Source: Flavobacterium gyeonganense
Lineage (GTDB): Bacteria > Bacteroidota > Bacteroidia > Flavobacteriales > Flavobacteriaceae
Length of the DNA: 64,000 nt
Reading direction: 5' to 3'
Assembly (NCBI RefSeq): GCF_029625295.1
Contig: NZ_CP121112.1
Location: 3,658,001 to 3,722,000, forward strand
The notes under the pieces are model-generated. The model had not been told where the DNA came from. It saw nothing but the letters and a program-made list of their open reading frames with translations, and did no database searches. A program made the position numbers and the translations under genes. Of the stretch, positions 1 to 64,000 are shown piece after piece (position 1 is the first letter of the stretch; the number at the start of each line of letters is the position of its first letter).

Positions 1-318
1 AGTATTATATCCTTTTAATTTTCCGTTTTTTGTAAATTTTATAGTGTTTACTGCACCAATCAAAGTTGCTTTTTTGGAAAGCTTGTCCAGATAAGGAATG
101 ATCTGTTCTTTGTATGGAATCGTAACATTTAGGCCTTTTAAGTCTGGATTGTTTTTAAGTAAGCCTGTGAAATGACTAATTTCAGAAATATCAAAATTTT
201 CGTAGCTGTTGCCTGCGAAAATTTCGTCATTAAATTTTTCTGTAAAATATCCTTTTGAAAAGGAGTAGCTAATATTACGGCCTAATAAGCCAAAGCGTCT
301 TCTTAAAATATCAATCAT
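1..318 (-). CDS. aroE: Shikimate dehydrogenase, N-terminal part (runs off the window)
   Basis: Reads leftward from an ATG at 316-318 and leaves the window, so only the first 106 residues are visible. Shikimate dehydrogenase reduces 3-dehydroshikimate with NADPH in the cytoplasmic chorismate pathway. The visible part has the substrate-site S-x-S pattern ([10 protein letters not shown]), the NVTIPYK motif with the family's catalytic lysine, and GAVNTI. The start codon shares one base with the stop codon of the TPR gene upstream (TAATG), so the two are probably translated in a coupled way. Confidence 0.88.
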
Positions 319-1715
319 TATTCTTTTCTATGTTTCTCAATATAATTTTTCACCATTTTTTTTGACCAGACAACAGGGAAAAGATCTTCAATCAAAATGT
401 AGTTATCAAAGTTTAAACGCAAACCATTGCTTAAATGAAACTTCGCCTTTGTATTGTCCTGAATCATAAAATACAATCCGGCCAAGCGGTATTCTATTTC
501 GTTTTCTTCCGGAAAATATTCAGAGGCTTGCAGTAATGTTTGTATGGCGCTCTCAAATTCACCTAAAAACTGAAGAATATCTACCCAAAATAACCATGTA
601 TCCAATGCATAATCTCCAAATTCTACTGCTTTTCTATAGCCAAATTCAGCTTCTTCAAAAAAGTTCATTTGTTTGTTTATAGTAGCATAACGTTTCCAGT
701 ATAAACGATTTTGATTATCTATAGCCAATGCTTTATTGACAAAAAATAATGCTTTCTGAAAATTTTTCTGGCGCACATAAAAATCAGTAATAGCAATCCA
801 TCCTTTGTCCAGAAGAGGGTCTTCGTGAACTGTTTGGTTGTAATATTTTAATGCAAGGACATTATTTCCCAGCTTTTCGTAGCATTTACCAATTCGCAAT
901 AAGGCATAAGAGGTTGCATCATCTAATTCGATGGTTCGGTTGTAGCTTTCTATTGCCTGTGCATATTTTTTAAGACGTTCGTATGCTTTTGCTTTTTCCA
1001 TGAATGCTCCCAGAAATTCTTCATCAATCAGCGTTGCATAATCGAAAGCACGAATCGCATTTTCGTATTCTTTTATCCCGTAATGCAATCGTCCAACCTG
1101 ATGCCAGGCGATTTCGCTATATGGGTTTTTGTTGATATATTCATTAAGATAAGCAATAGCTTCCTGATTCTGGTCTAAAAATTCAAAACAGTAAACTACG
1201 TTATAAAGTGCCGACTGGTCTTCTATGTCCTCTTCAAGACATTTGATGAAACTGTCTTTTGCCATCTCAAGATTATCCATAAAAAGATATTCCATTCCCA
1301 TTAAGTTATAAACGTCAGCAAAATCATCTGTATATTGCAGGGCAATTTTAAGCAATTCTACTGCTTTTTCGTGCTGGTCTCTTTTCGAACAAATATTGGC
1401 TTTCTGGATGTAAATTTCTTCGTTGTTAGGTTCAATTGCATACAACTCGTTCAAAAGCTTTTCAGCCATGTCAAGTTTGTCATCATAAACCAGCATTTCT
1501 ACTTGTACTAATTTTAAGCCTGTAGATTTTGGATGTTGGTCTAATGCAAGTTTTAAGGCTTTTTTTGCTAAATTAGCCTTACCTATATCTAAATAATGAA
1601 GAATAATTTCTTCAAATTCTTCAGAATCAAAAAAGAGTACTTTGTTGGTTTTTAACATCGACTCAAATTTGGATAGGGATAGGTTATAATCTTCTTCTTC
1701 GTTGCTTAATTGCAT
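318..1715 (-). CDS. Tetratricopeptide repeat protein
   Basis: A 465-residue protein built almost wholly of helical pairs with TPR spacing (small residues and aromatic positions recurring about every 34 residues). There is no signal peptide or membrane segment, so it is probably a cytoplasmic scaffold. TPR proteins bind other proteins; the partner cannot be told from sequence. It overlaps aroE by one base and lies downstream of the aminotransferase gene on the same strand, though the 274-base gap between those two holds a hairpin repeat. The family (TPR) is secure, the specific role unknown. Confidence 0.85.
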
Positions 1716-1989
1716 ACTTTTTGTTTTTGAAATTAGCCTGTTATAAATTTAGGCAACCATATTATTTTGTGAGGAAAGGAAATTTATTGTTTTGAACAAT
1801 TTAATTAACAATATGGACAGAATATATGTTCTGTTTTTATTTTTAATCTTTGATTTATAAAAGATTAATGTGTTTATTATTCTGAAGTTTTTTTTTAACG
1901 GGAAGCCTTAGCCCAGATAGAAGTGGAAATCCTTTTTTGAAGCATTTTTAGCTTCAAAAAAGATTGCAACGTATAGCTGGAAATAGCTC
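1716..1989. other. Intergenic region with a hairpin repeat element
   Basis: The 274 bases between the aminotransferase and TPR genes hold no ORF worth calling. The right third is a dispersed hairpin repeat described separately. The rest is AT-rich and should include the leader of the TPR gene, but no convincing TTG-N17-19-TAnnTTTG pair was seen. Confidence 0.6.
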
Positions 1990-1990
1990 C
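1904..1990 (+). repeat. Dispersed hairpin repeat, copy 1
   Basis: A perfect 11-bp inverted repeat (TTTTTTGAAGC at 1933-1943, GCTTCAAAAAA at 1951-1961, 7-base loop) sits between conserved flanks: TTAGCCCAGAT...GG..ATCC on the left and GAT...AGCTGGAAATAGCT on the right. The same flanks, around a different stem, occur in reverse orientation near 18834-18907. Conserved flanks with a covarying stem point to a structured repeat family rather than an ordinary terminator. It abuts the 3' end of the aminotransferase gene. Confidence 0.7.
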
Positions 1991-3189
1991 TAATTAAGCT
2001 CTTCGTTATTATTCAAAATTTCATCCATAACTTCGAGAATTATGGCACATCCTTCTTTTATTTCTTCTTCAGAAATGGTTAATGGCGGTGTTATTCTAAT
2101 GGCGCATCCTTCAAATAATAGCCAGAATAAAATGAGTCCCTTGGCCTGACAGTTTAAAATGACCTGATTCGTTATTTCGGCACTTTTGGTCATGGCGGCA
2201 AGCATTAATCCTTTTCCTCTAATTTCTGTTATCAAAGGATGTACCAAAAGTGATCTGAATAGTTTTTCCTTTTCTAAAGTTTTCTGCATCAGATTAGTCT
2301 CAGTTAATTCCTTCAAAGTTGCTAAGCAGGCTGACGCAATGACAGGATGACCTCCAAAAGTTGTAATATGCCCTAATTTTGGATTCTCGGTTAAAAGATC
2401 CATTTTTTCTGCTGATGCTGTAAAAGCACCTACCGGCATTCCGCCACCCATTCCTTTTCCCATAACTACAATATCCGGAACGACATCATAATTTTGGAAA
2501 CCGAACAATTTTCCGGTGCGGCCAAAACCAGGCTGAATTTCATCTACAATCATCATAGCACCAACTTCGTCACAGCGTTTGCGTACTTTTTGCAGAAAGT
2601 TGTCTTTTGGTTCAATAAAACCAGCTCCTCCCTGAATTGTTTCAAGTAAGATTGCGGCTGTTCGTGTGGTTATTTTTTGTAAATCTTGTTCGTTGTTGAA
2701 AGTTATAAAATCAACATCAGGAAGCAAAGGACGAAAGGCTTGTTTGCGTTCTTCGAATCCCATAACACTCATAGATCCCATGGTGTTTCCGTGGTAGGCA
2801 TTGTGACATGAAATAAGCTGACTGCGGCCTGTTGTTCGTTTAGCCAGTTTAAGCGCTCCTTCGATTGCTTCAGTACCAGAGTTCACTAAATAGGTTTTGT
2901 TTAATGATTCCGGCAGGAGTGAAGCCATTAATTTGCAATATTCAACAGCCGGACTTTGAGAATATTCACCATAAACCATTACATGCGAATATTTGTCTAA
3001 CTGATCTTTTATAGCCTGATTGACCCTTGGATGCTGATGTCCAAGTGTACAGGCTGAAACACCGGCAACAAAATCTAAATATTTTTTATTACCTGTATCG
3101 TAAATATAGGAGCCTATTGCATGTGAAACTTCCATTCCGAGTGGATATGGAGAAGTCTGTGCCTGATATTTTATAAAATCTGGATTCAT
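1990..3189 (-). CDS. Class III PLP-dependent aminotransferase (acetylornithine/ornithine type)
   Basis: A 399-residue fold-type I aminotransferase. Family landmarks are visible: NSGTEAIEGALKLA near residue 105, the cofactor aspartate in MIVDEIQPGFGRTG, and the PLP lysine at residue 245 in MGKGMGGGMPVGAF. Length fits acetylornithine/ornithine/4-aminobutyrate enzymes. No arginine-pathway genes are adjacent, so the substrate is open; flavobacterial genomes often carry this paralogue next to an OstA-like gene, as here. It is separated from that upstream gene by 68 bases and is probably cotranscribed with it. Confidence 0.85.
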   Translation of the reverse strand: MNPDFIKYQAQTSPYPLGMEVSHAIGSYIYDTGNKKYLDFVAGVSACTLGHQHPRVNQAIKDQLDKYSHVMVYGEYSQSPAVEYCKLMASLLPESLNKTYLVNSGTEAIEGALKLAKRTTGRSQLISCHNAYHGNTMGSMSVMGFEERKQAFRPLLPDVDFITFNNEQDLQKITTRTAAILLETIQGGAGFIEPKDNFLQKVRKRCDEVGAMMIVDEIQPGFGRTGKLFGFQNYDVVPDIVVMGKGMGGGMPVGAFTASAEKMDLLTENPKLGHITTFGGHPVIASACLATLKELTETNLMQKTLEKEKLFRSLLVHPLITEIRGKGLMLAAMTKSAEITNQVILNCQAKGLILFWLLFEGCAIRITPPLTISEEEIKEGCAIILEVMDEILNNNEELN

Positions 3190-3257
3190 TTTTTGAGAAC
3201 TAAGATTTTGATGTTTTGATTCTTTCGGTTTGCTTAAAACCTGCTTTTTACTAAAAA

Positions 3258-4925
3258 TTATTTTTTAGCTTTTTTGTTAGTTCCTTTACTGGCTTTAGCA
3301 GCAGGTTTCTTTTTGTCGTAATTTAGTGTTTCCTTTCTGATTTTCATAGGAACATTTGGTTTGGCATCTTCTGCTTTACCTTCTTTGACTAATTTATCGT
3401 TGAGTTCGTTTTCTTCAGGAGGAAAAATATCATCCTTTGATTTTATCCTTTCGTCTCCACGCCAGACAAAACCTTTTAATTTTCGGTCATTTTCCGCCAA
3501 CTCATCTTCTGGATAGCTATCACTTTGAACATTCTTAAAAAGAGTTATGTTTTCAACTCTGTTATTCTCTATAATAAGATTGATTCTGCTGCTTACACTT
3601 TTGTCAATTCCCACAAGTTCGTTTGCTGAATTTCTTGCGTAATATATTGCTTCGGTGTTTTTTATTATATCGACATCATGTAGCTTTCCATCTCTGAATT
3701 TTCCAATGAGGTTCATACCCTTGACCTGGTTGTAACCTGTTCCAAGTGTATCTTTAGAGATTAGAAAAGTATTATTGAACACTTTAAGCGAGTCTATTTT
3801 TCGGGTTTTATTATCTCCAATTAAGTGCATGAGGTCCCCTGTGATCTGGCTCTCAGCATTCCATAAAATGGGTTTCCCTATTAGTTTCGTGAGGGCAGTT
3901 TTACTGTTTGAATGAAGTGAGTCGCATTTTCCGCTCATATCTATTTTGAAAAAGCGAACATTATTAAAAGCTCTGATAATTCTTTCGCCTTCTTTTCCGG
4001 TGACCATTAATTTTTTGCCATGAATATAGACTGAATCATTTTCGACCAGATTTATGGCAACCGCTCTTTTAGTTACAAACATTGAATCTTTTAGTTTGTA
4101 TAATTCGGCGTAATGACCTTTTACGATTCCCTTGTTTATAGAATCTGTAATTTTTACATTTCGTGTTGCTGATGCAAATTCGGTATTACGATTGTAGTAT
4201 AAACTGTCGCCCTCTATTCGCCGGTCGTCATATTTAATATATGATTTTCGCAGGAAATGGGCGAGGTTTTTCTTTGTGTCGTAAAAACCATTTTCAGTAT
4301 AGATATAATTTGTTTTACTTGTGATGGTTGATGGTCCAAATAAGTAAGAGTGCCCTGAGTTACTATAGTAATCTAAGTGATTAGATTTCATAACATATTT
4401 AGGGTTTGTAAGTACTACTTCTGTTAAAAACTGAAATTTTTTCTGTGTCACGTAATACCTTCCGGATTTACTTACCAGGGTATTATCTTTATTTACAATT
4501 GTGCCTTTAGTATTGTAAAAAACTTCCTGAACATTTCTGTCAAAATTGATGGTATCGGTTTGCAATGTTGCATCAGGAGAAGTCATAACAGCGTTTCCGG
4601 TTGCGAAAGCCTTTTTTACGTTACCACTGTATTCAGCATATTTACTATTTAAGAATAATGTATCGCCTTGTACAAGTTGCACATTACCAAAGGCTTTGAT
4701 GTAATTTTCTTTTTGAAAGAAATAGGCTTTATTGCAAGTAAGGACTACGCCATCATGATTTATTTTTACATTTCCGGTAAGCAAAAGTGCTCCCGGAATT
4801 TCTGCTTCGTTTACGTCTGAAAAATCTGAATTTTCAACTATTATTTTTTTAGGAGCCTGAGCTTGTGTATCCTGAGCAATTCCTATAACCAAACAAAAGG
4901 ATATGAAAAAGAGTAATTTCTTCAA
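3258..4925 (-). CDS. OstA-like (LptA/LptD N-terminal-like) exported protein
   Basis: A 555-residue protein with an N-terminal signal peptide (hydrophobic stretch ending near TQAQA) followed by OstA/LptA-type beta-strand repeats (for example GNVKINHDGVVLTCNKAYFF at residues 51-70). This fold forms a beta-jellyroll that carries lipopolysaccharide across the periplasm toward LptD. The C-terminus is lysine-rich and probably disordered. It lacks the large LptD barrel, so it is best seen as the periplasmic OstA-like protein of Bacteroidota. A possible -7 box (TAAATTTG on the minus strand) lies just upstream. Role in LPS transport is inferred from the family. Confidence 0.82.
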   Translation of the reverse strand: MKKLLFFISFCLVIGIAQDTQAQAPKKIIVENSDFSDVNEAEIPGALLLTGNVKINHDGVVLTCNKAYFFQKENYIKAFGNVQLVQGDTLFLNSKYAEYSGNVKKAFATGNAVMTSPDATLQTDTINFDRNVQEVFYNTKGTIVNKDNTLVSKSGRYYVTQKKFQFLTEVVLTNPKYVMKSNHLDYYSNSGHSYLFGPSTITSKTNYIYTENGFYDTKKNLAHFLRKSYIKYDDRRIEGDSLYYNRNTEFASATRNVKITDSINKGIVKGHYAELYKLKDSMFVTKRAVAINLVENDSVYIHGKKLMVTGKEGERIIRAFNNVRFFKIDMSGKCDSLHSNSKTALTKLIGKPILWNAESQITGDLMHLIGDNKTRKIDSLKVFNNTFLISKDTLGTGYNQVKGMNLIGKFRDGKLHDVDIIKNTEAIYYARNSANELVGIDKSVSSRINLIIENNRVENITLFKNVQSDSYPEDELAENDRKLKGFVWRGDERIKSKDDIFPPEENELNDKLVKEGKAEDAKPNVPMKIRKETLNYDKKKPAAKASKGTNKKAKK

Positions 4926-5023
4926 TTGATTTAATTTTTTTCAAATTTATGAAAAAGGTAGCAACCTAAGTCGATATTAAGATTTATTTATAATGGTGAA
5001 TCAATGCAATTGGTAAAAAATCG

Positions 5024-5049
5024 AAAGGCAGAGGTGTAACTCTGCCTTT
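5024..5049 (-). terminator. Rho-independent terminator of ytxJ
   Basis: A perfect 10-bp stem (AAAGGCAGAG / CTCTGCCTTT) with a 6-base loop lies 26 bases past the ytxJ stop codon. On the minus strand it is followed within three bases by a run of T residues. Confidence 0.85.
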
Positions 5050-5074
5050 GAAATGTGTCTTTAAAAAGAAGAAC

Positions 5075-5464
5075 TTAAATCTTGTTTTTTAATGCTGTAG
5101 CATCAATATCGCTGTGTGAAACATTGTAAACAGCTTTTCCATTTTTGATTAAAATCAATTGTGGTGATTCATGATATACGCCAAATTTGCTGGCAATTTC
5201 ATTAGAAATATCTCTGTGTGCAATCAAATCTAAAAAATAAGCATCAACAATATTTTCAAGATCATATTCTCTTTCAAATTGTTTTAAAGCCATTCGGCTG
5301 ATGCTGCATCTTGTGCTGTGTTTGAAAATCACGACTGGTTTTTCATGTGATATTGCTTCTACTTCCTGTAATTGAAGAATATTGGTTAATTCTGTCCAGT
5401 TTACTTTACTTTTTGAAGCTTCTGAGTTCTCTGAACTTCCGAAGATTGAATTGAAAAAACTCAT
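5075..5464 (-). CDS. ytxJ: Bacillithiol-system redox protein YtxJ
   Basis: A 129-residue thioredoxin-fold protein of the YtxJ (DUF2847) family. The signature is VIFKHSTRCSISRMALKQF with a single active-site cysteine at residue 53, where typical thioredoxins have CxxC, plus the later PQLILIKNGK strand with its cis-proline region. The family acts as a monothiol bacilliredoxin that removes bacillithiol from proteins. The first 20 residues are low-complexity and serine-rich. It has its own terminator and stands between the OstA-like gene and the divergent clpB. Confidence 0.85.
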   Translation of the reverse strand: MSFFNSIFGSSENSEASKSKVNWTELTNILQLQEVEAISHEKPVVIFKHSTRCSISRMALKQFEREYDLENIVDAYFLDLIAHRDISNEIASKFGVYHESPQLILIKNGKAVYNVSHSDIDATALKNKI

Positions 5465-5671
5465 ATTTGGCTTGTTTTATGACTTTTTGACATTGTAAAA
5501 TAGCTTAAAAACTGTTTTTAATGTCGTTTTGTCTGTTTTTTTACTGTGGAATATAATTTGTCTATTGGAATACAAAGTTAAATTATTTGAGTTAAAAATG
5601 GGACTCAATAAATGCTAACTTTAATCTTATTAAAACAACAAAGAACAATATCAATCACAAATCGAAAAAAA

Positions 5672-8275
5672 ATGAATATAAATAAATTTACTATTAAATC
5701 GCAGGAAGCCATTCAGTTGTCGCAGCAATTAGCGCAGCGAAATGGACAGCAGCAAATTGAAAACGAGCATATTTTTAAAGCCATTTTTGAAGTTGACGAA
5801 AACGTGGCACCATTTATTCTTAAAAAATTAAACGTAAATGTGCCATTGTTTCTACAGCTTCTAGATGCAACCATTCAGAGTTTTCCAAAAGTTTCCGGAG
5901 GTGAAATAATGCTTTCAAGGGATGCAAATAAAGCTTTGAATGAAGCTGAAATTATTGCGCAAAAAATGAACGACGAATACGTTTCAATCGAACATTTAAT
6001 TTTAGCCATTTTTGACTCAAAAAGTAAAGTTTCTCAAATTTTAAAAGATCAGGGCGTTACCGGAAAAGGTCTTAAAGCGGCAATTGAAGAATTACGTAAA
6101 GGGGAAAGAGTGACATCGGCTTCAGCTGAAGAAACCTATAATTCTCTTAATAAATACGCTAAAAACCTAAATGAATTAGCGCGTACGGGAAAATTAGACC
6201 CAGTTATTGGCCGTGATGAAGAAATTCGTCGTGTGTTGCAAATCTTAACTCGCAGAACCAAAAATAATCCAATGCTTATTGGTGAACCTGGGGTTGGTAA
6301 GACGGCTATCGCAGAAGGTTTAGCGCATAGAATTGTGGATGGAGACGTTCCGGAAAATCTAAAAGAAAAAATCGTTTTTTCATTAGATATGGGAGCTTTG
6401 ATTGCCGGAGCAAAATACAAAGGAGAATTTGAGGAACGTTTAAAATCGGTTGTTAAAGAAGTTACGGCTGCAGAAGGAGATATCGTATTATTTATTGACG
6501 AAATTCACACGCTTGTAGGTGCAGGTGGAGGAGAAGGCGCAATGGATGCGGCTAATATCCTGAAACCAGCTTTGGCTCGTGGAGAATTAAGAGCGATTGG
6601 TGCTACAACCTTAGATGAATATCAAAAGTATTTTGAAAAAGATAAAGCGCTTGAAAGACGTTTCCAAAAGGTTTTAATCGATGAACCAGATACAGAAAGT
6701 GCTATTTCGATTCTTCGTGGAATCAAAGAGAAATATGAAACGCATCATAAAGTCCAGATTAAAGACGAAGCGATTATTGCTGCGGTTGAGCTTTCACAAA
6801 GATATATTACGAATCGTTTTTTACCAGATAAAGCAATTGACTTAATGGACGAAGCTGCTTCTAAACTACGCATGGAAATCAATTCAAAACCAGAAGAGTT
6901 AGATGTTTTGGATCGTAAAATAATGCAGCTTGAAATTGAGATCGAAGCGATTAAACGTGAAAAAGAAGAAAGCAAACTTAAGATTTTAGGTATGGAATTG
7001 GCCAACCTGAAAGAAGAACGAAATGAAATCTATGCAAAATGGAAGCAAGAAAAAGATATCGTTGACGGAATTCAGGCTGTAAAGCATGAAATCGAAGACT
7101 TTAAATATGAAGCAGAACGTGCAGAACGTGACGGAGATTACGGAAAAGTAGCGGAGATTCGTTACGGAAAAATAAAAGAAGCACAGGAGCGTCAGGAAAA
7201 TTTGCAGAAACAATTGCAGGAATTTCAATCAGGAAATTCTTTAATCAAAGAAGAAGTAACCAGAGAAGATATTGCAGAAGTTGTAGCAAAATGGACTGGA
7301 ATTCCGGTAATGAAAATGCTTCAGACAGAAAGAGAAAAACTATTGCACTTAGAAGATGAATTGCACAAACGTGTAGTAGGTCAGGAAGAAGCTATAGAGG
7401 CAGTGAGTGATGCCGTTCGAAGAAGCCGTGCCGGTTTACAGGATATGAAAAAACCAGTTGGGACATTCTTATTCTTAGGAACAACGGGAGTTGGTAAAAC
7501 AGAATTAGCAAAAGCTTTGGCAGAATATCTTTTTGATGACGAAAATGCGATGACTCGTATCGATATGAGTGAGTATCAGGAACGCCACAGTGTGAGCCGT
7601 TTAGTGGGTGCGCCTCCAGGATATGTAGGTTACGATGAAGGTGGGCAATTGACAGAAGCGGTTCGCAGAAAACCTTATTCTGTAGTTTTGCTTGATGAGA
7701 TTGAAAAAGCACATCCTGATACTTTTAATATTTTACTGCAAGTTCTAGATGAAGGACGTTTAACAGACAATAAAGGACGTTTAGCCGATTTCAAAAACAC
7801 TATTATCATCATGACCTCTAATATGGGAAGCCAGATTATTCAGGAAAAATTCGAAAACCTAAAAGGCGGAGTGGAAGCAGCCACAGAGGCGGCGAAAAAT
7901 GAAGTTTTAGGATTATTGAAACAAACAGTTCGTCCAGAGTTTATCAACCGTATTGACGAAATAGTCATGTTTACACCACTTACAGTAGATAATATATCAA
8001 GAATTGTAAGTTTACAATTGAAAGGGGTTACCAAAATGTTGGCACAACAAGGTATTACAATGGATGCAACTCCGGAAGCAATTGCTTATTTGTCAGACAA
8101 AGGATATGATCCTCAATTTGGAGCAAGACCTGTAAAACGTGTAGTGCAGAGAGAAGTTTTAAACCAGTTATCGAAAGAAATTCTGGCTGGAAATATTACA
8201 ACGGAAAGTATTATTTTGATCGATGCTTTTGATGGTAAGCTGGTTTTTAGAAATCAGACACAACCAGTAGTGTAA
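5672..8275 (+). CDS. clpB: ATP-dependent chaperone ClpB
   Basis: ClpB/Hsp104 disaggregase, 867 residues from the ATG at 5672. An upstream in-frame ATG at 5612 would add 20 residues that lack family character, so the [14 protein letters not shown] start is preferred. The parts in order are the Clp N-terminal double repeat, the first AAA module with GEPGVGKT near residue 205 and the [12 protein letters not shown] region, the coiled-coil middle domain (about 400-520), the second AAA module with GTTGVGKT near 605, and a C-terminal small domain. It works with DnaK to resolubilise aggregated proteins. It is monocistronic, with a terminator at 8316. Confidence 0.97.
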
Positions 8276-8315
8276 TCAGGTATAAATGTAGAAATAAATA
8301 GATAATATTATAATT

Positions 8316-8345
8316 ACACCGGCACAAATGCTGGTGTTTTTTTTG
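8316..8345 (+). terminator. Rho-independent terminator of clpB
   Basis: Stem ACACCGGCA / TGCTGGTGT (nine pairs, one G-T) with a 4-base loop, then a run of eight or more T residues, about 40 bases after the clpB stop. Confidence 0.85.
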
Positions 8346-8443
8346 GGGTAATCCGTGAATAATGAAAGATTATTAAAAAGTATTATAAAATAATAGACAC
8401 TATTAATTGTCAAATTTACATTAATATTAAAAATTAGATTATT

Positions 8444-8563
8444 ATGAACAATATATTTAGAGGATTGCTAGCCGGTTATGGGGCAAAAAAATTAGGAGGA
8501 GGGTGTTTCGGTACCATAATCGTTTTTATAATTCTTTGGTTTTTGTTGGGTCAGTGCAGTTAA
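8444..8563 (+). CDS. Small one-TM protein, 39 residues
   Basis: ATG at 8444 to TAA at 8561-8563. The peptide has a glycine-rich basic head (GAKKLGGGCFG) followed by one hydrophobic segment (about residues 22-35) and ends in GQCS. The composition and membrane segment look like a real small membrane protein, and short proteins with a GAKKLGGG-type head are familiar from flavobacterial genomes (recalled, not searched). It is isolated between clpB and the DUF808 gene. The function is unknown. Confidence 0.55.
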   Translation: MNNIFRGLLAGYGAKKLGGGCFGTIIVFIILWFLLGQCS

Positions 8564-8644
8564 AATTAAATTCCGAATTCTTTAAAATGATTTAGGATAA
8601 AAGTAGTAGATTCGCGCCACTAACATTAAAAAAAGCAAAATATA

Positions 8645-9526
8645 ATGGCATCAGGTTTTTTCGTACTATTAGACGATATAGCAGCAATTATGGACGATGT
8701 TGCTGTAATGAGTAAGGTTGCAGCAAAGAAAACAGCAGGGATTTTAGGGGATGATTTAGCGGTAAATGCCGAGAAAGCTTCAGGGTTTGCTTCATCCAGA
8801 GAGCTTCCGGTACTGTGGGCAATTAGCAAAGGATCTTTACTTAATAAAATAATTATTCTTCCAATAGCGTTTTTATTGAGTGCTTTTATGCCGGATGCTA
8901 TTATTGTAATTTTAGTTCTGGGTGGATTATTCCTCGCTTACGAAGGAGCCGAAAAAATATATGAATTTGTGTTTCCTCATCCGCATGAAGAGTCAGAAGG
9001 AATAACTGAAAAGACTTATTCTGAAGAACAAATTCTTGAGATGGAAAAAGGAAAAGTAAAATCAGCCATTATTACTGATTTTATATTGTCTGTAGAAATT
9101 GTAATTATCGCTTTGGGAACCGTAATCGGAAAGCCAATTATTCAGCAAATCATTGTAACGTCAATAATTGCCTTGGTTGCTACTATTGGAGTTTATGGAA
9201 TTGTAGCTCTTATTGTAAGAATGGATGAAGCTGGATACAAGCTTATTAAGTTTAGTAAAAATGAAAAAAGTATTTCAAAATTTATTGGTAATATACTTGT
9301 AAAAGCACTTCCGTTAGTTATTAAAGGTTTAACCGTTGTCGGTACTATTGCTTTACTTTTAGTTGCAGGTGGTATTTTTGTACACTATATTCCATTTTTC
9401 CATCATTTATCTGAAGAAATTAAACTTCCTTCTATAGTAAAAGAATTTGTGACTGGTCTTGTTTTAGGCTGTGTTGTTTTGGTAATTGTAAATTTGTTTA
9501 AAAAGATTTTCAAAAAGAAACAGTAA
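8645..9526 (+). CDS. DUF808 family membrane protein
   Basis: A 293-residue protein beginning with the family's typical MASGFFVLLDDIAAIMDDVA and continuing with SKVAAKKTAGILGDDLAVNA. Several hydrophobic segments follow (about 70-105, 140-160, 168-190, 220-250 and 265-285), so it is an inner-membrane protein related to E. coli YedI. No biochemical role is established for the family. It ends 15 bases before a bidirectional terminator shared with pheT. Confidence 0.88.
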   Translation: MASGFFVLLDDIAAIMDDVAVMSKVAAKKTAGILGDDLAVNAEKASGFASSRELPVLWAISKGSLLNKIIILPIAFLLSAFMPDAIIVILVLGGLFLAYEGAEKIYEFVFPHPHEESEGITEKTYSEEQILEMEKGKVKSAIITDFILSVEIVIIALGTVIGKPIIQQIIVTSIIALVATIGVYGIVALIVRMDEAGYKLIKFSKNEKSISKFIGNILVKALPLVIKGLTVVGTIALLLVAGGIFVHYIPFFHHLSEEIKLPSIVKEFVTGLVLGCVVLVIVNLFKKIFKKKQ

Positions 9527-9540
9527 TTACAATCATATAA

Positions 9541-9571
9541 AAAAAACACCAGCAAACGCTGGTGTTTTTTT
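9541..9571. terminator. Bidirectional terminator between DUF808 gene and pheT
   Basis: Perfect 13-bp stem: A-tract plus ACACCAGC at 9541-9553 pairs with GCTGGTGT plus T-tract at 9558-9570, with a 4-base loop. The A and T runs on each side let it serve both converging genes. Confidence 0.92.
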
Positions 9572-9577
9572 ATGAAA

Positions 9578-11998
9578 TTATCTTAAACTTGCTCCTAACT
9601 CAGTTTCAAAAGTCTGTTGTAGCTTTGACATGATTTTATCAATCTGGCTATCGGTCAGTGTTTTCGTGCTGTCCTGAATTGTAAAACTCAGAGCGTATGA
9701 CTTTTTGCCTTCCGGAAGGTTTTTGCCTTCATAAACATCAAACAGATTTACATCTTTTAAAAGTCCTTTTTCTGTCTGTTTAGCCAGTGTATAGATACTT
9801 TCATAAGTTGTGCTTTGGTCAATTAGTAATGCCAAATCCCTGCGTACTTCCGGATATTTAGGAATATCTGAATATTTAATTTTTCCTGTGATTATTTTCA
9901 GTACCAAATCCCAGTTAAAATCAGCATAATAAACATCCTGTTTGATTCCAAAATGTTTTAAAATTGATTTTTTAACTACTCCAATCTCTACTAAAACTTC
10001 ATTGTTATAAACTTTTGAAGTTCCTTCAGAAAATACATCTGATTTTGATGGGACATTTGAAATTTTATCTATTCCTAAACGATTTAAAATGCCGGTAACA
10101 TATCCTTTTAGTAAAAAGAAATCAGTAGTTTTTTGTGGATTTGTCCAGCTCTCCTTATTTCTGTTACCCGAAATTAACAAACTTAAATGCTTGTGTTCTT
10201 CGTATCCATTAAGGTATTTATGGTACGTTTTTCCGAATTCGAATAATTTCAAATCAGAATTTCTTCTGTTGATATTATATGAAATTGCTTCCAGACCAGA
10301 AAATAATAGCGACTGACGCATCGTTGATAAATCACTGCTCAACGGATTCAGCATCGTAACATTATATTCTTCTTTCAAGTCAGCAGATAATTTTGCGTAA
10401 TCAGCAGTAGTTAATGAATTTGCCATCATTTCATGAAATCCCTGAGAATTCAGTTGTGAGGCAATTATGTTTTGTACTTTGTAGTCTTCTGTTCTTGGGG
10501 AATTGGCTACTGTAGCATTAAATTTCTTAGAAAAATCAATATTATTATATCCATAGACTCTTAAAATTTCTTCAATCACATCTATTTCGCGCTGAACATC
10601 TACGCGATATGCCGGAATAGTTAATCCCAAACCAGATTCAGAAACACTATTCACTTTAATATCCAAAGAAACTAATATTTTCTTGATCGTATCTTTAGGG
10701 ATTTCCTGTCCGATGATTTTATATACATGACTGAAATTTAGTAAAACAGAAAAATCTTCTACTTTTTTAGGATATACTTCTATTATATCAGATGTAACTT
10801 TTCCGCCTGCCACTTCCTGGATTAAAAGTGCGGCTCGTTTTAATGCATATTCTGTGATAGTTGGATCAATTCCTCTTTCAAATCTAAAAGAAGCATCGGT
10901 ATTTAACTGATGCCTTTTGGCGGTTTTACGCACACTTACGGCATCAAAATAAGCACTTTCTAAAAATATAGAAGTGGTTACTTCAGAAACTCCTGATTTT
11001 TTTCCGCCAAAAACACCAGCGATGCAAAGAGGTCCTTTTTCGTCACAAATCATTAAATCTTCTTTATGCAATGTTCTTTCAACATCATCCAAAGTTGTAA
11101 ACTTTGTGCCTTCCGGAAGAGTTTTTACAATTATTTTTCCGTTGATTTTTGCAGCATCAAAAGCATGCAGAGGTTGTCCTAATTCATGTAAAACATAATT
11201 AGTAACGTCTACAATATTATTTTTTGGTGTTAAACCTATCGCTTTTAAACGGTCTTTCAGCCATGCTGGAGATTCTTCTACTGTAATACCTGAAATAGTA
11301 ACCCCGCAATATCTTGGTGCAAGAGTTGGTTCTTCAACGCTTACATCAATTTTTAAAGTACGCATGTCAACCCTGAAATTGCTAACAGAAGGCGTAATCA
11401 ATTCTACATTTATTCCACGCTGAAGCATTCCGGCTCTTAAATCACGTGCCGTTCCAAAATGACTCATGGCGTCTGCACGATTTGGAGTTAACCCGATTTC
11501 GAAGACTTCATCATTTGCGATTTTGAAAACTTCTGAAGCCGGAGTTCCCGGAGTTAGTTTTTCATCCAGAACCATAATACCATCATGACCTGTTCCGAGG
11601 CTTAATTCGTCTTCAGCGCAAATCATTCCATGGCTTTCCTGTCCACGAATTTTACCTTTTTTAATGGTAAATTCTCCTCCTTCTTTGTCATATAAAACTG
11701 TTCCAATAGTAGCTACAGGCACTTTTTGACCAGCCGCAACATTTGAAGCACCGCAAACTACCTGAATAGGACTCTCTAAACCAATATCTAAAGTTGTTAC
11801 TTTTAACCGGTCTGCATCAGGATGTTTTTCGCAGGTAAGTACATGTCCTACAACAACTCCTTCTAAGCCTCCTTTTACTGATTGGTATTTTTCGACCACT
11901 TCTACTTCCAGACCTAAATCTGTAAGTAATTCTGAAGTTTGCTCTGATGTCCAGTCTGTTTTAATGAATTGTTTTAACCAGTTGTAAGATATTTTCAT
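9578..11998 (-). CDS. pheT: Phenylalanine--tRNA ligase beta subunit
   Basis: The 806-residue beta chain of the alpha2-beta2 enzyme that charges tRNA-Phe. The order is bacterial: MKISYNWLKQFI start, EMAP/OB tRNA-binding domain (about 40-150, containing HPDADRLKV), B3/B4 editing region (about 210-370), B5 domain (about 400-475), catalytic-like core, and the FDX-ACB anticodon-binding domain at the end (YPEVRRDLALLID onward). The pheS gene is not adjacent, as is common in Bacteroidota. A -7-like TATATTTG lies upstream at 12027-12034 on the minus strand. Confidence 0.97.
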   Translation of the reverse strand: MKISYNWLKQFIKTDWTSEQTSELLTDLGLEVEVVEKYQSVKGGLEGVVVGHVLTCEKHPDADRLKVTTLDIGLESPIQVVCGASNVAAGQKVPVATIGTVLYDKEGGEFTIKKGKIRGQESHGMICAEDELSLGTGHDGIMVLDEKLTPGTPASEVFKIANDEVFEIGLTPNRADAMSHFGTARDLRAGMLQRGINVELITPSVSNFRVDMRTLKIDVSVEEPTLAPRYCGVTISGITVEESPAWLKDRLKAIGLTPKNNIVDVTNYVLHELGQPLHAFDAAKINGKIIVKTLPEGTKFTTLDDVERTLHKEDLMICDEKGPLCIAGVFGGKKSGVSEVTTSIFLESAYFDAVSVRKTAKRHQLNTDASFRFERGIDPTITEYALKRAALLIQEVAGGKVTSDIIEVYPKKVEDFSVLLNFSHVYKIIGQEIPKDTIKKILVSLDIKVNSVSESGLGLTIPAYRVDVQREIDVIEEILRVYGYNNIDFSKKFNATVANSPRTEDYKVQNIIASQLNSQGFHEMMANSLTTADYAKLSADLKEEYNVTMLNPLSSDLSTMRQSLLFSGLEAISYNINRRNSDLKLFEFGKTYHKYLNGYEEHKHLSLLISGNRNKESWTNPQKTTDFFLLKGYVTGILNRLGIDKISNVPSKSDVFSEGTSKVYNNEVLVEIGVVKKSILKHFGIKQDVYYADFNWDLVLKIITGKIKYSDIPKYPEVRRDLALLIDQSTTYESIYTLAKQTEKGLLKDVNLFDVYEGKNLPEGKKSYALSFTIQDSTKTLTDSQIDKIMSKLQQTFETELGASLR

Positions 11999-12026
11999 TT
12001 TGATTTCAGTATTCTTGATAAGTGTA

Positions 12027-12034
12027 CAAATATA
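12027..12034 (-). promoter_or_regulatory. Likely -7 box for pheT
   Basis: TATATTTG on the minus strand, 29 bases before the pheT start. No clear TTTG partner was seen at 17-19 bases, so only the -7 element is called. Confidence 0.4.
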
Positions 12035-12139
12035 AGGATTGATTGCTGGAGTTGGAAACTATTTTTTTGTTTTCTAAAATTCCCTAATCAAAATTATAAA
12101 TGGCAATAAATTAATTTTTTTTAAAGAGATAGATTAGGC

Positions 12140-13003
12140 TTAAATCAGTTCCTCAACATGTTTTTTGATGTTTTCTGATATTTTTTTAATAGGCAAATCG
12201 TTTTCATCATCTCCAAACGGATCTTCGATTTCTTCAGCGATTAATTCTAAACTTGCCAGAACATAAAAAACAAAAACCACTACGGGAGCTACAAAGTAAC
12301 CCAGGCTCACAGAATATCCAAAAGGAAGCGTCATGGTATAAAAAAAGATGAACTTTTTGATAAAAGCACTGTAAGAATAGGGTATGGGTGTGTTTTTTAT
12401 TCGCTCGCAGGCACCGCATATATCAGTAAAAGATTTTAATTCTTCATTTAAAATGATGAGCTGGTCACCTGTAATTTTTTTTGCATCATACAAATCATTA
12501 ATTTTTTGATATATGATTTTTTTTAACTGATTGGGTTTGTGTTTATGGTGATCGATTTCTAAATCAACATCTTCAAAAAGCTGTTTACTTGTGTCATCAT
12601 CTTTTAAATGAATCTGAAGAATATGGGCATACATTGGAATAAATTTCCTGAAAAAGCTTCTGTCGGTTTCATCTTTTAAAATGGCAGACAGCTTGATGGC
12701 AAGATTACGGCTGTTATTGACAAGGCTGCCCCATAATTTTCTTCCTTCCCACCAACGATCATAAGCGGTATTTGTCCTGAAAACAAGCAGCAACGAGATA
12801 ACAAAACCCAGCATGCCGTGCATGATATTGATATTATGTATGTAATCGTTTTTCCCGATTTTAAAATACTGAACTTCAAGATAACCAACGGCCGCACTAT
12901 AAATTCCAATAATAATCATGACAGAAAACAATTTTCTTATGGTGTCAGATTTATGAAAACGAAAAATAAAAGTTACCCAGTCCTTTGTATTGTATGAAAT
13001 CAT
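12140..13003 (-). CDS. Bestrophin-family (UPF0187) membrane protein
   Basis: A 287-residue protein with the bestrophin-like layout. A first membrane helix lies near residues 25-45, the NTAYDRWWEGRKLWGSLVNNSR motif is near residue 80 (the RWWEGR core is diagnostic), a long helical cytosolic part follows, and two hydrophobic segments lie near 210-245. Bacterial members form pentameric anion or cation channels in the inner membrane. It starts 26 bases after the TolC-like gene and may be read with the efflux operon, though the functional link is unclear. Confidence 0.85.
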   Translation of the reverse strand: MISYNTKDWVTFIFRFHKSDTIRKLFSVMIIIGIYSAAVGYLEVQYFKIGKNDYIHNINIMHGMLGFVISLLLVFRTNTAYDRWWEGRKLWGSLVNNSRNLAIKLSAILKDETDRSFFRKFIPMYAHILQIHLKDDDTSKQLFEDVDLEIDHHKHKPNQLKKIIYQKINDLYDAKKITGDQLIILNEELKSFTDICGACERIKNTPIPYSYSAFIKKFIFFYTMTLPFGYSVSLGYFVAPVVVFVFYVLASLELIAEEIEDPFGDDENDLPIKKISENIKKHVEELI

Positions 13004-13029
13004 TTAAATGTTTTTCGAACAAAATTAAA

Positions 13030-14340
13030 CTAAAAACTAATATTTCCGGCTAATTCTTTTAATGCAATTTCAGATAATTTTGCCTGATATTGAGCGTTGC
13101 TGTTACGAACTTTTGCATTCACATAATTCAATTGAGCTGTTCTGAATTCTAATGTTGTAATTGTCCCAATCCTGAATTTATCCAGCGTAATTGAAAGATT
13201 TTGTTTTGCTATTTCTTCATTATCATCTTCCAGTCCAATAAGTTCGATGTTGGTTAAGTAGGTCTGAAAGGCAGTGCTTAATTGTGTATTGAGGACCATA
13301 TTTTGCTGTTCGATAGCAATTTGAGAATTTTCGATTTGCAATTTGGCCACTTTTTCATTTCTATGCTGATTAAAACCATCAAAAATGTTAAGCGTAGCAT
13401 TAAAACCATAATTTAATCCTCTGGAAGAAGCTTCACTTGTAAAACCTAGACTGGATTGACTTTCTGCAAAATTATATCCGGTGGTTAAGTTAATCACAGG
13501 GTATCGGTCTGCTTTTACCTGTTTCAATTCCAATTCTGCAATTCGTTTATTGATTATTTGAGCTTCTAATGCAGGATTTTGTTTTTGTGCCAAATTCAAC
13601 AAATCAGCAAAAATTAATTTATCATCAACGGTAAGCTGATCTGTGACTTTGAAATCAATTTTTGGATCACGGGCTAAATATTGATTAAGTAAAATTTTTG
13701 AATTGATATAAGATTCTTTTTGTCGCAACAAAGCTACCTGATCTGAATTCAAATCAACCTGTGCATTCAAAACTTCCAATTTTGATGCTTTTCCAATTGT
13801 AAAACGGTTTTTTGCCAGTTCTAATCTTTGGTTTGAAATAACAATGGTGGTGTCTAAAGCAGCTAGCTGCTGTTGCTGTTGTACCAGGTCATAATAAGCT
13901 GAATTAACCTGTGCAATTTTTAGTAAAATCGTTTTTTTTAACTCAGCATCGCCCAGTTTTTGAAGTTCCTTTAATTGATCCAGCCTGGCGAACATTTTCA
14001 TTCCATCGAAAACTGTCCAGCCAAGACTTACCCCGTAGTTTAAGCTGTTGTTTTTGGCATTGTCCAAAGCCGTTGTCGTTCCGTCCTGACGTGTTTGAGA
14101 GGAGTTTGTGATACTATTGTTGTCTGTAATCGAAGCGTTAGCGGTTGGAAGCATTCCTGCATTTCCGATTGTTACATTCGTTTCAGATATTTTAGAATTG
14201 TTTTTAGCGATTTTAATTTCAAAATTGTTTTCTAAAGCGATTTTCATAGCCTCTTCAATAGTCAGGATTTCCTGCGCATTGGTTTTGCCAATACAGAATA
14301 AGAGGATTAATAAAATGCGGTATAAATTTCTATTATTCAT
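13030..14340 (-). CDS. TolC-family outer membrane efflux protein
   Basis: A 436-residue protein with a signal peptide (MNNRNLYRILLILLFCIGKTNAQ) and two repeated OEP domains rich in long amphipathic helices and Asn/Gln, typical of TolC/OprM channels. It would form the trimeric outer-membrane exit duct for the RND pump encoded just upstream. It begins 56 bases after the pump gene ends. The order adaptor, pump, channel is standard for tripartite efflux systems. Confidence 0.92.
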   Translation of the reverse strand: MNNRNLYRILLILLFCIGKTNAQEILTIEEAMKIALENNFEIKIAKNNSKISETNVTIGNAGMLPTANASITDNNSITNSSQTRQDGTTTALDNAKNNSLNYGVSLGWTVFDGMKMFARLDQLKELQKLGDAELKKTILLKIAQVNSAYYDLVQQQQQLAALDTTIVISNQRLELAKNRFTIGKASKLEVLNAQVDLNSDQVALLRQKESYINSKILLNQYLARDPKIDFKVTDQLTVDDKLIFADLLNLAQKQNPALEAQIINKRIAELELKQVKADRYPVINLTTGYNFAESQSSLGFTSEASSRGLNYGFNATLNIFDGFNQHRNEKVAKLQIENSQIAIEQQNMVLNTQLSTAFQTYLTNIELIGLEDDNEEIAKQNLSITLDKFRIGTITTLEFRTAQLNYVNAKVRNSNAQYQAKLSEIALKELAGNISF

Positions 14341-14396
14341 GTTTTTTTCTTTTGCTTAAATCATAAAATCTAAATTTAAAATTCATGATTTCAGCG

Positions 14397-17300
14397 CTAT
14401 TTTATACTTTCTTTTTCGTACTCGTCAATATGGTCAAATTCCGGATAATGCTTACGGGCTTTCGACCACATCAGATAAATTGCCGGAATAACAAAAAGGG
14501 TTAATGCCAAAGAGAAAATAGTACCTCCTACAATAACAACTCCCATTCCGATTCTGCTCGTAGAAGCCGCTCCAAGTGACATTGCAATTGGCAAAGCTCC
14601 TAACGCAATGGCTAAACTCGTCATTAAAATAGGTCTTAAACGTGCTTCTGAAGCTTCCATAATAGCCTCTAATTTTGGCTTTCCTTGTTCTCTTAGCTGA
14701 TTAGCAAACTCCACAATTAAAATACCGTTTTTAGTTACCAGTCCAATAAGCATTACGGTTCCAATCTGGCTGAAAATATTCCAGCTCTGATTGAAAAGCC
14801 ATAGGGAGAATAAAGCTCCGGCAACCGCCATTGGTACCGTTAAAATGATAATTAACGGATCTATAAAACTTTCAAACTGAGCCGCCAGAATCAGGAAAAT
14901 CAATAATAATGCTAATCCGAAGGCAAATGACGTATTAGAACTACTTTCGACAAAATCTCGTGATTCCCCACTTAAATCAGTGGTGAAACTCTGGTCTAAA
15001 ACTTTTGCTTTAATCCGGTCCATTTCCTCAATACCATCACTGATGCTTTTTCCTGGTGCCAGACCAGCAGAAACCGTTGCCGACATGTAGCGGTTATTGT
15101 GGTACAATTGAGGCGGATTACTCTGCTCTTCAATTTTTACAACATTATCCATCTGAATCAATTCACCGTTTTTGTTTTTTACGAAAATTGAAGTTAAATC
15201 AAGTGGTTTAGAACGGTCTTCCTGATTAAACTGGCCAATTACCTGATACTGTTTTCCGTTCTTGATGAAATATCCAAAACGTTGTCCGCTCAGCGAAAGC
15301 TGTAGGGTCTGTGCAATATCCATTATAGAAATCCCTAAACTTTCTGCTTTTTCACGATCGATACTTACGTTGATTTCAGGTTTGTTGAATTTCAAGTTGA
15401 CATCACTAATAGAGAACACGTCGCTTTTGCCCACTTCTTCCATGAAAACAGGGATTTTCTCTCTTAATTTCTCAAAAGTTGGAGCCTGAATAATGTATTG
15501 AATCGGTAAACCGCCACGTCTGTTCACAGCAATAGTAGGCTGTTGAATTACGGATGTTTTAGCATCCGGATATTGCTTGGTCCATTTTGTTAATTTATCC
15601 GCAATATCTTTTTGAGAACGAACTCTTTCGTCGGGCTGCTTTAGCGAAAGCCTGATAAAACCACTGTTTACTGATGAAGAACCAAATCCTGGTGAGGTAA
15701 TCACCAGACTCACTTTTTTCTCCGGAATAGAATCGTCTACCAATTTTGAAATTTCCTGCATGAAACGATCAGTATATTCATAAGAAGATCCTTCGGGAGT
15801 TGTCATACGCATTACAACAGAGCTACGGTCGTCTAAAGGCGCTGTTTCCTTTGGAAGGATGGTAAAAAACAGATAAATAATTCCGAAACACGCAATCAGG
15901 ATTGGAAAACTGATCCATTTTCGATCCATAAATTTAGAAAGACTTTCTGCGTACGTGCTGTTCATTTTTTCGAAAAAAGGCTCCGTCTTCATGTAGAATT
16001 TGGATTTTTTCTGTTCGCCGCCTTTCATCAGATAAGCATTTAACATTGGTGTTAAGGTCAATGATACGAAAGCAGAAATCAATACTGCTGAGCCAATCAC
16101 AACGCCAAATTCCCTAAAAAGGCGTCCTACGAAACCTTCTAAGAAAATTACCGGTAAAAATACGGCAGCCAGCGTTACAGATATCGAAATTACAGCGTAG
16201 AAAATTTCATTAGAACCTTTTATTGCTGCTTCAATAGGAGACATTCCTTCTTCTACTTTTTTGAAGATATTTTCGGTAACTACGATTCCGTCATCCACTA
16301 CCAGTCCTGTTGCCAAAACAATAGCCAAAAGGGTTAATACGTTTATGGAAAACCCGAGCATCCACATGATAAAAAATGTAGCAATAAGGGAAACCGGGAT
16401 ATCAATTAAAGGTCTGAAGGCAATTGCCCAGTCCCTAAAAAAGAGGTAAATAATGATGATTACCAACAAGATAGAAATACCTAAAGTCTCAGCAACTTCC
16501 AATACCGATTTTTTTACAAACAGCGTATTGTCTAATGCTATATTAAGTTTGATGTCTTTTGGTAAATCCTTTTTTAGCGCTTCGTATTTTTTATAAAATT
16601 CGGATGAGATATCTAAATAATTGGCTCCTGGCATCGGCACAATAGCCAGACCAATCATGGGAAGCCCGGAGGATGTTAATTGTGTTTCGATATTTTCAGG
16701 TCCTAATTCTGCACCTCCAACATCGCTTAGACGTATAATTTTATCGCCCTCTGTACGAATGATAATGTTATTAAATTCTTCTGGTTTAGAAAGATTTCCA
16801 ATAGTTTTTACGGTAAGTTCAGTATTGTTTCCAGTCAGTTTTCCTGAAGGTAATTCAACATTTTGTGCATTTAAGGCATTACGAACATCGGCTACGGTAC
16901 ATTTGTAAGCCGTTAATTTTACCGGGTCAATCCATAAACGCATGGCGTACCTTTTTTGTCCCCAAATCTGAACACCACTCACACCCGGAATGGTTTCTAA
17001 ACGCTGGGAAATAACATTTTCGGCATAATCACTTAATTCAAGAGAACTTCTTGTATCACTCTGAACCGTCATGGAAATAATAGATTCACTGTCTGCATCT
17101 GCTTTCGAGACAACGGGCGGCGCATCAATATCCTGAGGTAAATTTCGAACAGCCTGCGAAACCTTGTCACGAACGTCATTTGCCGCTTCTTCAAGGTTTT
17201 TATCTAAATTAAATTCAATAGTAATATTACTGCTCCCCTGATTACTGGATGATGTAATATTTCGGATTCCGTCAATCGCATTTACCGCTTTTTCAAGAGG

Positions 17301-17495
17301 TTCTGTAATTTGTGATTCAATAATATCAGAATTGGCTCCTGTATAATTGGTTCTGATAGAAACCTGCGCCGGGTCAATCGAAGGAAATTCACGAACACCC
17401 AGAAAAGTATAACCAATAAAACCGAATAAAATAATCAAAAGATTCAGTACAATGGTTAAAACAGGTCTCTTTATACTTGTGGTTGATAAACTCAT
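14397..17495 (-). CDS. RND efflux pump, HAE1/AcrB-type inner membrane subunit
   Basis: A 1032-residue RND transporter. It has an N-terminal membrane helix after MSLSTTSIKRPVLTI, a large periplasmic loop, the TM block containing the proton-relay pair in ATGLVVDDGIVVTENI, a second large loop, and a C-terminal TM block with MLIGLVTKNGILIVEFAN and RLRPILMTSLA. It exports hydrophobic or amphipathic compounds using the proton gradient, working with the adaptor and TolC channel of the same operon. Drug range cannot be predicted. Confidence 0.95.
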   Translation of the reverse strand: MSLSTTSIKRPVLTIVLNLLIILFGFIGYTFLGVREFPSIDPAQVSIRTNYTGANSDIIESQITEPLEKAVNAIDGIRNITSSSNQGSSNITIEFNLDKNLEEAANDVRDKVSQAVRNLPQDIDAPPVVSKADADSESIISMTVQSDTRSSLELSDYAENVISQRLETIPGVSGVQIWGQKRYAMRLWIDPVKLTAYKCTVADVRNALNAQNVELPSGKLTGNNTELTVKTIGNLSKPEEFNNIIIRTEGDKIIRLSDVGGAELGPENIETQLTSSGLPMIGLAIVPMPGANYLDISSEFYKKYEALKKDLPKDIKLNIALDNTLFVKKSVLEVAETLGISILLVIIIIYLFFRDWAIAFRPLIDIPVSLIATFFIMWMLGFSINVLTLLAIVLATGLVVDDGIVVTENIFKKVEEGMSPIEAAIKGSNEIFYAVISISVTLAAVFLPVIFLEGFVGRLFREFGVVIGSAVLISAFVSLTLTPMLNAYLMKGGEQKKSKFYMKTEPFFEKMNSTYAESLSKFMDRKWISFPILIACFGIIYLFFTILPKETAPLDDRSSVVMRMTTPEGSSYEYTDRFMQEISKLVDDSIPEKKVSLVITSPGFGSSSVNSGFIRLSLKQPDERVRSQKDIADKLTKWTKQYPDAKTSVIQQPTIAVNRRGGLPIQYIIQAPTFEKLREKIPVFMEEVGKSDVFSISDVNLKFNKPEINVSIDREKAESLGISIMDIAQTLQLSLSGQRFGYFIKNGKQYQVIGQFNQEDRSKPLDLTSIFVKNKNGELIQMDNVVKIEEQSNPPQLYHNNRYMSATVSAGLAPGKSISDGIEEMDRIKAKVLDQSFTTDLSGESRDFVESSSNTSFAFGLALLLIFLILAAQFESFIDPLIIILTVPMAVAGALFSLWLFNQSWNIFSQIGTVMLIGLVTKNGILIVEFANQLREQGKPKLEAIMEASEARLRPILMTSLAIALGALPIAMSLGAASTSRIGMGVVIVGGTIFSLALTLFVIPAIYLMWSKARKHYPEFDHIDEYEKESIK

Positions 17496-17565
17496 ATAAT
17501 TTATGATTTTAAGTCTCTAAAATTAAATTTCAAAACTTTAGACTTTATGACTTTATATTTAAGAC

Positions 17566-18624
17566 TTATTTTACTTTAACCTTTATAGGTGCTTCATCTT
17601 TTAAAGACATTACGCCACTTGTTATCAAAGTGTCGCCTGGTTTTAATCCTGATAAAATTAAAACAGAAGCGTCTGTTCTGGTGGCTGCTTCTACTTTAAC
17701 TTCTTTGGCTTTACCCATATTGGCGATGTACACTTTTTTACCATCCTGTATCGGAACGATAGCTTCCGAAGGTATTACAATTGCATCTTTAACGATGTTT
17801 AAAGGAAGTTTTACATCTGCAAATGTTCCCGGAAAAAGTTTTCCTTCGCTGTTTTCTGCAATGGCACGAATTTTTAAAGTACGTGTTGCCACTTCTACTT
17901 CGGGTTCAATTGCGTATATTTTTGCTTTATAGGTTTTGTCAGATCCTGAAACAGAAAAGTCAATAACAGAACCAGAAGTAACCTGAGCAGCATATTTCTC
18001 AGGAATAGAGAATGTAATTTTTAATTTGCCCGTGTTTACCAGTTTTGCTACTAAAACAGTTGGCGTAATATAAGTTCCCGGTGAAATAGAGCGCAAACCA
18101 ATTTTTCCTGAAAAAGGGGCTTTTACAGAAGTTTTGGCAATCTGTGCGCTTATTAATTGTGTCTGTGCTTTCGCGGAAGCGTAGTCTGCATTGGCAACAT
18201 CAAATTCTTCCTGACTTATAGCTTCTTTTTGCAATAACAATTTAGCTCTTCTTTGATTTTCGCCTGCCAGACCTTCTTTTGTCTGAGCCTGTCTCAGCTG
18301 AGCTCTCAATTCAATATCATTTACCTTAAAAAGTACCTGGCCTTTCTTTACATTACTTCCTTCGCTAAAGTAGATCCCTTCAACAATTCCGGAAATTTCA
18401 CTGTGAATCTCAACCTGCTCATTGGCTTCAATAGATCCTGATAACGATAAATTATTGTCAAAAACCGAAGTTTTGATCACAATTCCGGTTACACTTGTTG
18501 GTCTGTCCTTATCGCCGAATTTCTTCGATTCTTCGTTTTTCTTTTTGTTGGATATCACACGATACGTGATAAAACCTCCGAGTACTATAATGATAAGGGC
18601 GTAAATTAGGTGTTTTAGTTTCAT
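17566..18624 (-). CDS. RND efflux periplasmic adaptor (MFP) subunit
   Basis: A 352-residue membrane fusion protein and the first gene of the operon. An N-terminal anchor helix (about residues 5-22) is followed by the lipoyl-like half motif (IHSEISGIVEGIYFSEGSNV), a helical hairpin of about 40 residues, the second lipoyl half (KAPFSGKIGLRSISPGTYIT), and beta-barrel and membrane-proximal domains (ILSGLKPGDTLITSG). It links the pump to the TolC duct. A good promoter is visible upstream. No TetR-type repressor is adjacent, so regulation is not evident from context. Confidence 0.93.
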   Translation of the reverse strand: MKLKHLIYALIIIVLGGFITYRVISNKKKNEESKKFGDKDRPTSVTGIVIKTSVFDNNLSLSGSIEANEQVEIHSEISGIVEGIYFSEGSNVKKGQVLFKVNDIELRAQLRQAQTKEGLAGENQRRAKLLLQKEAISQEEFDVANADYASAKAQTQLISAQIAKTSVKAPFSGKIGLRSISPGTYITPTVLVAKLVNTGKLKITFSIPEKYAAQVTSGSVIDFSVSGSDKTYKAKIYAIEPEVEVATRTLKIRAIAENSEGKLFPGTFADVKLPLNIVKDAIVIPSEAIVPIQDGKKVYIANMGKAKEVKVEAATRTDASVLILSGLKPGDTLITSGVMSLKDEAPIKVKVK

Positions 18625-18665
18625 GAAAATTGAGGTAAATGAGTTTTATGTCTGAATTGGTGGTA

Positions 18666-18696
18666 CAAATTTAGTTTTTTGATGTGAATACAAAAG
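18666..18696 (-). promoter_or_regulatory. Promoter of the RND efflux operon
   Basis: On the minus strand CTTTTG (18691-18696) is followed after 17 bases by TAAATTTG (18666-18673), an almost ideal Bacteroidota -33/-7 pair. It lies 42 bases before the adaptor start codon. Confidence 0.75.
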
Positions 18697-18833
18697 GGCT
18701 TAATGGTTATTTAACAATTGTATGTACAAGTGTTTTTAAAGCTATTTTGTTTCGGTTTTTCTAATGCTAATAAACTTAGACATTGCGGTTGGAAAAAGGT
18801 TTAATTCAATGTTTTTTTTTAATGATTTTGAAA

Positions 18834-18908
18834 AGCTAATCCTGCTCTCCACTATATCTGTTGTTGCGAACCCCGCAACAACAGGATGCCGTTACGATCA
18901 GGGCTAGG
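18834..18908 (-). repeat. Dispersed hairpin repeat, copy 2
   Basis: A perfect 11-bp inverted repeat (CTGTTGTTGCG at 18858-18868, CGCAACAACAG at 18874-18884, loop AACCC). Read on the minus strand the flanks are CCTAGCCCTGAT...GGCATCC and GATATAGTGG..AGCAGGATTAGCT, matching copy 1 near 1904-1990 in order and spacing while the stem differs. It sits in the 419-base gap between the efflux operon and the ABC transporter; apart from the repeat, the efflux promoter and the ABC terminator, that gap holds nothing recognisable. Confidence 0.7.
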
Positions 18909-18986
18909 TTTTTTGGGATTAAAGAGATTTATTTCCCTGACAGCTTTTTAATTATTATGATATTTGATTTTGTATACCTGCAAAAA

Positions 18987-19025
18987 AAATGCAATAAAAC
19001 GTTTTTGTCTTATTGCATTTAAATT
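18987..19025 (-). terminator. Terminator of the ABC exporter gene
   Basis: An 11-bp perfect stem (AAATGCAATAA / TTATTGCATTT) with a 12-base loop. On the minus strand it is followed by eight T residues. It lies 24 bases past the stop codon of the exporter gene. Confidence 0.85.
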
Positions 19026-19043
19026 ATTGATTTTCAAAACTTT

Positions 19044-20834
19044 TTAAGAATTGCTAAACTGCAGATTGCTCAGGTTTTTATAAATACCGTTTTCAAGGTT
19101 AATCAGCTCCTGATGCGTTCCTTCTTCGGTGATTCTTCCATTGTCCAAAACTAAAATTTTGTCGGCGTTTCTAATCGTCGAAAGACGGTGTGCAATGATA
19201 ATACTGGTTCTGCCTTCCATCAAAACTTCTAAAGCTTCCTGAACCAGTTTTTCGCTTTCACTGTCTAAAGAAGAAGTTGCTTCATCCAAAATTAAAATAC
19301 TCGGGTTTTTTAATAGTGCTCTTGCGATTGCAATACGCTGACGTTGGCCTCCTGATAATTTTACACCGCGTTCTCCCACCAGCGTTTCGAATTTTTCAGG
19401 GAAACCTTCTATAAAGTTCAATGCATTGGCTTGTTTCGCAGCCAGTATTATTTCTTCATCTGAAGCATCCGGTTTTCCGTAGGCGATATTTTCCCTGATG
19501 GTTCCGCCAAATAAAATCACATCCTGAGGAACAATACTCATATTGCCGCGAAGATTTTCAAGATCGTAGTCGTAAATGCTTTTTCCATCCACTAAAATTT
19601 CTCCTGAAGTAATATCGTAAAAACGTAATAATAACGAAGAAATAGTCGATTTTCCGGCACCACTTGGCCCCACAAGTGCAATCTTCTGACCGAAATCAGC
19701 GTTGAAATTTACGTCTTTCAATACCTGAACTTCTTTTCTGGATGGATAACTGAAAGCCACATTTTTGAAAGCTACAGTTCCTTTTATTTTTTCTACAGGA
19801 AGAGCTTTAGGGTTAGCATTGATAGCTTCAGGAGTTTCTTCGAGTAATTCAAAAACACGTTCTGTAGCGCCAACTGCTTTTTGGATCTGTGCATACATTT
19901 CGGCTATACCTCCAAAAGAAGCACCAATAAATGTGGTATAAAGTACAAACGAAATCAGGTCACCCACACCTTCAACTTCACCTTTTATCGTTAAGGTAAT
20001 TCCGTACCAGACAACGGCAACCACACATCCGAAAAGGCATAATATAATGAAAGAAGCAAAATAACCTCTGTACTGGCCGCCTTTGATGGCTATTTTTACA
20101 ATTTCTTTGATTTTGTTTTTATAACGCTGAATTTCGTACCATTCATTGGCAAACGCTTTTACGTTGCTGATTCCCTGTAATGTTTCTTCCACAATTACCT
20201 GGCTTTCGGCTACTTTGTCCTGCGTTTTTTTTCCGTACTTGCGAATGAATCTTCCAAAAATTACTGCTGCAACGGCTACAACCGGAACGATGGCCAGCAT
20301 CATCAAAGTCAATTTTGGACTTATATTCCCTAAAATTATAAATCCGCCTATAATTAAAATAAATTGACGTAAAAACTCTGCGATTGTGGTACTAAAAGTA
20401 TCCTGCAACTGGGAAATATCCGCGCTGATCCGGCTGTTCAGTTCGCCGACACGCTTTTGGGAATAAAACGACATCGGAAGTTTGATTAAATTCTCATACA
20501 AAGCAAAACGAATGTTCGACAATGAATTTTCAGTAAAATTGACGAAAAGAGAAATTCTGAAAAAAGAGAAAACTGCCTGAAGCATTAAGATTACCAAAAG
20601 CGCAACCGCAATTTCATTGGCTCGGCTAAGGTCTTTATTCGTAACGCAGTCTACCAGCATTCCCATTAACTTAGGAAAAGCAAGGGCAGTGGCACTAGTT
20701 AGGAGTAAGAAAACCAAACCAAGGAAGAATTTCCATTTGTGGTTTTTAGCATACTTAAAAATTCGGATTGCTTTTTGGAGGGAGTTTGCGTCTAATTTAG
20801 CTTTCGGTAAATCATTTTCCTGATATCTTGCCAT
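19044..20834 (-). CDS. ABC exporter, fused permease and ATPase (MsbA-like)
   Basis: A half-transporter of 596 residues from MARYQENDLPKAK; an ATG four codons earlier is possible but sits nearer the -7 box. The N-terminal half has six membrane helices (about 40-320). The C-terminal nucleotide-binding domain has Walker A GPSGAGKS, signature LSGGQRQRIAIARA, Walker B ILILDEATSSLDSE and the H-loop IIIAHRLSTIRNAD. It should act as a homodimer exporting lipids or drugs; the substrate is not predictable. It has its own promoter and terminator. Confidence 0.94.
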   Translation of the reverse strand: MARYQENDLPKAKLDANSLQKAIRIFKYAKNHKWKFFLGLVFLLLTSATALAFPKLMGMLVDCVTNKDLSRANEIAVALLVILMLQAVFSFFRISLFVNFTENSLSNIRFALYENLIKLPMSFYSQKRVGELNSRISADISQLQDTFSTTIAEFLRQFILIIGGFIILGNISPKLTLMMLAIVPVVAVAAVIFGRFIRKYGKKTQDKVAESQVIVEETLQGISNVKAFANEWYEIQRYKNKIKEIVKIAIKGGQYRGYFASFIILCLFGCVVAVVWYGITLTIKGEVEGVGDLISFVLYTTFIGASFGGIAEMYAQIQKAVGATERVFELLEETPEAINANPKALPVEKIKGTVAFKNVAFSYPSRKEVQVLKDVNFNADFGQKIALVGPSGAGKSTISSLLLRFYDITSGEILVDGKSIYDYDLENLRGNMSIVPQDVILFGGTIRENIAYGKPDASDEEIILAAKQANALNFIEGFPEKFETLVGERGVKLSGGQRQRIAIARALLKNPSILILDEATSSLDSESEKLVQEALEVLMEGRTSIIIAHRLSTIRNADKILVLDNGRITEEGTHQELINLENGIYKNLSNLQFSNS

Positions 20835-20856
20835 TTGAATATACAATTAAGGTATG

Positions 20857-20889
20857 CAAATGTATGACTATACCAAGTCAATACAAAAG
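20857..20889 (-). promoter_or_regulatory. Promoter of the ABC exporter gene
   Basis: On the minus strand CTTTTG (20884-20889), 19 bases, then TACATTTG (20857-20864): a near-consensus Bacteroidota promoter 23 bases from the chosen ATG. Confidence 0.75.
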
Positions 20890-21032
20890 GAATAATTAAA
20901 ATTAGCTTTCGGGATTTCGTTTTTTAACTAAACGCTAAGACAAGGTGCTGTTTTATTTTGTTTTTAAGAAGCTGAAAAATAGCTTTCTAAAAGTATTCCT
21001 GAATTTTATTTTATATTTTTTATCAAAAAGGC

Positions 21033-21062
21033 TTGCAAATACAAATTCTAGGTGTATATTTG
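21033..21062 (+). promoter_or_regulatory. Promoter of the tRNA-Val/tRNA-Tyr pair
   Basis: TTG at 21033-21035, 19 bases, then TATATTTG at 21055-21062, about 39 bases before tRNA-Val. This matches the Bacteroidota -33/-7 consensus. Confidence 0.75.
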
Positions 21063-21100
21063 CACTCGCAATCACAAAATGATAGCAGCCTAGTAAAATA

Positions 21101-21175
21101 GGGCGATTAGCTCAGCTGGTTCAGAGCACCTCGTTTACACCGAGGGGGTCGGGGGTTCGAACCCCTCATCGCCCA
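21101..21175 (+). tRNA. tRNA-Val (anticodon TAC)
   Basis: A 75-base cloverleaf. Acceptor stem GGGCGAT pairs with ATCGCCC. The anticodon arm CCTCG-TTTACAC-CGAGG gives anticodon TAC, and the T arm GGGGG-TTCGAAC-CCC is normal. CCA is not encoded. A terminator follows at once. Confidence 0.95.
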
Positions 21176-21180
21176 CAAAG

Positions 21181-21212
21181 AAACTCCTTAAGAAATTGAG
21201 GAGTTTTTTTTT
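21181..21212 (+). terminator. Terminator after tRNA-Val
   Basis: Stem AAACTCCT / AGGAGTTT (8 bp) with a 10-base loop, then a T run. Confidence 0.75.
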
Positions 21213-21257
21213 ACGATTTTCAGAGTGTTAAAAGGTTGTAGATTCACACTCAAATTT

Positions 21258-21338
21258 GGGGAGATACTCAAGCGGCCAACGAGGGCAGACTGTAAATCTG
21301 CTGTGTGAACTTCGCAGGTTCGAATCCTGCTCTCCCCA
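21258..21338 (+). tRNA. tRNA-Tyr (anticodon GTA)
   Basis: An 81-base class II tRNA. Acceptor GGGGAGA pairs with TCTCCCC. The anticodon arm GCAGA-CTGTAAA-TCTGC gives GTA. A long variable arm is followed by the T arm GCAGG-TTCGAAT-CCTGC. It lies 82 bases after tRNA-Val. Confidence 0.95.
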
Positions 21339-21407
21339 CGGAAAGGCCGAAAAGCCAGAAAACTTAAAGTTTTCAATCTTTTCAAAAAGCCGCAAAAAAT
21401 GTCTGAA

Positions 21408-21440
21408 GACCTGCAAATTCAACTATTTGCGGGTCTTTTT
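21408..21440 (+). terminator. Terminator after tRNA-Tyr
   Basis: An 11-pair stem (GACCTGCAAAT / ATTTGCGGGTC, one G-T) with a 6-base loop followed by TTTTT. Confidence 0.8.
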
Positions 21441-21497
21441 CATTTTAGGCCTGTTTTCAATATTTATAAATGCTCACAAAATTAAAGGTGCAGAATC

Positions 21498-21529
21498 GGT
21501 GCACTTTCCGGCGCGAAGAAAAGTGCACC
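21498..21529. repeat. Inverted repeat between tRNA-Tyr and the integrase remnant
   Basis: GGTGCACTTT (21498-21507) and AAAGTGCACC (21520-21529), 10 bp perfect, 12-base spacer. No T run follows, so it is not a simple terminator. Its place between a tRNA and a tyrosine-recombinase remnant makes a recombinase or excisionase binding site possible, but this is inference. Confidence 0.45.
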
Positions 21530-21629
21530 AGAAACAGCAAAAATCCCTTAATTTATAGGGCTTAACGAGATTAATGACTTGATTTGGCAGTGATATTATT
21601 CTACATTTATTAATTTAAAAAGTAGAATT

Positions 21630-22025
21630 ATGTTGGAAAGCAGTTTTGGTTTGGGATTTTTTTTAAAAAGACCAAAAATAGAAAGTAGAGAATGGATTGT
21701 ATATTTCAGAATAACTGTTGACGGTATCCGCAAGGAAAGTTCAACTAAGAGAAGATGGGATAATACACGATGGGATCAAAGGTTCGAAAGAGCGGTCGGA
21801 TCAAAGGAAGATGCAAAGTCGCTGAACTTCTTTTTGGATTCGCTGACTTTAAAAATCAATGAAATCAAAACCGAAATGATGTACAGCGGCAAAACCATAA
21901 CCGCTGACAAAACTATGGACGAGGTCCTGGGAAGGACAGCCCCAAAGATTAAGGTGCTGGAAGAATTCCAGAAGCATAATGATGAAATGGTGGCGCTTCT
22001 TGGAAAAGGCTATGCAAAAGCCTAG
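21630..22025 (+). pseudogene. Truncated tyrosine recombinase (integrase), N-terminal arm only
   Basis: A 131-residue ORF that resembles only the N-terminal part of Bacteroidota tyrosine integrases. It has the arm-type DNA-binding domain (VYFRITVDGIRKESSTKRRWD) and the start of the SAM-like core-binding domain (LEEFQKHNDEMVALLGKGYAKA). Full enzymes have about 400 residues and the catalytic R-K-H-R-H-Y set, all missing here; a stop comes right after GYAKA. Its place beside two tRNAs suggests the scar of an integrative element. Confidence 0.75.
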
Positions 22026-22495
22026 TAAAACAAAGACTTCATCATCCGTAGGAAAAATAATATAAAATCCTATTTATATAACAAAACACATCGATATAAT
22101 ATAGTAAAATTGCTTTTCCTTAAAATTCATTTAAAGATCTTTAATAAAGCAACGATTTTAGTATTGATAAAACTTGGGTATTTATCATGTAAAACATATT
22201 AAAAAGAAACACACAACCGATTGTTTGTAAATAATAGTTATATTTGGCTCTTGAAAAGTGTTAAATCAACACTTTTTGAATTCATGTAAAAATGAATAGG
22301 AAATAACAGGGAATTGTATTCTAATAAATGCCGGAAATTAAATATCTGGAAAGAATTTCAGTGCAATTAAAAAAACAAAGGAAGTGCATAATATATTCTT
22401 GGTCTCAAAGGAGACGAAGAATCTTTATTTAAATAGATTTACAGACATTTAAAGTTTAAAAAAATAATTTACAGTCCAAGTAAAACAATACACTA
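22026..22495 (+). other. Leader region of the beta-galactosidase gene
   Basis: 470 bases of AT-rich DNA with no coding potential seen. A possible promoter is TATATTTG at 22239-22246 with TTG 15 bases earlier (shorter than the usual 17-19). This would leave a 5' leader of about 240 bases. No riboswitch or terminator was recognised. Confidence 0.4.
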
Positions 22496-25400
22496 ATGAA
22501 AAAATACAACTATTTAATTTTGATTTTAGTATCACTATCTTTTCTAAATCTAACTCAGGCTCAAGATACTTCATTATCTCCAATTCCTCCAGAAATAGAT
22601 AACCCCGAATTACTAGGCATAAACAAAGAACCCTATCATGCCACATTAATGCCTTATGCCAACATTACAGAAGCATTGAAAGGCAATCGCCATGCTTCAT
22701 CTTTTTGCACAAGCCTTAATGGACAATGGAAATTTAACTGGGTGCCAACTCCGGAAAAACGCCCTGCTGATTTCTATAAGCCTGATTACGATGTCTCTGG
22801 CTGGAAAGAAATCCCTGTACCTTCCAACTGGGAAATTCATGGTTATGGAACCCCATTTTACAGAAACTTAGGATATACCATCAAAAAAGATTATCCGCAT
22901 GTAATGAGTGAACCAGAGAAATGGTATACATCTTACACTGAAAGAAATCCAGTAGGAAGCTATCGTAGAGAATTTTCTGTTCCTGCTGAATGGATAGGCC
23001 GATGTAATTTCATAACTTTTGACGGCGTTGATAGTGCTTTCTTTTTGTGGGTAAACGGTCAAAAAGTGGGTTTTAGTGTAAATAGTCGCAATGCGGCAGA
23101 GTTTGACCTTACCAAATATCTGAAACCCGGCAAGAATACAATTGCTGTAGAGGTTTACCAATACAGCTCTGGCACATGGCTGGAAGATCAGGATATGTGG
23201 CGTCTGCACGGAATTTTTAGGAATGTAACGCTCTGGAGTGCTCCACAAGTACATATCCGTGACTTTTTTGTGAAAACAGATTTGGACAAGGAATACAAGG
23301 ATGCAACATTAGATGTATCAGCAAAAATTAAAAACTATAGTGATAAAACTACCAAACCACAAACATTCACAGCTACACTCTATGATAAAGAAGGAAAGGA
23401 AATAGCCAAAGGAAATGTAGTGGGCACTGCACTTAAAGCTAATAAAGAAGAATCACTTAACGTAAAAATCAAAGTGGTAAATCCATTAAAATGGACAGCA
23501 GAAACGCCTCACCTGTATACTGTTGTATTGACAAATTCTGAAGGCGAAATAGTTTCATCAAAAATAGGGTTTCGTAAAGTAGAAATTAAAGGACGTGTTT
23601 TTATGGCAAATGGTGTACCTATAAAACTGAAAGGTGTAAACCGTCATGAACACTGGTCTGATGTTGGTCATGCCGTTACGGAAGAACAAATGATTCGTGA
23701 TCTTGAAGTCATTAAACAAGGAAATTGTAATCATATCCGTACTAGTCATTACTCAAATGATCCGCGTTGGTATGAGTTATGTGACGAATGGGGAATCTGG
23801 TTAGTTGCTGAAGCGAATATGGAATACCATGGTTATGATACACGATTTGATGAAGAACCAACCATAAAAGCTGCTATTATTGACCGTAATGTGGCGAATG
23901 TTGAAAATTTTAAAAATCATCCATCCGTCATTATATGGTCACTTGGAAATGAAGGTGGTGGTGTCAGCACAAATCTTAAAGCTGCCATGGCTGAAGTTAA
24001 GGCAATTGATTCTACACGTTTTGTTCATTATGAACGTTTTGGAGCGGGTAAAAACAATCCTGCAGACTTAGACGGTCGTATGTATGGCACTGCAGCTGAA
24101 TACGTTGATATGGTTAAGAACTGGGGACTTACCAAACCATTTTATGTTTGTGAGTTTATTCATGCTATGTTCAACTCAATGGGATCTCTTGATGAATATT
24201 CTAAAGCATTTGACAATAACCCTGAAATTTTGGGAGGCGCAATTTGGGAATTCCAGGATCAGGCATTGTGGAACAGGCGTGATCCTAATCATCCAATTTT
24301 AGCTTACGGAGGCGGTTTTGGTGAAAAGCCAAATGACCACTATTTTATCCATAAAGGAGTAATTTCATATGACCGCGCCACAGAAGGAAATAATGTAAAA
24401 CCACATTATCCTGAAATGAAAAAAGCTTTTCAATGGATTGATACCGAACTTACTGATCCCGTTAACGGAAGTATCAGAATTAAGAATAAATACCAGTTTA
24501 TTTCTCTGGATGGTTTTGATGCCACCTGGAGCCTGACAGAAAACGGACAGGAAATTGGCAGCGGAAAAATTAAAATGCGCCCTACCTGGGGGAAAGGAAT
24601 TTTTACGGCCAATATTCCTTATAAAATAGAGCATCCTAAAGCAGGTTCGGAATATTATTTAAGAATTTCATATAAGCAAAAAGAAAAAACGCTATGGGCA
24701 GATAAGGATTTTGAAGTAGCAACAGAACAGTTTAAAGTTCCGGTCAATACGCTGCCTCAACAAGAAATAAAAACTACTCAGACAGTTAAACTCGTTCAAA
24801 ATCCTGAATCGGCTATTATTTCAGGAAAGGATTTTTCTGTAAGTTTTGATAAGAAAACTGGCTTCATGAATCAGTTAAATAAAAATGGAATCAATCTTCT
24901 AACCCCTGATGGTTCACCTAAATTACATTTGTGGCGTGCCTCACACCGTAATGATGATGATTGGGCTTACCAGCAATGGGAAAAATACGGAGTAACTACG
25001 CTTCAATACAAAGTGGTCGATTTTAAAGTTGAAACTATTGATAAATACTCCGTTAGGGTTACTTCTACAACAAAAGCAGATGGTAAAGAAGGTTTTGGCG
25101 TTTATCATACGGCAACGTATTTAATTAAAGGTGATGGATCGATAAAAGTGGATAACGATGTTCAATTTGTTGGTTTGCGTATTAATTTGGCCCGAATTGG
25201 GGTACGAATGTTACTCGATAAAAAACTGGATCGCATGTCATTTTTTGGTAGGGGGCCATTCGAAAACTATTCTGATCGCAAAAGTTCAGCTGAAGTTGGC
25301 ATTTATGAATTGGGAGTAAACGAGCAATACGAATATGAAAAACCAATGGAGCGAGGCAATCATGAAGAGGTTAGTTGGGCAAAATTAAGTGGTAAAGAAA

Positions 25401-25642
25401 TGCCATCTCTTATGATAAAAGCAGATGAAAAACTGATGCAGGTAGCAGCACTTCCTCATACTGACGAGCAAATGCATCCCGTAGAATATAAAATTGATTT
25501 ACCCCCAAGTACTGCAACAGTTTTCTGCGTTTCAACCAAAACATTAGGTGTTGGATCTGCCAGTTGTGGTCCAAGGCCTCTTGAAAAATATCAGGTTTTT
25601 GCAGTGCCAACAGAATTCACTTATACCATTAATTTATTTTGA
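22496..25642 (+). CDS. Secreted beta-galactosidase, glycoside hydrolase family 2
   Basis: A 1048-residue LacZ-type enzyme with a signal peptide (hydrophobic segment ending in NLTQAQ), so it is exported. The domains are a GH2 sugar-binding domain (about 60-225), an immunoglobulin-like domain (to about 340), a TIM barrel (about 340-640) and the C-terminal galactosidase small chain. The acid/base glutamate is E486 in WSLGNEGGG and the nucleophile is E553 in FYVCEFIHA. It would cleave terminal beta-galactosides from plant or animal glycans in the periplasm. A GH43 gene follows after 99 bases. Confidence 0.93.
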   Translation: MKKYNYLILILVSLSFLNLTQAQDTSLSPIPPEIDNPELLGINKEPYHATLMPYANITEALKGNRHASSFCTSLNGQWKFNWVPTPEKRPADFYKPDYDVSGWKEIPVPSNWEIHGYGTPFYRNLGYTIKKDYPHVMSEPEKWYTSYTERNPVGSYRREFSVPAEWIGRCNFITFDGVDSAFFLWVNGQKVGFSVNSRNAAEFDLTKYLKPGKNTIAVEVYQYSSGTWLEDQDMWRLHGIFRNVTLWSAPQVHIRDFFVKTDLDKEYKDATLDVSAKIKNYSDKTTKPQTFTATLYDKEGKEIAKGNVVGTALKANKEESLNVKIKVVNPLKWTAETPHLYTVVLTNSEGEIVSSKIGFRKVEIKGRVFMANGVPIKLKGVNRHEHWSDVGHAVTEEQMIRDLEVIKQGNCNHIRTSHYSNDPRWYELCDEWGIWLVAEANMEYHGYDTRFDEEPTIKAAIIDRNVANVENFKNHPSVIIWSLGNEGGGVSTNLKAAMAEVKAIDSTRFVHYERFGAGKNNPADLDGRMYGTAAEYVDMVKNWGLTKPFYVCEFIHAMFNSMGSLDEYSKAFDNNPEILGGAIWEFQDQALWNRRDPNHPILAYGGGFGEKPNDHYFIHKGVISYDRATEGNNVKPHYPEMKKAFQWIDTELTDPVNGSIRIKNKYQFISLDGFDATWSLTENGQEIGSGKIKMRPTWGKGIFTANIPYKIEHPKAGSEYYLRISYKQKEKTLWADKDFEVATEQFKVPVNTLPQQEIKTTQTVKLVQNPESAIISGKDFSVSFDKKTGFMNQLNKNGINLLTPDGSPKLHLWRASHRNDDDWAYQQWEKYGVTTLQYKVVDFKVETIDKYSVRVTSTTKADGKEGFGVYHTATYLIKGDGSIKVDNDVQFVGLRINLARIGVRMLLDKKLDRMSFFGRGPFENYSDRKSSAEVGIYELGVNEQYEYEKPMERGNHEEVSWAKLSGKEMPSLMIKADEKLMQVAALPHTDEQMHPVEYKIDLPPSTATVFCVSTKTLGVGSASCGPRPLEKYQVFAVPTEFTYTINLF

Positions 25643-25765
25643 CCTGAATTGGTATATGAAATCGTTTTATACGTCAAGGAAATTGGCTTTAAAATAGAAG
25701 TCAAGTGGGTCCACTTATTAAAACAACTTTAATAATCATTTATGATGAAATGTATTTGTAAAACG

Positions 25766-27127
25766 ATGAAAAAATGTACTTTATTTTTTAGTACGCTATT
25801 TTTTATATCGGTGTCCTTTTTGTGCAAAGCTCAAAATCCTATTATTCAAACTAAATATACTGCGGATCCGGCTCCATTTGTCTATAAGGATACGGTTTTC
25901 TTATATGTTAGTCATGACGAGGAGAATGCCGGCCCGGGTATGGGTAAATTCCTGATGAAAGACTGGCTGCTTTACACCTCTGTAGACATGGTCAACTGGA
26001 CCGATCACGGAATGGTAGCTTCATTAAAAGATTTTAGCTGGGCAAAGCAGGACAATGGCGCATGGGCTCCGCAGTGTATTGAACGCAACGGGAAGTTTTA
26101 CCTCTATTGCCCTATCCATATGAACGGTATAGGGGTTCTGGTAGCGGACAGCCCGTACGGTCCATTTAAAGACCCGCTTGGAAAACCCCTGATTAAAAAC
26201 AGTATGGATGATATAGATCCTTCGGTTTATATCGATGATGACAAACAGGCTTATTTATACTGGGGAAACCCTAAAGTATATCATGTTAAGCTAAACGAAG
26301 ATATGATTTCTTTTAAAGGAGACATAGTGGCTGAACAAATGACCATAGCGGAATTTGGCAAACGGGACGGACATCCAAAAAGGGCAACACAATATGAAGA
26401 GGGTCCCTGGTTTTATAAAAGGAATAATCTGTATTATATGGCTTTTGCCTCTACCTGCTGTCCTGAAGGAATAGGATATTCCATGAGTAAATCGCCAACA
26501 GGTCCTTGGGAATATAAGGGAAGTATAATGGACGGGGACAGCAGATCAAGCGGGAATCATCCGGGAATTATAGATTACAAAGGAAAATCCTATCTTTTTG
26601 GTTTCAATTTCCGTTTAAATTTCATGATTACCGATAAGCATCACGAAAGGCGCTCAGTGTGTGTAGAAGAATTTCAATACAATCCTGACGGGACTATACC
26701 TAAATTGCCCTGGTGGTCTGAAACCGGCGTGAAACCAGCGGGCGTATTAAATCCTTTTATACGTACAGAGGCGGAAACGATCGCCTGGAGCCAGGGACTC
26801 AAAACCATCAAAGGTGTAAATGGCATGTATGTTACAGATATTGATAACGGTGATTATATAAAAATTCAGGCAGTGGACTTTGGGAAAGGCGCAAAGAAAT
26901 TTGAGGGTAGTATTGCCAGTATGTCACCGGATGCTGCAATTGAAATCCATCTAGACAGCCCCACGGGCACCTTATTAGGCGTGTTAAAAATCAAAACTAC
27001 CGGAGGCAAATGGGTAAGCCAGTCTTGTACCGTAAAAAAACACGCAGGCATACATGATCTATACTTTGTTTTTAAGAGAGCGAGCAAAGGCCTTTTTGAT
27101 TACGACTGGTGGAAGTTCACCAAATAA
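25766..27127 (+). CDS. Secreted glycoside hydrolase family 43 enzyme with C-terminal CBM6-like domain
   Basis: 453 residues from MKKCTLFF, chosen because the signal peptide begins there; an ATG eight codons earlier is less likely. The five-bladed propeller carries the GH43 residues: the base aspartate in ADPAPF (residue 34), an acidic pair in DDIDPSVYIDD, and the acid glutamate E212 in YEEGPW. A carbohydrate-binding module-6-like domain follows from about 330 (IRTEAETIAWSQG through VFKRASKGLFDYDWW). Family members are arabinofuranosidases or xylosidases. With the GH2 gene it suggests removal of arabinose and galactose side chains. Confidence 0.9.
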   Translation: MKKCTLFFSTLFFISVSFLCKAQNPIIQTKYTADPAPFVYKDTVFLYVSHDEENAGPGMGKFLMKDWLLYTSVDMVNWTDHGMVASLKDFSWAKQDNGAWAPQCIERNGKFYLYCPIHMNGIGVLVADSPYGPFKDPLGKPLIKNSMDDIDPSVYIDDDKQAYLYWGNPKVYHVKLNEDMISFKGDIVAEQMTIAEFGKRDGHPKRATQYEEGPWFYKRNNLYYMAFASTCCPEGIGYSMSKSPTGPWEYKGSIMDGDSRSSGNHPGIIDYKGKSYLFGFNFRLNFMITDKHHERRSVCVEEFQYNPDGTIPKLPWWSETGVKPAGVLNPFIRTEAETIAWSQGLKTIKGVNGMYVTDIDNGDYIKIQAVDFGKGAKKFEGSIASMSPDAAIEIHLDSPTGTLLGVLKIKTTGGKWVSQSCTVKKHAGIHDLYFVFKRASKGLFDYDWWKFTK

Positions 27128-27363
27128 GTTACGATGAATTTCTCGGTTTTACTTCTAGGATAAAAAACGTGGATTTATGGATAGTTGCTCTCAAAACCTG
27201 GATAAGTGCAAACTGGGAATGCAAACCTATCGCATGATTTGGGTTTAAATAACTATTTTTACCGGCTTGCATTGGATTTGTAACGATGATCGTTAGCAAA
27301 ATGCGATGTTCAATCTTACAATTTAAATATCCGCATCTAAATAATGCGAAAAATACGTTAACA

Positions 27364-28238
27364 ATGAAGACATTTAAATTTTTAAAAAATAAATATAATG
27401 TTGAGCTCCTAATAGATATAGGCACTTATAAAGACATTCCATTTTATTTTTTTGAAAGTGAACTTCATCATACGGATTTTTATGAACTTATATTTTTCTC
27501 TAAAGGAAACGGCTATTTAGAACTTGATCAGCAAAGAATTGAAATTTCAGATAATACAGTCGTTTTTGTTTCTCCATATCAAAAAAGAAGATGGTTTTTG
27601 GACAAGACTAAAGTTGAATGTTATTTCCTGTTTTTTCAGGATAGCTTTCTGTCTAATTTCTTCTCAGATAAACTCTTCTCTTTCAGGCTGCAGTTTTTCT
27701 ACAACAAAACCAAACCGCTCTATCTAAAAGTTAATGATGACTTCTTTAAACAGTTAACGAATATAATTAAGGAGCTGCTTAATGAGGTCAAAACATTTAG
27801 ATCAGATGGTGAACATATTATAAGAGCACTGTTGAACTTTATATTAATCAAACTCAATCGATCCTATGCAGAGCATTACCTACTGTCTTCAGAAACAGAA
27901 AATAACAGCATTGCATTTATGTTTAAAGAGATTTTACAAAATGAAGTCCGTAAAATAAGAAATATCGACTATTATGCGCAACAGTTAGGTATCAGCAGGG
28001 TAACACTAAATAAATGCATCAAAAAGCAGTTCGGGGTTACCGTTTCTGAAATGGTAAATGAATTTATTCTCTTTGAAATAAAGTCTCTGCTAACTTATAC
28101 CAAGCTAAATATAAATGAATTTCATATCAATTGCAGTTCTCACAGGCAAATCATTTAAAGCGTTTCTTCAAGGCGCAAACAGGAATCTCACCAAAAGAAT
28201 TCAGAAATGCTTATCAAAATGGTAGTTCTGTTATCTAA
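27364..28238 (+). pseudogene. AraC-family regulator broken by a frameshift
   Basis: The N-terminal cupin-like sensor and most of the C-terminal HTH pair are intact from MKTFKFLKN to KLNINEF, but that frame ends at 28158. From about 28121 the expected second HTH (SYQLQFSQANH, TGISPKEFRNAYQN) continues in another frame to a stop at 28236-28238. Adding one A in GAATTTC near 28118 would restore a protein of about 291 residues. Placed right after the GH2 and GH43 genes, it is likely their lost regulator. Natural decay and sequencing error cannot be told apart here. Confidence 0.8.
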
Positions 28239-28392
28239 CTGGTAACTATTCTGTTTTACATGTATTATATATTTGTACATGAGAATATTTTTATCAAAAG
28301 ACAGCAAGCATCCTTATCGAAATCACTATTAAATATGGTCTATTCTCAGTAGGAACCATTTAAACTGTCAGACAATTAAAAATAGCATTTCA

Positions 28393-28503
28393 ATGAAAAA
28401 GCAAATCAAATTTAGCTATATGTTCGCTTTGATATTACTCCCCTGCTTTCTATTCGGTCAACGACAACAAACAGCGGAGGAGACTTTAAGATCATTAAGA
28501 TAA
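28393..28503 (+). pseudogene. Remnant of an exported protein (36 residues)
   Basis: ATG at 28393 opens a good signal peptide (MKKQIKFSYMFALILLPCFL, then FGQ) but the frame stops 13 residues after the likely cleavage site. It looks like the 5' stub of a lost secreted-protein gene next to other decayed genes. A genuine tiny secreted peptide is possible but less likely. Confidence 0.4.
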
Positions 28504-28595
28504 ATTATAAAAAATAAAACCATTACTAAACCTGTATCTCTTGGTAAATCCATCTGCTAATTTTGTGTTCTAATCTATAAAAAAAAATTATACTT

Positions 28596-29183
28596 ATGAG
28601 AAAATCAATCATGAAAAATGTTTTATTGCAGGAATCAGCAACTGCTCGAGAAAGTTTAAAAATCGTTTATACTATCCTATTGCTGGCACTGAGTGCTTTG
28701 ATTTTTTCTGCCTGTTCCAATGACGAAGGGGGAGGAAATACATCTGACTATTATTTTAAGGCTACCGTTGATGGCCGTGAAATAAATTACCATTCCGCAA
28801 AATTTCAAGGCGATGGCGGTACTGATAACATATGGGAACATGTCGTAGTTGGAGCTCATGAAACTTCATATACTTTTAATGGACCATTGCCTCCTTCTCT
28901 TGATTTTGAAATATGGTATAACGGTGGGAATATCGAACCCGGCGATTATATTAGTCCCACAGATGGGCGCTTGATAGTACGCTATGCTATCCAGACTTCC
29001 GAGGGAACGAATGTATATAATACATCCTGGCATGACTTGCCATTTAAGGTAACTATAGAAGCGATCAGCAAAGAAGGCATTAAAGGAACAATGGCGGGAA
29101 CACTTCAAAACCAGCAAGGAGAAACCAGGATAATCACTAATGGTTCATTCAATCTTCCTTATGATCAGCTGGTAAATCCATAA
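28596..29183 (+). CDS. Hypothetical lipoprotein
   Basis: 195 residues. A long hydrophobic stretch (about 22-39) ends in a lipobox-like LIFSAC with the lipidated cysteine at about residue 40, followed by the SNDEGGG spacer common in surface-exposed Bacteroidota lipoproteins. The rest is a small beta-rich domain (YYFKATVDGREINYHSAKF) without a family I can name. The start may instead be the ATG five codons later. Confidence 0.65.
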   Translation: MRKSIMKNVLLQESATARESLKIVYTILLLALSALIFSACSNDEGGGNTSDYYFKATVDGREINYHSAKFQGDGGTDNIWEHVVVGAHETSYTFNGPLPPSLDFEIWYNGGNIEPGDYISPTDGRLIVRYAIQTSEGTNVYNTSWHDLPFKVTIEAISKEGIKGTMAGTLQNQQGETRIITNGSFNLPYDQLVNP

Positions 29184-29343
29184 AAGTGCCATAGAGTGCA
29201 GTCAAATAATTCATAGAAACAATGCTAAAAAATCGGGATCGAATTGAAGAATTGTTGAAGTAGGATATCGCGAGATTGTTAAAGTAGAGTCACACTAATA
29301 ATTTCAGTCTCACAATTTATTTACTAACATCAAACCTATAATC

Positions 29344-30141
29344 ATGCTAAAATATAAATCGCTTATAAAACTTCTTATTGTAATTATCTTATTGGCCGGA
29401 AGTTCTGCCAGCGCCCAGCTGGATGGCCTGCTTCAAAAAGTAAAGGATAAACCTGGGGAAGTAATTGAAAAAGAGACAAATAATAAAAGGTCCACAAAAA
29501 GCCATAAAAATTCCGGACGTACTGTCATTGCTTCTGGTGATTTTCATAAAGGAGATACGCTGATTTTTGATGAAGATTTTTCGAAATATAAAGCAGGTGC
29601 CTCCGCCGGGAGTTTTAAGACAAATGGTGCTGCGATTGTGGCCATTGTAGCCGGACAGAAAGGAAAATGGATGGTTTTGCAGGATAAAGCAACCTTCAAG
29701 CTTTCAAAGGGGCTCAAGTATCCAAAGCGATTTACTGTAGAATTTGACATATTGGCATCGGGAGATAAGATTACCGATATTTCGCCTATGTCCTTTGGTT
29801 TTGCAACAGATAATAGTGCCCGTGAGTATACCAGCAATGTGGGGTCATATGTAGAACTACACTATTATGACGCCAATCAGGTCAATATCGGCAGCAGCAA
29901 TCCACAAAAATTTGTCAATACCACGTATGATCTTGCTCAGGACCTTAACCAGCATTTGCATGTTGCCTTAACTATTGATGGAGACACGATGGCTGTATAT
30001 CTGAATAATGCAAAGCTTGCCGATACCGTTTTATTTAGTCCTGGCGCAGCTAAAAACTTTTTTATAACCGCTCCATGGGAATATAAAAACGGCGCTAAGG
30101 TCTTGGTTTCTAATTTTAAAATCTCAGCATTCAGAAATTGA
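29344..30141 (+). CDS. Exported protein with a LamG/concanavalin-like domain
   Basis: 265 residues with a signal peptide (LLIVIILLAGSSASAQ), a lysine-rich linker (to about residue 60) and a beta-sandwich of the concanavalin/LamG type (LIFDEDFSKYKAG ... RFTVEFDILASG ... HVALTIDGDTMAVYLNN). Such domains bind glycans or form the front part of larger OmpA-like proteins; no OmpA domain is present here. Its GC content appears higher than that of the flanking remnants. The function is unknown. Confidence 0.65.
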   Translation: MLKYKSLIKLLIVIILLAGSSASAQLDGLLQKVKDKPGEVIEKETNNKRSTKSHKNSGRTVIASGDFHKGDTLIFDEDFSKYKAGASAGSFKTNGAAIVAIVAGQKGKWMVLQDKATFKLSKGLKYPKRFTVEFDILASGDKITDISPMSFGFATDNSAREYTSNVGSYVELHYYDANQVNIGSSNPQKFVNTTYDLAQDLNQHLHVALTIDGDTMAVYLNNAKLADTVLFSPGAAKNFFITAPWEYKNGAKVLVSNFKISAFRN

Positions 30142-30245
30142 GAAAGCAGAATATTGCAATGGCACAGAGCAATACTTAATCTATAATCATTGAGTTTCGC
30201 TCTCTTATAAAAACTCTTTACAACTGCTTTAGTCCGTATAATATT

Positions 30246-30592
30246 ATGATGAAAAGAATACTTTTAATTATCTTGGTTTCTATTCCCCTTTTTGCTACTC
30301 CATCACCGAAGAAAACTTTTACAATCTGGGGAAGGATTGTCGATAGTGGATTTAGCCCTATTGAATCATTTTCGATTAAGGTTTTCGAACTTAATCCTTT
30401 TACAAATCAAAAAAAATAATCCAAGATTTTAAAGTCCGAAATGATAATGGAGAATTTTTAATAAAAAACCTTAACTCAGAAAATTATCTTATTGAAATTA
30501 CAGTTGAAAATTATACTAGGTATAGCATCGTAAAAACACTTGGAAATAAAAACGAATCAGTCGGAGAAATCGTTTTGCAAAATACTTGGTAA
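30246..30592 (+). pseudogene. Exported carboxypeptidase-regulatory-like protein with an A-tract frameshift
   Basis: The first frame gives a signal peptide (MMKRILLIILVSIPLFA) and IWGRIVDSGFSPIESFSIKV, then stops at 30417-30419 right after a run of eight A residues (30409-30416). One more A would read on through IIQDFKVRNDNGEFLIKNLN and EITVENYTRYS to a stop at 30590-30592, giving a continuous small beta-sandwich of about 115 residues. It could be a pseudogene, a slippage-dependent gene or a sequencing error. Confidence 0.6.
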
Positions 30593-30668
30593 AAATTATA
30601 AAAAATAGATCCGTTCTATTTCTGGAATTAGTATCGCTATTACACAAAAGCCAACTGATTGTTAAATA

Positions 30669-31682
30669 CTATTTATTTATGTACTGCTCTTCCCATAGTC
30701 GTATAACTTTAATTCGTTCTAAGGAGGCAGTAAGTAAAGTCCTGTCTTTAAAAGGCTCTGGAATATCTTTTACACTCTTCTCACCGCTTATCAGCTGTGG
30801 AATTATCACTTGCAATTCTGACCACAGGAAACTTTCTTTCATTGCAATGGACTGCAAAATTACCATCTTATCTTTGAGAAACTCTAATTCTTTGGAGAGG
30901 TTTTCTTTTCCATAGACTGCATCAAACCGGATAATAAGATTGTCGACATCAGCCACCGTAGTCTTTACGCCATCAAAATTTTTATTTAGGTAATTATTGA
31001 TTAGGTTTAATTTGGAATGATCCTCTTCAATATTATTGTTTATTGAGGTTGCAATGAATTCATTTCTTCTCTGAGCTACGGTAAAGATAGAATCTAGTTT
31101 GGAATTCCAGGAACTAATCTCTTTCTGCTCTATTTTCCTGTCATAAAGAATGGTTCTCTCAGTGCGTTCTTTAAGATAATTACCAGGTTCTATATAAACT
31201 TCCCGGGTGATCCAGTTATTAAACTTATCGTAGGTATATTTTAGCGTATATTCATTTGGAGTCTGGTTTTTATAAAACACGCCTACCACATCCCCTTGCT
31301 TATTTCTGACCAATTTGTGTGCGTTTTGAAAACCATATAAGGGCAAACGCAATTCAAAATTGGTAGTAAATATCTCCGGACTTACTACCGATGATCGACT
31401 ATGTATTTGTAAAAGCTTTCCCTTATTATATTCAAGTCGATATTGCAAGTCATAACTTGCCCCTAGGAAATATGATTTCACAAGCAAAAGGTTGTTATCT
31501 TTAAACTCAAAATCCCAGGTCTTGTCTCCTGTTTTTTCAGTAATATGCTTGATATTTCCTTTTAAATTCATAGTTTGTGTGTCAAACCTAACTTCCTTTT
31601 GCTGCTGAGAGTTGCAAGACATACAAACCACCAATAAGGCAAGTGAATATTTTTTTTTGACAAAGGTTGTAATAAAACTCAT
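30669..31682 (-). CDS. Hypothetical lipoprotein
   Basis: 337 residues from MSFITTFVKKKYS; an ATG 13 codons upstream is possible but the signal peptide begins here. The hydrophobic stretch ends in VVCMSCNSQQQ, a lipobox-like site. The middle region (TYDKFNNWITREVYIEPGNY) resembles repeats in Bacteroidota cell-surface proteins with YD/RHS-like strands. The C-terminal third is helical. I do not recognise a named family. It is transcribed toward the decayed gene at 30246. Confidence 0.6.
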   Translation of the reverse strand: MSFITTFVKKKYSLALLVVCMSCNSQQQKEVRFDTQTMNLKGNIKHITEKTGDKTWDFEFKDNNLLLVKSYFLGASYDLQYRLEYNKGKLLQIHSRSSVVSPEIFTTNFELRLPLYGFQNAHKLVRNKQGDVVGVFYKNQTPNEYTLKYTYDKFNNWITREVYIEPGNYLKERTERTILYDRKIEQKEISSWNSKLDSIFTVAQRRNEFIATSINNNIEEDHSKLNLINNYLNKNFDGVKTTVADVDNLIIRFDAVYGKENLSKELEFLKDKMVILQSIAMKESFLWSELQVIIPQLISGEKSVKDIPEPFKDRTLLTASLERIKVIRLWEEQYINK

Positions 31683-31867
31683 AGACTTGTCTGGTAAAAG
31701 ATTGTAGTTAAACTGTAGCATGAAGTACTTAACTAAAATAATATTTTTTAATAAATGGTTGTTGCTTTTATCAATTAAAATTTTATTTAATATTTATTCA
31801 TTTACCATTGAGTTTAAAAGAAGAGTTTAACATGATACTGTTCTAATCGTAAAGCCTCGACTCTGGA

Positions 31868-31897
31868 TCTGGGTTTTCCACACCCTCATCGCTCACA
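31868..31897 (+). repeat. Degenerate tRNA 3' end / candidate att remnant
   Basis: CCCTCATCGCTCACA at 31883-31897 matches the tRNA-Val 3' end (21163-21177) at 14 of 15 bases, and the preceding bases resemble a decayed T arm (GGGT...ACCC). No complete cloverleaf can be built. It may be an attachment-site copy from an element that used tRNA-Val, or a dead tRNA gene. Confidence 0.5.
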
Positions 31898-31907
31898 CAA
31901 GACAAAC

Positions 31908-31940
31908 AAAGCCACAGGAAGAAAGTGGCTTTAATTTTTT
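31908..31940 (+). terminator. Terminator after the degenerate tRNA end
   Basis: An 8-bp perfect stem AAAGCCAC / GTGGCTTT with a 9-base loop, followed by AATTTTTT. Confidence 0.75.
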
Positions 31941-32241
31941 ATAGGATTTTTCAAAACTCTCTGCTAATTGGTGCAACTATTTGAGGATTTAATGAACATT
32001 CTCTTCTGCTTTAATTTCTTTTCTGTGTTTAAGCAAAAAAATTTCTTTTGTATTTTTATTTATAATGATTCTGCAATGATGGAGAAACAATATGAAACTC
32101 AATAAAGCACTTGATAAATTTTTTGAACTATTTTCTTATTGATGTTGTAAACGTAGACCTGCTTTATCTGCTTCCATTTTTTTACTGCTTTCAGGATAGC
32201 TTAAAATTTCTATATTTACAAAATGCCAAAAAACAGACACA

Positions 32242-33045
32242 ATGTTTCAATATAAGGAGTACTATGCTGATAAGAGGTTCTCGGTATTCCTAAAAAAGAT
32301 GTGGATACTGGACAACCTTGCCAATCCCGAACGTATAGTTGATAGGCAAGTTCTTCCGAACGGCTGCTTTAATATTGCTGTGATTGAAGGCAATGGACTC
32401 ATTATAAAACATATGGGATGGGAGAAACACCTGCTGACCGGCAGCTACTTCTGCGGACAGATGACCCAAGCTATAAGCGTGGAGTTGCTCCCTTATTCCA
32501 AGGCGACGATGGTCCAATTGCATCCTTGGGCTCCTGCACATTTTTCCGCTGCTGACATGAGCAAATTTACTGATCAGATTGTTCCTCTCGAGGTGCTGGA
32601 AAGTGGACGTGATTATTTCAGCAGACTTCCAGGTCGAAGCCACAAGGAAATCTACCTGACCTTCGTATTGGCATTTGGACCGATGATGCGGGAAGACAGC
32701 ACGCAGGAACTAATCTACCGTGCGGCAGCCATGCTAGTGGAAAGCAACGGCAACCTGCAGGTCTCGAAATTATCTGATTACCTGGGGTGCTCTTCAAGGC
32801 ACCTGCAAAAAATATTCAAGAAACATATAGGGCTTACTCCGAAGCAGCTGTCTCTCATACTAAGGTTGCGAAATACCGTAGATAGCATTGCCTATCAGCA
32901 GCAGGACCTCCTTTCCATGACGGACCTGGCCCTGGACAGCGACTTTTTCGACCAAGCTCATTTTATAAATGCATTCCGGTCATTTGCCAAAGTGACACCG
33001 AAAAGGATAAACATCCCCAATTACTTCCTCTCGTTCAAGAAATAG
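32242..33045 (+). CDS. AraC-family transcriptional regulator
   Basis: 267 residues. The N-terminal part (MFQYKEYYADKRFSVFLKKM, then VLPNGCFNIAVIEG) is like the sensor domain found in Bacteroidota AraC proteins of the DUF6597 type. The C-terminal two-HTH domain covers about residues 165-262 (VSKLSDYLGCSSRHLQKIFKK and DLALDSDFFDQAHFINAFRS). Its coding sequence looks clearly richer in G and C than the DNA around it, suggesting separate acquisition. No target gene is adjacent. Confidence 0.85.
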   Translation: MFQYKEYYADKRFSVFLKKMWILDNLANPERIVDRQVLPNGCFNIAVIEGNGLIIKHMGWEKHLLTGSYFCGQMTQAISVELLPYSKATMVQLHPWAPAHFSAADMSKFTDQIVPLEVLESGRDYFSRLPGRSHKEIYLTFVLAFGPMMREDSTQELIYRAAAMLVESNGNLQVSKLSDYLGCSSRHLQKIFKKHIGLTPKQLSLILRLRNTVDSIAYQQQDLLSMTDLALDSDFFDQAHFINAFRSFAKVTPKRINIPNYFLSFKK

Positions 33046-33145
33046 CGTGCCGTTCGCATTTTTACAATTTAATAGCATTCCGATCGATTAATTTTACTTT
33101 CTGCATAAGCTGAAATCAGAGTGGGATGAAGTAAACACTACCCTT

Positions 33146-33403
33146 ATGAACAAGCCACATAAGCAGTATTTAATCCTAAAACCTGTAGTTTTGATAAAAA
33201 ACAAAAGTGACCCAAGATGGATAATTGTTAAGACCGAAAGCAACAGAGAGGCTGCCAAACTATTTTTTTACTTTGAGATAGAAATCTCCGAGTTGGAGCA
33301 ATGCATAAAGATTAAATACGAAAGTTGCGAACAAGTGCCCTCAATCTGCAGGTTGCTAGTGGATGCGGACATTGACATCTTGGAAATTTATCTTACGCAC
33401 TGA
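33146..33403 (+). CDS. Hypothetical protein, 85 residues
   Basis: ATG at 33146 to TGA at 33403. The peptide has a beta-alpha pattern (KQYLILKPVVLIKN, then KTESNREAAKLFFYFEIEISELEQ and LLVDADIDILEIYLTH) that looks like a real small soluble domain, but I know no family. It lies 100 bases after the AraC gene and just before the IS110 element. Confidence 0.45.
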   Translation: MNKPHKQYLILKPVVLIKNKSDPRWIIVKTESNREAAKLFFYFEIEISELEQCIKIKYESCEQVPSICRLLVDADIDILEIYLTH

Positions 33404-33625
33404 ATCTGACATATATCATATTTTGTATATATAATTCCGAGAATTTCAAATAGTATATGAATTATATGCAATTTGCTGAAAAAAAAATTAAATAAGCAAC
33501 TTGATTGATGCCTTTGCAAGACTGCCCCTACTGTAAAAACTTAAGCTGCTTTCGTTAATGCATATAATATATCACCTTAAGGCTTGCCTTTACTTTGTTT
33601 TAGATAAAAAGCAGTATCTTTTTCA

Positions 33626-33702
33626 AAAGGAAAGCAGAGGTGAACTTTGACGCTCGCCAAGCTTACGACTTATCTGGCGCATTAGTCCTCTGCCATTCCT
33701 TT
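33626..33702 (+). ncRNA. Candidate bridge RNA hairpin of the IS110 element
   Basis: A long hairpin in the 5' non-coding end. AAAGGAA (33626-33632) pairs with TTCCTTT (33696-33702) and GCAGAGG (33634-33640) with CCTCTGC (33687-33693), with a small internal loop between them. Inside, CGCCA (33655-33659) pairs with TGGCG (33675-33679) around a 15-base loop. IS110 elements are known to express a bridge (seek) RNA from this position whose internal loops pair with target and donor DNA. Identity as a bridge RNA is inferred from position and fold. Confidence 0.55.
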
Positions 33703-33797
33703 GATCCTGTTGAATTGCTTCAAATAGAATGACAGACTTGCAGGTCTAATAAAGGCTCTAAAGAAGTTCAACTATTTTAAATCTCTAAATCAAAGTT

Positions 33798-34806
33798 ATG
33801 AAAAAGTATTTGTTTCATGTTGGCATTGATATTTCTAAATTGAAATTGGATGTTGTAGTAATGAATGTTGAGAACTCTCTACAGGTAGAACACTTCATAG
33901 TAGAAAACTCAAAAAAAGGAATTAAGGACATATTCAAGTATTTTATTAAAAGAAAATACAGCTTAAATACTGTTTTGTTCTGTTGTGAGAATACTGGGGT
34001 TTATACTTATCCGTTAAGTATAAGTCTTTCTGAAAACAATTTAGATTATTGGGTAGTTCCCGCTATTGAGATTAAACGCTCCAAGGGAATTGTCAGAGGT
34101 AAGAACGATAAGTCTGATGCTAAAGATATTGCTTTGTACAGCCTTAGAAATATTGATAAATTAAATTTATCTGTAGTTCCTGAAAAAGAAATTCAAATCT
34201 TAAAACTACTTTATACTGAAAGAGAAAAATTGATAAAAGCACGAAGATTATTTGAAGCTTCTTCAGAGGCAGCAGCTTTTATAGATAAAGATGTTTATAA
34301 AACTATCTCATCTACAAATCTTAAAACAATAGCAGCACTTAAAAAAGCACTGAAAGAGATTGAACGAAAACTCAATGAGGTAATTATTGGAAATCAAGAT
34401 TTAAAAGAAAAATTTAATTTAGTAAAAAGTGTTCCCGGCATAGGAAAGCAATCAGCTATATATCTGTTGATTGCCACAAAAGGTTTTACCTCTTTTAAAT
34501 CCTGGAGAAAATTTGCCTGTTACTCTGGCGTCGCTCCTTTTGAATATAGTTCGGGTTCCAGTATTAAAGGAAGGACGAAAGTCAACCATTTTGCAGATAA
34601 AAAAGATGAAATCACTTCTACAGATGTGTGCGCTTACGGCAATTAAATACGATCCACAGCTCAAAGAATACTATAATAAAAAGAAAGAAGAAGGAAAAAA
34701 CACAATGCTGGTTTTGAATAATATAAGATGCAAATTAATAAGCAGAGTGTTCTCCGTAATAAACCGAAAAACACCCTTTATAAATACTTATAAATTTGCA
34801 GGATAA
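33798..34806 (+). pseudogene. IS110-family DEDD transposase, frameshifted
   Basis: The N-terminal RuvC-like domain has the family acids: D11 in VGIDISKLKLDV, E64 in CCENTGVY, and D104/D107/D110 in GKNDKSDAKDIALY. The C-terminal Tnp2 region follows (SVPGIGKQSAIYLL, then VAPFEYSSGSSIKGRTKVNH) and contains the serine-rich catalytic loop. The frame breaks in an A6 run at 34599-34604. Removing one A joins it to MKSLLQMCALTAIKYDPQLK and the end at 34806, giving about 335 residues. As read, the enzyme lacks its last helices. Confidence 0.85.
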
Positions 34807-34811
34807 TTAAT

Positions 34812-35651
34812 CTATTTATATTTGCTTTTTATCATAGAATGCTTTTTGGACGATTCTTTTTTGATTTGTTTCTTTAATTCGTCAAAACGTTCTGTGGCTA
34901 GGCGAAGCAGATTTTGTTCGCTGTTTTCAACTGCCTGATACATTTCGTCTTTATAGATTGCATCACCCTCTGAAGCTGCTTGTTTTGCTTTTTCAAAAAG
35001 AGCTGTCAGGAAATATTGGTTTCGGTTGTTTCGGACGAAGTATTTTTGAATTTCGGGAATGCATGCGGTCAGGTTGCGGATTCTTTCGTCGAGACTTAGG
35101 GTATTGCAAGTGTTTCCGGTATAGAGTTCTTCTAAACATTGGAGGTCGTATTCCAGCAGTCTGGCATAGGAGGTAAAGACACTGTTTGAGGCGCCTTCTG
35201 CCATGAGGTTTTTAATCTGCCATTTCTGAAGTTCGTGATCGTGGTAGAAATTGTTTTGATAGACATTCAATTTCCTCTTGTATTTTTTCCATTCTCCTGT
35301 ACTGAAAACAGCCTCTTCTAATTCTTCATTTTGATAGATCACAGCAGCCGGACGGCAGTAAAACGCAGTGAAAGGTGCTCCTAAAGCATACTGACGATGC
35401 AGTTTTGAAGAATAGACAAAACAGACATTAATCTGATACTGGTTTTTTACTTTGGCGACCCATTTGCTCTGCCGAAGCTCCTGGACAGAGGCGTTTTTTT
35501 CGGTATGGATGATGAGTTGTGAAAACAGGGGTGAAGGTTCCCGGGTAAAAAATATCTGAACGATGGTATGCTGACGGACCAACTGACGCAGGATGTTTGC
35601 TATATATTCGTTTTGGAGTTTTGGAAATAAAAGTTTTGCTGTGGTTTTCAT
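34812..35651 (-). CDS. Unrecognised protein, possibly nucleotidyltransferase/HEPN-like
   Basis: 279 residues, soluble. The first 115 residues have an alternating beta-alpha pattern (IVQIFFTREPSPLFSQLIIH, then YQINVCFVYSSKLH). The rest is helical (LQKWQIKNLMAEGASNSVF, then AVENSEQNLLRLATERFDEL). The layout recalls nucleotidyltransferase-plus-HEPN proteins, but the GS and DxD motifs of active nucleotidyltransferases are not seen, so this is a weak suggestion. It overlaps the upstream gene by 4 bases and ends at the right edge of the IS110 element. Confidence 0.55.
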   Translation of the reverse strand: MKTTAKLLFPKLQNEYIANILRQLVRQHTIVQIFFTREPSPLFSQLIIHTEKNASVQELRQSKWVAKVKNQYQINVCFVYSSKLHRQYALGAPFTAFYCRPAAVIYQNEELEEAVFSTGEWKKYKRKLNVYQNNFYHDHELQKWQIKNLMAEGASNSVFTSYARLLEYDLQCLEELYTGNTCNTLSLDERIRNLTACIPEIQKYFVRNNRNQYFLTALFEKAKQAASEGDAIYKDEMYQAVENSEQNLLRLATERFDELKKQIKKESSKKHSMIKSKYK

Positions 35652-36280
35652 AATTTTGTGGTTTTAAGGTTTTGGTCTGGATCGCTGAAATAGACATACA
35701 CTGATTCTGTAAACAGTCTGGTCATTGCAAACCAAACCATCAGGTCGAAGTGTTCCTGCAGTTCAGGGTCACTCTCCAGCAATATGGCGTTTTGTGTGTC
35801 AAAATTGAAGTGCTGTATTTTTTGCCGATATTTTTTATAATAGTCTACTCCTGTGACTGTGATTACTATAAGGAGCAATTCGTTTATGAACTCTGATGCC
35901 GTAATCGATTTTAAAATATACCGGAGACTGTCAAACTGATGGTGAGCCGGATTTGGGTTTTCTTTTAGGTCATAACAAAAATATACCAGTACCTGCAGGC
36001 ACGAAATAATTCCTGCTGTTTTGACGTCCTGTTTGTTAGTATCAGGGATTTCCAGATTGCCTGAAAGCAGTTCTTCTAAGTCGTATTGCTGTAAAAGGTC
36101 TGGATAGTTGTAGAATATTTTATTGACAGCGGGATTTTTGAGTTTTTCGAGCAGTGCTGCAATTCCTTTTTCGAGTTTCAGTTTTTCCGGATCCTGCCAG
36201 AACAGACTCAATGCAGTTTTTGCCTGTGCATGCGTTATTAGGAGTGTTTTTTCTGTCTTACCGTTTTTATTCTTTTTCAT
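35648..36280 (-). CDS. Unrecognised helical protein upstream of the 279-residue gene
   Basis: 210 residues from MKKNKNGKTEK (ATG at 36278-36280); an ATG eight codons earlier is possible. Mostly alpha-helical and soluble (ITHAQAKTALSLFWQDPEKL, then FINELLLIVITVTGVDYYKK). No family recognised. Its stop overlaps the next gene's ATG, so the two form a translationally coupled pair, probably two parts of one function. It diverges from the HTH gene at 36456. Confidence 0.55.
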   Translation of the reverse strand: MKKNKNGKTEKTLLITHAQAKTALSLFWQDPEKLKLEKGIAALLEKLKNPAVNKIFYNYPDLLQQYDLEELLSGNLEIPDTNKQDVKTAGIISCLQVLVYFCYDLKENPNPAHHQFDSLRYILKSITASEFINELLLIVITVTGVDYYKKYRQKIQHFNFDTQNAILLESDPELQEHFDLMVWFAMTRLFTESVYVYFSDPDQNLKTTKL

Positions 36281-36455
36281 AGTGAGTAGCTTACGATTCA
36301 CCAACGAAGTTCTATTCTTTCCAAAGGATAAACTATTCCTGATTTGGATATACTATCTGACAAAGGGATATTTTACGGATATTTTTTTATCTTTGAAATT
36401 CACACTTTTTAATGCAGATGGCTTTATCTTTGAGCCTTCAGAAATTGTACTCGAT

Positions 36456-36863
36456 ATGGAACAAAAAATACATCAGGGAAGAAACGTAAAACGTTTTAGA
36501 GAAATGCTTAACATAAAGCAGGAGGCATTGGCTTATGATCTGGGAGAAGACTGGAATCAGAAGAAAATCTCTATGCTGGAGCAGAAAGATGTAATTGAAG
36601 ACAGTTTGCTAAAACAAATTTCTGCTGTGTTGAAAATTCCTGTTGAGGCTTTTCAGAATTTTGATGAGGAGCAGGCAATTAATATTATTTCTAATACTTT
36701 TAATGACCAATCTAATGGTTACAATTACTATCCAACTTTCAATGTAAATCCAATAGAAAAATGGATTGAGGCTTTGGAAGAAATTAAGAGGTTAAATTTA
36801 GAGCTTTTGAAAGCCAAAGATGAACAGATTAAAGTTTTGGAGAAATTGTTAAAAGAGAAATAA
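36456..36863 (+). CDS. XRE-type helix-turn-helix regulator
   Basis: 135 residues from the ATG at 36456 (a longer reading frame extends upstream but has no protein-like character). An HTH_3 domain covers about residues 8-65 (GRNVKRFREMLNIKQEALAY, then KISMLEQKDVIEDSLLKQIS). A linker and a C-terminal coiled coil follow (ALEEIKRLNLELLKAKDEQI), probably for dimerisation. It lies 85 bases before hsdR and diverges from the two-gene pair, so it may regulate either. Confidence 0.8.
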   Translation: MEQKIHQGRNVKRFREMLNIKQEALAYDLGEDWNQKKISMLEQKDVIEDSLLKQISAVLKIPVEAFQNFDEEQAINIISNTFNDQSNGYNYYPTFNVNPIEKWIEALEEIKRLNLELLKAKDEQIKVLEKLLKEK

Positions 36864-36947
36864 GATCATATAACTTTTAAAGACTCACTTTTTACTTTTA
36901 CTTGCTTTTTTGTATGTTTACAAAGTATAACATCGATAAATTGACTT

Positions 36948-39746
36948 TTGAAAAACGAAAGACATACTCGCCAATCAATAATTGATATTCGACTAAAAGA
37001 CGCAGGTTGGAATATCAACGATACTACACAAGTAATTGAAGAATTTAACATTCAAGTTCCTTTACCTGATGGTGTTAATGAGCCTGGAAGCAAATATGAA
37101 GGGCATCAATTTAGCGACTATGTTTTACTAGGAAAAGATGGTAAGCCGTTAGCTGTTGTTGAAGCCAAAAAATCTTTAGTAGATGCAAACATCGGCAAGG
37201 AACAAGCTAAACAATATTGTATCAACATACAAAATGAACGTGGTGGTGAATTACCGTTTTGTTTTGTTACCAATGGACATGATATTTATTTTTGGGATTT
37301 AGGGAATTATCCTCCAAGAAAAGTACACGGGTTTCCAACACGAGATGATCTTGAACGTTACCAATACATTCGAAAAGCCAGAAAACCATTAGCTAGCGAA
37401 TTGATTAATACTTCAATTGCCGGACGAGATTATCAAATTGCCTCTATTCGTGCGGTTATGGAAGCTATTGAGAAACGCAAAAGAAAGTTTTTGTTAGTAA
37501 TGGCTACCGGAACGGGTAAAACCAGAACCTGTATTGCTTTAGTAGATGCTTTAATGCGAGCTGGTTGGGCAGAGCGCGTTTTATTTTTAGTTGATAGAAT
37601 TGCGTTGAGAGATCAAAGTTTAGAGGCATTCAAAGAACACCTTCCAAACGAACCCAGATGGCCTAAGATTGGTGAAAAGTCGATCGCAAAAGATCGAAGA
37701 ATTTACGTTTCGACTTATCCTACTATGTTGAATATCATAAGGGATGAAGAAAATACTTTAAGTCCGCATTTTTTTGATTTGATTGTGGTAGATGAAAGTC
37801 ATCGAAGTATCTACAATACGTATCAAGAAATATTAGATTATTTCAATACAATTACATTAGGACTAACAGCTACACCTACAGACGTAATTGATCATAATAC
37901 GTTTAACCTCTTTGAATGCGAAGATGGCATACCAACATTTGCGTATACTTATGAGGAAGCCGTAAATAATATCCCTCCCTATTTAAGCAACTTTCAGGTG
38001 ATGAAAATTAAGACTAAGTTCTTAGAACAAGGGATAAACAAAAGAACTATTTCTTTAGAAGATCAAAAAGAGTTAATTCTTCAAGGTAAAGAAGTCGCTG
38101 AAATTAATTTTGATGGGAAAGACATTGAAAAATCAGTTACAAACAAGGGAACCAATGCATTGATAATTCGCGAATTCATGGAAGAGTGTATTAAAGATGC
38201 TGATGGTGTGTTACCTGGTAAAACGATTTTCTTCTGTTCGAGTATGAAACATGCGCGTCGTATGGAAGAATTATTCGATGCTTTTTATCCCGAATATCAT
38301 GGTGAATTAGCTAAAGTATTGGTAAGTGACGATCCAAGAGTTTATGGTAAAGGAGGATTATTAGATCAATTCACACATAATAATTTACCACGTATAGCAA
38401 TTAGTGTCGATATGTTGGATACAGGAATTGATGTACGAGAATTGGTTAATTTAGTTTTTGCAAAACCTGTTTTTTCCTATACCAAATTTTGGCAAATGAT
38501 AGGTCGTGGTACACGTTTATTAGAACCATCAAAAATGAAACCTTGGTGTACTCAAAAAGATAATTTTCTCATTATGGATTGTTGGGATAATTTCGAATAT
38601 TTCAAAATCAATCCGAAAGGAAAAGAATTAAAAAACCAAATTCCTTTACCAGTTCGTTTGTTTGGTATTCGATTGGATAAAATTGAAAAAGCCCAAGAAC
38701 TACAAAATAAAACTATTGAAACAAGTGAGGTAGAAAAATTACGAAAACAAATAGCCTTATTACCTCAAAATTCGATAGTAATTCTTGATGCGCAAGCCGA
38801 ATTAGAGCGATTAAAAGACGATAATTTTTGGAATCTGCTAACACACGATAAACTCGATTTTTTACGCTTAGTTATAAAACCGTTATTACGAACGGTTTCT
38901 GATGTTGATTTCAAAGCGATGCGTTTTGAAAAAGACATATTAGAAGTTTCCTTAGCGCATTTGTGCGAAGAAAAAGAAAAATTTGAAGCCTTAAAAGATA
39001 GTATCGTTGAAGAAATTAGCGAATTACCTTTAACAGTAAGTGCCGTAGCTAAAGAAGCCGAGTTGATACGTAAAGCGCAAACCAATAACTATTGGGCAAC
39101 TATTAACGAAGATCGTTTCGATGAATTAATCCTAAAAATGGCTCCTTTAATGCGTTTTAGAGAGACGGTGAAACCGCTAGGAACTGCCAAATACAATTTT
39201 AAAGATGAAGTATATACCAAAGAATTTGTTGAATTTGGTCCACAACACGAGGCTTTGAGTGTAGCAAAATACCGTGAGTTAGTAGAAGAAACGGTGAATC
39301 AGTTAGTACAGGACAATCCTATTTTACAGAAGTTGAAACAAGGACATGAAATTACACTTGAAGAAACGGAAAGTTTGGCCCAAGTCCTGCACGATGAACA
39401 TCCTCATATTACAGTAGATTTGTTACGCCGGGTGTATGCGCACCGAAAAGCACAATTGGTGCAATTTATTAAACACATTTTAGGTATCCAGTCTTTAGAA
39501 TCTTTTCCTGAAACAGTTTCAAAGGCATTTACTGAATTTATAAAAGAACACTCTTATCTGACAGCTAGACAGTTGCAGTTTTTAGATTTACTTAAAAAAT
39601 ATATCATAGAAAAAGGAGAACTTAGCAAACGAAATTTGATTGAATCACCCTTTACCATGTTACATCCTGAAGGTATCCGTGGTGTGTTCAAACCCAATGA
39701 AATAGAAGAAATTATTACTCTTACAAATAAATTATTAGCTGCATAG
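36948..39746 (+). CDS. hsdR: Type I restriction enzyme, R (motor and nuclease) subunit
   Basis: 932 residues, read from TTG at 36948. An in-frame stop lies one codon upstream and no ATG precedes the conserved start KNERHTRQSIIDIRLKDAGW, so TTG is the likely initiator. The PD-(D/E)xK nuclease core has E72-A-K74 in VVEAKKS. The SF2 translocase has Walker A ATGTGKT (186-192), DESH (282-285), LGLTATPTD and a C-terminal helicase half (IGRGTRLLEP). The C-terminal region binds the methylase core. It translocates and cuts DNA lacking the host methylation. First gene of the defence run. Confidence 0.93.
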   Translation: MKNERHTRQSIIDIRLKDAGWNINDTTQVIEEFNIQVPLPDGVNEPGSKYEGHQFSDYVLLGKDGKPLAVVEAKKSLVDANIGKEQAKQYCINIQNERGGELPFCFVTNGHDIYFWDLGNYPPRKVHGFPTRDDLERYQYIRKARKPLASELINTSIAGRDYQIASIRAVMEAIEKRKRKFLLVMATGTGKTRTCIALVDALMRAGWAERVLFLVDRIALRDQSLEAFKEHLPNEPRWPKIGEKSIAKDRRIYVSTYPTMLNIIRDEENTLSPHFFDLIVVDESHRSIYNTYQEILDYFNTITLGLTATPTDVIDHNTFNLFECEDGIPTFAYTYEEAVNNIPPYLSNFQVMKIKTKFLEQGINKRTISLEDQKELILQGKEVAEINFDGKDIEKSVTNKGTNALIIREFMEECIKDADGVLPGKTIFFCSSMKHARRMEELFDAFYPEYHGELAKVLVSDDPRVYGKGGLLDQFTHNNLPRIAISVDMLDTGIDVRELVNLVFAKPVFSYTKFWQMIGRGTRLLEPSKMKPWCTQKDNFLIMDCWDNFEYFKINPKGKELKNQIPLPVRLFGIRLDKIEKAQELQNKTIETSEVEKLRKQIALLPQNSIVILDAQAELERLKDDNFWNLLTHDKLDFLRLVIKPLLRTVSDVDFKAMRFEKDILEVSLAHLCEEKEKFEALKDSIVEEISELPLTVSAVAKEAELIRKAQTNNYWATINEDRFDELILKMAPLMRFRETVKPLGTAKYNFKDEVYTKEFVEFGPQHEALSVAKYRELVEETVNQLVQDNPILQKLKQGHEITLEETESLAQVLHDEHPHITVDLLRRVYAHRKAQLVQFIKHILGIQSLESFPETVSKAFTEFIKEHSYLTARQLQFLDLLKKYIIEKGELSKRNLIESPFTMLHPEGIRGVFKPNEIEEIITLTNKLLAA

Positions 39747-39747
39747 C

Positions 39748-41319
39748 ATGTTACAGACAAACCCAATATTAAAATCCCTAATTGACCGTCTTTGGAATAA
39801 CTTCTGGAGTGGTGGTATTAGCAACCCTTTAACAGCCATTGAACAAATTACCTATTTGATTTTTATGAAACAAATGGATGATTTAGAAGCCAAACGCGAA
39901 CGTGATGCTGAGTTTACAGATGAAGCTTATACTTCAAAATTTGAAGGTCAATTCCAAATTCCTGGGAGTAACACATATGTTAACAAACAAGATTTGCGTT
40001 GGAGAACCTTTAAACGCATGCCTGCGGATGAAATGCTATTGCATGTACAAACTAAAGTATTCCCTTTTTTAAAGGTATTTGAAGGAGGTTCTAAGTTTAC
40101 CAAAGCGATGGCTAATGCCGTTTTTATTATGCCTAAACCTTCTCTATTGGTGGAAGCTATTAAAATCATTGAAGAAATCTTTATTGAAATTGAAAGAGAT
40201 GCCGTGGAAGGCGGTCATGCGTTTCAAGATATTCAAGGTGATGTTTATGAGATGTTATTAGGCGAAATTGCCAGTGCTGGTAAAAACGGCCAATTTAGAA
40301 CGCCTCGCCACATCATTAAATTAATGAATGATTTGGTACAACCGCAATTAGGACAACGAATTGTTGACCCTGCTTGTGGTACGGCTGGTTTCTTGTTGGG
40401 AGCCTACCAATACATTTTAACCGACTTAGTTAAAAAGGAAAATACGGAAGCTTTACAACCTGATGAAGATGGTTTTATGCGTGCCACGGTTTCGGCTACG
40501 TTAAATGAAAACTTGAAACATATTGTTGAAGATTCGTTGTATGGTTATGATATCGATACAACTATGGTTCGATTAGGACTAATGAACCTGATGATGCACG
40601 GTATCGACCAACCCAATATTGACTATAAAGATACCCTTAGTAAATCGTATAACGAAGATTCACAGTACGATTTAGTATTGGCTAACCCACCTTTTACGGG
40701 TAATATTGACAAAGGGGACATTAATGAGAGTTTAAAACTGAATACCACCAAAACGGAATTGCTCTTTATAGAACGTATTTACACCATGCTCAAAATGGGT
40801 GGAACAGCGGCTATTGTAATCCCTCAAGGAGTTCTATTTGGTAGTGGAAAAGCTTTTGTGGAATGCCGTAAAATTATGGTTGAAAAAAGTGAATTAAAAG
40901 CGGTGATTTCAATGCCAAGTGGCGTTTTTAAACCGTATGCTGGAGTGAGTACAGCTATTTTAATTTTTACCAAAGGTAGCGAAACCAATAACGTCTGGTT
41001 TTACGATATGCAAAATGATGGATATACATTAGATGATAAGCGTAATAAAATTGAACGTAGTGATTTACAAGATATCGTAAAGCAGTTTCAAAATAGAATA
41101 GCAATACCTAGTAGTGATAAGGAACGTGAAGCAACATACTTTACCATTGACAAACAAGAAATTGTATTAAACAATTATGATTTAAGTTATAGCAAATATA
41201 GGAAAGAGGTATATGAAGAAGTTGAATACGAAAAGCCAAAAGTAATATTTGAAAAATTAGAAAATTTAGAAGAAAATATCATTAAAGGGATTAGTGAATT
41301 AAAAGAAATAATTAAATGA
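39748..41319 (+). CDS. hsdM: Type I restriction-modification, M (adenine methyltransferase) subunit
   Basis: 523 residues. An N-terminal helical domain (NNFWSGGISNPLTAIEQITY) is followed by an N6-adenine methyltransferase core with the SAM motif DPACGTAGF (207-215) and the catalytic NPPF (313-316). The C-terminal tail contacts HsdS. It methylates one adenine in each half of the bipartite target chosen by HsdS. One base separates it from hsdR, and its stop overlaps the hsdS start by four bases. Confidence 0.95.
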   Translation: MLQTNPILKSLIDRLWNNFWSGGISNPLTAIEQITYLIFMKQMDDLEAKRERDAEFTDEAYTSKFEGQFQIPGSNTYVNKQDLRWRTFKRMPADEMLLHVQTKVFPFLKVFEGGSKFTKAMANAVFIMPKPSLLVEAIKIIEEIFIEIERDAVEGGHAFQDIQGDVYEMLLGEIASAGKNGQFRTPRHIIKLMNDLVQPQLGQRIVDPACGTAGFLLGAYQYILTDLVKKENTEALQPDEDGFMRATVSATLNENLKHIVEDSLYGYDIDTTMVRLGLMNLMMHGIDQPNIDYKDTLSKSYNEDSQYDLVLANPPFTGNIDKGDINESLKLNTTKTELLFIERIYTMLKMGGTAAIVIPQGVLFGSGKAFVECRKIMVEKSELKAVISMPSGVFKPYAGVSTAILIFTKGSETNNVWFYDMQNDGYTLDDKRNKIERSDLQDIVKQFQNRIAIPSSDKEREATYFTIDKQEIVLNNYDLSYSKYRKEVYEEVEYEKPKVIFEKLENLEENIIKGISELKEIIK

Positions 41320-42542
41320 GGACTGTAACTTTTAATGATATTATTGGAAAAGATGGAGTCTTTATTGATGGGGATTGGGTTGAAAGTAAAGATCAAGATC
41401 CAAATGGAGATGTAAGATTACTACAGTTAGCTGATATTGGAGACGGACATTTTATAAATAAATCAAATAGATTTCTTACGATAGACAGTGCAAAAAAATT
41501 AAAATGTACTTTTTTAGAACCAGGTGATATTTTAGTTGCAAGAATGCCAGATCCAATTGGGAGAGCTTGTATATTTCCAGAATTAGATATGCCTTGCGTA
41601 ACGGTTGTAGACGTATGTATTATTCGCCCTGATAGAAAAATAGTATCCAATATATGGCTTAAGTTTCTAATTAATAGTTTTGATTTTAGAAAATCAATAA
41701 GTCAATTTGTCACAGGAACAACCCGACAAAGAATTTCAAGAGGTAATCTTGCGAAATTATCATTCACTTTACCTTCATTTCAAGACCAAATCCGTATTGC
41801 AGAAGTTTTAACTCAGGCCGAAAACTTAATCAAACAACGCAAAGAAAGTATAGACCTTTTAGATGATTTTTTAAGAAGTACTTTTTTGGAGATGTTTGGA
41901 GATCCTTTTATTAATCTCAAGAAACATAAGGTTGTTGCGTTAGAAGAGATTGCAGCTAAAGAAAAATATTCAATCGTAGATGGTCCATTTGGATCAAGTT
42001 TGAAAGAGGGGGATTATTTTGAAACTGGTATTCCTATTATTAGAATTAATAATATTCGTGATGAGGGTTTTTATAATGATCAATTTAAATATATAAATGA
42101 AAAGAAGTATGAGGAGTTGAAAAGAAGTAAAATTCAATATAATGACATACTAATAGCAAGGGTTGGTAATACTATTGGAAAATCTTGTTTATTTAATCAG
42201 AATTTTAAAGCACTATTGTCAACTACAGGTGTTGCTAAATTAACAGTTAATAATGAACTTGTAAATGTTAAATATATTATAGCTCATCTTCGATTACCGC
42301 AATACAGAAAATATATTTGGAATCAAACAGAAGGTGGTGGACAGCCTTATTTGAATTTAAAAAAGATTAAAAATTTTAAAATTTTATTACCACCTATTGA
42401 ACTTCAAAATCAATTTGCCACAATCGTCGAAAAAGCAGAAAGTTTAAAAAAGGAATACGAAGCTAGCTTGCATGAGTTAGAAAATATGTATGGAGTATTG
42501 AGTCAAAAGGCATTTAAAGGAGAGCTAAATATTAAGAAATAA
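41316..42542 (+). CDS. hsdS: Type I restriction-modification, S (specificity) subunit
   Basis: 408 residues with two target-recognition domains. The first is about residues 1-165 (ending LPSFQDQIRIAEVLTQAENL) and the second about 200-375 (ending LPPIELQNQFATIVEKAESL). Each is followed by a conserved helix that acts as a spacing ruler. It sets the recognition sequence of the HsdR-HsdM complex. The first domain starts oddly (VTFNDIIGKDGVFIDGDWVE), but such variation is normal for S subunits. No duplicate or inverted S gene is nearby, so no sign of phase-variable shuffling. Confidence 0.92.
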   Translation: MRTVTFNDIIGKDGVFIDGDWVESKDQDPNGDVRLLQLADIGDGHFINKSNRFLTIDSAKKLKCTFLEPGDILVARMPDPIGRACIFPELDMPCVTVVDVCIIRPDRKIVSNIWLKFLINSFDFRKSISQFVTGTTRQRISRGNLAKLSFTLPSFQDQIRIAEVLTQAENLIKQRKESIDLLDDFLRSTFLEMFGDPFINLKKHKVVALEEIAAKEKYSIVDGPFGSSLKEGDYFETGIPIIRINNIRDEGFYNDQFKYINEKKYEELKRSKIQYNDILIARVGNTIGKSCLFNQNFKALLSTTGVAKLTVNNELVNVKYIIAHLRLPQYRKYIWNQTEGGGQPYLNLKKIKNFKILLPPIELQNQFATIVEKAESLKKEYEASLHELENMYGVLSQKAFKGELNIKK

Positions 42543-42546
42543 ATTC

Positions 42547-44259
42547 ATGAAGTTATTACGGTTAAAGTTAAATGATTCATTTAGAAGTTTGCCTGAAGGT
42601 TTTGAATTGATCTTTAGGGAAGATGACGAAAGATTATATCGAAATTTAAACGAACCTATTTGTTTGGTTGGAATTAATGGCTCAGGAAAATCAAATGTTC
42701 TAGAAGCACTGGGTGAAATCTTCAGTTATTTAGACCAAACGTTCTTAAAATTCGTAAAGCAACATTCTGATATAACATTAATAAATAGTTTTGAGTTAGA
42801 ATATTTATTACCATTAAGTTGGGATATGGAATTCATAACTGCAGATAGTGAAATTACACTAGATACTGAATTTGTTCATATTAAAATTATAAAACATAAA
42901 GACTACTTACCAAGTTTTTATTGGGTTTTTAAAAGCGAAGAACACCCAATTGCTTTAGGAATGAAATCTATTTTACCTAAAAGAATAATTGGTTATTCAT
43001 CGGGACAAAATGAGTTATTAAGTATTCCATTCACAAGAATTAAATTTAGATATTACAATACTTTAATTCAAGAATACAAATCGACATACAGAGATAATGT
43101 TGAATATAGTAGATTAAGGTATATTGATTATGAAGAAAATTCGAGTATTCTTCTAGCTAATTTTTTGATGGCAAAAGGAAATGAAGCAGATATTTTAAAA
43201 GAAACTATATTGATTGAAGATATAGACAGTTTTGACTTAATTATCAATAGAAATACACATAAAAGAGGAACATTACCTATTGATGTTGATATTAATAAAC
43301 TTCTTGAGTTTTTTGAAAGTAAGTCTACAAATAAATTAGTGATAGCCTCTGATATTACGAAACATACTTTCGAAAATATTGAAAATTTGAAGAAAGAATT
43401 ACAAAATAATTTTGTTGATGCGGCTGGATTATATACACTTTTAAAACGCATTGGGTATTTAAATTTAAATTTTGTTGATAAGGGTAAAATAGATGATTTG
43501 CTAGTTTCTGATATTGAAATCTATAACAATTATGATATAGCAGATTTCAATCCTACTAAAAAGCTTTTCCAAATTTCTGAAGTTAGGGTAAGGAAAAATA
43601 ATGTAGATTATCCAATTAACTACAAAAACTTATCAGATGGGGAACACCAGTTCATTCATGTAATAGGAACTTTATTGATGTTTAAAGATGAAACATCTTT
43701 GTTTTTGTTTGACGAACCTGAAACACATTTTAATCCTCAATGGAAATATGACTATACAGAAACTTTTAAAAAAGTAACAAATAGTCATAAATCACAAATA
43801 CTAATGACGACTCATGATCCTGTTTTGCTATCAGGACTTTCAAAAGAAAATGTCGTTATATTCAACAAACCAAATCAAAACGTAGAAAGAACATATAAAC
43901 CTGATAAAGATTTAAAAGGTATGGGGGTTGATGCCATTTTAACAAGTGAAATTTTTGGTTTAAATTCTACACTCGATAGTGAGACTTTGAATGATATGAT
44001 TGAAAGACGAAAGTTATTAGTTAAACAAGAGAAAAGTAATCTGAATGAAGAAGAAAACGAGGAATTAACTAAATTAAGCCAAAGCTTAAAAGATATTGAT
44101 TTTAATAAACCATTTGCTGACCCCTTATATAAAGATTTTATTATGGCATTGGAAGATTTAGATGTTTACAAACAAGCAGATATAAGTCAAGCAGAAATCA
44201 AAGAAAGGGAAGAAATTGCTAAGTTAATAATGAAAAAGTTAAATGAAAATGGGTTATAA
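42547..44259 (+). CDS. Restriction-associated AAA/ABC ATPase (Septu PtuA / Rlo-like)
   Basis: 570 residues of the RecF/OLD/SMC-like ATPase class. Walker A is GINGSGKS (42-49). A middle region of about 300 residues contains helices. The Q/signature area is NYKNLSDGEHQFIHVIGTLL, Walker B is LFLFDEPETHF with D389-E390, and the switch histidine is in LMTTHDPVLLSG. Such ATPases sit inside type I operons as restriction-linked ORFs and, paired with an HNH nuclease, resemble Septu (PtuA/PtuB). It follows hsdS by 4 bases and is followed after 2 bases by an HNH gene. Confidence 0.85.
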   Translation: MKLLRLKLNDSFRSLPEGFELIFREDDERLYRNLNEPICLVGINGSGKSNVLEALGEIFSYLDQTFLKFVKQHSDITLINSFELEYLLPLSWDMEFITADSEITLDTEFVHIKIIKHKDYLPSFYWVFKSEEHPIALGMKSILPKRIIGYSSGQNELLSIPFTRIKFRYYNTLIQEYKSTYRDNVEYSRLRYIDYEENSSILLANFLMAKGNEADILKETILIEDIDSFDLIINRNTHKRGTLPIDVDINKLLEFFESKSTNKLVIASDITKHTFENIENLKKELQNNFVDAAGLYTLLKRIGYLNLNFVDKGKIDDLLVSDIEIYNNYDIADFNPTKKLFQISEVRVRKNNVDYPINYKNLSDGEHQFIHVIGTLLMFKDETSLFLFDEPETHFNPQWKYDYTETFKKVTNSHKSQILMTTHDPVLLSGLSKENVVIFNKPNQNVERTYKPDKDLKGMGVDAILTSEIFGLNSTLDSETLNDMIERRKLLVKQEKSNLNEEENEELTKLSQSLKDIDFNKPFADPLYKDFIMALEDLDVYKQADISQAEIKEREEIAKLIMKKLNENGL

Positions 44260-44261
44260 TA

Positions 44262-45135
44262 ATGAGATATATTAATACAACTGGTTACAATCCTAAAGCT
44301 TTAAAAATAGAGTTGCAAAAGAAAAATGTCGAAATTATTTCATTATCAACTATTCAAGAAAAAAAGATTTTCTTGATTTAGCAGCCAATCAAATTTGGAC
44401 AAAACATAAAGCAGCATTTGAAAAACTAAGTTCTAATAAATGTTGGTTTAGTGAAGCTTATGCTACTGTTTCAGATTTTCAAATTGAACATTTTAGACCT
44501 AAAAAAAAGTTCAACTAATTAGAAATAAAGATAGTTATACAGAAGCAAGAACGGTTGCCAATAATGAGGGATATTGGTGGCTTTCTTATGAACTTGATAA
44601 TTTCAGATTAGCTGGTGGTAAACCCAATCAATTCAAAGGGTCTTATTTTCCACTTCAATCAGGAAGTAGGATTGGAACTCCATTGAATGGTTCTTGGAAA
44701 TTAGAAGAGCCAATTTTTATAGATCCTTGTAAAAAAGAAGATGTTGAATTAATTACTTACGATGGAGTTGAACCAAAAGAAGCTAATCCAGATATAGATT
44801 CAATTGAGCATGTAAGGGCCAGAATTTCAATAAATCTATTTGGATTAAAAATTAATAAATTAAAAAACGCAAGATCAAAAGTATTTGAAATTACTAAAAA
44901 TTTTTACAATTCAGCAGAACTAAATTGGAATGCAATGAATGATAATATAGGTGTCAATGAAAATGTTTATAATTTAGCTAAACAAAATTTTGATAACAAT
45001 TGTAGTTATCTTGTCTATATGCTTAAACCAAATAAAGAATTCACTAGAATGGTATTAGCTTTTTTAATTGCTGCAAATCAACCTTGGGTTAATATATATG
45101 TGATTGATATTGCAAAAGAATTAAAGTTTATATAA
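44262..45135 (+). pseudogene. HNH endonuclease (PtuB-like) with two A-tract frameshifts
   Basis: Three reading frames must be joined. The first (MRYINTTGYNPKALKIELQ) stops after an A7 run near 44370. The second carries the HNH-like part (NKCWFSEAYATVSDFQIEHF followed by RPKKK) and stops after an A8 run near 44507. The third continues (LIRNKDSYTEARTVANNEGY to KELKFI) to 45135. One extra A in each run restores about 291 residues with an IEHFRPK nuclease motif. The gene is the partner of the ATPase just upstream. As written, the nuclease is not made intact. Confidence 0.8.
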
Positions 45136-45599
45136 TGAAAAGAAGATACTGGGTTATTTCTCCAAATGTATTAAATGATGGTAATACAACACATTGGCTT
45201 GAAAGATCAAAATCAGAAAACAAGGTTTTTGTTGGATATGATAAAGACGCGATTCATGGCGAAAAATTTAAAAACAAGTTGAGTAATGGTGATTGTGTGA
45301 TTATTGCTCAAGGAGCAAAGGATAATAGAAATCTTTTTTTAGCGGGTTTAATTACTTCACAAAGAGATTATGATGAGGAAGGCGAAGTTTATTTTAGAAA
45401 TGTTGATTACTACATGGACAAAAATGATTTTAAAGACAACAATATTCGACTTAACTCAAATAATGCTTATAAAGAATCAAATAATCCAGGAACAATTTAT
45501 GAATTGAAATATGAAAACTCGTTCGACAAATCGGTGATGGACAAAATTAATTCATTGATTAAATTGAAGAAAGAAAAAAAGCAATGCAAGACAAAATAG
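45135..45599 (+). CDS. EVE/PUA-like modified-base reader protein
   Basis: 154 residues. The start RRYWVISPNVLNDG and the later NGDCVIIAQGAKDNRNLFLA (strand-turn-strand with a small-residue bend) resemble EVE/PUA-like folds, which flip out and read modified bases, and such domains are often attached to McrB. Here it is a separate gene starting on the last base of the HNH gene (TAATG) and overlapping mcrB by 16 bases. The role as DNA reader for McrBC is inferred from position and weak similarity. Confidence 0.6.
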   Translation: MKRRYWVISPNVLNDGNTTHWLERSKSENKVFVGYDKDAIHGEKFKNKLSNGDCVIIAQGAKDNRNLFLAGLITSQRDYDEEGEVYFRNVDYYMDKNDFKDNNIRLNSNNAYKESNNPGTIYELKYENSFDKSVMDKINSLIKLKKEKKQCKTK

Positions 45600-47101
45600 C
45601 CTTATTAAAATATAAGAAGCAAATCATCCTTCAAGGTCCTCCCGGTACTGGAAAAACTCGACTAGCCAAATTAATGGCAGAGGAAATGACTAAAACCACA
45701 GCAACCTTCAGTGGGCTTGATAAAATTGATGATTTTTTTAAATCTACAGATACTAAAAACTCCATTTTCTTAGAGAAAAGAAAATCGCAATATGAATTAC
45801 TTGAGAATTTTCAAAAGAGATATCCTAAAGAGCAATTAATCAATATTTCCAAAGAAAATTATGCTCTAGGAACAGGTAAAAATGATAGTTTTTGTTGGTG
45901 GATTGAAAGAGGATTAAAGCCATTAGGATATTATTCGCCTGGTAGCGCCAGATCCTATATGCTTTTTTGGAAAAAAGAAATTGGCGAATATAGCAAGCAT
46001 GGTTTTGTTAAATCGGCACTAGATTTTGACGATGCTATGAAAAAAATAGCAATTGAATTAGATAAAGCTGTCAATCAAGGCAATCATACAGATATCTTAA
46101 AATATTTTGGGGATGGATTTGTCTTAAAAGTATTAAACAGCTATTATCCAAATGATTTCTTTCCAATAAATAGTGTAAAATGCATTGAAAATGCTTTAAA
46201 AATATTTGGAGTTGATTATTCAGGTTTAAATCCACTTGAAAAAAACTTGAAGCTTCAGGAAATTTATCTTCAAAAGCGTAACCAGTTTAATACTGATATA
46301 ACAAACTTTGAGTTCATGCATTTTCTGTTTGTGGAATTCAACTTAAAAGAACCTTTAGTACTGGATGTTCAAAGTTTAATTAAAAAAGGGAAATTCAAAA
46401 TTATTCAATTCCATCCTTCCTTTAGTTATGAAGATTTTGTCAGAGGTATTACTGCTAAAACGAATTCAGACGATAAAGTATTTTACAAAGTGGAGGATCG
46501 CATCTTGATGGAATTTGCGCAGGAAGCTTTAGATAATCCTAAAAACAACTACATACTAATTCTGGATGAAATAAATAGAGCAAATCTCTCTTCGGTTTTG
46601 GGTGAATTAATTTATGCCTTAGAATACCGTTATTATTTTGATAAAGACAATCAACAACAAGCTTCTGTGGAAAGTCTTTATGATATTTCAAATGGTGATG
46701 AAGAGCCAAACAGAACTTTAATGCTGCCTGAAAATCTTTATATTATCGGCACAATGAATACGGCCGATCGTTCGGTAGGACATATTGATTATGCCATTCG
46801 AAGACGTTTTGCTTTTGTGAATGTTTTACCGGATGATTCAGTTATTGCAAATACCAACGCTAAAGCTCTTTTTACCGACATCAATAATTTATTTAACAAT
46901 AACAACACCCTAGCTGCTGATTTCAAAGCCGATCAGGTGAGATTGGGCCACAGTTATTTCATTGTGAACGACGAGGCCGAATTAGCACTGAAAGCCAAAT
47001 ATGAAATCATTCCAATCTTAGAAGAATACCTGAAAGATGGAATTCTCTTGGAAGCAGCAGAAACTAAAATCTCTGAATTAAAAAAACGATTTGGTAACTA
47101 A
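45584..47101 (+). CDS. mcrB: McrB-like AAA+ GTPase of a type IV restriction system
   Basis: 505 residues. It starts almost at the Walker A motif (GPPGTGKT, 18-25), so it lacks the N-terminal DNA-binding domain of E. coli McrB. A roughly 240-residue helical insertion separates Walker A from the rest. Walker B LILDEINR has D328-E329, the McrB GTP-specificity motif is MNTADRS with N392-T393-A394-D395, and the arginine finger region is YAIRRRF. With McrC it would cut DNA carrying modified bases, driven by GTP. The preceding small gene probably supplies base recognition. Confidence 0.9.
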   Translation: MQDKIALLKYKKQIILQGPPGTGKTRLAKLMAEEMTKTTATFSGLDKIDDFFKSTDTKNSIFLEKRKSQYELLENFQKRYPKEQLINISKENYALGTGKNDSFCWWIERGLKPLGYYSPGSARSYMLFWKKEIGEYSKHGFVKSALDFDDAMKKIAIELDKAVNQGNHTDILKYFGDGFVLKVLNSYYPNDFFPINSVKCIENALKIFGVDYSGLNPLEKNLKLQEIYLQKRNQFNTDITNFEFMHFLFVEFNLKEPLVLDVQSLIKKGKFKIIQFHPSFSYEDFVRGITAKTNSDDKVFYKVEDRILMEFAQEALDNPKNNYILILDEINRANLSSVLGELIYALEYRYYFDKDNQQQASVESLYDISNGDEEPNRTLMLPENLYIIGTMNTADRSVGHIDYAIRRRFAFVNVLPDDSVIANTNAKALFTDINNLFNNNNTLAADFKADQVRLGHSYFIVNDEAELALKAKYEIIPILEEYLKDGILLEAAETKISELKKRFGN

Positions 47102-48392
47102 TCTGTTAACATATTGGGAGCATTACAATAATGCTTTAGATGACAAACATCAAGACCTTTTTGACAAAAAGAAACCGTATGGTTCTAATTTTAAAAAACA
47201 AAGAGGTGAGGTGTCTTGTTTCTCTATTATTAAAAAAGAGGGTGTTTTTCACTTGAACACTTCTTATTGTATTGGTATCGATTGGATAGATGAAATCAAT
47301 GCTATCTATATCGAACCCAAGTTAAATGCAAATAACAAGAACGAGCCTGAAGAAATAGTAGAAATAAACTATTTACAAATGCTGTTTTCAGCCTTGCCCT
47401 ATATAGATTCACAAAAAGAGTTGGATGATCTATTTAAAATCAAGTGGGACAAACCACTCATTGAGATCCATCAAACCAAAGATCTACTTACTCCTCTTTT
47501 AGTAATCCAATACTTAAACTTCTTAAAAACTATAGTGCGCAAGGGATTAAAAAAATCGTATTACAAAGTCGAGCAAAATCTCAACAGCAAAGTAAAAGGG
47601 AAAGTCCTAGTAGGTCAAACAATCAAGCAAAACAGTCTAAAAAACAAACAGCTTTACACCTATTGTAGCTATGAAGAATTTGGTATAAATAATTTAGAAA
47701 ACAGACTCCTTAAAAAAGCTTTGATTTTCATCAAACGCTATTTACCCACATTTAAAAACATAAGCTCACAGTCATTTACTGCAGATCTGTTTAACTTTAT
47801 AACTCCTGCTTTTGAAAATGTATCCGAAGAGATAAACCTTAATGACATAAAATACAACAAACCGAATACATTTTACAAAGAATACACCGAAGCAACACGA
47901 TTAGCAAAATTGATCCTGAAAAGATTTGGATATAATATAGCCAATGTTGAAAAAGAGAATATTTCAACTCCTCCCTTTTGGATTGATATGAGTAAATTAT
48001 TCGAATACTACATATTAGGATTACTAAAAAAGCAGTATCCAAAAAAAGGAGAAGTACTATTCCAGTTCAAGTGTCATAAAGCACACGAAATAGATTACTT
48101 ACTAAATACGGTCGATTTAAAATTAGTAATCGACGCCAAGTACAAACCACAATACAAAACCATAAACGGTATTGATAAAGAAGATTTTAGACAAATCAGC
48201 GGCTATGCGCGACTAAAAAAAGTGTATGACAAATTGAAAGTAAACTACGATCAAAACATCAATTGTTTGATTATTTATCCGGATTTAGAAATTCAAAATA
48301 ATGATTTAAGTAATCCAACAGCCGAAAAGTATAAAATAGATAAATATGTTGGCTTTTATAAATTAGGGGTTAATCTGCCTATAGTTAAATAA
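47091..48392 (+). CDS. mcrC: McrC-like nuclease subunit of a type IV restriction system
   Basis: 433 residues read from TTG at 47091, overlapping the mcrB end by 11 bases; the next in-frame ATG is about 100 codons later, so TTG is preferred. The N-terminal part (CFSIIKKEGVFHLNTSYCIG) is the McrB-binding half. The C-terminal PD-(D/E)xK core is at D335 (HEIDYLLN) and D348-A-K350 (LVIDAKYKPQYK). It provides the cleavage activity. It is the last gene of the defence run; the next gene faces the other way. Confidence 0.9.
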   Translation: MVTNLLTYWEHYNNALDDKHQDLFDKKKPYGSNFKKQRGEVSCFSIIKKEGVFHLNTSYCIGIDWIDEINAIYIEPKLNANNKNEPEEIVEINYLQMLFSALPYIDSQKELDDLFKIKWDKPLIEIHQTKDLLTPLLVIQYLNFLKTIVRKGLKKSYYKVEQNLNSKVKGKVLVGQTIKQNSLKNKQLYTYCSYEEFGINNLENRLLKKALIFIKRYLPTFKNISSQSFTADLFNFITPAFENVSEEINLNDIKYNKPNTFYKEYTEATRLAKLILKRFGYNIANVEKENISTPPFWIDMSKLFEYYILGLLKKQYPKKGEVLFQFKCHKAHEIDYLLNTVDLKLVIDAKYKPQYKTINGIDKEDFRQISGYARLKKVYDKLKVNYDQNINCLIIYPDLEIQNNDLSNPTAEKYKIDKYVGFYKLGVNLPIVK

Positions 48393-48505
48393 AAGAAGTC
48401 TTTACATAGAGAAAATAGGTAGGGAGTGGAATAGAAAAAAAATATTAGAATAAAATGATACTGTCCTAAAATTTTAAAGGCTAGGTTAGAATTCCCCCAT
48501 TTCAA

Positions 48506-48856
48506 TCAGCTATTTTTATACAACTCAATTTTTCTCCCCTCAAAATCTTCAATTACAGCAATAAACCCAAACTCCGTTTGTGTGGGAGGTAATGCAAACA
48601 CCACTTCTAAGGCGGTTAATTTTTGAATTGTAGCCTCGAAGTTGTCAATACCGAATCCTAATCTTAGGTTTTTGTCTGCTTCGGTCTGGCTCTTTGTTAA
48701 AGGATAAATTTCTAAAACTGTTTTTCCGATAGTCGCACTATAATGAAAGGGAGAATTTCCGTGTTGGTGGTACTCAAAAGTCAACCCGAACAGGCTGTAA
48801 AAGTCGGATAGTTTTTTTGTATCGCTAGTTCTTAGAAATAATAGACGTATTTCCAT
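48506..48856 (-). CDS. VOC-superfamily (glyoxalase/bleomycin-resistance-like) protein
   Basis: 116 residues with two beta-alpha-beta-beta-beta units typical of the vicinal oxygen chelate fold (MEIRLLFLRTSDTKKLSDFY, then VIEDFEGRKIELYKNS). One metal-binding glutamate is likely in KIELY, and the N-terminal histidine position is replaced, so enzymatic activity is unsure. It may bind a small molecule such as an antibiotic. It is isolated after the defence island, facing it. Confidence 0.75.
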   Translation of the reverse strand: MEIRLLFLRTSDTKKLSDFYSLFGLTFEYHQHGNSPFHYSATIGKTVLEIYPLTKSQTEADKNLRLGFGIDNFEATIQKLTALEVVFALPPTQTEFGFIAVIEDFEGRKIELYKNS

Positions 48857-48890
48857 TTTATACTTTTGTTTTTTGAATTTTGCTGTTTGT

Positions 48891-48953
48891 AAGACTACTG
48901 TTGTCTTGCTGCCTGTGGTTTGGGCTGAATTGAGTTCTGTTTTCGGATTTGTC
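48891..48953 (+). repeat. Degenerate interspersed repeat, copy A
   Basis: Contains GCTGCCTGTGGTTTGGGCTG, then AATT and TTCTGTTTTCGGATTTG. It shares order and spacing with copies at about 50227-50296 and 50826-50887. The core GG(G/A)CTnAATTnA(G/A)T(C/T)C is an imperfect palindrome. The copy lies 35 bases upstream (minus strand) of the VOC gene. Confidence 0.5.
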
Positions 48954-49157
48954 TATAGATTATATTTATTATGCGGATTGCCTAAATCTTTTAAAGCAGT
49001 TGTTGCAGATCGTATTCGTTTTCAATTAATTCGATTAGTTTGGTTTGTATTTTCAGCAGGAATTTTTTTATTATTTGATTCTGTAAGTAATGAAAATTTC
49101 ATACTTACAAAGTATTCATAGTCATTATAATAGATAAGAATTTTTCGCCCCTGATGT

Positions 49158-49475
49158 CTAAATAAGTTCTACTATCCATTTTCTCCTCAATGAGCTGCAG
49201 TTCATAAAAACGTGATAGCTGATTGATAATCTTTTTTTCTCTTCAGGAGCATCTTCTGCTTCAATACTAAATGCATGATCCTTTAAGTAAAAACATTCTC
49301 TTAACGAATACAGGCATGATATGAGCCAGGCGAAAAAGATGATGTAAAGGTGAAACTTATTAAGGATCCATATTTGGTGTGTGTCGAACCAATTCGTAAA
49401 AAACAATAGGTACAAGCAGAACACTGACCATACAAATGTCAACACTATAAAATATCTATTGAAATGATTTGTCAT
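49158..49475 (-). CDS. Small membrane protein, unknown
   Basis: 105 residues with two hydrophobic segments (about 8-28 and 41-60) and a polar C-terminal part (FSIEAEDAPEEKKRLSISYH). No family recognised. The last 17 residues (FMNCSSLRRKWIVEL) look unlike the rest and may reflect a shifted end. One of three small membrane-protein genes in this stretch, all on the minus strand. Confidence 0.45.
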   Translation of the reverse strand: MTNHFNRYFIVLTFVWSVFCLYLLFFTNWFDTHQIWILNKFHLYIIFFAWLISCLYSLRECFYLKDHAFSIEAEDAPEEKKRLSISYHVFMNCSSLRRKWIVELI

Positions 49476-49569
49476 TGAATTTGTGTATATCCTTGATGAT
49501 AATTGGTGTTAGTATTTGCAGGCAACAGCTTTTGAGAAAGGTCTCTTTGGGAGCGGGAGAGATGGTATG

Positions 49570-50184
49570 TCAGCGGATGTTTTTTAATTCCCAATGTTTC
49601 ACTAAATAGTAATTCCAAATTCCTTTTTGTACTGTTATTTCTAATTTATAGTCTTTTGGATTACGATTGTAATTTTGCCGATTCGTTTCAGGACTAACTC
49701 TAAAAACTTCAGTTCTGTTTTTAAATTTAAAAGATACATCTGGATTTTTTTTGGTGTAAAACCCCGTTACATTGCAACTAATTATTTCTATGTTGTTTTT
49801 TTCTGCTTCTTTTTTATTTAAATAATTCCACGTCACACCTGCAATCTGTCCAAAACTTAAATATGAAACAAAAATTCCTTGCAACAAATAAAACCCAATC
49901 ACATATATTTTGGCATATGTTTCTTTGAAACCGGTATATTTTCTAATTAAAAAATCTTTTCTATAAATTCCAAAAAATAATACTCCAATGATTATCGGCA
50001 GCCAAAAAATATAAACATTATATCTTATATCGTGTCCAATTGTTTCGCTTTCAAAAAATATATAATTAAAAATAAAAAAAAATAAAGCTGATATTACAAG
50101 GACATAATGTATCCGGTCTATTTTTTTCTCTTTGTTTTTTAATTTTCTCTTTTCCGTTTTTTTTTTGTTTCGTTTTCCTCTCAA
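49570..50184 (-). CDS. Membrane protein, unknown
   Basis: 204 residues. The first 24 are almost half lysine and arginine (RGKRNKKKTEKRKLKNKEKK). Three hydrophobic segments (about 28-46, 54-74 and 89-112) are followed by a soluble C-terminal domain with beta character (VTGFYTKKNPDVSFKFKNRT). The basic head suggests a cytoplasmic N-terminus. No named family. Copy B of the interspersed repeat lies just upstream. Confidence 0.55.
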   Translation of the reverse strand: MRGKRNKKKTEKRKLKNKEKKIDRIHYVLVISALFFFIFNYIFFESETIGHDIRYNVYIFWLPIIIGVLFFGIYRKDFLIRKYTGFKETYAKIYVIGFYLLQGIFVSYLSFGQIAGVTWNYLNKKEAEKNNIEIISCNVTGFYTKKNPDVSFKFKNRTEVFRVSPETNRQNYNRNPKDYKLEITVQKGIWNYYLVKHWELKNIR

Positions 50185-50226
50185 AATATTGGATTTATTT
50201 GTATGTATTCACTTTTCTGTTCTTTG

Positions 50227-50296
50227 AAAATACCACTGAAGTTCTGCCTGCTGCCTCGGGTCCGGGACTAAATTAAATCCTATTTTCGGATTTTGT
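50227..50296 (+). repeat. Degenerate interspersed repeat, copy B
   Basis: Carries CTGCTGCCTCGGGTCCGGGA, then CTAAATT and TCCTATTTTCGGATTTTG, the clearest match to copy A over about 60 bases. It lies 43 bases upstream (minus strand) of the 204-residue gene. Confidence 0.5.
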
Positions 50297-50358
50297 TACC
50301 GGAGCAGATAGCGAAGAGGCGAAGCAAATCTTCATGGCGTGGGGGATCGGCATTAGTT

Positions 50359-50799
50359 TTAATTGGCATCTCTGTGTCTCCATATTTTTCGGCACAATTT
50401 GATTAATGCTGAAAAAAATAATCCAAAAAGGAAAATTACCAAGAATATAACGGGAAAGAAATCCCATTCGGTTTTTCTTTCTTTCTCGAATAAATTTATT
50501 ACAACTAAAATTCCAGTGAAAAATATAGCAAAGGCCATACTGTTAATCACATTTAGTGTAAAACTGTTTTCATTTCTTTTGATAATCCATTTGCCCAAAA
50601 TTATTTGGTATAAACTACAAAAGACTACAATTACAAATAAATATATTAAGTACACAATGCTGCTAATATGACAACTCTCGCAAGCCTCTAATTTTGGTTC
50701 AGGGAATAAATTTTGGGAGACGAAAAAGTATCCAATTGGAAGTGCGGCTGCAATTGTAATTGGCAGAACAGTTTCGAGTAAAATTTTAGATGGTTTCAT
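50359..50799 (-). CDS. Small membrane protein with a CxxCH motif
   Basis: 146 residues with about four hydrophobic segments (10-28, 47-68, 84-104 and 114-136). A CESCH sequence (C40, C43, H44) lies just after the first segment, on the likely outer side. CxxCH is the covalent haem c motif, but with a single site and no cytochrome context this may be chance or a metal site. It has no recognised family. Copy C of the interspersed repeat lies just upstream. Confidence 0.5.
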   Translation of the reverse strand: MKPSKILLETVLPITIAAALPIGYFFVSQNLFPEPKLEACESCHISSIVYLIYLFVIVVFCSLYQIILGKWIIKRNENSFTLNVINSMAFAIFFTGILVVINLFEKERKTEWDFFPVIFLVIFLFGLFFSALIKLCRKIWRHRDAN

Positions 50800-51216
50800 T
50801 TTTGTAGTAAGTTGATTATCAATTGCCCGTACCGTTTTTTTATTGCAGCAGTATTGGACTAAAATTAGTTCCTGTTTTTGGATTTACCAAATCATTAATG
50901 AATTGTATTATATCCGTACTGTAGTTGCGTTACAAAGCTTTATTTGTTTCAACATGTAAGCAGGTACTCATCGCAGCCGTTTTCCAAATGAAGCTGGATT
51001 TAAGTTGATGATTTCTTTTACCCCAAAATATTGTACGTTCACCTCAATTTATTGTTGGAGTTCCTGAATATATATAGTATTGCAGTTATACTTTTCCGGA
51101 ATATCATTGGTATAGCAGCCGTTTATTAGAGATAAAAAACCGCTATTCATTTTATTCGCTTTGAACCTTTTTTTAGAGACACATTACGCCATTACTAATT
51201 TAATTATACCTACACT
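50800..51216. other. Intergenic region with repeat copy C
   Basis: 417 bases between diverging genes. It contains repeat copy C (about 50826-50887): GCAGCAGTATTGGACTAAAA, then TTAGTTCCTGTTTTTGGATTT, whose core is close to the palindrome GGACTnAATTnAGTCC. The rest is AT-rich, with no ORF and no clear promoter pair. Confidence 0.5.
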
Positions 51217-52728
51217 ATGAAAACAAAAAAATATTTCTATCTCTGTTTAGGCATTATTGCCTTTTCCTGTTCTAAAGACAACGACAGCAATGATGATGAA
51301 ACCAACGTTACAACCAATACTCCTGTTACCATTAGTGCCACGACTGTAAAGGGAACAGCAGAAGGATCATTGGAGACCGGGGCAAATGAGGAAGATATAT
51401 TGGCTAATTCCACATTTACTTCTACGGTAAAAATAACATTTAGCGGTACAAGTGCGACGGTAGAAAATGCAGTAACAGGAGTAACCGTTACCACTTCCGG
51501 TGCAGATGTTACAGTGACCTCTACTGTTGCAGGAGTCGCTTATGAAGTAACCGGCACCACCACAGATGGGATGCTCAAAATTTATAGCGACAAAAAATAT
51601 AAGCTTACACTCAATGGCGTGTCGATCAAAAATAATGATGGACCGGCAATAAACATTCAGTCAGGCAAGCGTGCTTTTATTGTACTGAGCGGTACCAATG
51701 CCTTAGAGGATGGAGTAACTTATGCTACTTCTATCGAAGATCAAAAGGGAACTTTTTTTAGTGAAGGACAGCTTATTTTTTCAGGTTCTGGTACTCTAAA
51801 TATTGTTGGTAACAATAAACATGGTATTGCCGCTGATGATTATGTGCGTGTACAAAGCGGTACGATTAACATTACCAAAGCGGCTTCTGATGGGATTCAT
51901 ACCAATGATGCGGTTTATATCGACGGTGGTACTCTGAGCATTTTTGCGTCCAGTGACGGTATCGAAGCCGAAGAGGGGCATATTATCATCAATGGCGGAA
52001 CCATAACCGCTACTGTGGCTGATGACGGAATAGTGGCTTCATACGATACAGATGATACGATCGATCCTTATGTGGTGATCAATGGCGGTACTATTACCAT
52101 TACGACTACAGGCCAAGGCGGTGAAGGAATAGAGAGTAAAAGTACCCTGACCATCAATGATGGGACCATTTATGTCAAGGCTGTAGATGATGCCATCAAT
52201 GCCGGTGATGCGATTTATATTAATGGTGGAACTATTGTAGCCTACAGTACGACAAATGATGGTATTGATTCGAATGGTACACTGACCGTAACCGGCGGAA
52301 GAACCTTTGCTATAGGAGCTAAAAGCCCTGAAGAAGGTTTTGATTGTGATAACAACACGTTTAAAATTACCGGCGGACTGCTGATTGGCACCGGAGGAGC
52401 TACCAGTTCGCCAACTGCCAGCGTATCTACTCAGGCTTCTGCCATTTTGGGGAGTGGAAATGCGGGAACGATATTTAGTATATTAGATAGTGATAATGCA
52501 GAGGTAATGACGTTTAAATCGCCTGTGAGTTTTACTACATTGCTCTTGTCCGGCAGTAAATTCAGTTCTGGTAAAACCTATAAATTGGTTACGGTTTCAA
52601 CAGTGACCAGCGCTTCGGATTTTAACGGACTGTATCTGGGAGGAACATTTAGCAATCCTACGGTATCGTCAAGTTTTACACTGACCTCGATGGTGACCAA
52701 AATAGGAGGGAGCACCGGTCCGCGATAA
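51217..52728 (+). CDS. Lipoprotein with parallel beta-helix carbohydrate-binding domain (Cthe_2159/DUF4353-like)
   Basis: 503 residues. Signal peptide and lipobox (LCLGIIAFSCSKDNDSNDDE) indicate an outer-membrane or surface lipoprotein. From about residue 100 onward come repeated turns rich in Gly, Asp and Thr (GTINITKAASDGIHTNDAVY, IDGGTLSIFASSDGIEAEEG, IINGGTITATVADDGIVAS), the pattern of the Cthe_2159 polygalacturonate-binding beta-helix family. It probably binds acidic polysaccharide. No enzymatic residues are evident. It is monocistronic with a strong terminator. Confidence 0.85.
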   Translation: MKTKKYFYLCLGIIAFSCSKDNDSNDDETNVTTNTPVTISATTVKGTAEGSLETGANEEDILANSTFTSTVKITFSGTSATVENAVTGVTVTTSGADVTVTSTVAGVAYEVTGTTTDGMLKIYSDKKYKLTLNGVSIKNNDGPAINIQSGKRAFIVLSGTNALEDGVTYATSIEDQKGTFFSEGQLIFSGSGTLNIVGNNKHGIAADDYVRVQSGTINITKAASDGIHTNDAVYIDGGTLSIFASSDGIEAEEGHIIINGGTITATVADDGIVASYDTDDTIDPYVVINGGTITITTTGQGGEGIESKSTLTINDGTIYVKAVDDAINAGDAIYINGGTIVAYSTTNDGIDSNGTLTVTGGRTFAIGAKSPEEGFDCDNNTFKITGGLLIGTGGATSSPTASVSTQASAILGSGNAGTIFSILDSDNAEVMTFKSPVSFTTLLLSGSKFSSGKTYKLVTVSTVTSASDFNGLYLGGTFSNPTVSSSFTLTSMVTKIGGSTGPR

Positions 52729-52750
52729 CACAATAATTTTGACTATATGA

Positions 52751-52790
52751 AAACAAGTCTGTGCCTGATGAGGTACAGACTTGTTTTTGT
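52751..52790 (+). terminator. Terminator of the beta-helix lipoprotein gene
   Basis: Perfect stem of at least 10 bp (ACAAGTCTGT at 52753-52762, ACAGACTTGT at 52775-52784), 12-base loop, then TTTTGTTT. The 359-base gap up to the next gene holds this hairpin and a -7 box at 52961 but nothing else recognised. Confidence 0.85.
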
Positions 52791-52960
52791 TTATAAAAGG
52801 ATCATCCCTTTACTGTAAAATAGCATTAATCAAAAAATGTAATCTAATTTTTTTCAGGAAGAGGCATCGTATAATCTTAACGAAATCCTGTTCAAATCCT
52901 GCATAAACGACTCTATAGTACATAACTATAAACTTCTCAAACCCTCTAATAGTTTTTTAC

Positions 52961-52968
52961 TATATTTG
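52961..52968 (+). promoter_or_regulatory. Possible -7 box for the beta-propeller gene
   Basis: TATATTTG, 120 bases upstream of the start codon. No clear TTG partner at the usual distance was found. Confidence 0.35.
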
Positions 52969-53087
52969 GCATAGATATTGGTTTGTTGTTGGTTTTTAAT
53001 CAATCTGTATCGGGCTAATATTATAATTTAATATCCGATTTCCACTTTTAAATAATTGTCCCCAAATCGAAAATCAAAATTTAAAAA

Positions 53088-54296
53088 ATGAAACAAAAAC
53101 TTATCATTCTTCTGTTTGTATTTACTGTTATAAATGTATTTGGACAAGTACCTGTTACTTCAAAGCCAACTGAAACTATTAATCCTGCTAATACTATTTC
53201 AGCTGCTGTAGATGCTTTTAGTAATAAATCTGTAAGGCCGGTAAAAAAGGTTCCGTTAGACGAAGCTTTAATCCTGATTTATGATTACGACGGCACTCTT
53301 TTTACATTCGATTTAGAATCTGAAACAATTGCCTGGACTGTAAAAGCTACAGATTCTTTTACAGAGATGTGCGCAAACGGAGTGACACTTCTTGATGGGG
53401 TTTTATATGTTCCGTTTATCAACGGAGAAATTTTTGCGATTGATAATCAAACCGGAGAAATTTTTTGGAAGTCAAGATTAGGTGATAGTAAAGACCAAAT
53501 TATACTAAAAAATCAAATTCCGGTCATCAATAATGGCAAACTGTTTATAACGACTCAAAGTCCAAATAATAACATTTATGCCCTGAATGTAAAAGATGGC
53601 AGTTTAGCATGGGGCAACAAGTTAGAAGCTACCAATAACGATATGCCGGTTCTGTTTTTTGACAACAAAGTTTTTACTCAAAGCGCATCAAATGTGTATA
53701 GTTTTGATGCCAATACAGGAAAACTTCTTAGTCAAAAAAGCTTTGAAGGAGCCATTTTGGGAAAACCTGCCACCGATGGCGAAACTATATTTATAGCCAA
53801 TGAAAAAAATGCAGTTTATGCTTTAACGCCAGATAAATTAGATATTTTATGGGAATTTAAATTCGATGAAAATCAAAATAATGTAAGGCAACATATAGTG
53901 GGTAAAGACAAAAAAGTCTATTTTGCGGCACAAGGGGAGGAAGTTTCTTCTATATATGCTGTGGATGCTAAAACAGGAACTCAGTTATGGAAAACGGATT
54001 TTAAAGCCGATACTATTGCGTACATGATTGAAGAAAGTGATAACATTTGGGGATATACCCGAAAAGGAAAACTTTTTCAAATAGACTTGACGAACGGCGA
54101 AATAGCATTCGAAGTAAAACTAACCACCAGACCCATTTCAAATTTTGAATTTGCCAGCGATGATGAATCCTTGTTTTATTTTTCTGATGCTGCTTTAATT
54201 CAGTTTGAATTTAAAACAAAAGACGAAAACGAAGTTTACCTGCGGACTTCTATTAAAGACGACGCCTATAGCGCCTATGTGAAACTGATCCGATAA
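53088..54296 (+). CDS. Exported PQQ-like beta-propeller protein
   Basis: 402 residues with a signal peptide (IILLFVFTVINVFG). The body is a set of PQQ-enzyme-type repeats (AIDNQTGEIFWKSRLG, YALNVKDGSLAWG, YAVDAKTGTQLWKTDF), each a blade of a beta-propeller, related to BamB and quinoprotein folds. There are no dehydrogenase residues, so it is likely a scaffold or binding protein in the periplasm. It stands alone between two terminators. Confidence 0.8.
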   Translation: MKQKLIILLFVFTVINVFGQVPVTSKPTETINPANTISAAVDAFSNKSVRPVKKVPLDEALILIYDYDGTLFTFDLESETIAWTVKATDSFTEMCANGVTLLDGVLYVPFINGEIFAIDNQTGEIFWKSRLGDSKDQIILKNQIPVINNGKLFITTQSPNNNIYALNVKDGSLAWGNKLEATNNDMPVLFFDNKVFTQSASNVYSFDANTGKLLSQKSFEGAILGKPATDGETIFIANEKNAVYALTPDKLDILWEFKFDENQNNVRQHIVGKDKKVYFAAQGEEVSSIYAVDAKTGTQLWKTDFKADTIAYMIEESDNIWGYTRKGKLFQIDLTNGEIAFEVKLTTRPISNFEFASDDESLFYFSDAALIQFEFKTKDENEVYLRTSIKDDAYSAYVKLIR

Positions 54297-54305
54297 TAAA
54301 AAAGC

Positions 54306-54336
54306 TGTCTCTAGACTGCACCCAAAAGTTGAGACA
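54306..54336 (+). mobile_element. Possible solo insertion-sequence end
   Basis: TGCACCCAAAAGTTGAGACA at 54317-54336 resembles the terminal sequences of IS3-family elements (recalled pattern TGnACTGCACCCAAAAGTTGGACA-like, not searched). TGTCTC and GAGACA around it form a 6-bp inverted repeat. No transposase or second end is nearby. Confidence 0.3.
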
Positions 54337-54363
54337 AATTTATCATTAAGTTTGAAAATAATG

Positions 54364-54392
54364 AGCCCGATGTTGTATCGGGCTATTTTTTT
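54364..54392 (+). terminator. Terminator after the beta-propeller gene
   Basis: An 8-bp perfect stem AGCCCGAT / ATCGGGCT, 5-base loop, then A and seven T residues. Confidence 0.85.
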
Positions 54393-54467
54393 GATTAAGT
54401 TTTATTCGGGCTACAATTAAACAAATCAATTAACTAGCAACTTGAATTAATTAGTAACAAAATTATA

Positions 54468-54505
54468 AACCTCCAAAAATCAGATGACTTTGGAGGTTTT
54501 TGGTT
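54468..54505. terminator. Terminator of the serine hydrolase gene (probably bidirectional)
   Basis: A 10-bp stem AACCTCCAAA / TTTGGAGGTT with an 11-base loop, 17 bases past the hydrolase stop codon. The T-rich flank is stronger on the plus side, but the minus side also has TTTATAATTTT. Confidence 0.7.
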
Positions 54506-54514
54506 TTTCATTTT

Positions 54515-56002
54515 TTACAGATTTTCTAATTTCTTTATCTGCTCCTGAGCATTAAGATTCTTCGGATTTAATTGAAATGCTTTTTTATAATTTTTGATTG
54601 CTTCTTTATTATTTCCTAAAGCGGCCAGTGTTTCAGCATAACTATCATAAGCATTTGCGCTTTGTGAGTAAAGGTCAACATTAAGTTTGAAAATCTTTAG
54701 CGCTTCTGTTTGTTTATTTTTTGCTAATAATTTGTAACCGTAATCATTTAGTTCATTTTCATTTAAAGTAAAAAGAGAATCATTCTTTTTGAGATTTTCG
54801 GCAAGTTTTAATGCGTTGTTATAGTTTTGTTTAATGAGTTCTTGTCTTAATTTTCGAAGTGAAAGGGACCATCCAAAACCATTTGATTCTTTCATTTCCG
54901 GAATATAAAAACCAGCGATTTCGTCTATAAAAAACTCTGGATTTGCACCTTGAAAATTGGTCAGCACAATAATAGAAAGAGCATCTTCAGGATAAACAAA
55001 AAACGCAGATCTCATTCCTCCAATTGGTGCAACAGCCGGATGTTCTGCTCTTGAAACCGTTGGCCAGCCAATTGCATATCCGTTTACCAATTTATTGAAT
55101 CCGCGTGTGCGTCCGTTATTTAGAACGGCTGGCTGCCAAAGTAAATCCAGACTTGATTTTTCTTTTAATAAATCACCATTTTGCAATGCAATAATCCATT
55201 TTGCAATTTCGCCAGCGGTAGAAACGATTCCGGCGCAGGTTCTGAAATACTCCGGAAATTTAAAAAAATTGTTTTTTATTTCATTGGTTGTCACCCATTT
55301 TCCGTTAACAACAGCCTGCGTGGTATAAGCTCCTGCCGCATTTGTAATCACATCATTAGAATCTCCAAAACGGGTTTGTTCCATTCCAGCCGTCTTAAAT
55401 TGGCGATTTTCGATGAATTTAGTAAAATGAATTCCGCTCACTTTATTGATGATTTTACCAATAATAATATAACCCGTTTGGTTGTAACGAAAGCGATCTC
55501 CGGTATTAAATTCCATCGGCAGGGTTTTTACTTTTTCCCAGGTAGAATCTTCAGTATCGCCCAGAAAATTTTCAGTTGCATCAATACTATTTGGAAGTCC
55601 GGAAATGTTAGCAAACAATTGTTTGATTTTCAAATCTTTCCATGCATCAGGTAAATCATCCAGATATTTAGAAATTGGATCGTTAATATTGAGTTTCCCT
55701 TCTTCCTGAAGCTGCATAACCGCAACACCAACAAAAGCTTTGGTACAGGAATTAACAGCAAACCTACTTTGATTGTTTACGTTAACTGAGTTTTCAATAT
55801 TCGCCATTCCGTAACTATTCTGCTTAATTATTTTACCGTTTCGAACTATCGCAAGCTGAAGTCCCGGTATATGAAGTTTTTCCATTTTCTCTTTTAAAAA
55901 AAGATCAATGCTATCTGCTTTTTGCTGATTTTGAGAATTTGCAATAAAACTTATCAAGCATAATAATGAGATTGCCAGAGATTTAGAATAAAGTATTTTC
56001 AT
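54515..56002 (-). CDS. Exported serine hydrolase (beta-lactamase/D-Ala-D-Ala carboxypeptidase fold) with C-terminal TPRs
   Basis: 495 residues with a signal peptide (LAISLLCLISFIANSQ). The class C beta-lactamase-like domain has S85-x-x-K88 (NSCTKAF) as nucleophile and base. The second motif is around RYNQTGY near residue 169, where the usual Y-x-N reads as Y-N-Q, so the exact catalytic tyrosine is unsure. Residues from about 390 form TPR helices (KNDSLFTLNENELNDYGYKL, then NNKEAIKNYKKAFQLNPKNL). Such proteins are usually esterases or peptidases rather than true beta-lactamases. Confidence 0.85.
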   Translation of the reverse strand: MKILYSKSLAISLLCLISFIANSQNQQKADSIDLFLKEKMEKLHIPGLQLAIVRNGKIIKQNSYGMANIENSVNVNNQSRFAVNSCTKAFVGVAVMQLQEEGKLNINDPISKYLDDLPDAWKDLKIKQLFANISGLPNSIDATENFLGDTEDSTWEKVKTLPMEFNTGDRFRYNQTGYIIIGKIINKVSGIHFTKFIENRQFKTAGMEQTRFGDSNDVITNAAGAYTTQAVVNGKWVTTNEIKNNFFKFPEYFRTCAGIVSTAGEIAKWIIALQNGDLLKEKSSLDLLWQPAVLNNGRTRGFNKLVNGYAIGWPTVSRAEHPAVAPIGGMRSAFFVYPEDALSIIVLTNFQGANPEFFIDEIAGFYIPEMKESNGFGWSLSLRKLRQELIKQNYNNALKLAENLKKNDSLFTLNENELNDYGYKLLAKNKQTEALKIFKLNVDLYSQSANAYDSYAETLAALGNNKEAIKNYKKAFQLNPKNLNAQEQIKKLENL

Positions 56003-56050
56003 GATTTATTTTGATGTATTTATGTTTTTAATTGATTGATTTTTGTAGAA

Positions 56051-58399
56051 TTACATGTTTTCAGGCAAACGATCTTTATCAGATTTTGTGCGGTTAAAAC
56101 GATAGATAACTGTTAGATTTACATAACGTCCTTGGGATTTACTTTCAGATTGTAAATAATAAGACGGAGTTGTGGTTTCTCTTTTTCTTATTTGAGAATC
56201 AAAAAGATTATTGACATTTACAGTCACAGACATTTTATCTTCAAGAAAATCTTTACTTACACCAACATTTGCTAAATATTGTGCTTCTGTAAGGGTTTGA
56301 ACGCCTTGATTTTTCCCTCGGTATCTGAAACTAAAATCGGCCGAAATAATTTTAGGAAACTTCAATACCGAACGGAAATTGGATAACCACGTTTGGTCTT
56401 CGGCATTGTAATTTACATTCTTATAACTTCCTTCCTGTTTAAATTTATAATAGTTAAAATCTAAAGATAAACGCAGCCAGTTTGTCGGATTATAGGTTGC
56501 CAAAACCTCTGCGCCATAACGATTCTCTGTTCCAAGATTTACAGGAGTATTTATAAAATAATTTTCATTGGTGCGTTCTACTATGTATTCAAAAAAATTA
56601 GTCGTGTGCTTGTAATAAACTGACGGATTAATGCTGAATTTTCCCGGTTTTGCCAAAACGGTAAACTCAAATGAATCAGTAAACATTGGGTTTAGATCTG
56701 GATTTCCAACCGTTAAATTTCTTAAATCTGAAAGTCCGGAAAACGGATTCAGCTGCCAAAATCTAGGTCGGTTTATTCTTTTGCTGTAGCTCAATTGCAA
56801 ATCTGTTTTTGCTGTTAAGTTGTAAACCAAATGTACTGTCGGAAATAAATTGATGTAATTTTTGGCATTATTGAAAGTATTTTTTCGATCAGAAATTTTA
56901 ATGTCTGATAATTCAGAACGCAAGCCTAATAAATAATTAAATCTTTTTATTTTGCTTCCAAATTGAAAATAAGCGCTGTATAAGTTTTCGTCGTATTTCA
57001 GTTTATTGGTAAATTGTTCCTGCAGCATATCATCTAGAATCGTGTAATAATCACTTCTAATAGCTCTCAAATCACCTCTGATTCCCATTTCGATTTTAGA
57101 ATTTTCATTAATCGGATTCACAAAATCTGATTTTATAAAAATATCGTTACTGCTTTCAATATCATTGGTATACAAATTAGAAACTGGCGATTGATCAGGA
57201 AATGTTCTTTGCTGGTCGATGTATTGATTTTCATTATCATTCCAAAAAACATATTGCAGACTTGAATTCCATTTTTTGTCTTTTTTGTCAAATGTCTTAG
57301 CATAATTCAACTCAAAAACATTATAAATCTGTGGCTCTACATATTTTTGAGATCTCGAAATAATACTATCCGCTGCATTGTTCACATCAGAATAGTTATA
57401 ATTGTATTGGGTATTTTCTCTATTGGTATTTTTAGAACGATAGTAACTTCCTGTCAAAATATTTTTATCATTGATGTAATAATCTCCTCCAAAATAAAGA
57501 CTTACCGTACTATAATTTCCTTTATCATCATTGTACTGATTCAAAATAGAGGTAACGCCATTGCTGCTGTTTCTTTGAAATTGCTTGTCGTAGCCATAAA
57601 CATTCAGCTCGCGATAACCCAGATTCGAAAAAAGATTTATTTTTTCTGTCTTGTAACTCACATTAGCATTCGTATTATAATTTTCAGGATTTCCAATTCC
57701 AGCCTGAAGCGAACCATTAAAACCTTTTAAACTATTCTTTTTCAAGATAATATTAATGATACCGCCACCACCCTGCGCTTCATAAGCCGCAGACGGATTG
57801 GTGATTACTTCTACTTTTTCAATATTGGCTGCGGAAATCTGCGATAAACCATTATTTGCAGCCAGCATCGAAGGTTTTCCATCAATTAAAACCGTAACGC
57901 TGTTATTTCCACGAAGGCTTACAACGCCCGTTATATCTACATTTACAGAAGGAACATTGTTTAAAATGTCATTTGCAGATCCTCCCCGGGACAAAATGTC
58001 TTTACCGACATTGAATACTTTTTTATCCAGTTTAAGTTCTACAGCCGATTTTTCGGCAACAACATTTACTTCTTCTAATTGATGAACTTCTTCTTCCAGA
58101 GAAATATTTTGAACCAAATCCTGATTCATTTTAAAACTTTCAGAAATAAAAGTCTTAAAAGACATAAATTCTACCTTTAATTGGTAATTTCCAGATACAC
58201 TTTTTAAGATGTAATTTCCATTTTCATCAGAAGCAGTTTCTTTTACTTTTTGAGATGATGACAGCAAAGTAATTGTTACGTATGGCAAAGGCTGTTTTGT
58301 TTTAGCATCTACAACTTTTCCTTTGATTGTAAATTCTGGCGATTGTGCAAAAGCAGCGAATCCGAATAATAATGCAATTAGTAATTTGAATGGTTTCAT
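56051..58399 (-). CDS. TonB-dependent-receptor-like outer membrane beta-barrel protein
   Basis: 782 residues from MKPFKLLIALLFGFAAFAQS; an ATG nine codons upstream lacks a signal-peptide context. The protein has a signal peptide, a carboxypeptidase-regulatory-like domain (about 22-105, FTIKGKVVDAKTKQPLPYVT), a plug domain (DILNNVPSVNVDITGVVSLR) and a 22-strand-type barrel of the outer-membrane protein beta-barrel-3 class. No classic TonB box was identified. It is divergent from the LytS/LytTR genes, which may control it, and the ligand is unknown. Confidence 0.88.
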   Translation of the reverse strand: MKPFKLLIALLFGFAAFAQSPEFTIKGKVVDAKTKQPLPYVTITLLSSSQKVKETASDENGNYILKSVSGNYQLKVEFMSFKTFISESFKMNQDLVQNISLEEEVHQLEEVNVVAEKSAVELKLDKKVFNVGKDILSRGGSANDILNNVPSVNVDITGVVSLRGNNSVTVLIDGKPSMLAANNGLSQISAANIEKVEVITNPSAAYEAQGGGGIINIILKKNSLKGFNGSLQAGIGNPENYNTNANVSYKTEKINLFSNLGYRELNVYGYDKQFQRNSSNGVTSILNQYNDDKGNYSTVSLYFGGDYYINDKNILTGSYYRSKNTNRENTQYNYNYSDVNNAADSIISRSQKYVEPQIYNVFELNYAKTFDKKDKKWNSSLQYVFWNDNENQYIDQQRTFPDQSPVSNLYTNDIESSNDIFIKSDFVNPINENSKIEMGIRGDLRAIRSDYYTILDDMLQEQFTNKLKYDENLYSAYFQFGSKIKRFNYLLGLRSELSDIKISDRKNTFNNAKNYINLFPTVHLVYNLTAKTDLQLSYSKRINRPRFWQLNPFSGLSDLRNLTVGNPDLNPMFTDSFEFTVLAKPGKFSINPSVYYKHTTNFFEYIVERTNENYFINTPVNLGTENRYGAEVLATYNPTNWLRLSLDFNYYKFKQEGSYKNVNYNAEDQTWLSNFRSVLKFPKIISADFSFRYRGKNQGVQTLTEAQYLANVGVSKDFLEDKMSVTVNVNNLFDSQIRKRETTTPSYYLQSESKSQGRYVNLTVIYRFNRTKSDKDRLPENM

Positions 58400-58606
58400 T
58401 TTGATTGATTTTAGAATTTGAAGCAAAACTCTTTAATAAATCCAATCAAAATTCTCACGCATGATATACGGGCAATTATGAGCGATAAATAATCAAAAAA
58501 TGGGTTTAAGTTGTGTTGATATGCAATTTTTATTTGTTTGTATCTTTTTTCCGCTTGTTCATCGACAAACAATTTCTCTTTGCAAATAAATCGTAATTTT
58601 GACTGC

Positions 58607-59695
58607 ATGACACCATTCGAGAAAATTATAAACTTCGCTACAGCCCACAGAATAACTACTCACGTTATTTTTTGGGTGTTTATTTTTATTATGTTTTTTA
58701 GTAAAAATACTTCCTCAGACCCAGAAGGACTATGGATTGATGTATTGTACACCGTATATTACGAAATCTTTTCAATGATAGGAGCGTATTTTTTATCCTA
58801 TAGAATTCTGCCTCGTTTAATGACGCCGCAAAAATACAATTGGGTTTGGGCAGAACTTTTTTTAGGAGCCTACATCATTTCTGCCGTTGCTAGAATAACA
58901 ATGGTTTATGGCGTTGAACCTATTACTCGCACACCTCCTTTTCCTCAGGAATCTATACAAGAGATTCTCACAGATTTGCCAACTTTGTTTATCGCCTATT
59001 CGCTGCATATACTTTCTTTATCAATATTTTTCATTTTTATAAAGTTGATTAAAGATCAATACATCATTCAAAAAAGATCTTTATTATTAGAAAAACAAAA
59101 AGCTGAAACGGAATTAAAAATTCTGAAAGCGCAATTAAATCCGCACTTTTTGTTCAATACACTCAATAATATTTATTCGCTTTCTGTTGTAAATTCTCCT
59201 ATAACATCGCAGTCCATTGCGGTTTTATCCGAAATACTAGATTGTATTTTGTACCGTTGCAGCAGTACATATGTGCCTCTTACGCAAGAAATAACATTGT
59301 TAGAAAATTATATTTCGCTGGAAAAACTGCGTTATGACGATCGTTTGAGTGTGGTTTTCAACCATGAAATGGATCAAAATGGAATGATCGCACCTTTAAT
59401 TTTACTTTCTTTGGTAGAAAATGCCTTTAAACATGGAGCTGGAGAAGATATAGGAAGTGCACCAAAAATTGAAATCGACTTAAAACTAGTAAACAATAAC
59501 TTTGAATTTAAGATTCGAAATACAATATGCAAAACAGAACATGAAGCCGAAAGCGGTAAAATTGGACTGAATAATATTATCCAGCAGCTTGATAAAATTT
59601 ATACAGAAAATTATACTTTTAATGTCACCAAAACAGATGCCGATTTTACTGCAGTATTAAAAATAAATCTTACATCCCAATATAATTTAACTTAG
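58607..59695 (+). CDS. LytS/YehU-type sensor histidine kinase
   Basis: 362 residues from MTPFEKIINF; a longer frame opens 23 codons upstream but that part is not protein-like. Four hydrophobic segments (about 15-34, 45-68, 82-104 and 128-152) are followed by a coiled coil and the His_kinase domain with the phospho-acceptor H180 in LNPHFLFNTLNNIYSL. An ATPase lobe (LLSLVENAFKHGAGEDIGSA) completes it. It signals to the LytTR regulator that follows after two bases. Confidence 0.9.
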   Translation: MTPFEKIINFATAHRITTHVIFWVFIFIMFFSKNTSSDPEGLWIDVLYTVYYEIFSMIGAYFLSYRILPRLMTPQKYNWVWAELFLGAYIISAVARITMVYGVEPITRTPPFPQESIQEILTDLPTLFIAYSLHILSLSIFFIFIKLIKDQYIIQKRSLLLEKQKAETELKILKAQLNPHFLFNTLNNIYSLSVVNSPITSQSIAVLSEILDCILYRCSSTYVPLTQEITLLENYISLEKLRYDDRLSVVFNHEMDQNGMIAPLILLSLVENAFKHGAGEDIGSAPKIEIDLKLVNNNFEFKIRNTICKTEHEAESGKIGLNNIIQQLDKIYTENYTFNVTKTDADFTAVLKINLTSQYNLT

Positions 59696-59697
59696 AG

Positions 59698-60405
59698 ATG
59701 AAAATAAAGTGTTTATTAGTCGACGACGAACCGCTGGCAATCAGTTTACTGCAAAACCATATAAGTAAGTTAGATTATTTAGAAGTTGTTGGTACATGTC
59801 CGAATGCGCTAAAAGCGGCTGAGGTTTTGAGAACTACTGCCGTTGACCTTATGTTTTTGGATATCAAGATGCCTCAAATCACCGGAATCGATTTTTTAAA
59901 GACCTTACGAAATCCGCCTTCGGTTATTTTTACTACCGCTTACCGCGAATATGCATTAGAAAGTTATGAGCTTGACATTGTCGATTATCTTTTAAAACCA
60001 ATCACTTTTGACCGCTTTTTTAAGGCTACAGATCGCTATTTACGAATCAGCGGACCTGTAAATAATACCAAAATCATTACACCATCGCAGGAAGATTTTA
60101 TTTACATAAAAAATGGATCCAAGTTTAATAAAATCAATGTCGATTCTATTTTGTATATCGAAAGCGTAAAAGATTACATTATTGTGCATCAAAAAGATGG
60201 AATTAAACTCAATGCCAAATATAAAATTAGCGATATCGAAATCGAACTACAGGATAAAAATTTCCTGCGCATACATCGCTCCTTTATAATCAATTTAAAA
60301 AATATTACCGCCTTTACAGCTTATGATGTTGAAATAGGTTCAATCGAAATTCCAATTGGAGCCAGTTATAAAGAATATGCTTTTAAAATGCTTAAGAATA
60401 ATTAA
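59698..60405 (+). CDS. LytTR-family response regulator
   Basis: 235 residues. The receiver domain (1-120) has the acidic pair in LLVDDEPLAISL, phospho-acceptor D55 in LMFLDIKMP and the lysine in YLLKPITF. The LytTR DNA-binding domain (about 130-235) has IYIKNGSKFNKINVDSILYI and FLRIHRSFIINLKNI. It pairs with the histidine kinase just upstream and forms a two-gene operon. A likely target is the divergent outer-membrane barrel gene. Confidence 0.93.
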   Translation: MKIKCLLVDDEPLAISLLQNHISKLDYLEVVGTCPNALKAAEVLRTTAVDLMFLDIKMPQITGIDFLKTLRNPPSVIFTTAYREYALESYELDIVDYLLKPITFDRFFKATDRYLRISGPVNNTKIITPSQEDFIYIKNGSKFNKINVDSILYIESVKDYIIVHQKDGIKLNAKYKISDIEIELQDKNFLRIHRSFIINLKNITAFTAYDVEIGSIEIPIGASYKEYAFKMLKNN

Positions 60406-60664
60406 AGTTAATTACATTTTATTGAATAGCAAATCTGTACTCTCGTTAAATTGAATGAATAAAATTATTAGTTTTTGAAAATAAAAGAAAACTAAAAATC
60501 AAAATACTTTTCCATAGTAGTAACCTCTTAAAAGCCGTATCGTTTATTTTATCATTATTTACGTCTCCAATAAAGAATTTTTTATTTTCAGTTGTTTTAG
60601 AAATATTTGAGGCAGCTTTTTTTGATTTGCAGATTATAATTTTAAGTACGTATTACTTAGAGAA

Positions 60665-61477
60665 TTATTTAGTTATTGTTAATTGTGTGGGGGATATTCC
60701 GAATTGTTTTTTGAAAGCAAATGAAAAATGCGATAAGTTTTCAAAACCTGTTTCCAGATAGACCTCAACAGGCTTTTTGTTTTTTTGCGTTAATTGATAA
60801 TGGGCAAGTTCCAAACGTTTTTGTGTGAGCCAGCGTTGTGGAGTAGTGTTATATATTTTAGAAAAATCGCGTTTAAAAGTAGTCAGACTCCGTCCTGACA
60901 AGTAACTAAACTTTTCTAATGGCATATTGAACATAAAATTTTTTTCCATAAAACCTGCCAGATCAATTTTATACGGTTCTTCAAAATTGGCTAAAATGTT
61001 GTCTATTTCTTTATCTATGGTACGAAGAATTGAAATTGCTTCCGTAATTTTTAAAGAGGCAATATTTTCAGGAAATTTTTCCTGTACATCAAAATAAGGC
61101 ATCAACGAGGCAAGGCAGCTTTCTAACAAAGGATGCTTATCAAAACTTCGGATTTTTTGAGTCGCCGAAATTTTTGTTTTCACATTAAGGCTGGCATAAA
61201 ATTCGCGTAATCTGTCGGTAGAAAGATGCATAACTACTGACTTATGGGGCTGACCGTCTTTTGGATAATTGATGATTGCCGCTAATTGATTTCTTGGTAT
61301 CAGAAAAATGTCACCTGATTTGAATAAGTAGTTTTTATCTGCCTGAATAATTTTTGTCTCGCCAGAAATGAACCACACAAGCATATGGTGGTCAAACACA
61401 ACCTCGGTTTTAAACAACTTATCTTCGTAAGAAGAAAGTTTAATATCGTCTGTAATGTATTTTAGTTTAAATTCCAT
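60665..61477 (-). CDS. AraC-family transcriptional regulator
   Basis: 270 residues. An N-terminal cupin-type effector domain (MLVWFISGETKIIQADKNYL, then FKSGDIFLIPRNQL) is followed by a C-terminal HTH pair (about 170-268, LEKFSYLSGRSLTTFKRDFS and PVEVYLETGFENLSHFSFAF, then FGISPTQL). It lies 29 bases after the SDR gene on the same strand, so the two are probably one operon. The tandem repeat upstream of the SDR gene is a candidate binding site for it. Confidence 0.88.
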   Translation of the reverse strand: MEFKLKYITDDIKLSSYEDKLFKTEVVFDHHMLVWFISGETKIIQADKNYLFKSGDIFLIPRNQLAAIINYPKDGQPHKSVVMHLSTDRLREFYASLNVKTKISATQKIRSFDKHPLLESCLASLMPYFDVQEKFPENIASLKITEAISILRTIDKEIDNILANFEEPYKIDLAGFMEKNFMFNMPLEKFSYLSGRSLTTFKRDFSKIYNTTPQRWLTQKRLELAHYQLTQKNKKPVEVYLETGFENLSHFSFAFKKQFGISPTQLTITK

Positions 61478-61506
61478 TTGCTTATGTAGTTACAAATTTA
61501 CAACTA

Positions 61507-62502
61507 TCAATTTATATTGAATCTGATACCGGTCAGTTTTTCGCTTAATTCCCACAATTTTTTTGCGTTTTTTTCGTCCAGTGAATACGTTTTAACGCCT
61601 GCTGAAACTTCCTGTTCCAAAGATAATCCGGCAATATCAGTATCTTCACAAAATACACCTCCAATATTTTTTAATTGAGGACTTGTAGCACACCAAATTG
61701 TGGTAGAAGCACCTTGTGAAATTGTTTTGAGTGAAGCGGCAACTTCTGGCAATATATTACCTCTTTCATCACAGAAGCCCATTTTTACAAATAATTCTAA
61801 TGGTGCTTCCCTGGCCAGTTCAGTGCCTTTAATAGAACCAGGGTGTAATGAGTATGCTCTTATACCAAACTTTTTTGCGCGATTGTCTAATTCAACCGAA
61901 AACAAATTTACAGCTGTTTTTGATTGCCCGTAGCTTTGCAGGGTTTCATATTCGCGGTGTTTAAAATTAGGATCATCAAAATCAAAAGGAGCAAACTGAT
62001 GTCCTTGCGATGAAACGTTTACGACTCTTGCACCATTAGCTCTCTTTAATGCCGGGAATAGATTTGCAGTAAGTTGAAATTGCGCCAAATAATTTATAGC
62101 GAGTTGTGATTCAATTCCGCGGTAATCTCTTCTCAACGGAACCCACATAATTCCTGCGTTGTTGATGAGTAAATGTAGTGGTCTGCCTGAAGCTAAAAAT
62201 TTTGAGGTAAATTTGTCAATAGAATTTGGATTCACTAAATCCATTTTCTCAATTTCTACATTCGCAATTCCTTTCAGATTTTTCACAGCTTTTTCAATAT
62301 CCCTGGCGGGTACAATGACAGTAGCGCCTGCATTTGCAAGTGTTTTTACTGTCTCTAGTCCAATGCCCGTATTTCCTCCTGTTACAATGGCAATTTTGCC
62401 TGAAAGATCAATGTCTTTGATTACTTCAGTTGAAGTTGATTGTGCGTTGAAGCCCGAACCTATTGGTTGCTGCAAGGCTCCCTTGTAATTTTTTTGTCCC
62501 AT
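61507..62502 (-). CDS. Short-chain dehydrogenase/reductase (SDR)
   Basis: 331 residues. The NAD(P)-binding motif is TGGNTGIG (41-48), followed by NNAG (114-117), the catalytic serine around 164-165 (VNVSSQGHQF) and Y191-x-x-x-K195 (YGQSK). The general shape resembles retinol-dehydrogenase-like/oxidoreductase SDRs in bacteria that are paired with AraC regulators. The substrate is unknown. It has a visible promoter with operator-like repeats. Confidence 0.9.
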   Translation of the reverse strand: MGQKNYKGALQQPIGSGFNAQSTSTEVIKDIDLSGKIAIVTGGNTGIGLETVKTLANAGATVIVPARDIEKAVKNLKGIANVEIEKMDLVNPNSIDKFTSKFLASGRPLHLLINNAGIMWVPLRRDYRGIESQLAINYLAQFQLTANLFPALKRANGARVVNVSSQGHQFAPFDFDDPNFKHREYETLQSYGQSKTAVNLFSVELDNRAKKFGIRAYSLHPGSIKGTELAREAPLELFVKMGFCDERGNILPEVAASLKTISQGASTTIWCATSPQLKNIGGVFCEDTDIAGLSLEQEVSAGVKTYSLDEKNAKKLWELSEKLTGIRFNIN

Positions 62503-62528
62503 TTTTTTAAATTTTTATTGGGATAAAA

Positions 62529-62556
62529 GTAGATAGCATTTTTTCTTGCAACTTTG
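62529..62556 (-). promoter_or_regulatory. Likely promoter of the SDR-araC operon
   Basis: On the minus strand TTG (62554-62552), 17 bases, then TACTTTTA (62534-62527), close to TAnnTTTG, ending about 25 bases before the SDR start codon. It overlaps the tandem repeat on its upstream side. Confidence 0.45.
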
Positions 62557-62585
62557 TTTAAACGGCTGACTTTACTTTGTTTAAA
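62551..62585 (-). promoter_or_regulatory. Tandem 12-bp operator-like repeat upstream of the SDR gene
   Basis: ACTTTGTTTAAA occurs at 62551-62562 and again at 62574-62585, perfect, with a 23-base period (about two helix turns). The first copy abuts the -33 TTG. Two same-face direct repeats beside the -35 region are the usual layout for AraC activators. Confidence 0.65.
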
Positions 62586-62641
62586 AGACCATTTTTTAAA
62601 GGTATGCCTGAGGTGTTTAAATGTTCTTAAAAAAATCCATT

Positions 62642-63940
62642 CTATTTCTTATAACATTTCCAGTTCTCAGCCTTAAAAGAATAAGAAACCATCAAATAGC
62701 TCCAAAAAGCCATCTTGTTTTCGTTTTGTATTTTTGGAAGGTATTTCATAGAATCTGTTGCCTGATAAAAAGAAAAAGCACAATTGATTTCTAACGCTTT
62801 GACAGGAGTATATTTTAATGAAATGTCATTTTCAAATCCAAGGAATTTTTTCATGTCCTGACCAAGATTGTTTTTCAGATGGTATTGGGTGTAAAAAAGA
62901 TGAAAATCTGAACGAATGGATAATTTTTGATGTAAAGGAATCGTAGTAAAGAGATAAGGATTTATTAACCCTTTGCCGCCAACATCAGCCGGGAATCGGG
63001 TAAAAACATTCATGTTTCCGTTAAATTTCCAGGTCACGCCATACAATACATCAAAATCACCAGAGCTGCCAGTTGCTAAATGTGGATTACTTCCGCTAAT
63101 CATTTCAGCCCCCAAACGCCAATTTGATTTTTGCAGGGATAATTTAATTTCCGGCTGAAAATAATATGCAAATAGTTGTTGTCCTTTTTGATTACGTCCG
63201 AATTGCAGATAACTGTTTAGTGTGTAATTCCATTGTTTGGTTTTAAAATCAATACGTCCGCCTGTTGTGGCCCGGGTGTAGAGGTGTTGTGAATTGGCAC
63301 TTTCTAAAAAATCCACAGTACTTACGGAATTAAAAGAAAATGCTCTTTTCGAATTATAACTGAAACTATTTACCAGCATGTATTTATATCGGTTTGCAGC
63401 TACAGGGGAATAAGCCGGTTCAAATTCAGAGCTGTAGTTTCGGGTAAATAAAAAGAAAAAGTCATTAGAAAAATGTTCAGAATATTTCATTACCCGAATA
63501 CCTTCGTGTGCCCTTCCTTGCTGAGCCCAGGGAGCATCAGAAAACAATCTTCCATTATCTAATAAGATGCTTTGTCTCCCTAAACGGATATTTACCGATT
63601 TTAATTTAGTTTCTAAAAATAACTGGTAAAAATTAATACTTCCAGCTTTAGATGCCGAATGCTCTTTATCCCAAAGATGGATTTCCTGAACATCAGATTT
63701 AATGAGCCATTTTTCTCTTTCATACTGCATGGAAATTCTGTTTCGCTGTGTGAGATAAAAATAAGGATCGACTGTGGTATTGGGAGGAAGGATATAGTTT
63801 GAAGTGTATTCGGCTCTTGGTCTTATTTCGATATTCATTAAAAACTGCTGGGTCAAAGTGTCCTTTTCTTGTGCCTGACTGCTAAATGTGATTACAATAA
63901 ACAAAAGAAAGAATAGTTTGTAGAAGCTTTTTAATATCAT
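62642..63940 (-). CDS. Alginate-export-type outer membrane porin
   Basis: 432 residues with a signal peptide (FFLLFIVITFSSQAQ). The rest alternates polar and aromatic residues as in beta-barrel strands (IKSDVQEIHLWDKEHSASKA, VNIRLGRQSILLDNGRLFSD), the pattern of the alginate export/AlgE-like family in Bacteroidota. It likely forms an outer-membrane channel for anionic or small solutes; actual alginate export is not implied because no alginate genes are near. It precedes, on the same strand, the SDR gene but across a 139-base gap with a promoter. Confidence 0.8.
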   Translation of the reverse strand: MILKSFYKLFFLLFIVITFSSQAQEKDTLTQQFLMNIEIRPRAEYTSNYILPPNTTVDPYFYLTQRNRISMQYEREKWLIKSDVQEIHLWDKEHSASKAGSINFYQLFLETKLKSVNIRLGRQSILLDNGRLFSDAPWAQQGRAHEGIRVMKYSEHFSNDFFFLFTRNYSSEFEPAYSPVAANRYKYMLVNSFSYNSKRAFSFNSVSTVDFLESANSQHLYTRATTGGRIDFKTKQWNYTLNSYLQFGRNQKGQQLFAYYFQPEIKLSLQKSNWRLGAEMISGSNPHLATGSSGDFDVLYGVTWKFNGNMNVFTRFPADVGGKGLINPYLFTTIPLHQKLSIRSDFHLFYTQYHLKNNLGQDMKKFLGFENDISLKYTPVKALEINCAFSFYQATDSMKYLPKIQNENKMAFWSYLMVSYSFKAENWKCYKK

Positions 63941-64000
63941 ATTTATTTATCCTATATAATTAATATAGAATTGCAATGATACTAAAATTATCCGATTAGC

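Follow-up and report, generated by a model that had tools for sequence, protein, structure and literature searches.

A predicted bridge RNA encoded by the left end of a Flavobacterium IS110-group element, with guides that follow insertion sites among its relatives

Among described systems, the closest to the locus studied here is IS621, in which the left end of the element encodes an RNA with a 5′ stem-loop, a target loop and a donor loop (PMC11208160, PMC11208158); its left and right guides pair with the bottom and the top strand, respectively, the core included, its promoter is rebuilt where the ends join, and it is known to target REPs (PMC11208160). The seekRNA of IS1111 is similar in that a non-coding RNA of the element picks the target, but there the RNA lies downstream of the gene and is accompanied by subterminal inverted repeats (PMC11187229), whereas here it lies upstream and the right end measures about 36 nt. 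According to the predictions of Durrant et al. (PMC11208160), the majority of catalogued IS110 elements have a bridge RNA, and finding one here was therefore expected; our literature search found no paper on bridge RNAs of Bacteroidota.

The window, a 64,000-nucleotide stretch of the Flavobacterium gyeonganense genome, had been the subject of an earlier note that proposed a candidate bridge RNA in front of an IS110 transposase. Our analyses uphold that reading through the covariation of its helices, element ends that enclose the hairpin, donor guides complementary to those ends and, in relatives, agreement between target guides and flanks. We put at roughly 0.92 the probability that the left non-coding end encodes a bridge RNA pairing with the donor junction and a genomic target and steering the recombinase to exchange strands at GC. 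The locus is like IS621 in the placement and plan of the RNA, the strand polarity of guides and core, the DEDD and serine residues and the REP-like targets; it differs in that the core is GC and not CT, the sequences are unrelated, the targets are Flavobacterium palindromes, and the sigma-70 promoter of IS621 is replaced by a possible junction promoter of Bacteroidota type. The recombinase of ISCro4 (9t56) is also of IS110 type and like the window protein, though distant in sequence, a likeness that concerns the protein alone.

The element is delimited by the following features:

33586..33587, + strand: left core dinucleotide GC, the element proper being 33588-34842; relatives are conserved from here and the DNA leftward is unrelated
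33798..34806, + strand: IS110 recombinase gene with one additional A (+1) in the A-run 34599-34604, from Pfam and the reading of relatives
34834..34842, + strand: right end, consisting of the left-donor sequence ATAGAATG and the core GC (34841-34842), kept in relatives

Scanned with the window protein, the species genome collection yielded just one relative, and relatives were then gathered through genome searches. A named relative is Flavobacterium amniphilum (L002); the searches across the genus found close relatives in more than a dozen genomes, and a related element is also present on a Chryseobacterium plasmid (L072). When the left and right flanks of relatives are aligned, conservation begins at GCCTTTACTTTG and stops at ATAGAATGC, the DNA beyond being unrelated, and in one genome (G749) five dispersed copies break at identical bases; these limits and breakpoints together define the core as GC. 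With its ends read from relatives, the window element spans the core copies at 33586-33587 and 34841-34842, is about 1.25 kb in size and occurs once in the 5.1-Mb host genome. It begins at the core and not at 33560, where the candidate had been thought to start, and its ends do not exclude the hairpin, an outcome that would have spoken against a bridge RNA, but enclose it. The distances of 210 nt from core to ATG and 36 nt from stop to right end make a long left end and a short right end; judged by this sequence layout (PMC11208160), the element is of the IS110 group and not of IS1111, in which the guide RNA sits in the right end, here too short to hold it. Left-end-only matches in four genomes (G004, G007, G030 and G008) are decayed fragments without the donor loop; L037, L038, L042 and L045 are isolated, decayed left ends of this kind of element that lack the donor loop, the left guide still being readable in L037; a further decayed copy, L025, has in-frame stops and foreign DNA as its left half and retains the donor loop.

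The ATG at 33798, previously proposed as the start of the transposase, is correct, but the reading frame is shifted at about 34600: the window ORF ends at 34646 and the remaining frame runs on, shifted, to 34806. The protein matches DEDD_Tnp_IS110 (E 1.3e-18) and Transposase_20 (E 1.4e-12) in Pfam, as expected of the IS110 group, its nearest solved structures are the recombinases of IS621 (8wt6, E 1.7e-16) and ISCro4 (E 1.3e-15), and D11, E64, D104, D107 and S252 align with the DEDD and serine residues of IS621. As the +1 frameshift falls after S252, the catalytic residues are kept and the frame is lost for the last ~66 residues. In relatives, the region of the A-run is read without a shift, as ADKKMKSLLQ, and we treat the extra A as a mutation or a sequencing error. 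We rejected the idea that the A-run directs a programmed frameshift, since a −1 shift would hit a stop almost immediately and relatives need no shift.

The predicted bridge RNA extends over approximately 33602-33772 and has the three-part architecture of bridge RNAs:

33602..33624, + strand: weak 5′ stem-loop, from the alignment, with 80% of cells paired
33624..33704, + strand: target-binding stem-loop, the hairpin already recognized, from the fold (z −3.23) and covariation
33709..33772, + strand: donor-binding stem-loop, with outer stem GTTGAATTGCTTC/GAAGTTCAAC and inner stem AGAC/GTCT, from the alignment and covariation

The outer stem of the target-binding hairpin, in which AAAGGAAAGCAGAGG (33626-33640) pairs with CCTCTGCCATTCCTTT (33687-33702), lies where the earlier note located it. 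The inner stem described there, CGCCA (33655-33659) with TGGCG (33675-33679), can indeed pair but is peculiar to the window copy; in relatives, these positions hold the target guides and the core, and the counterpart of their conserved apical hairpin is AAG 33659-33661 and CTT 33669-33671. What had been described as a hairpin followed by non-coding DNA up to the ATG is a hairpin followed by a second, donor-binding stem-loop that had been missed. The hairpin at 33624-33704 folds with −26 kcal/mol and is beaten by only one of 200 dinucleotide shuffles, but the entire 238-nt stretch folds unremarkably (z −1.31), and folding energy is thus weak evidence that calls for comparison. An Rfam scan gave no bridge-RNA-like match here, reporting only Flavo-1 and tRNA; the two Flavo-1 RNAs (RF01705) lie at 1906-1987 on the + strand (80.6 bits) and at 18834-18909 on the − strand (65 bits).

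The comparison with related IS110 copies, suggested as the check on the hairpin, shows that the outer stem is conserved and that the helices covary, most clearly in a distant subfamily whose recombinase shares ~33-40% identity across the aligned portion. As a joint alignment had the stems out of register, each subfamily was counted separately. Among 15 close sequences, 94.5% of cells are standard pairs, and seven pairs show two-sided changes, where shuffles give 3.4 and slid structures 0 to 5. In the distant subfamily (n=11), which follows the same plan, 20 pairs show two-sided changes, compared with 8.6 when shuffled and 3 to 10 when slid; the target-loop stem, with its 13 pairs, accounts for 10 of them. 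The structures were drawn from the same sequences as were scored, which biases the scores in their favour over slid versions, and the two-sided changes are thus the firmer evidence. The inner stem of the donor loop changes from C-G to U-A among relatives; a large part of the donor stem is uninformative, as the close relatives are too alike and the stem is invariant, and its outer stem is paired less well (69%) in the distant subfamily.

The loops can be compared with the element's own ends and with the sites at which it is inserted. The features concerning the ends are the following:

33724..33731, + strand: left donor guide ATAGAATG, identical to the right end 34834-34841
33750..33756, + strand: right donor guide TAAAGGC, reverse complement of the left end GCCTTTA 33586-33592
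33591..33597, + strand: TACTTTG, a possible −7 promoter box, from the sequence and the Flavobacterium −7 boxes in PMC9723704

The donor guides are thus complementary to the joined ends, core included, in the same arrangement as those of IS621. Joining the ends also brings TTG (34822-34824 of the right end) before TACTTTG, giving TTG-N21-TACTTTG, and these could form a promoter. An upstream TTG box is a feature of Flavobacterium promoters. The −7 box of Flavobacterium sigma-A promoters is TAnnTTTG, with TAnnTTGY as one variant class (PMC9723704).

The target guides, their register set by relatives, are placed as follows:

33649..33657, + strand: left target guide GACGCTC with core GC
33672..33680, + strand: right target guide ATCTGGC with core GC, read as the reverse complement GC-GCCAGAT

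For 14 independent elements, seven guide bases were set against seven bases of the flank, on the left and on the right. The mean agreement of left guides is 6.14 of 7 bases with their own flank and 3.64 with the flanks of other elements, the better of two registers being taken for own and foreign flanks alike; the corresponding means for right guides are 4.86 and 2.53. None of 200,000 permutations reaches the observed own-flank match on either side. In a set of 13 more distantly related elements, left guides agree with their own flank at 5.15 of 6 bases against 2.85 for foreign flanks, with the best of six offsets allowed for both, and again 0/200,000 permutations do as well. Both guides of L010 (AGACTTC|GC|TCAGCAT) match at 7/7; in L056 (CACCCGA|GC|GATAG), the left guide matches at 7/7 and the right at 5/7. 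The proposal that loop bases should match the insertion site therefore holds for relatives and fails for the window copy itself, whose left guide agrees with its flank at 4/7 and right guide at 0/7.

Given its frameshifted recombinase, guides that do not fit the flanks and a right end at a broken gene, the window copy is probably an inactive, dead descendant. The broken gene (34812-35651, − strand) is the N-terminal half of a gene of unknown family that runs to ~545 codons in relatives (L086, at 93% identity); it is cut at codon 273, which the element's right end adjoins, and the last codons of the ORF come from that end. Its second half is absent from the whole host genome, which makes the right junction a rearrangement boundary; that the boundary falls exactly at the core is the one odd feature. 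We found no empty site of the window copy: of the 21 genomes with homologues of the right flank, none has the left flank (one 26-bp match). Near the element and the broken gene, a type I restriction enzyme R-like protein (ResIII, EcoEI_R_C) is encoded at 36948-39746 (+ strand). It is possible, if unlikely, that the copy is intact, the frameshift being a sequencing error and the poor flank match an ordinary off-target insertion: a single A in a short A-run is a common error, the catalytic residues are kept and both core copies are present. However, with no guide base matching on the right and half of the neighbouring gene lost, a simple insertion fails to explain the locus. We consider it rather doubtful that the copy arrived via a deletion or exchange made by the recombinase at a mismatched site; if it did, natural IS110 copies might make end-precise rearrangements that scarcely depend on the guide.

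The nature of the left end itself could also be questioned. Directly 5′ of the gene and strongly conserved, it might serve the recombinase as a DNA binding site, or regulate translation of the gene as a 5′ UTR, and be no guide RNA at all; we regard this as very improbable, because its least conserved stretches are exactly those that track the flanks from element to element, the two-sided helix changes and the donor guides matching the element ends oppose it, and nothing would lead a 5′ UTR to resemble an insertion site. Still less probable is that guides and flanks agree through shared ancestry, the elements having been inherited with their flanks: several relatives do have similar guides and similar palindromic targets, but flanks past the guide-length stretch are unrelated between elements, the distinct target types GACTTC, AAATCC, ACCCGA and GACTCG are each paired with their own guide, and permutations that preserve shared composition never attain the observed match.

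Under the bridge-RNA reading, the excised circle would have ATAGAAT-GC-CTTTACTTTG where its ends meet, the donor loop would pair with this junction and the target loop with both sides of the target around the GC core, and the RNA-held DEDD/serine recombinase would exchange strands at GC; transcription from the circle junction, binding of the recombinase and the chemistry of strand exchange are what we infer by analogy with IS621. The analysis extends guide-verified predictions of bridge RNAs into Flavobacterium and related Bacteroidota, the Chryseobacterium plasmid included, with a GC core; it adds natural targets of several different types used by close relatives, and landing sites that are dispersed palindromes. 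The diversity that a Bacteroidota origin was expected to bring is a real but modest gain. Closely related recombinases that carry different guides offer natural material on which retargeting can be tested, and Bacteroidota elements might function where IS621 fails.

The elements often sit at dispersed, REP-like palindromes that have a GC core. In several cases the target is the 3′ arm, as with the palindromes GAAGTC-GGGA-GACTTC for L010 and GGATT-GCA-AATCC for L068; about half of the flanks have no palindrome at the stringency used. The motif of L010 occurs 23 times in its genome (G175) with at most one mismatch, compared with 0 for the reversed control, and one of the copies ends at the core of the L010 element. 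The target in G749 is found uninterrupted in other genomes, with an exact copy in the window's own. There, the best site for the window guides, G000:C1:5005696, has two mismatches in 16 bases, lies outside long ORFs and is the 3′ arm of a palindrome, GAGCG-TGA-CGCTC; as a target of these guides it is suggestive, though insignificant by count alone. The palindrome forms a cluster at G000:C1:5005696-5005778, which is perhaps what the window element naturally targets. Dispersed palindromic repeats are seen in G000, G175 and G235, and some Flavobacterium palindrome copies lie in opposite orientation within ~100 bases, resembling paired REPs.
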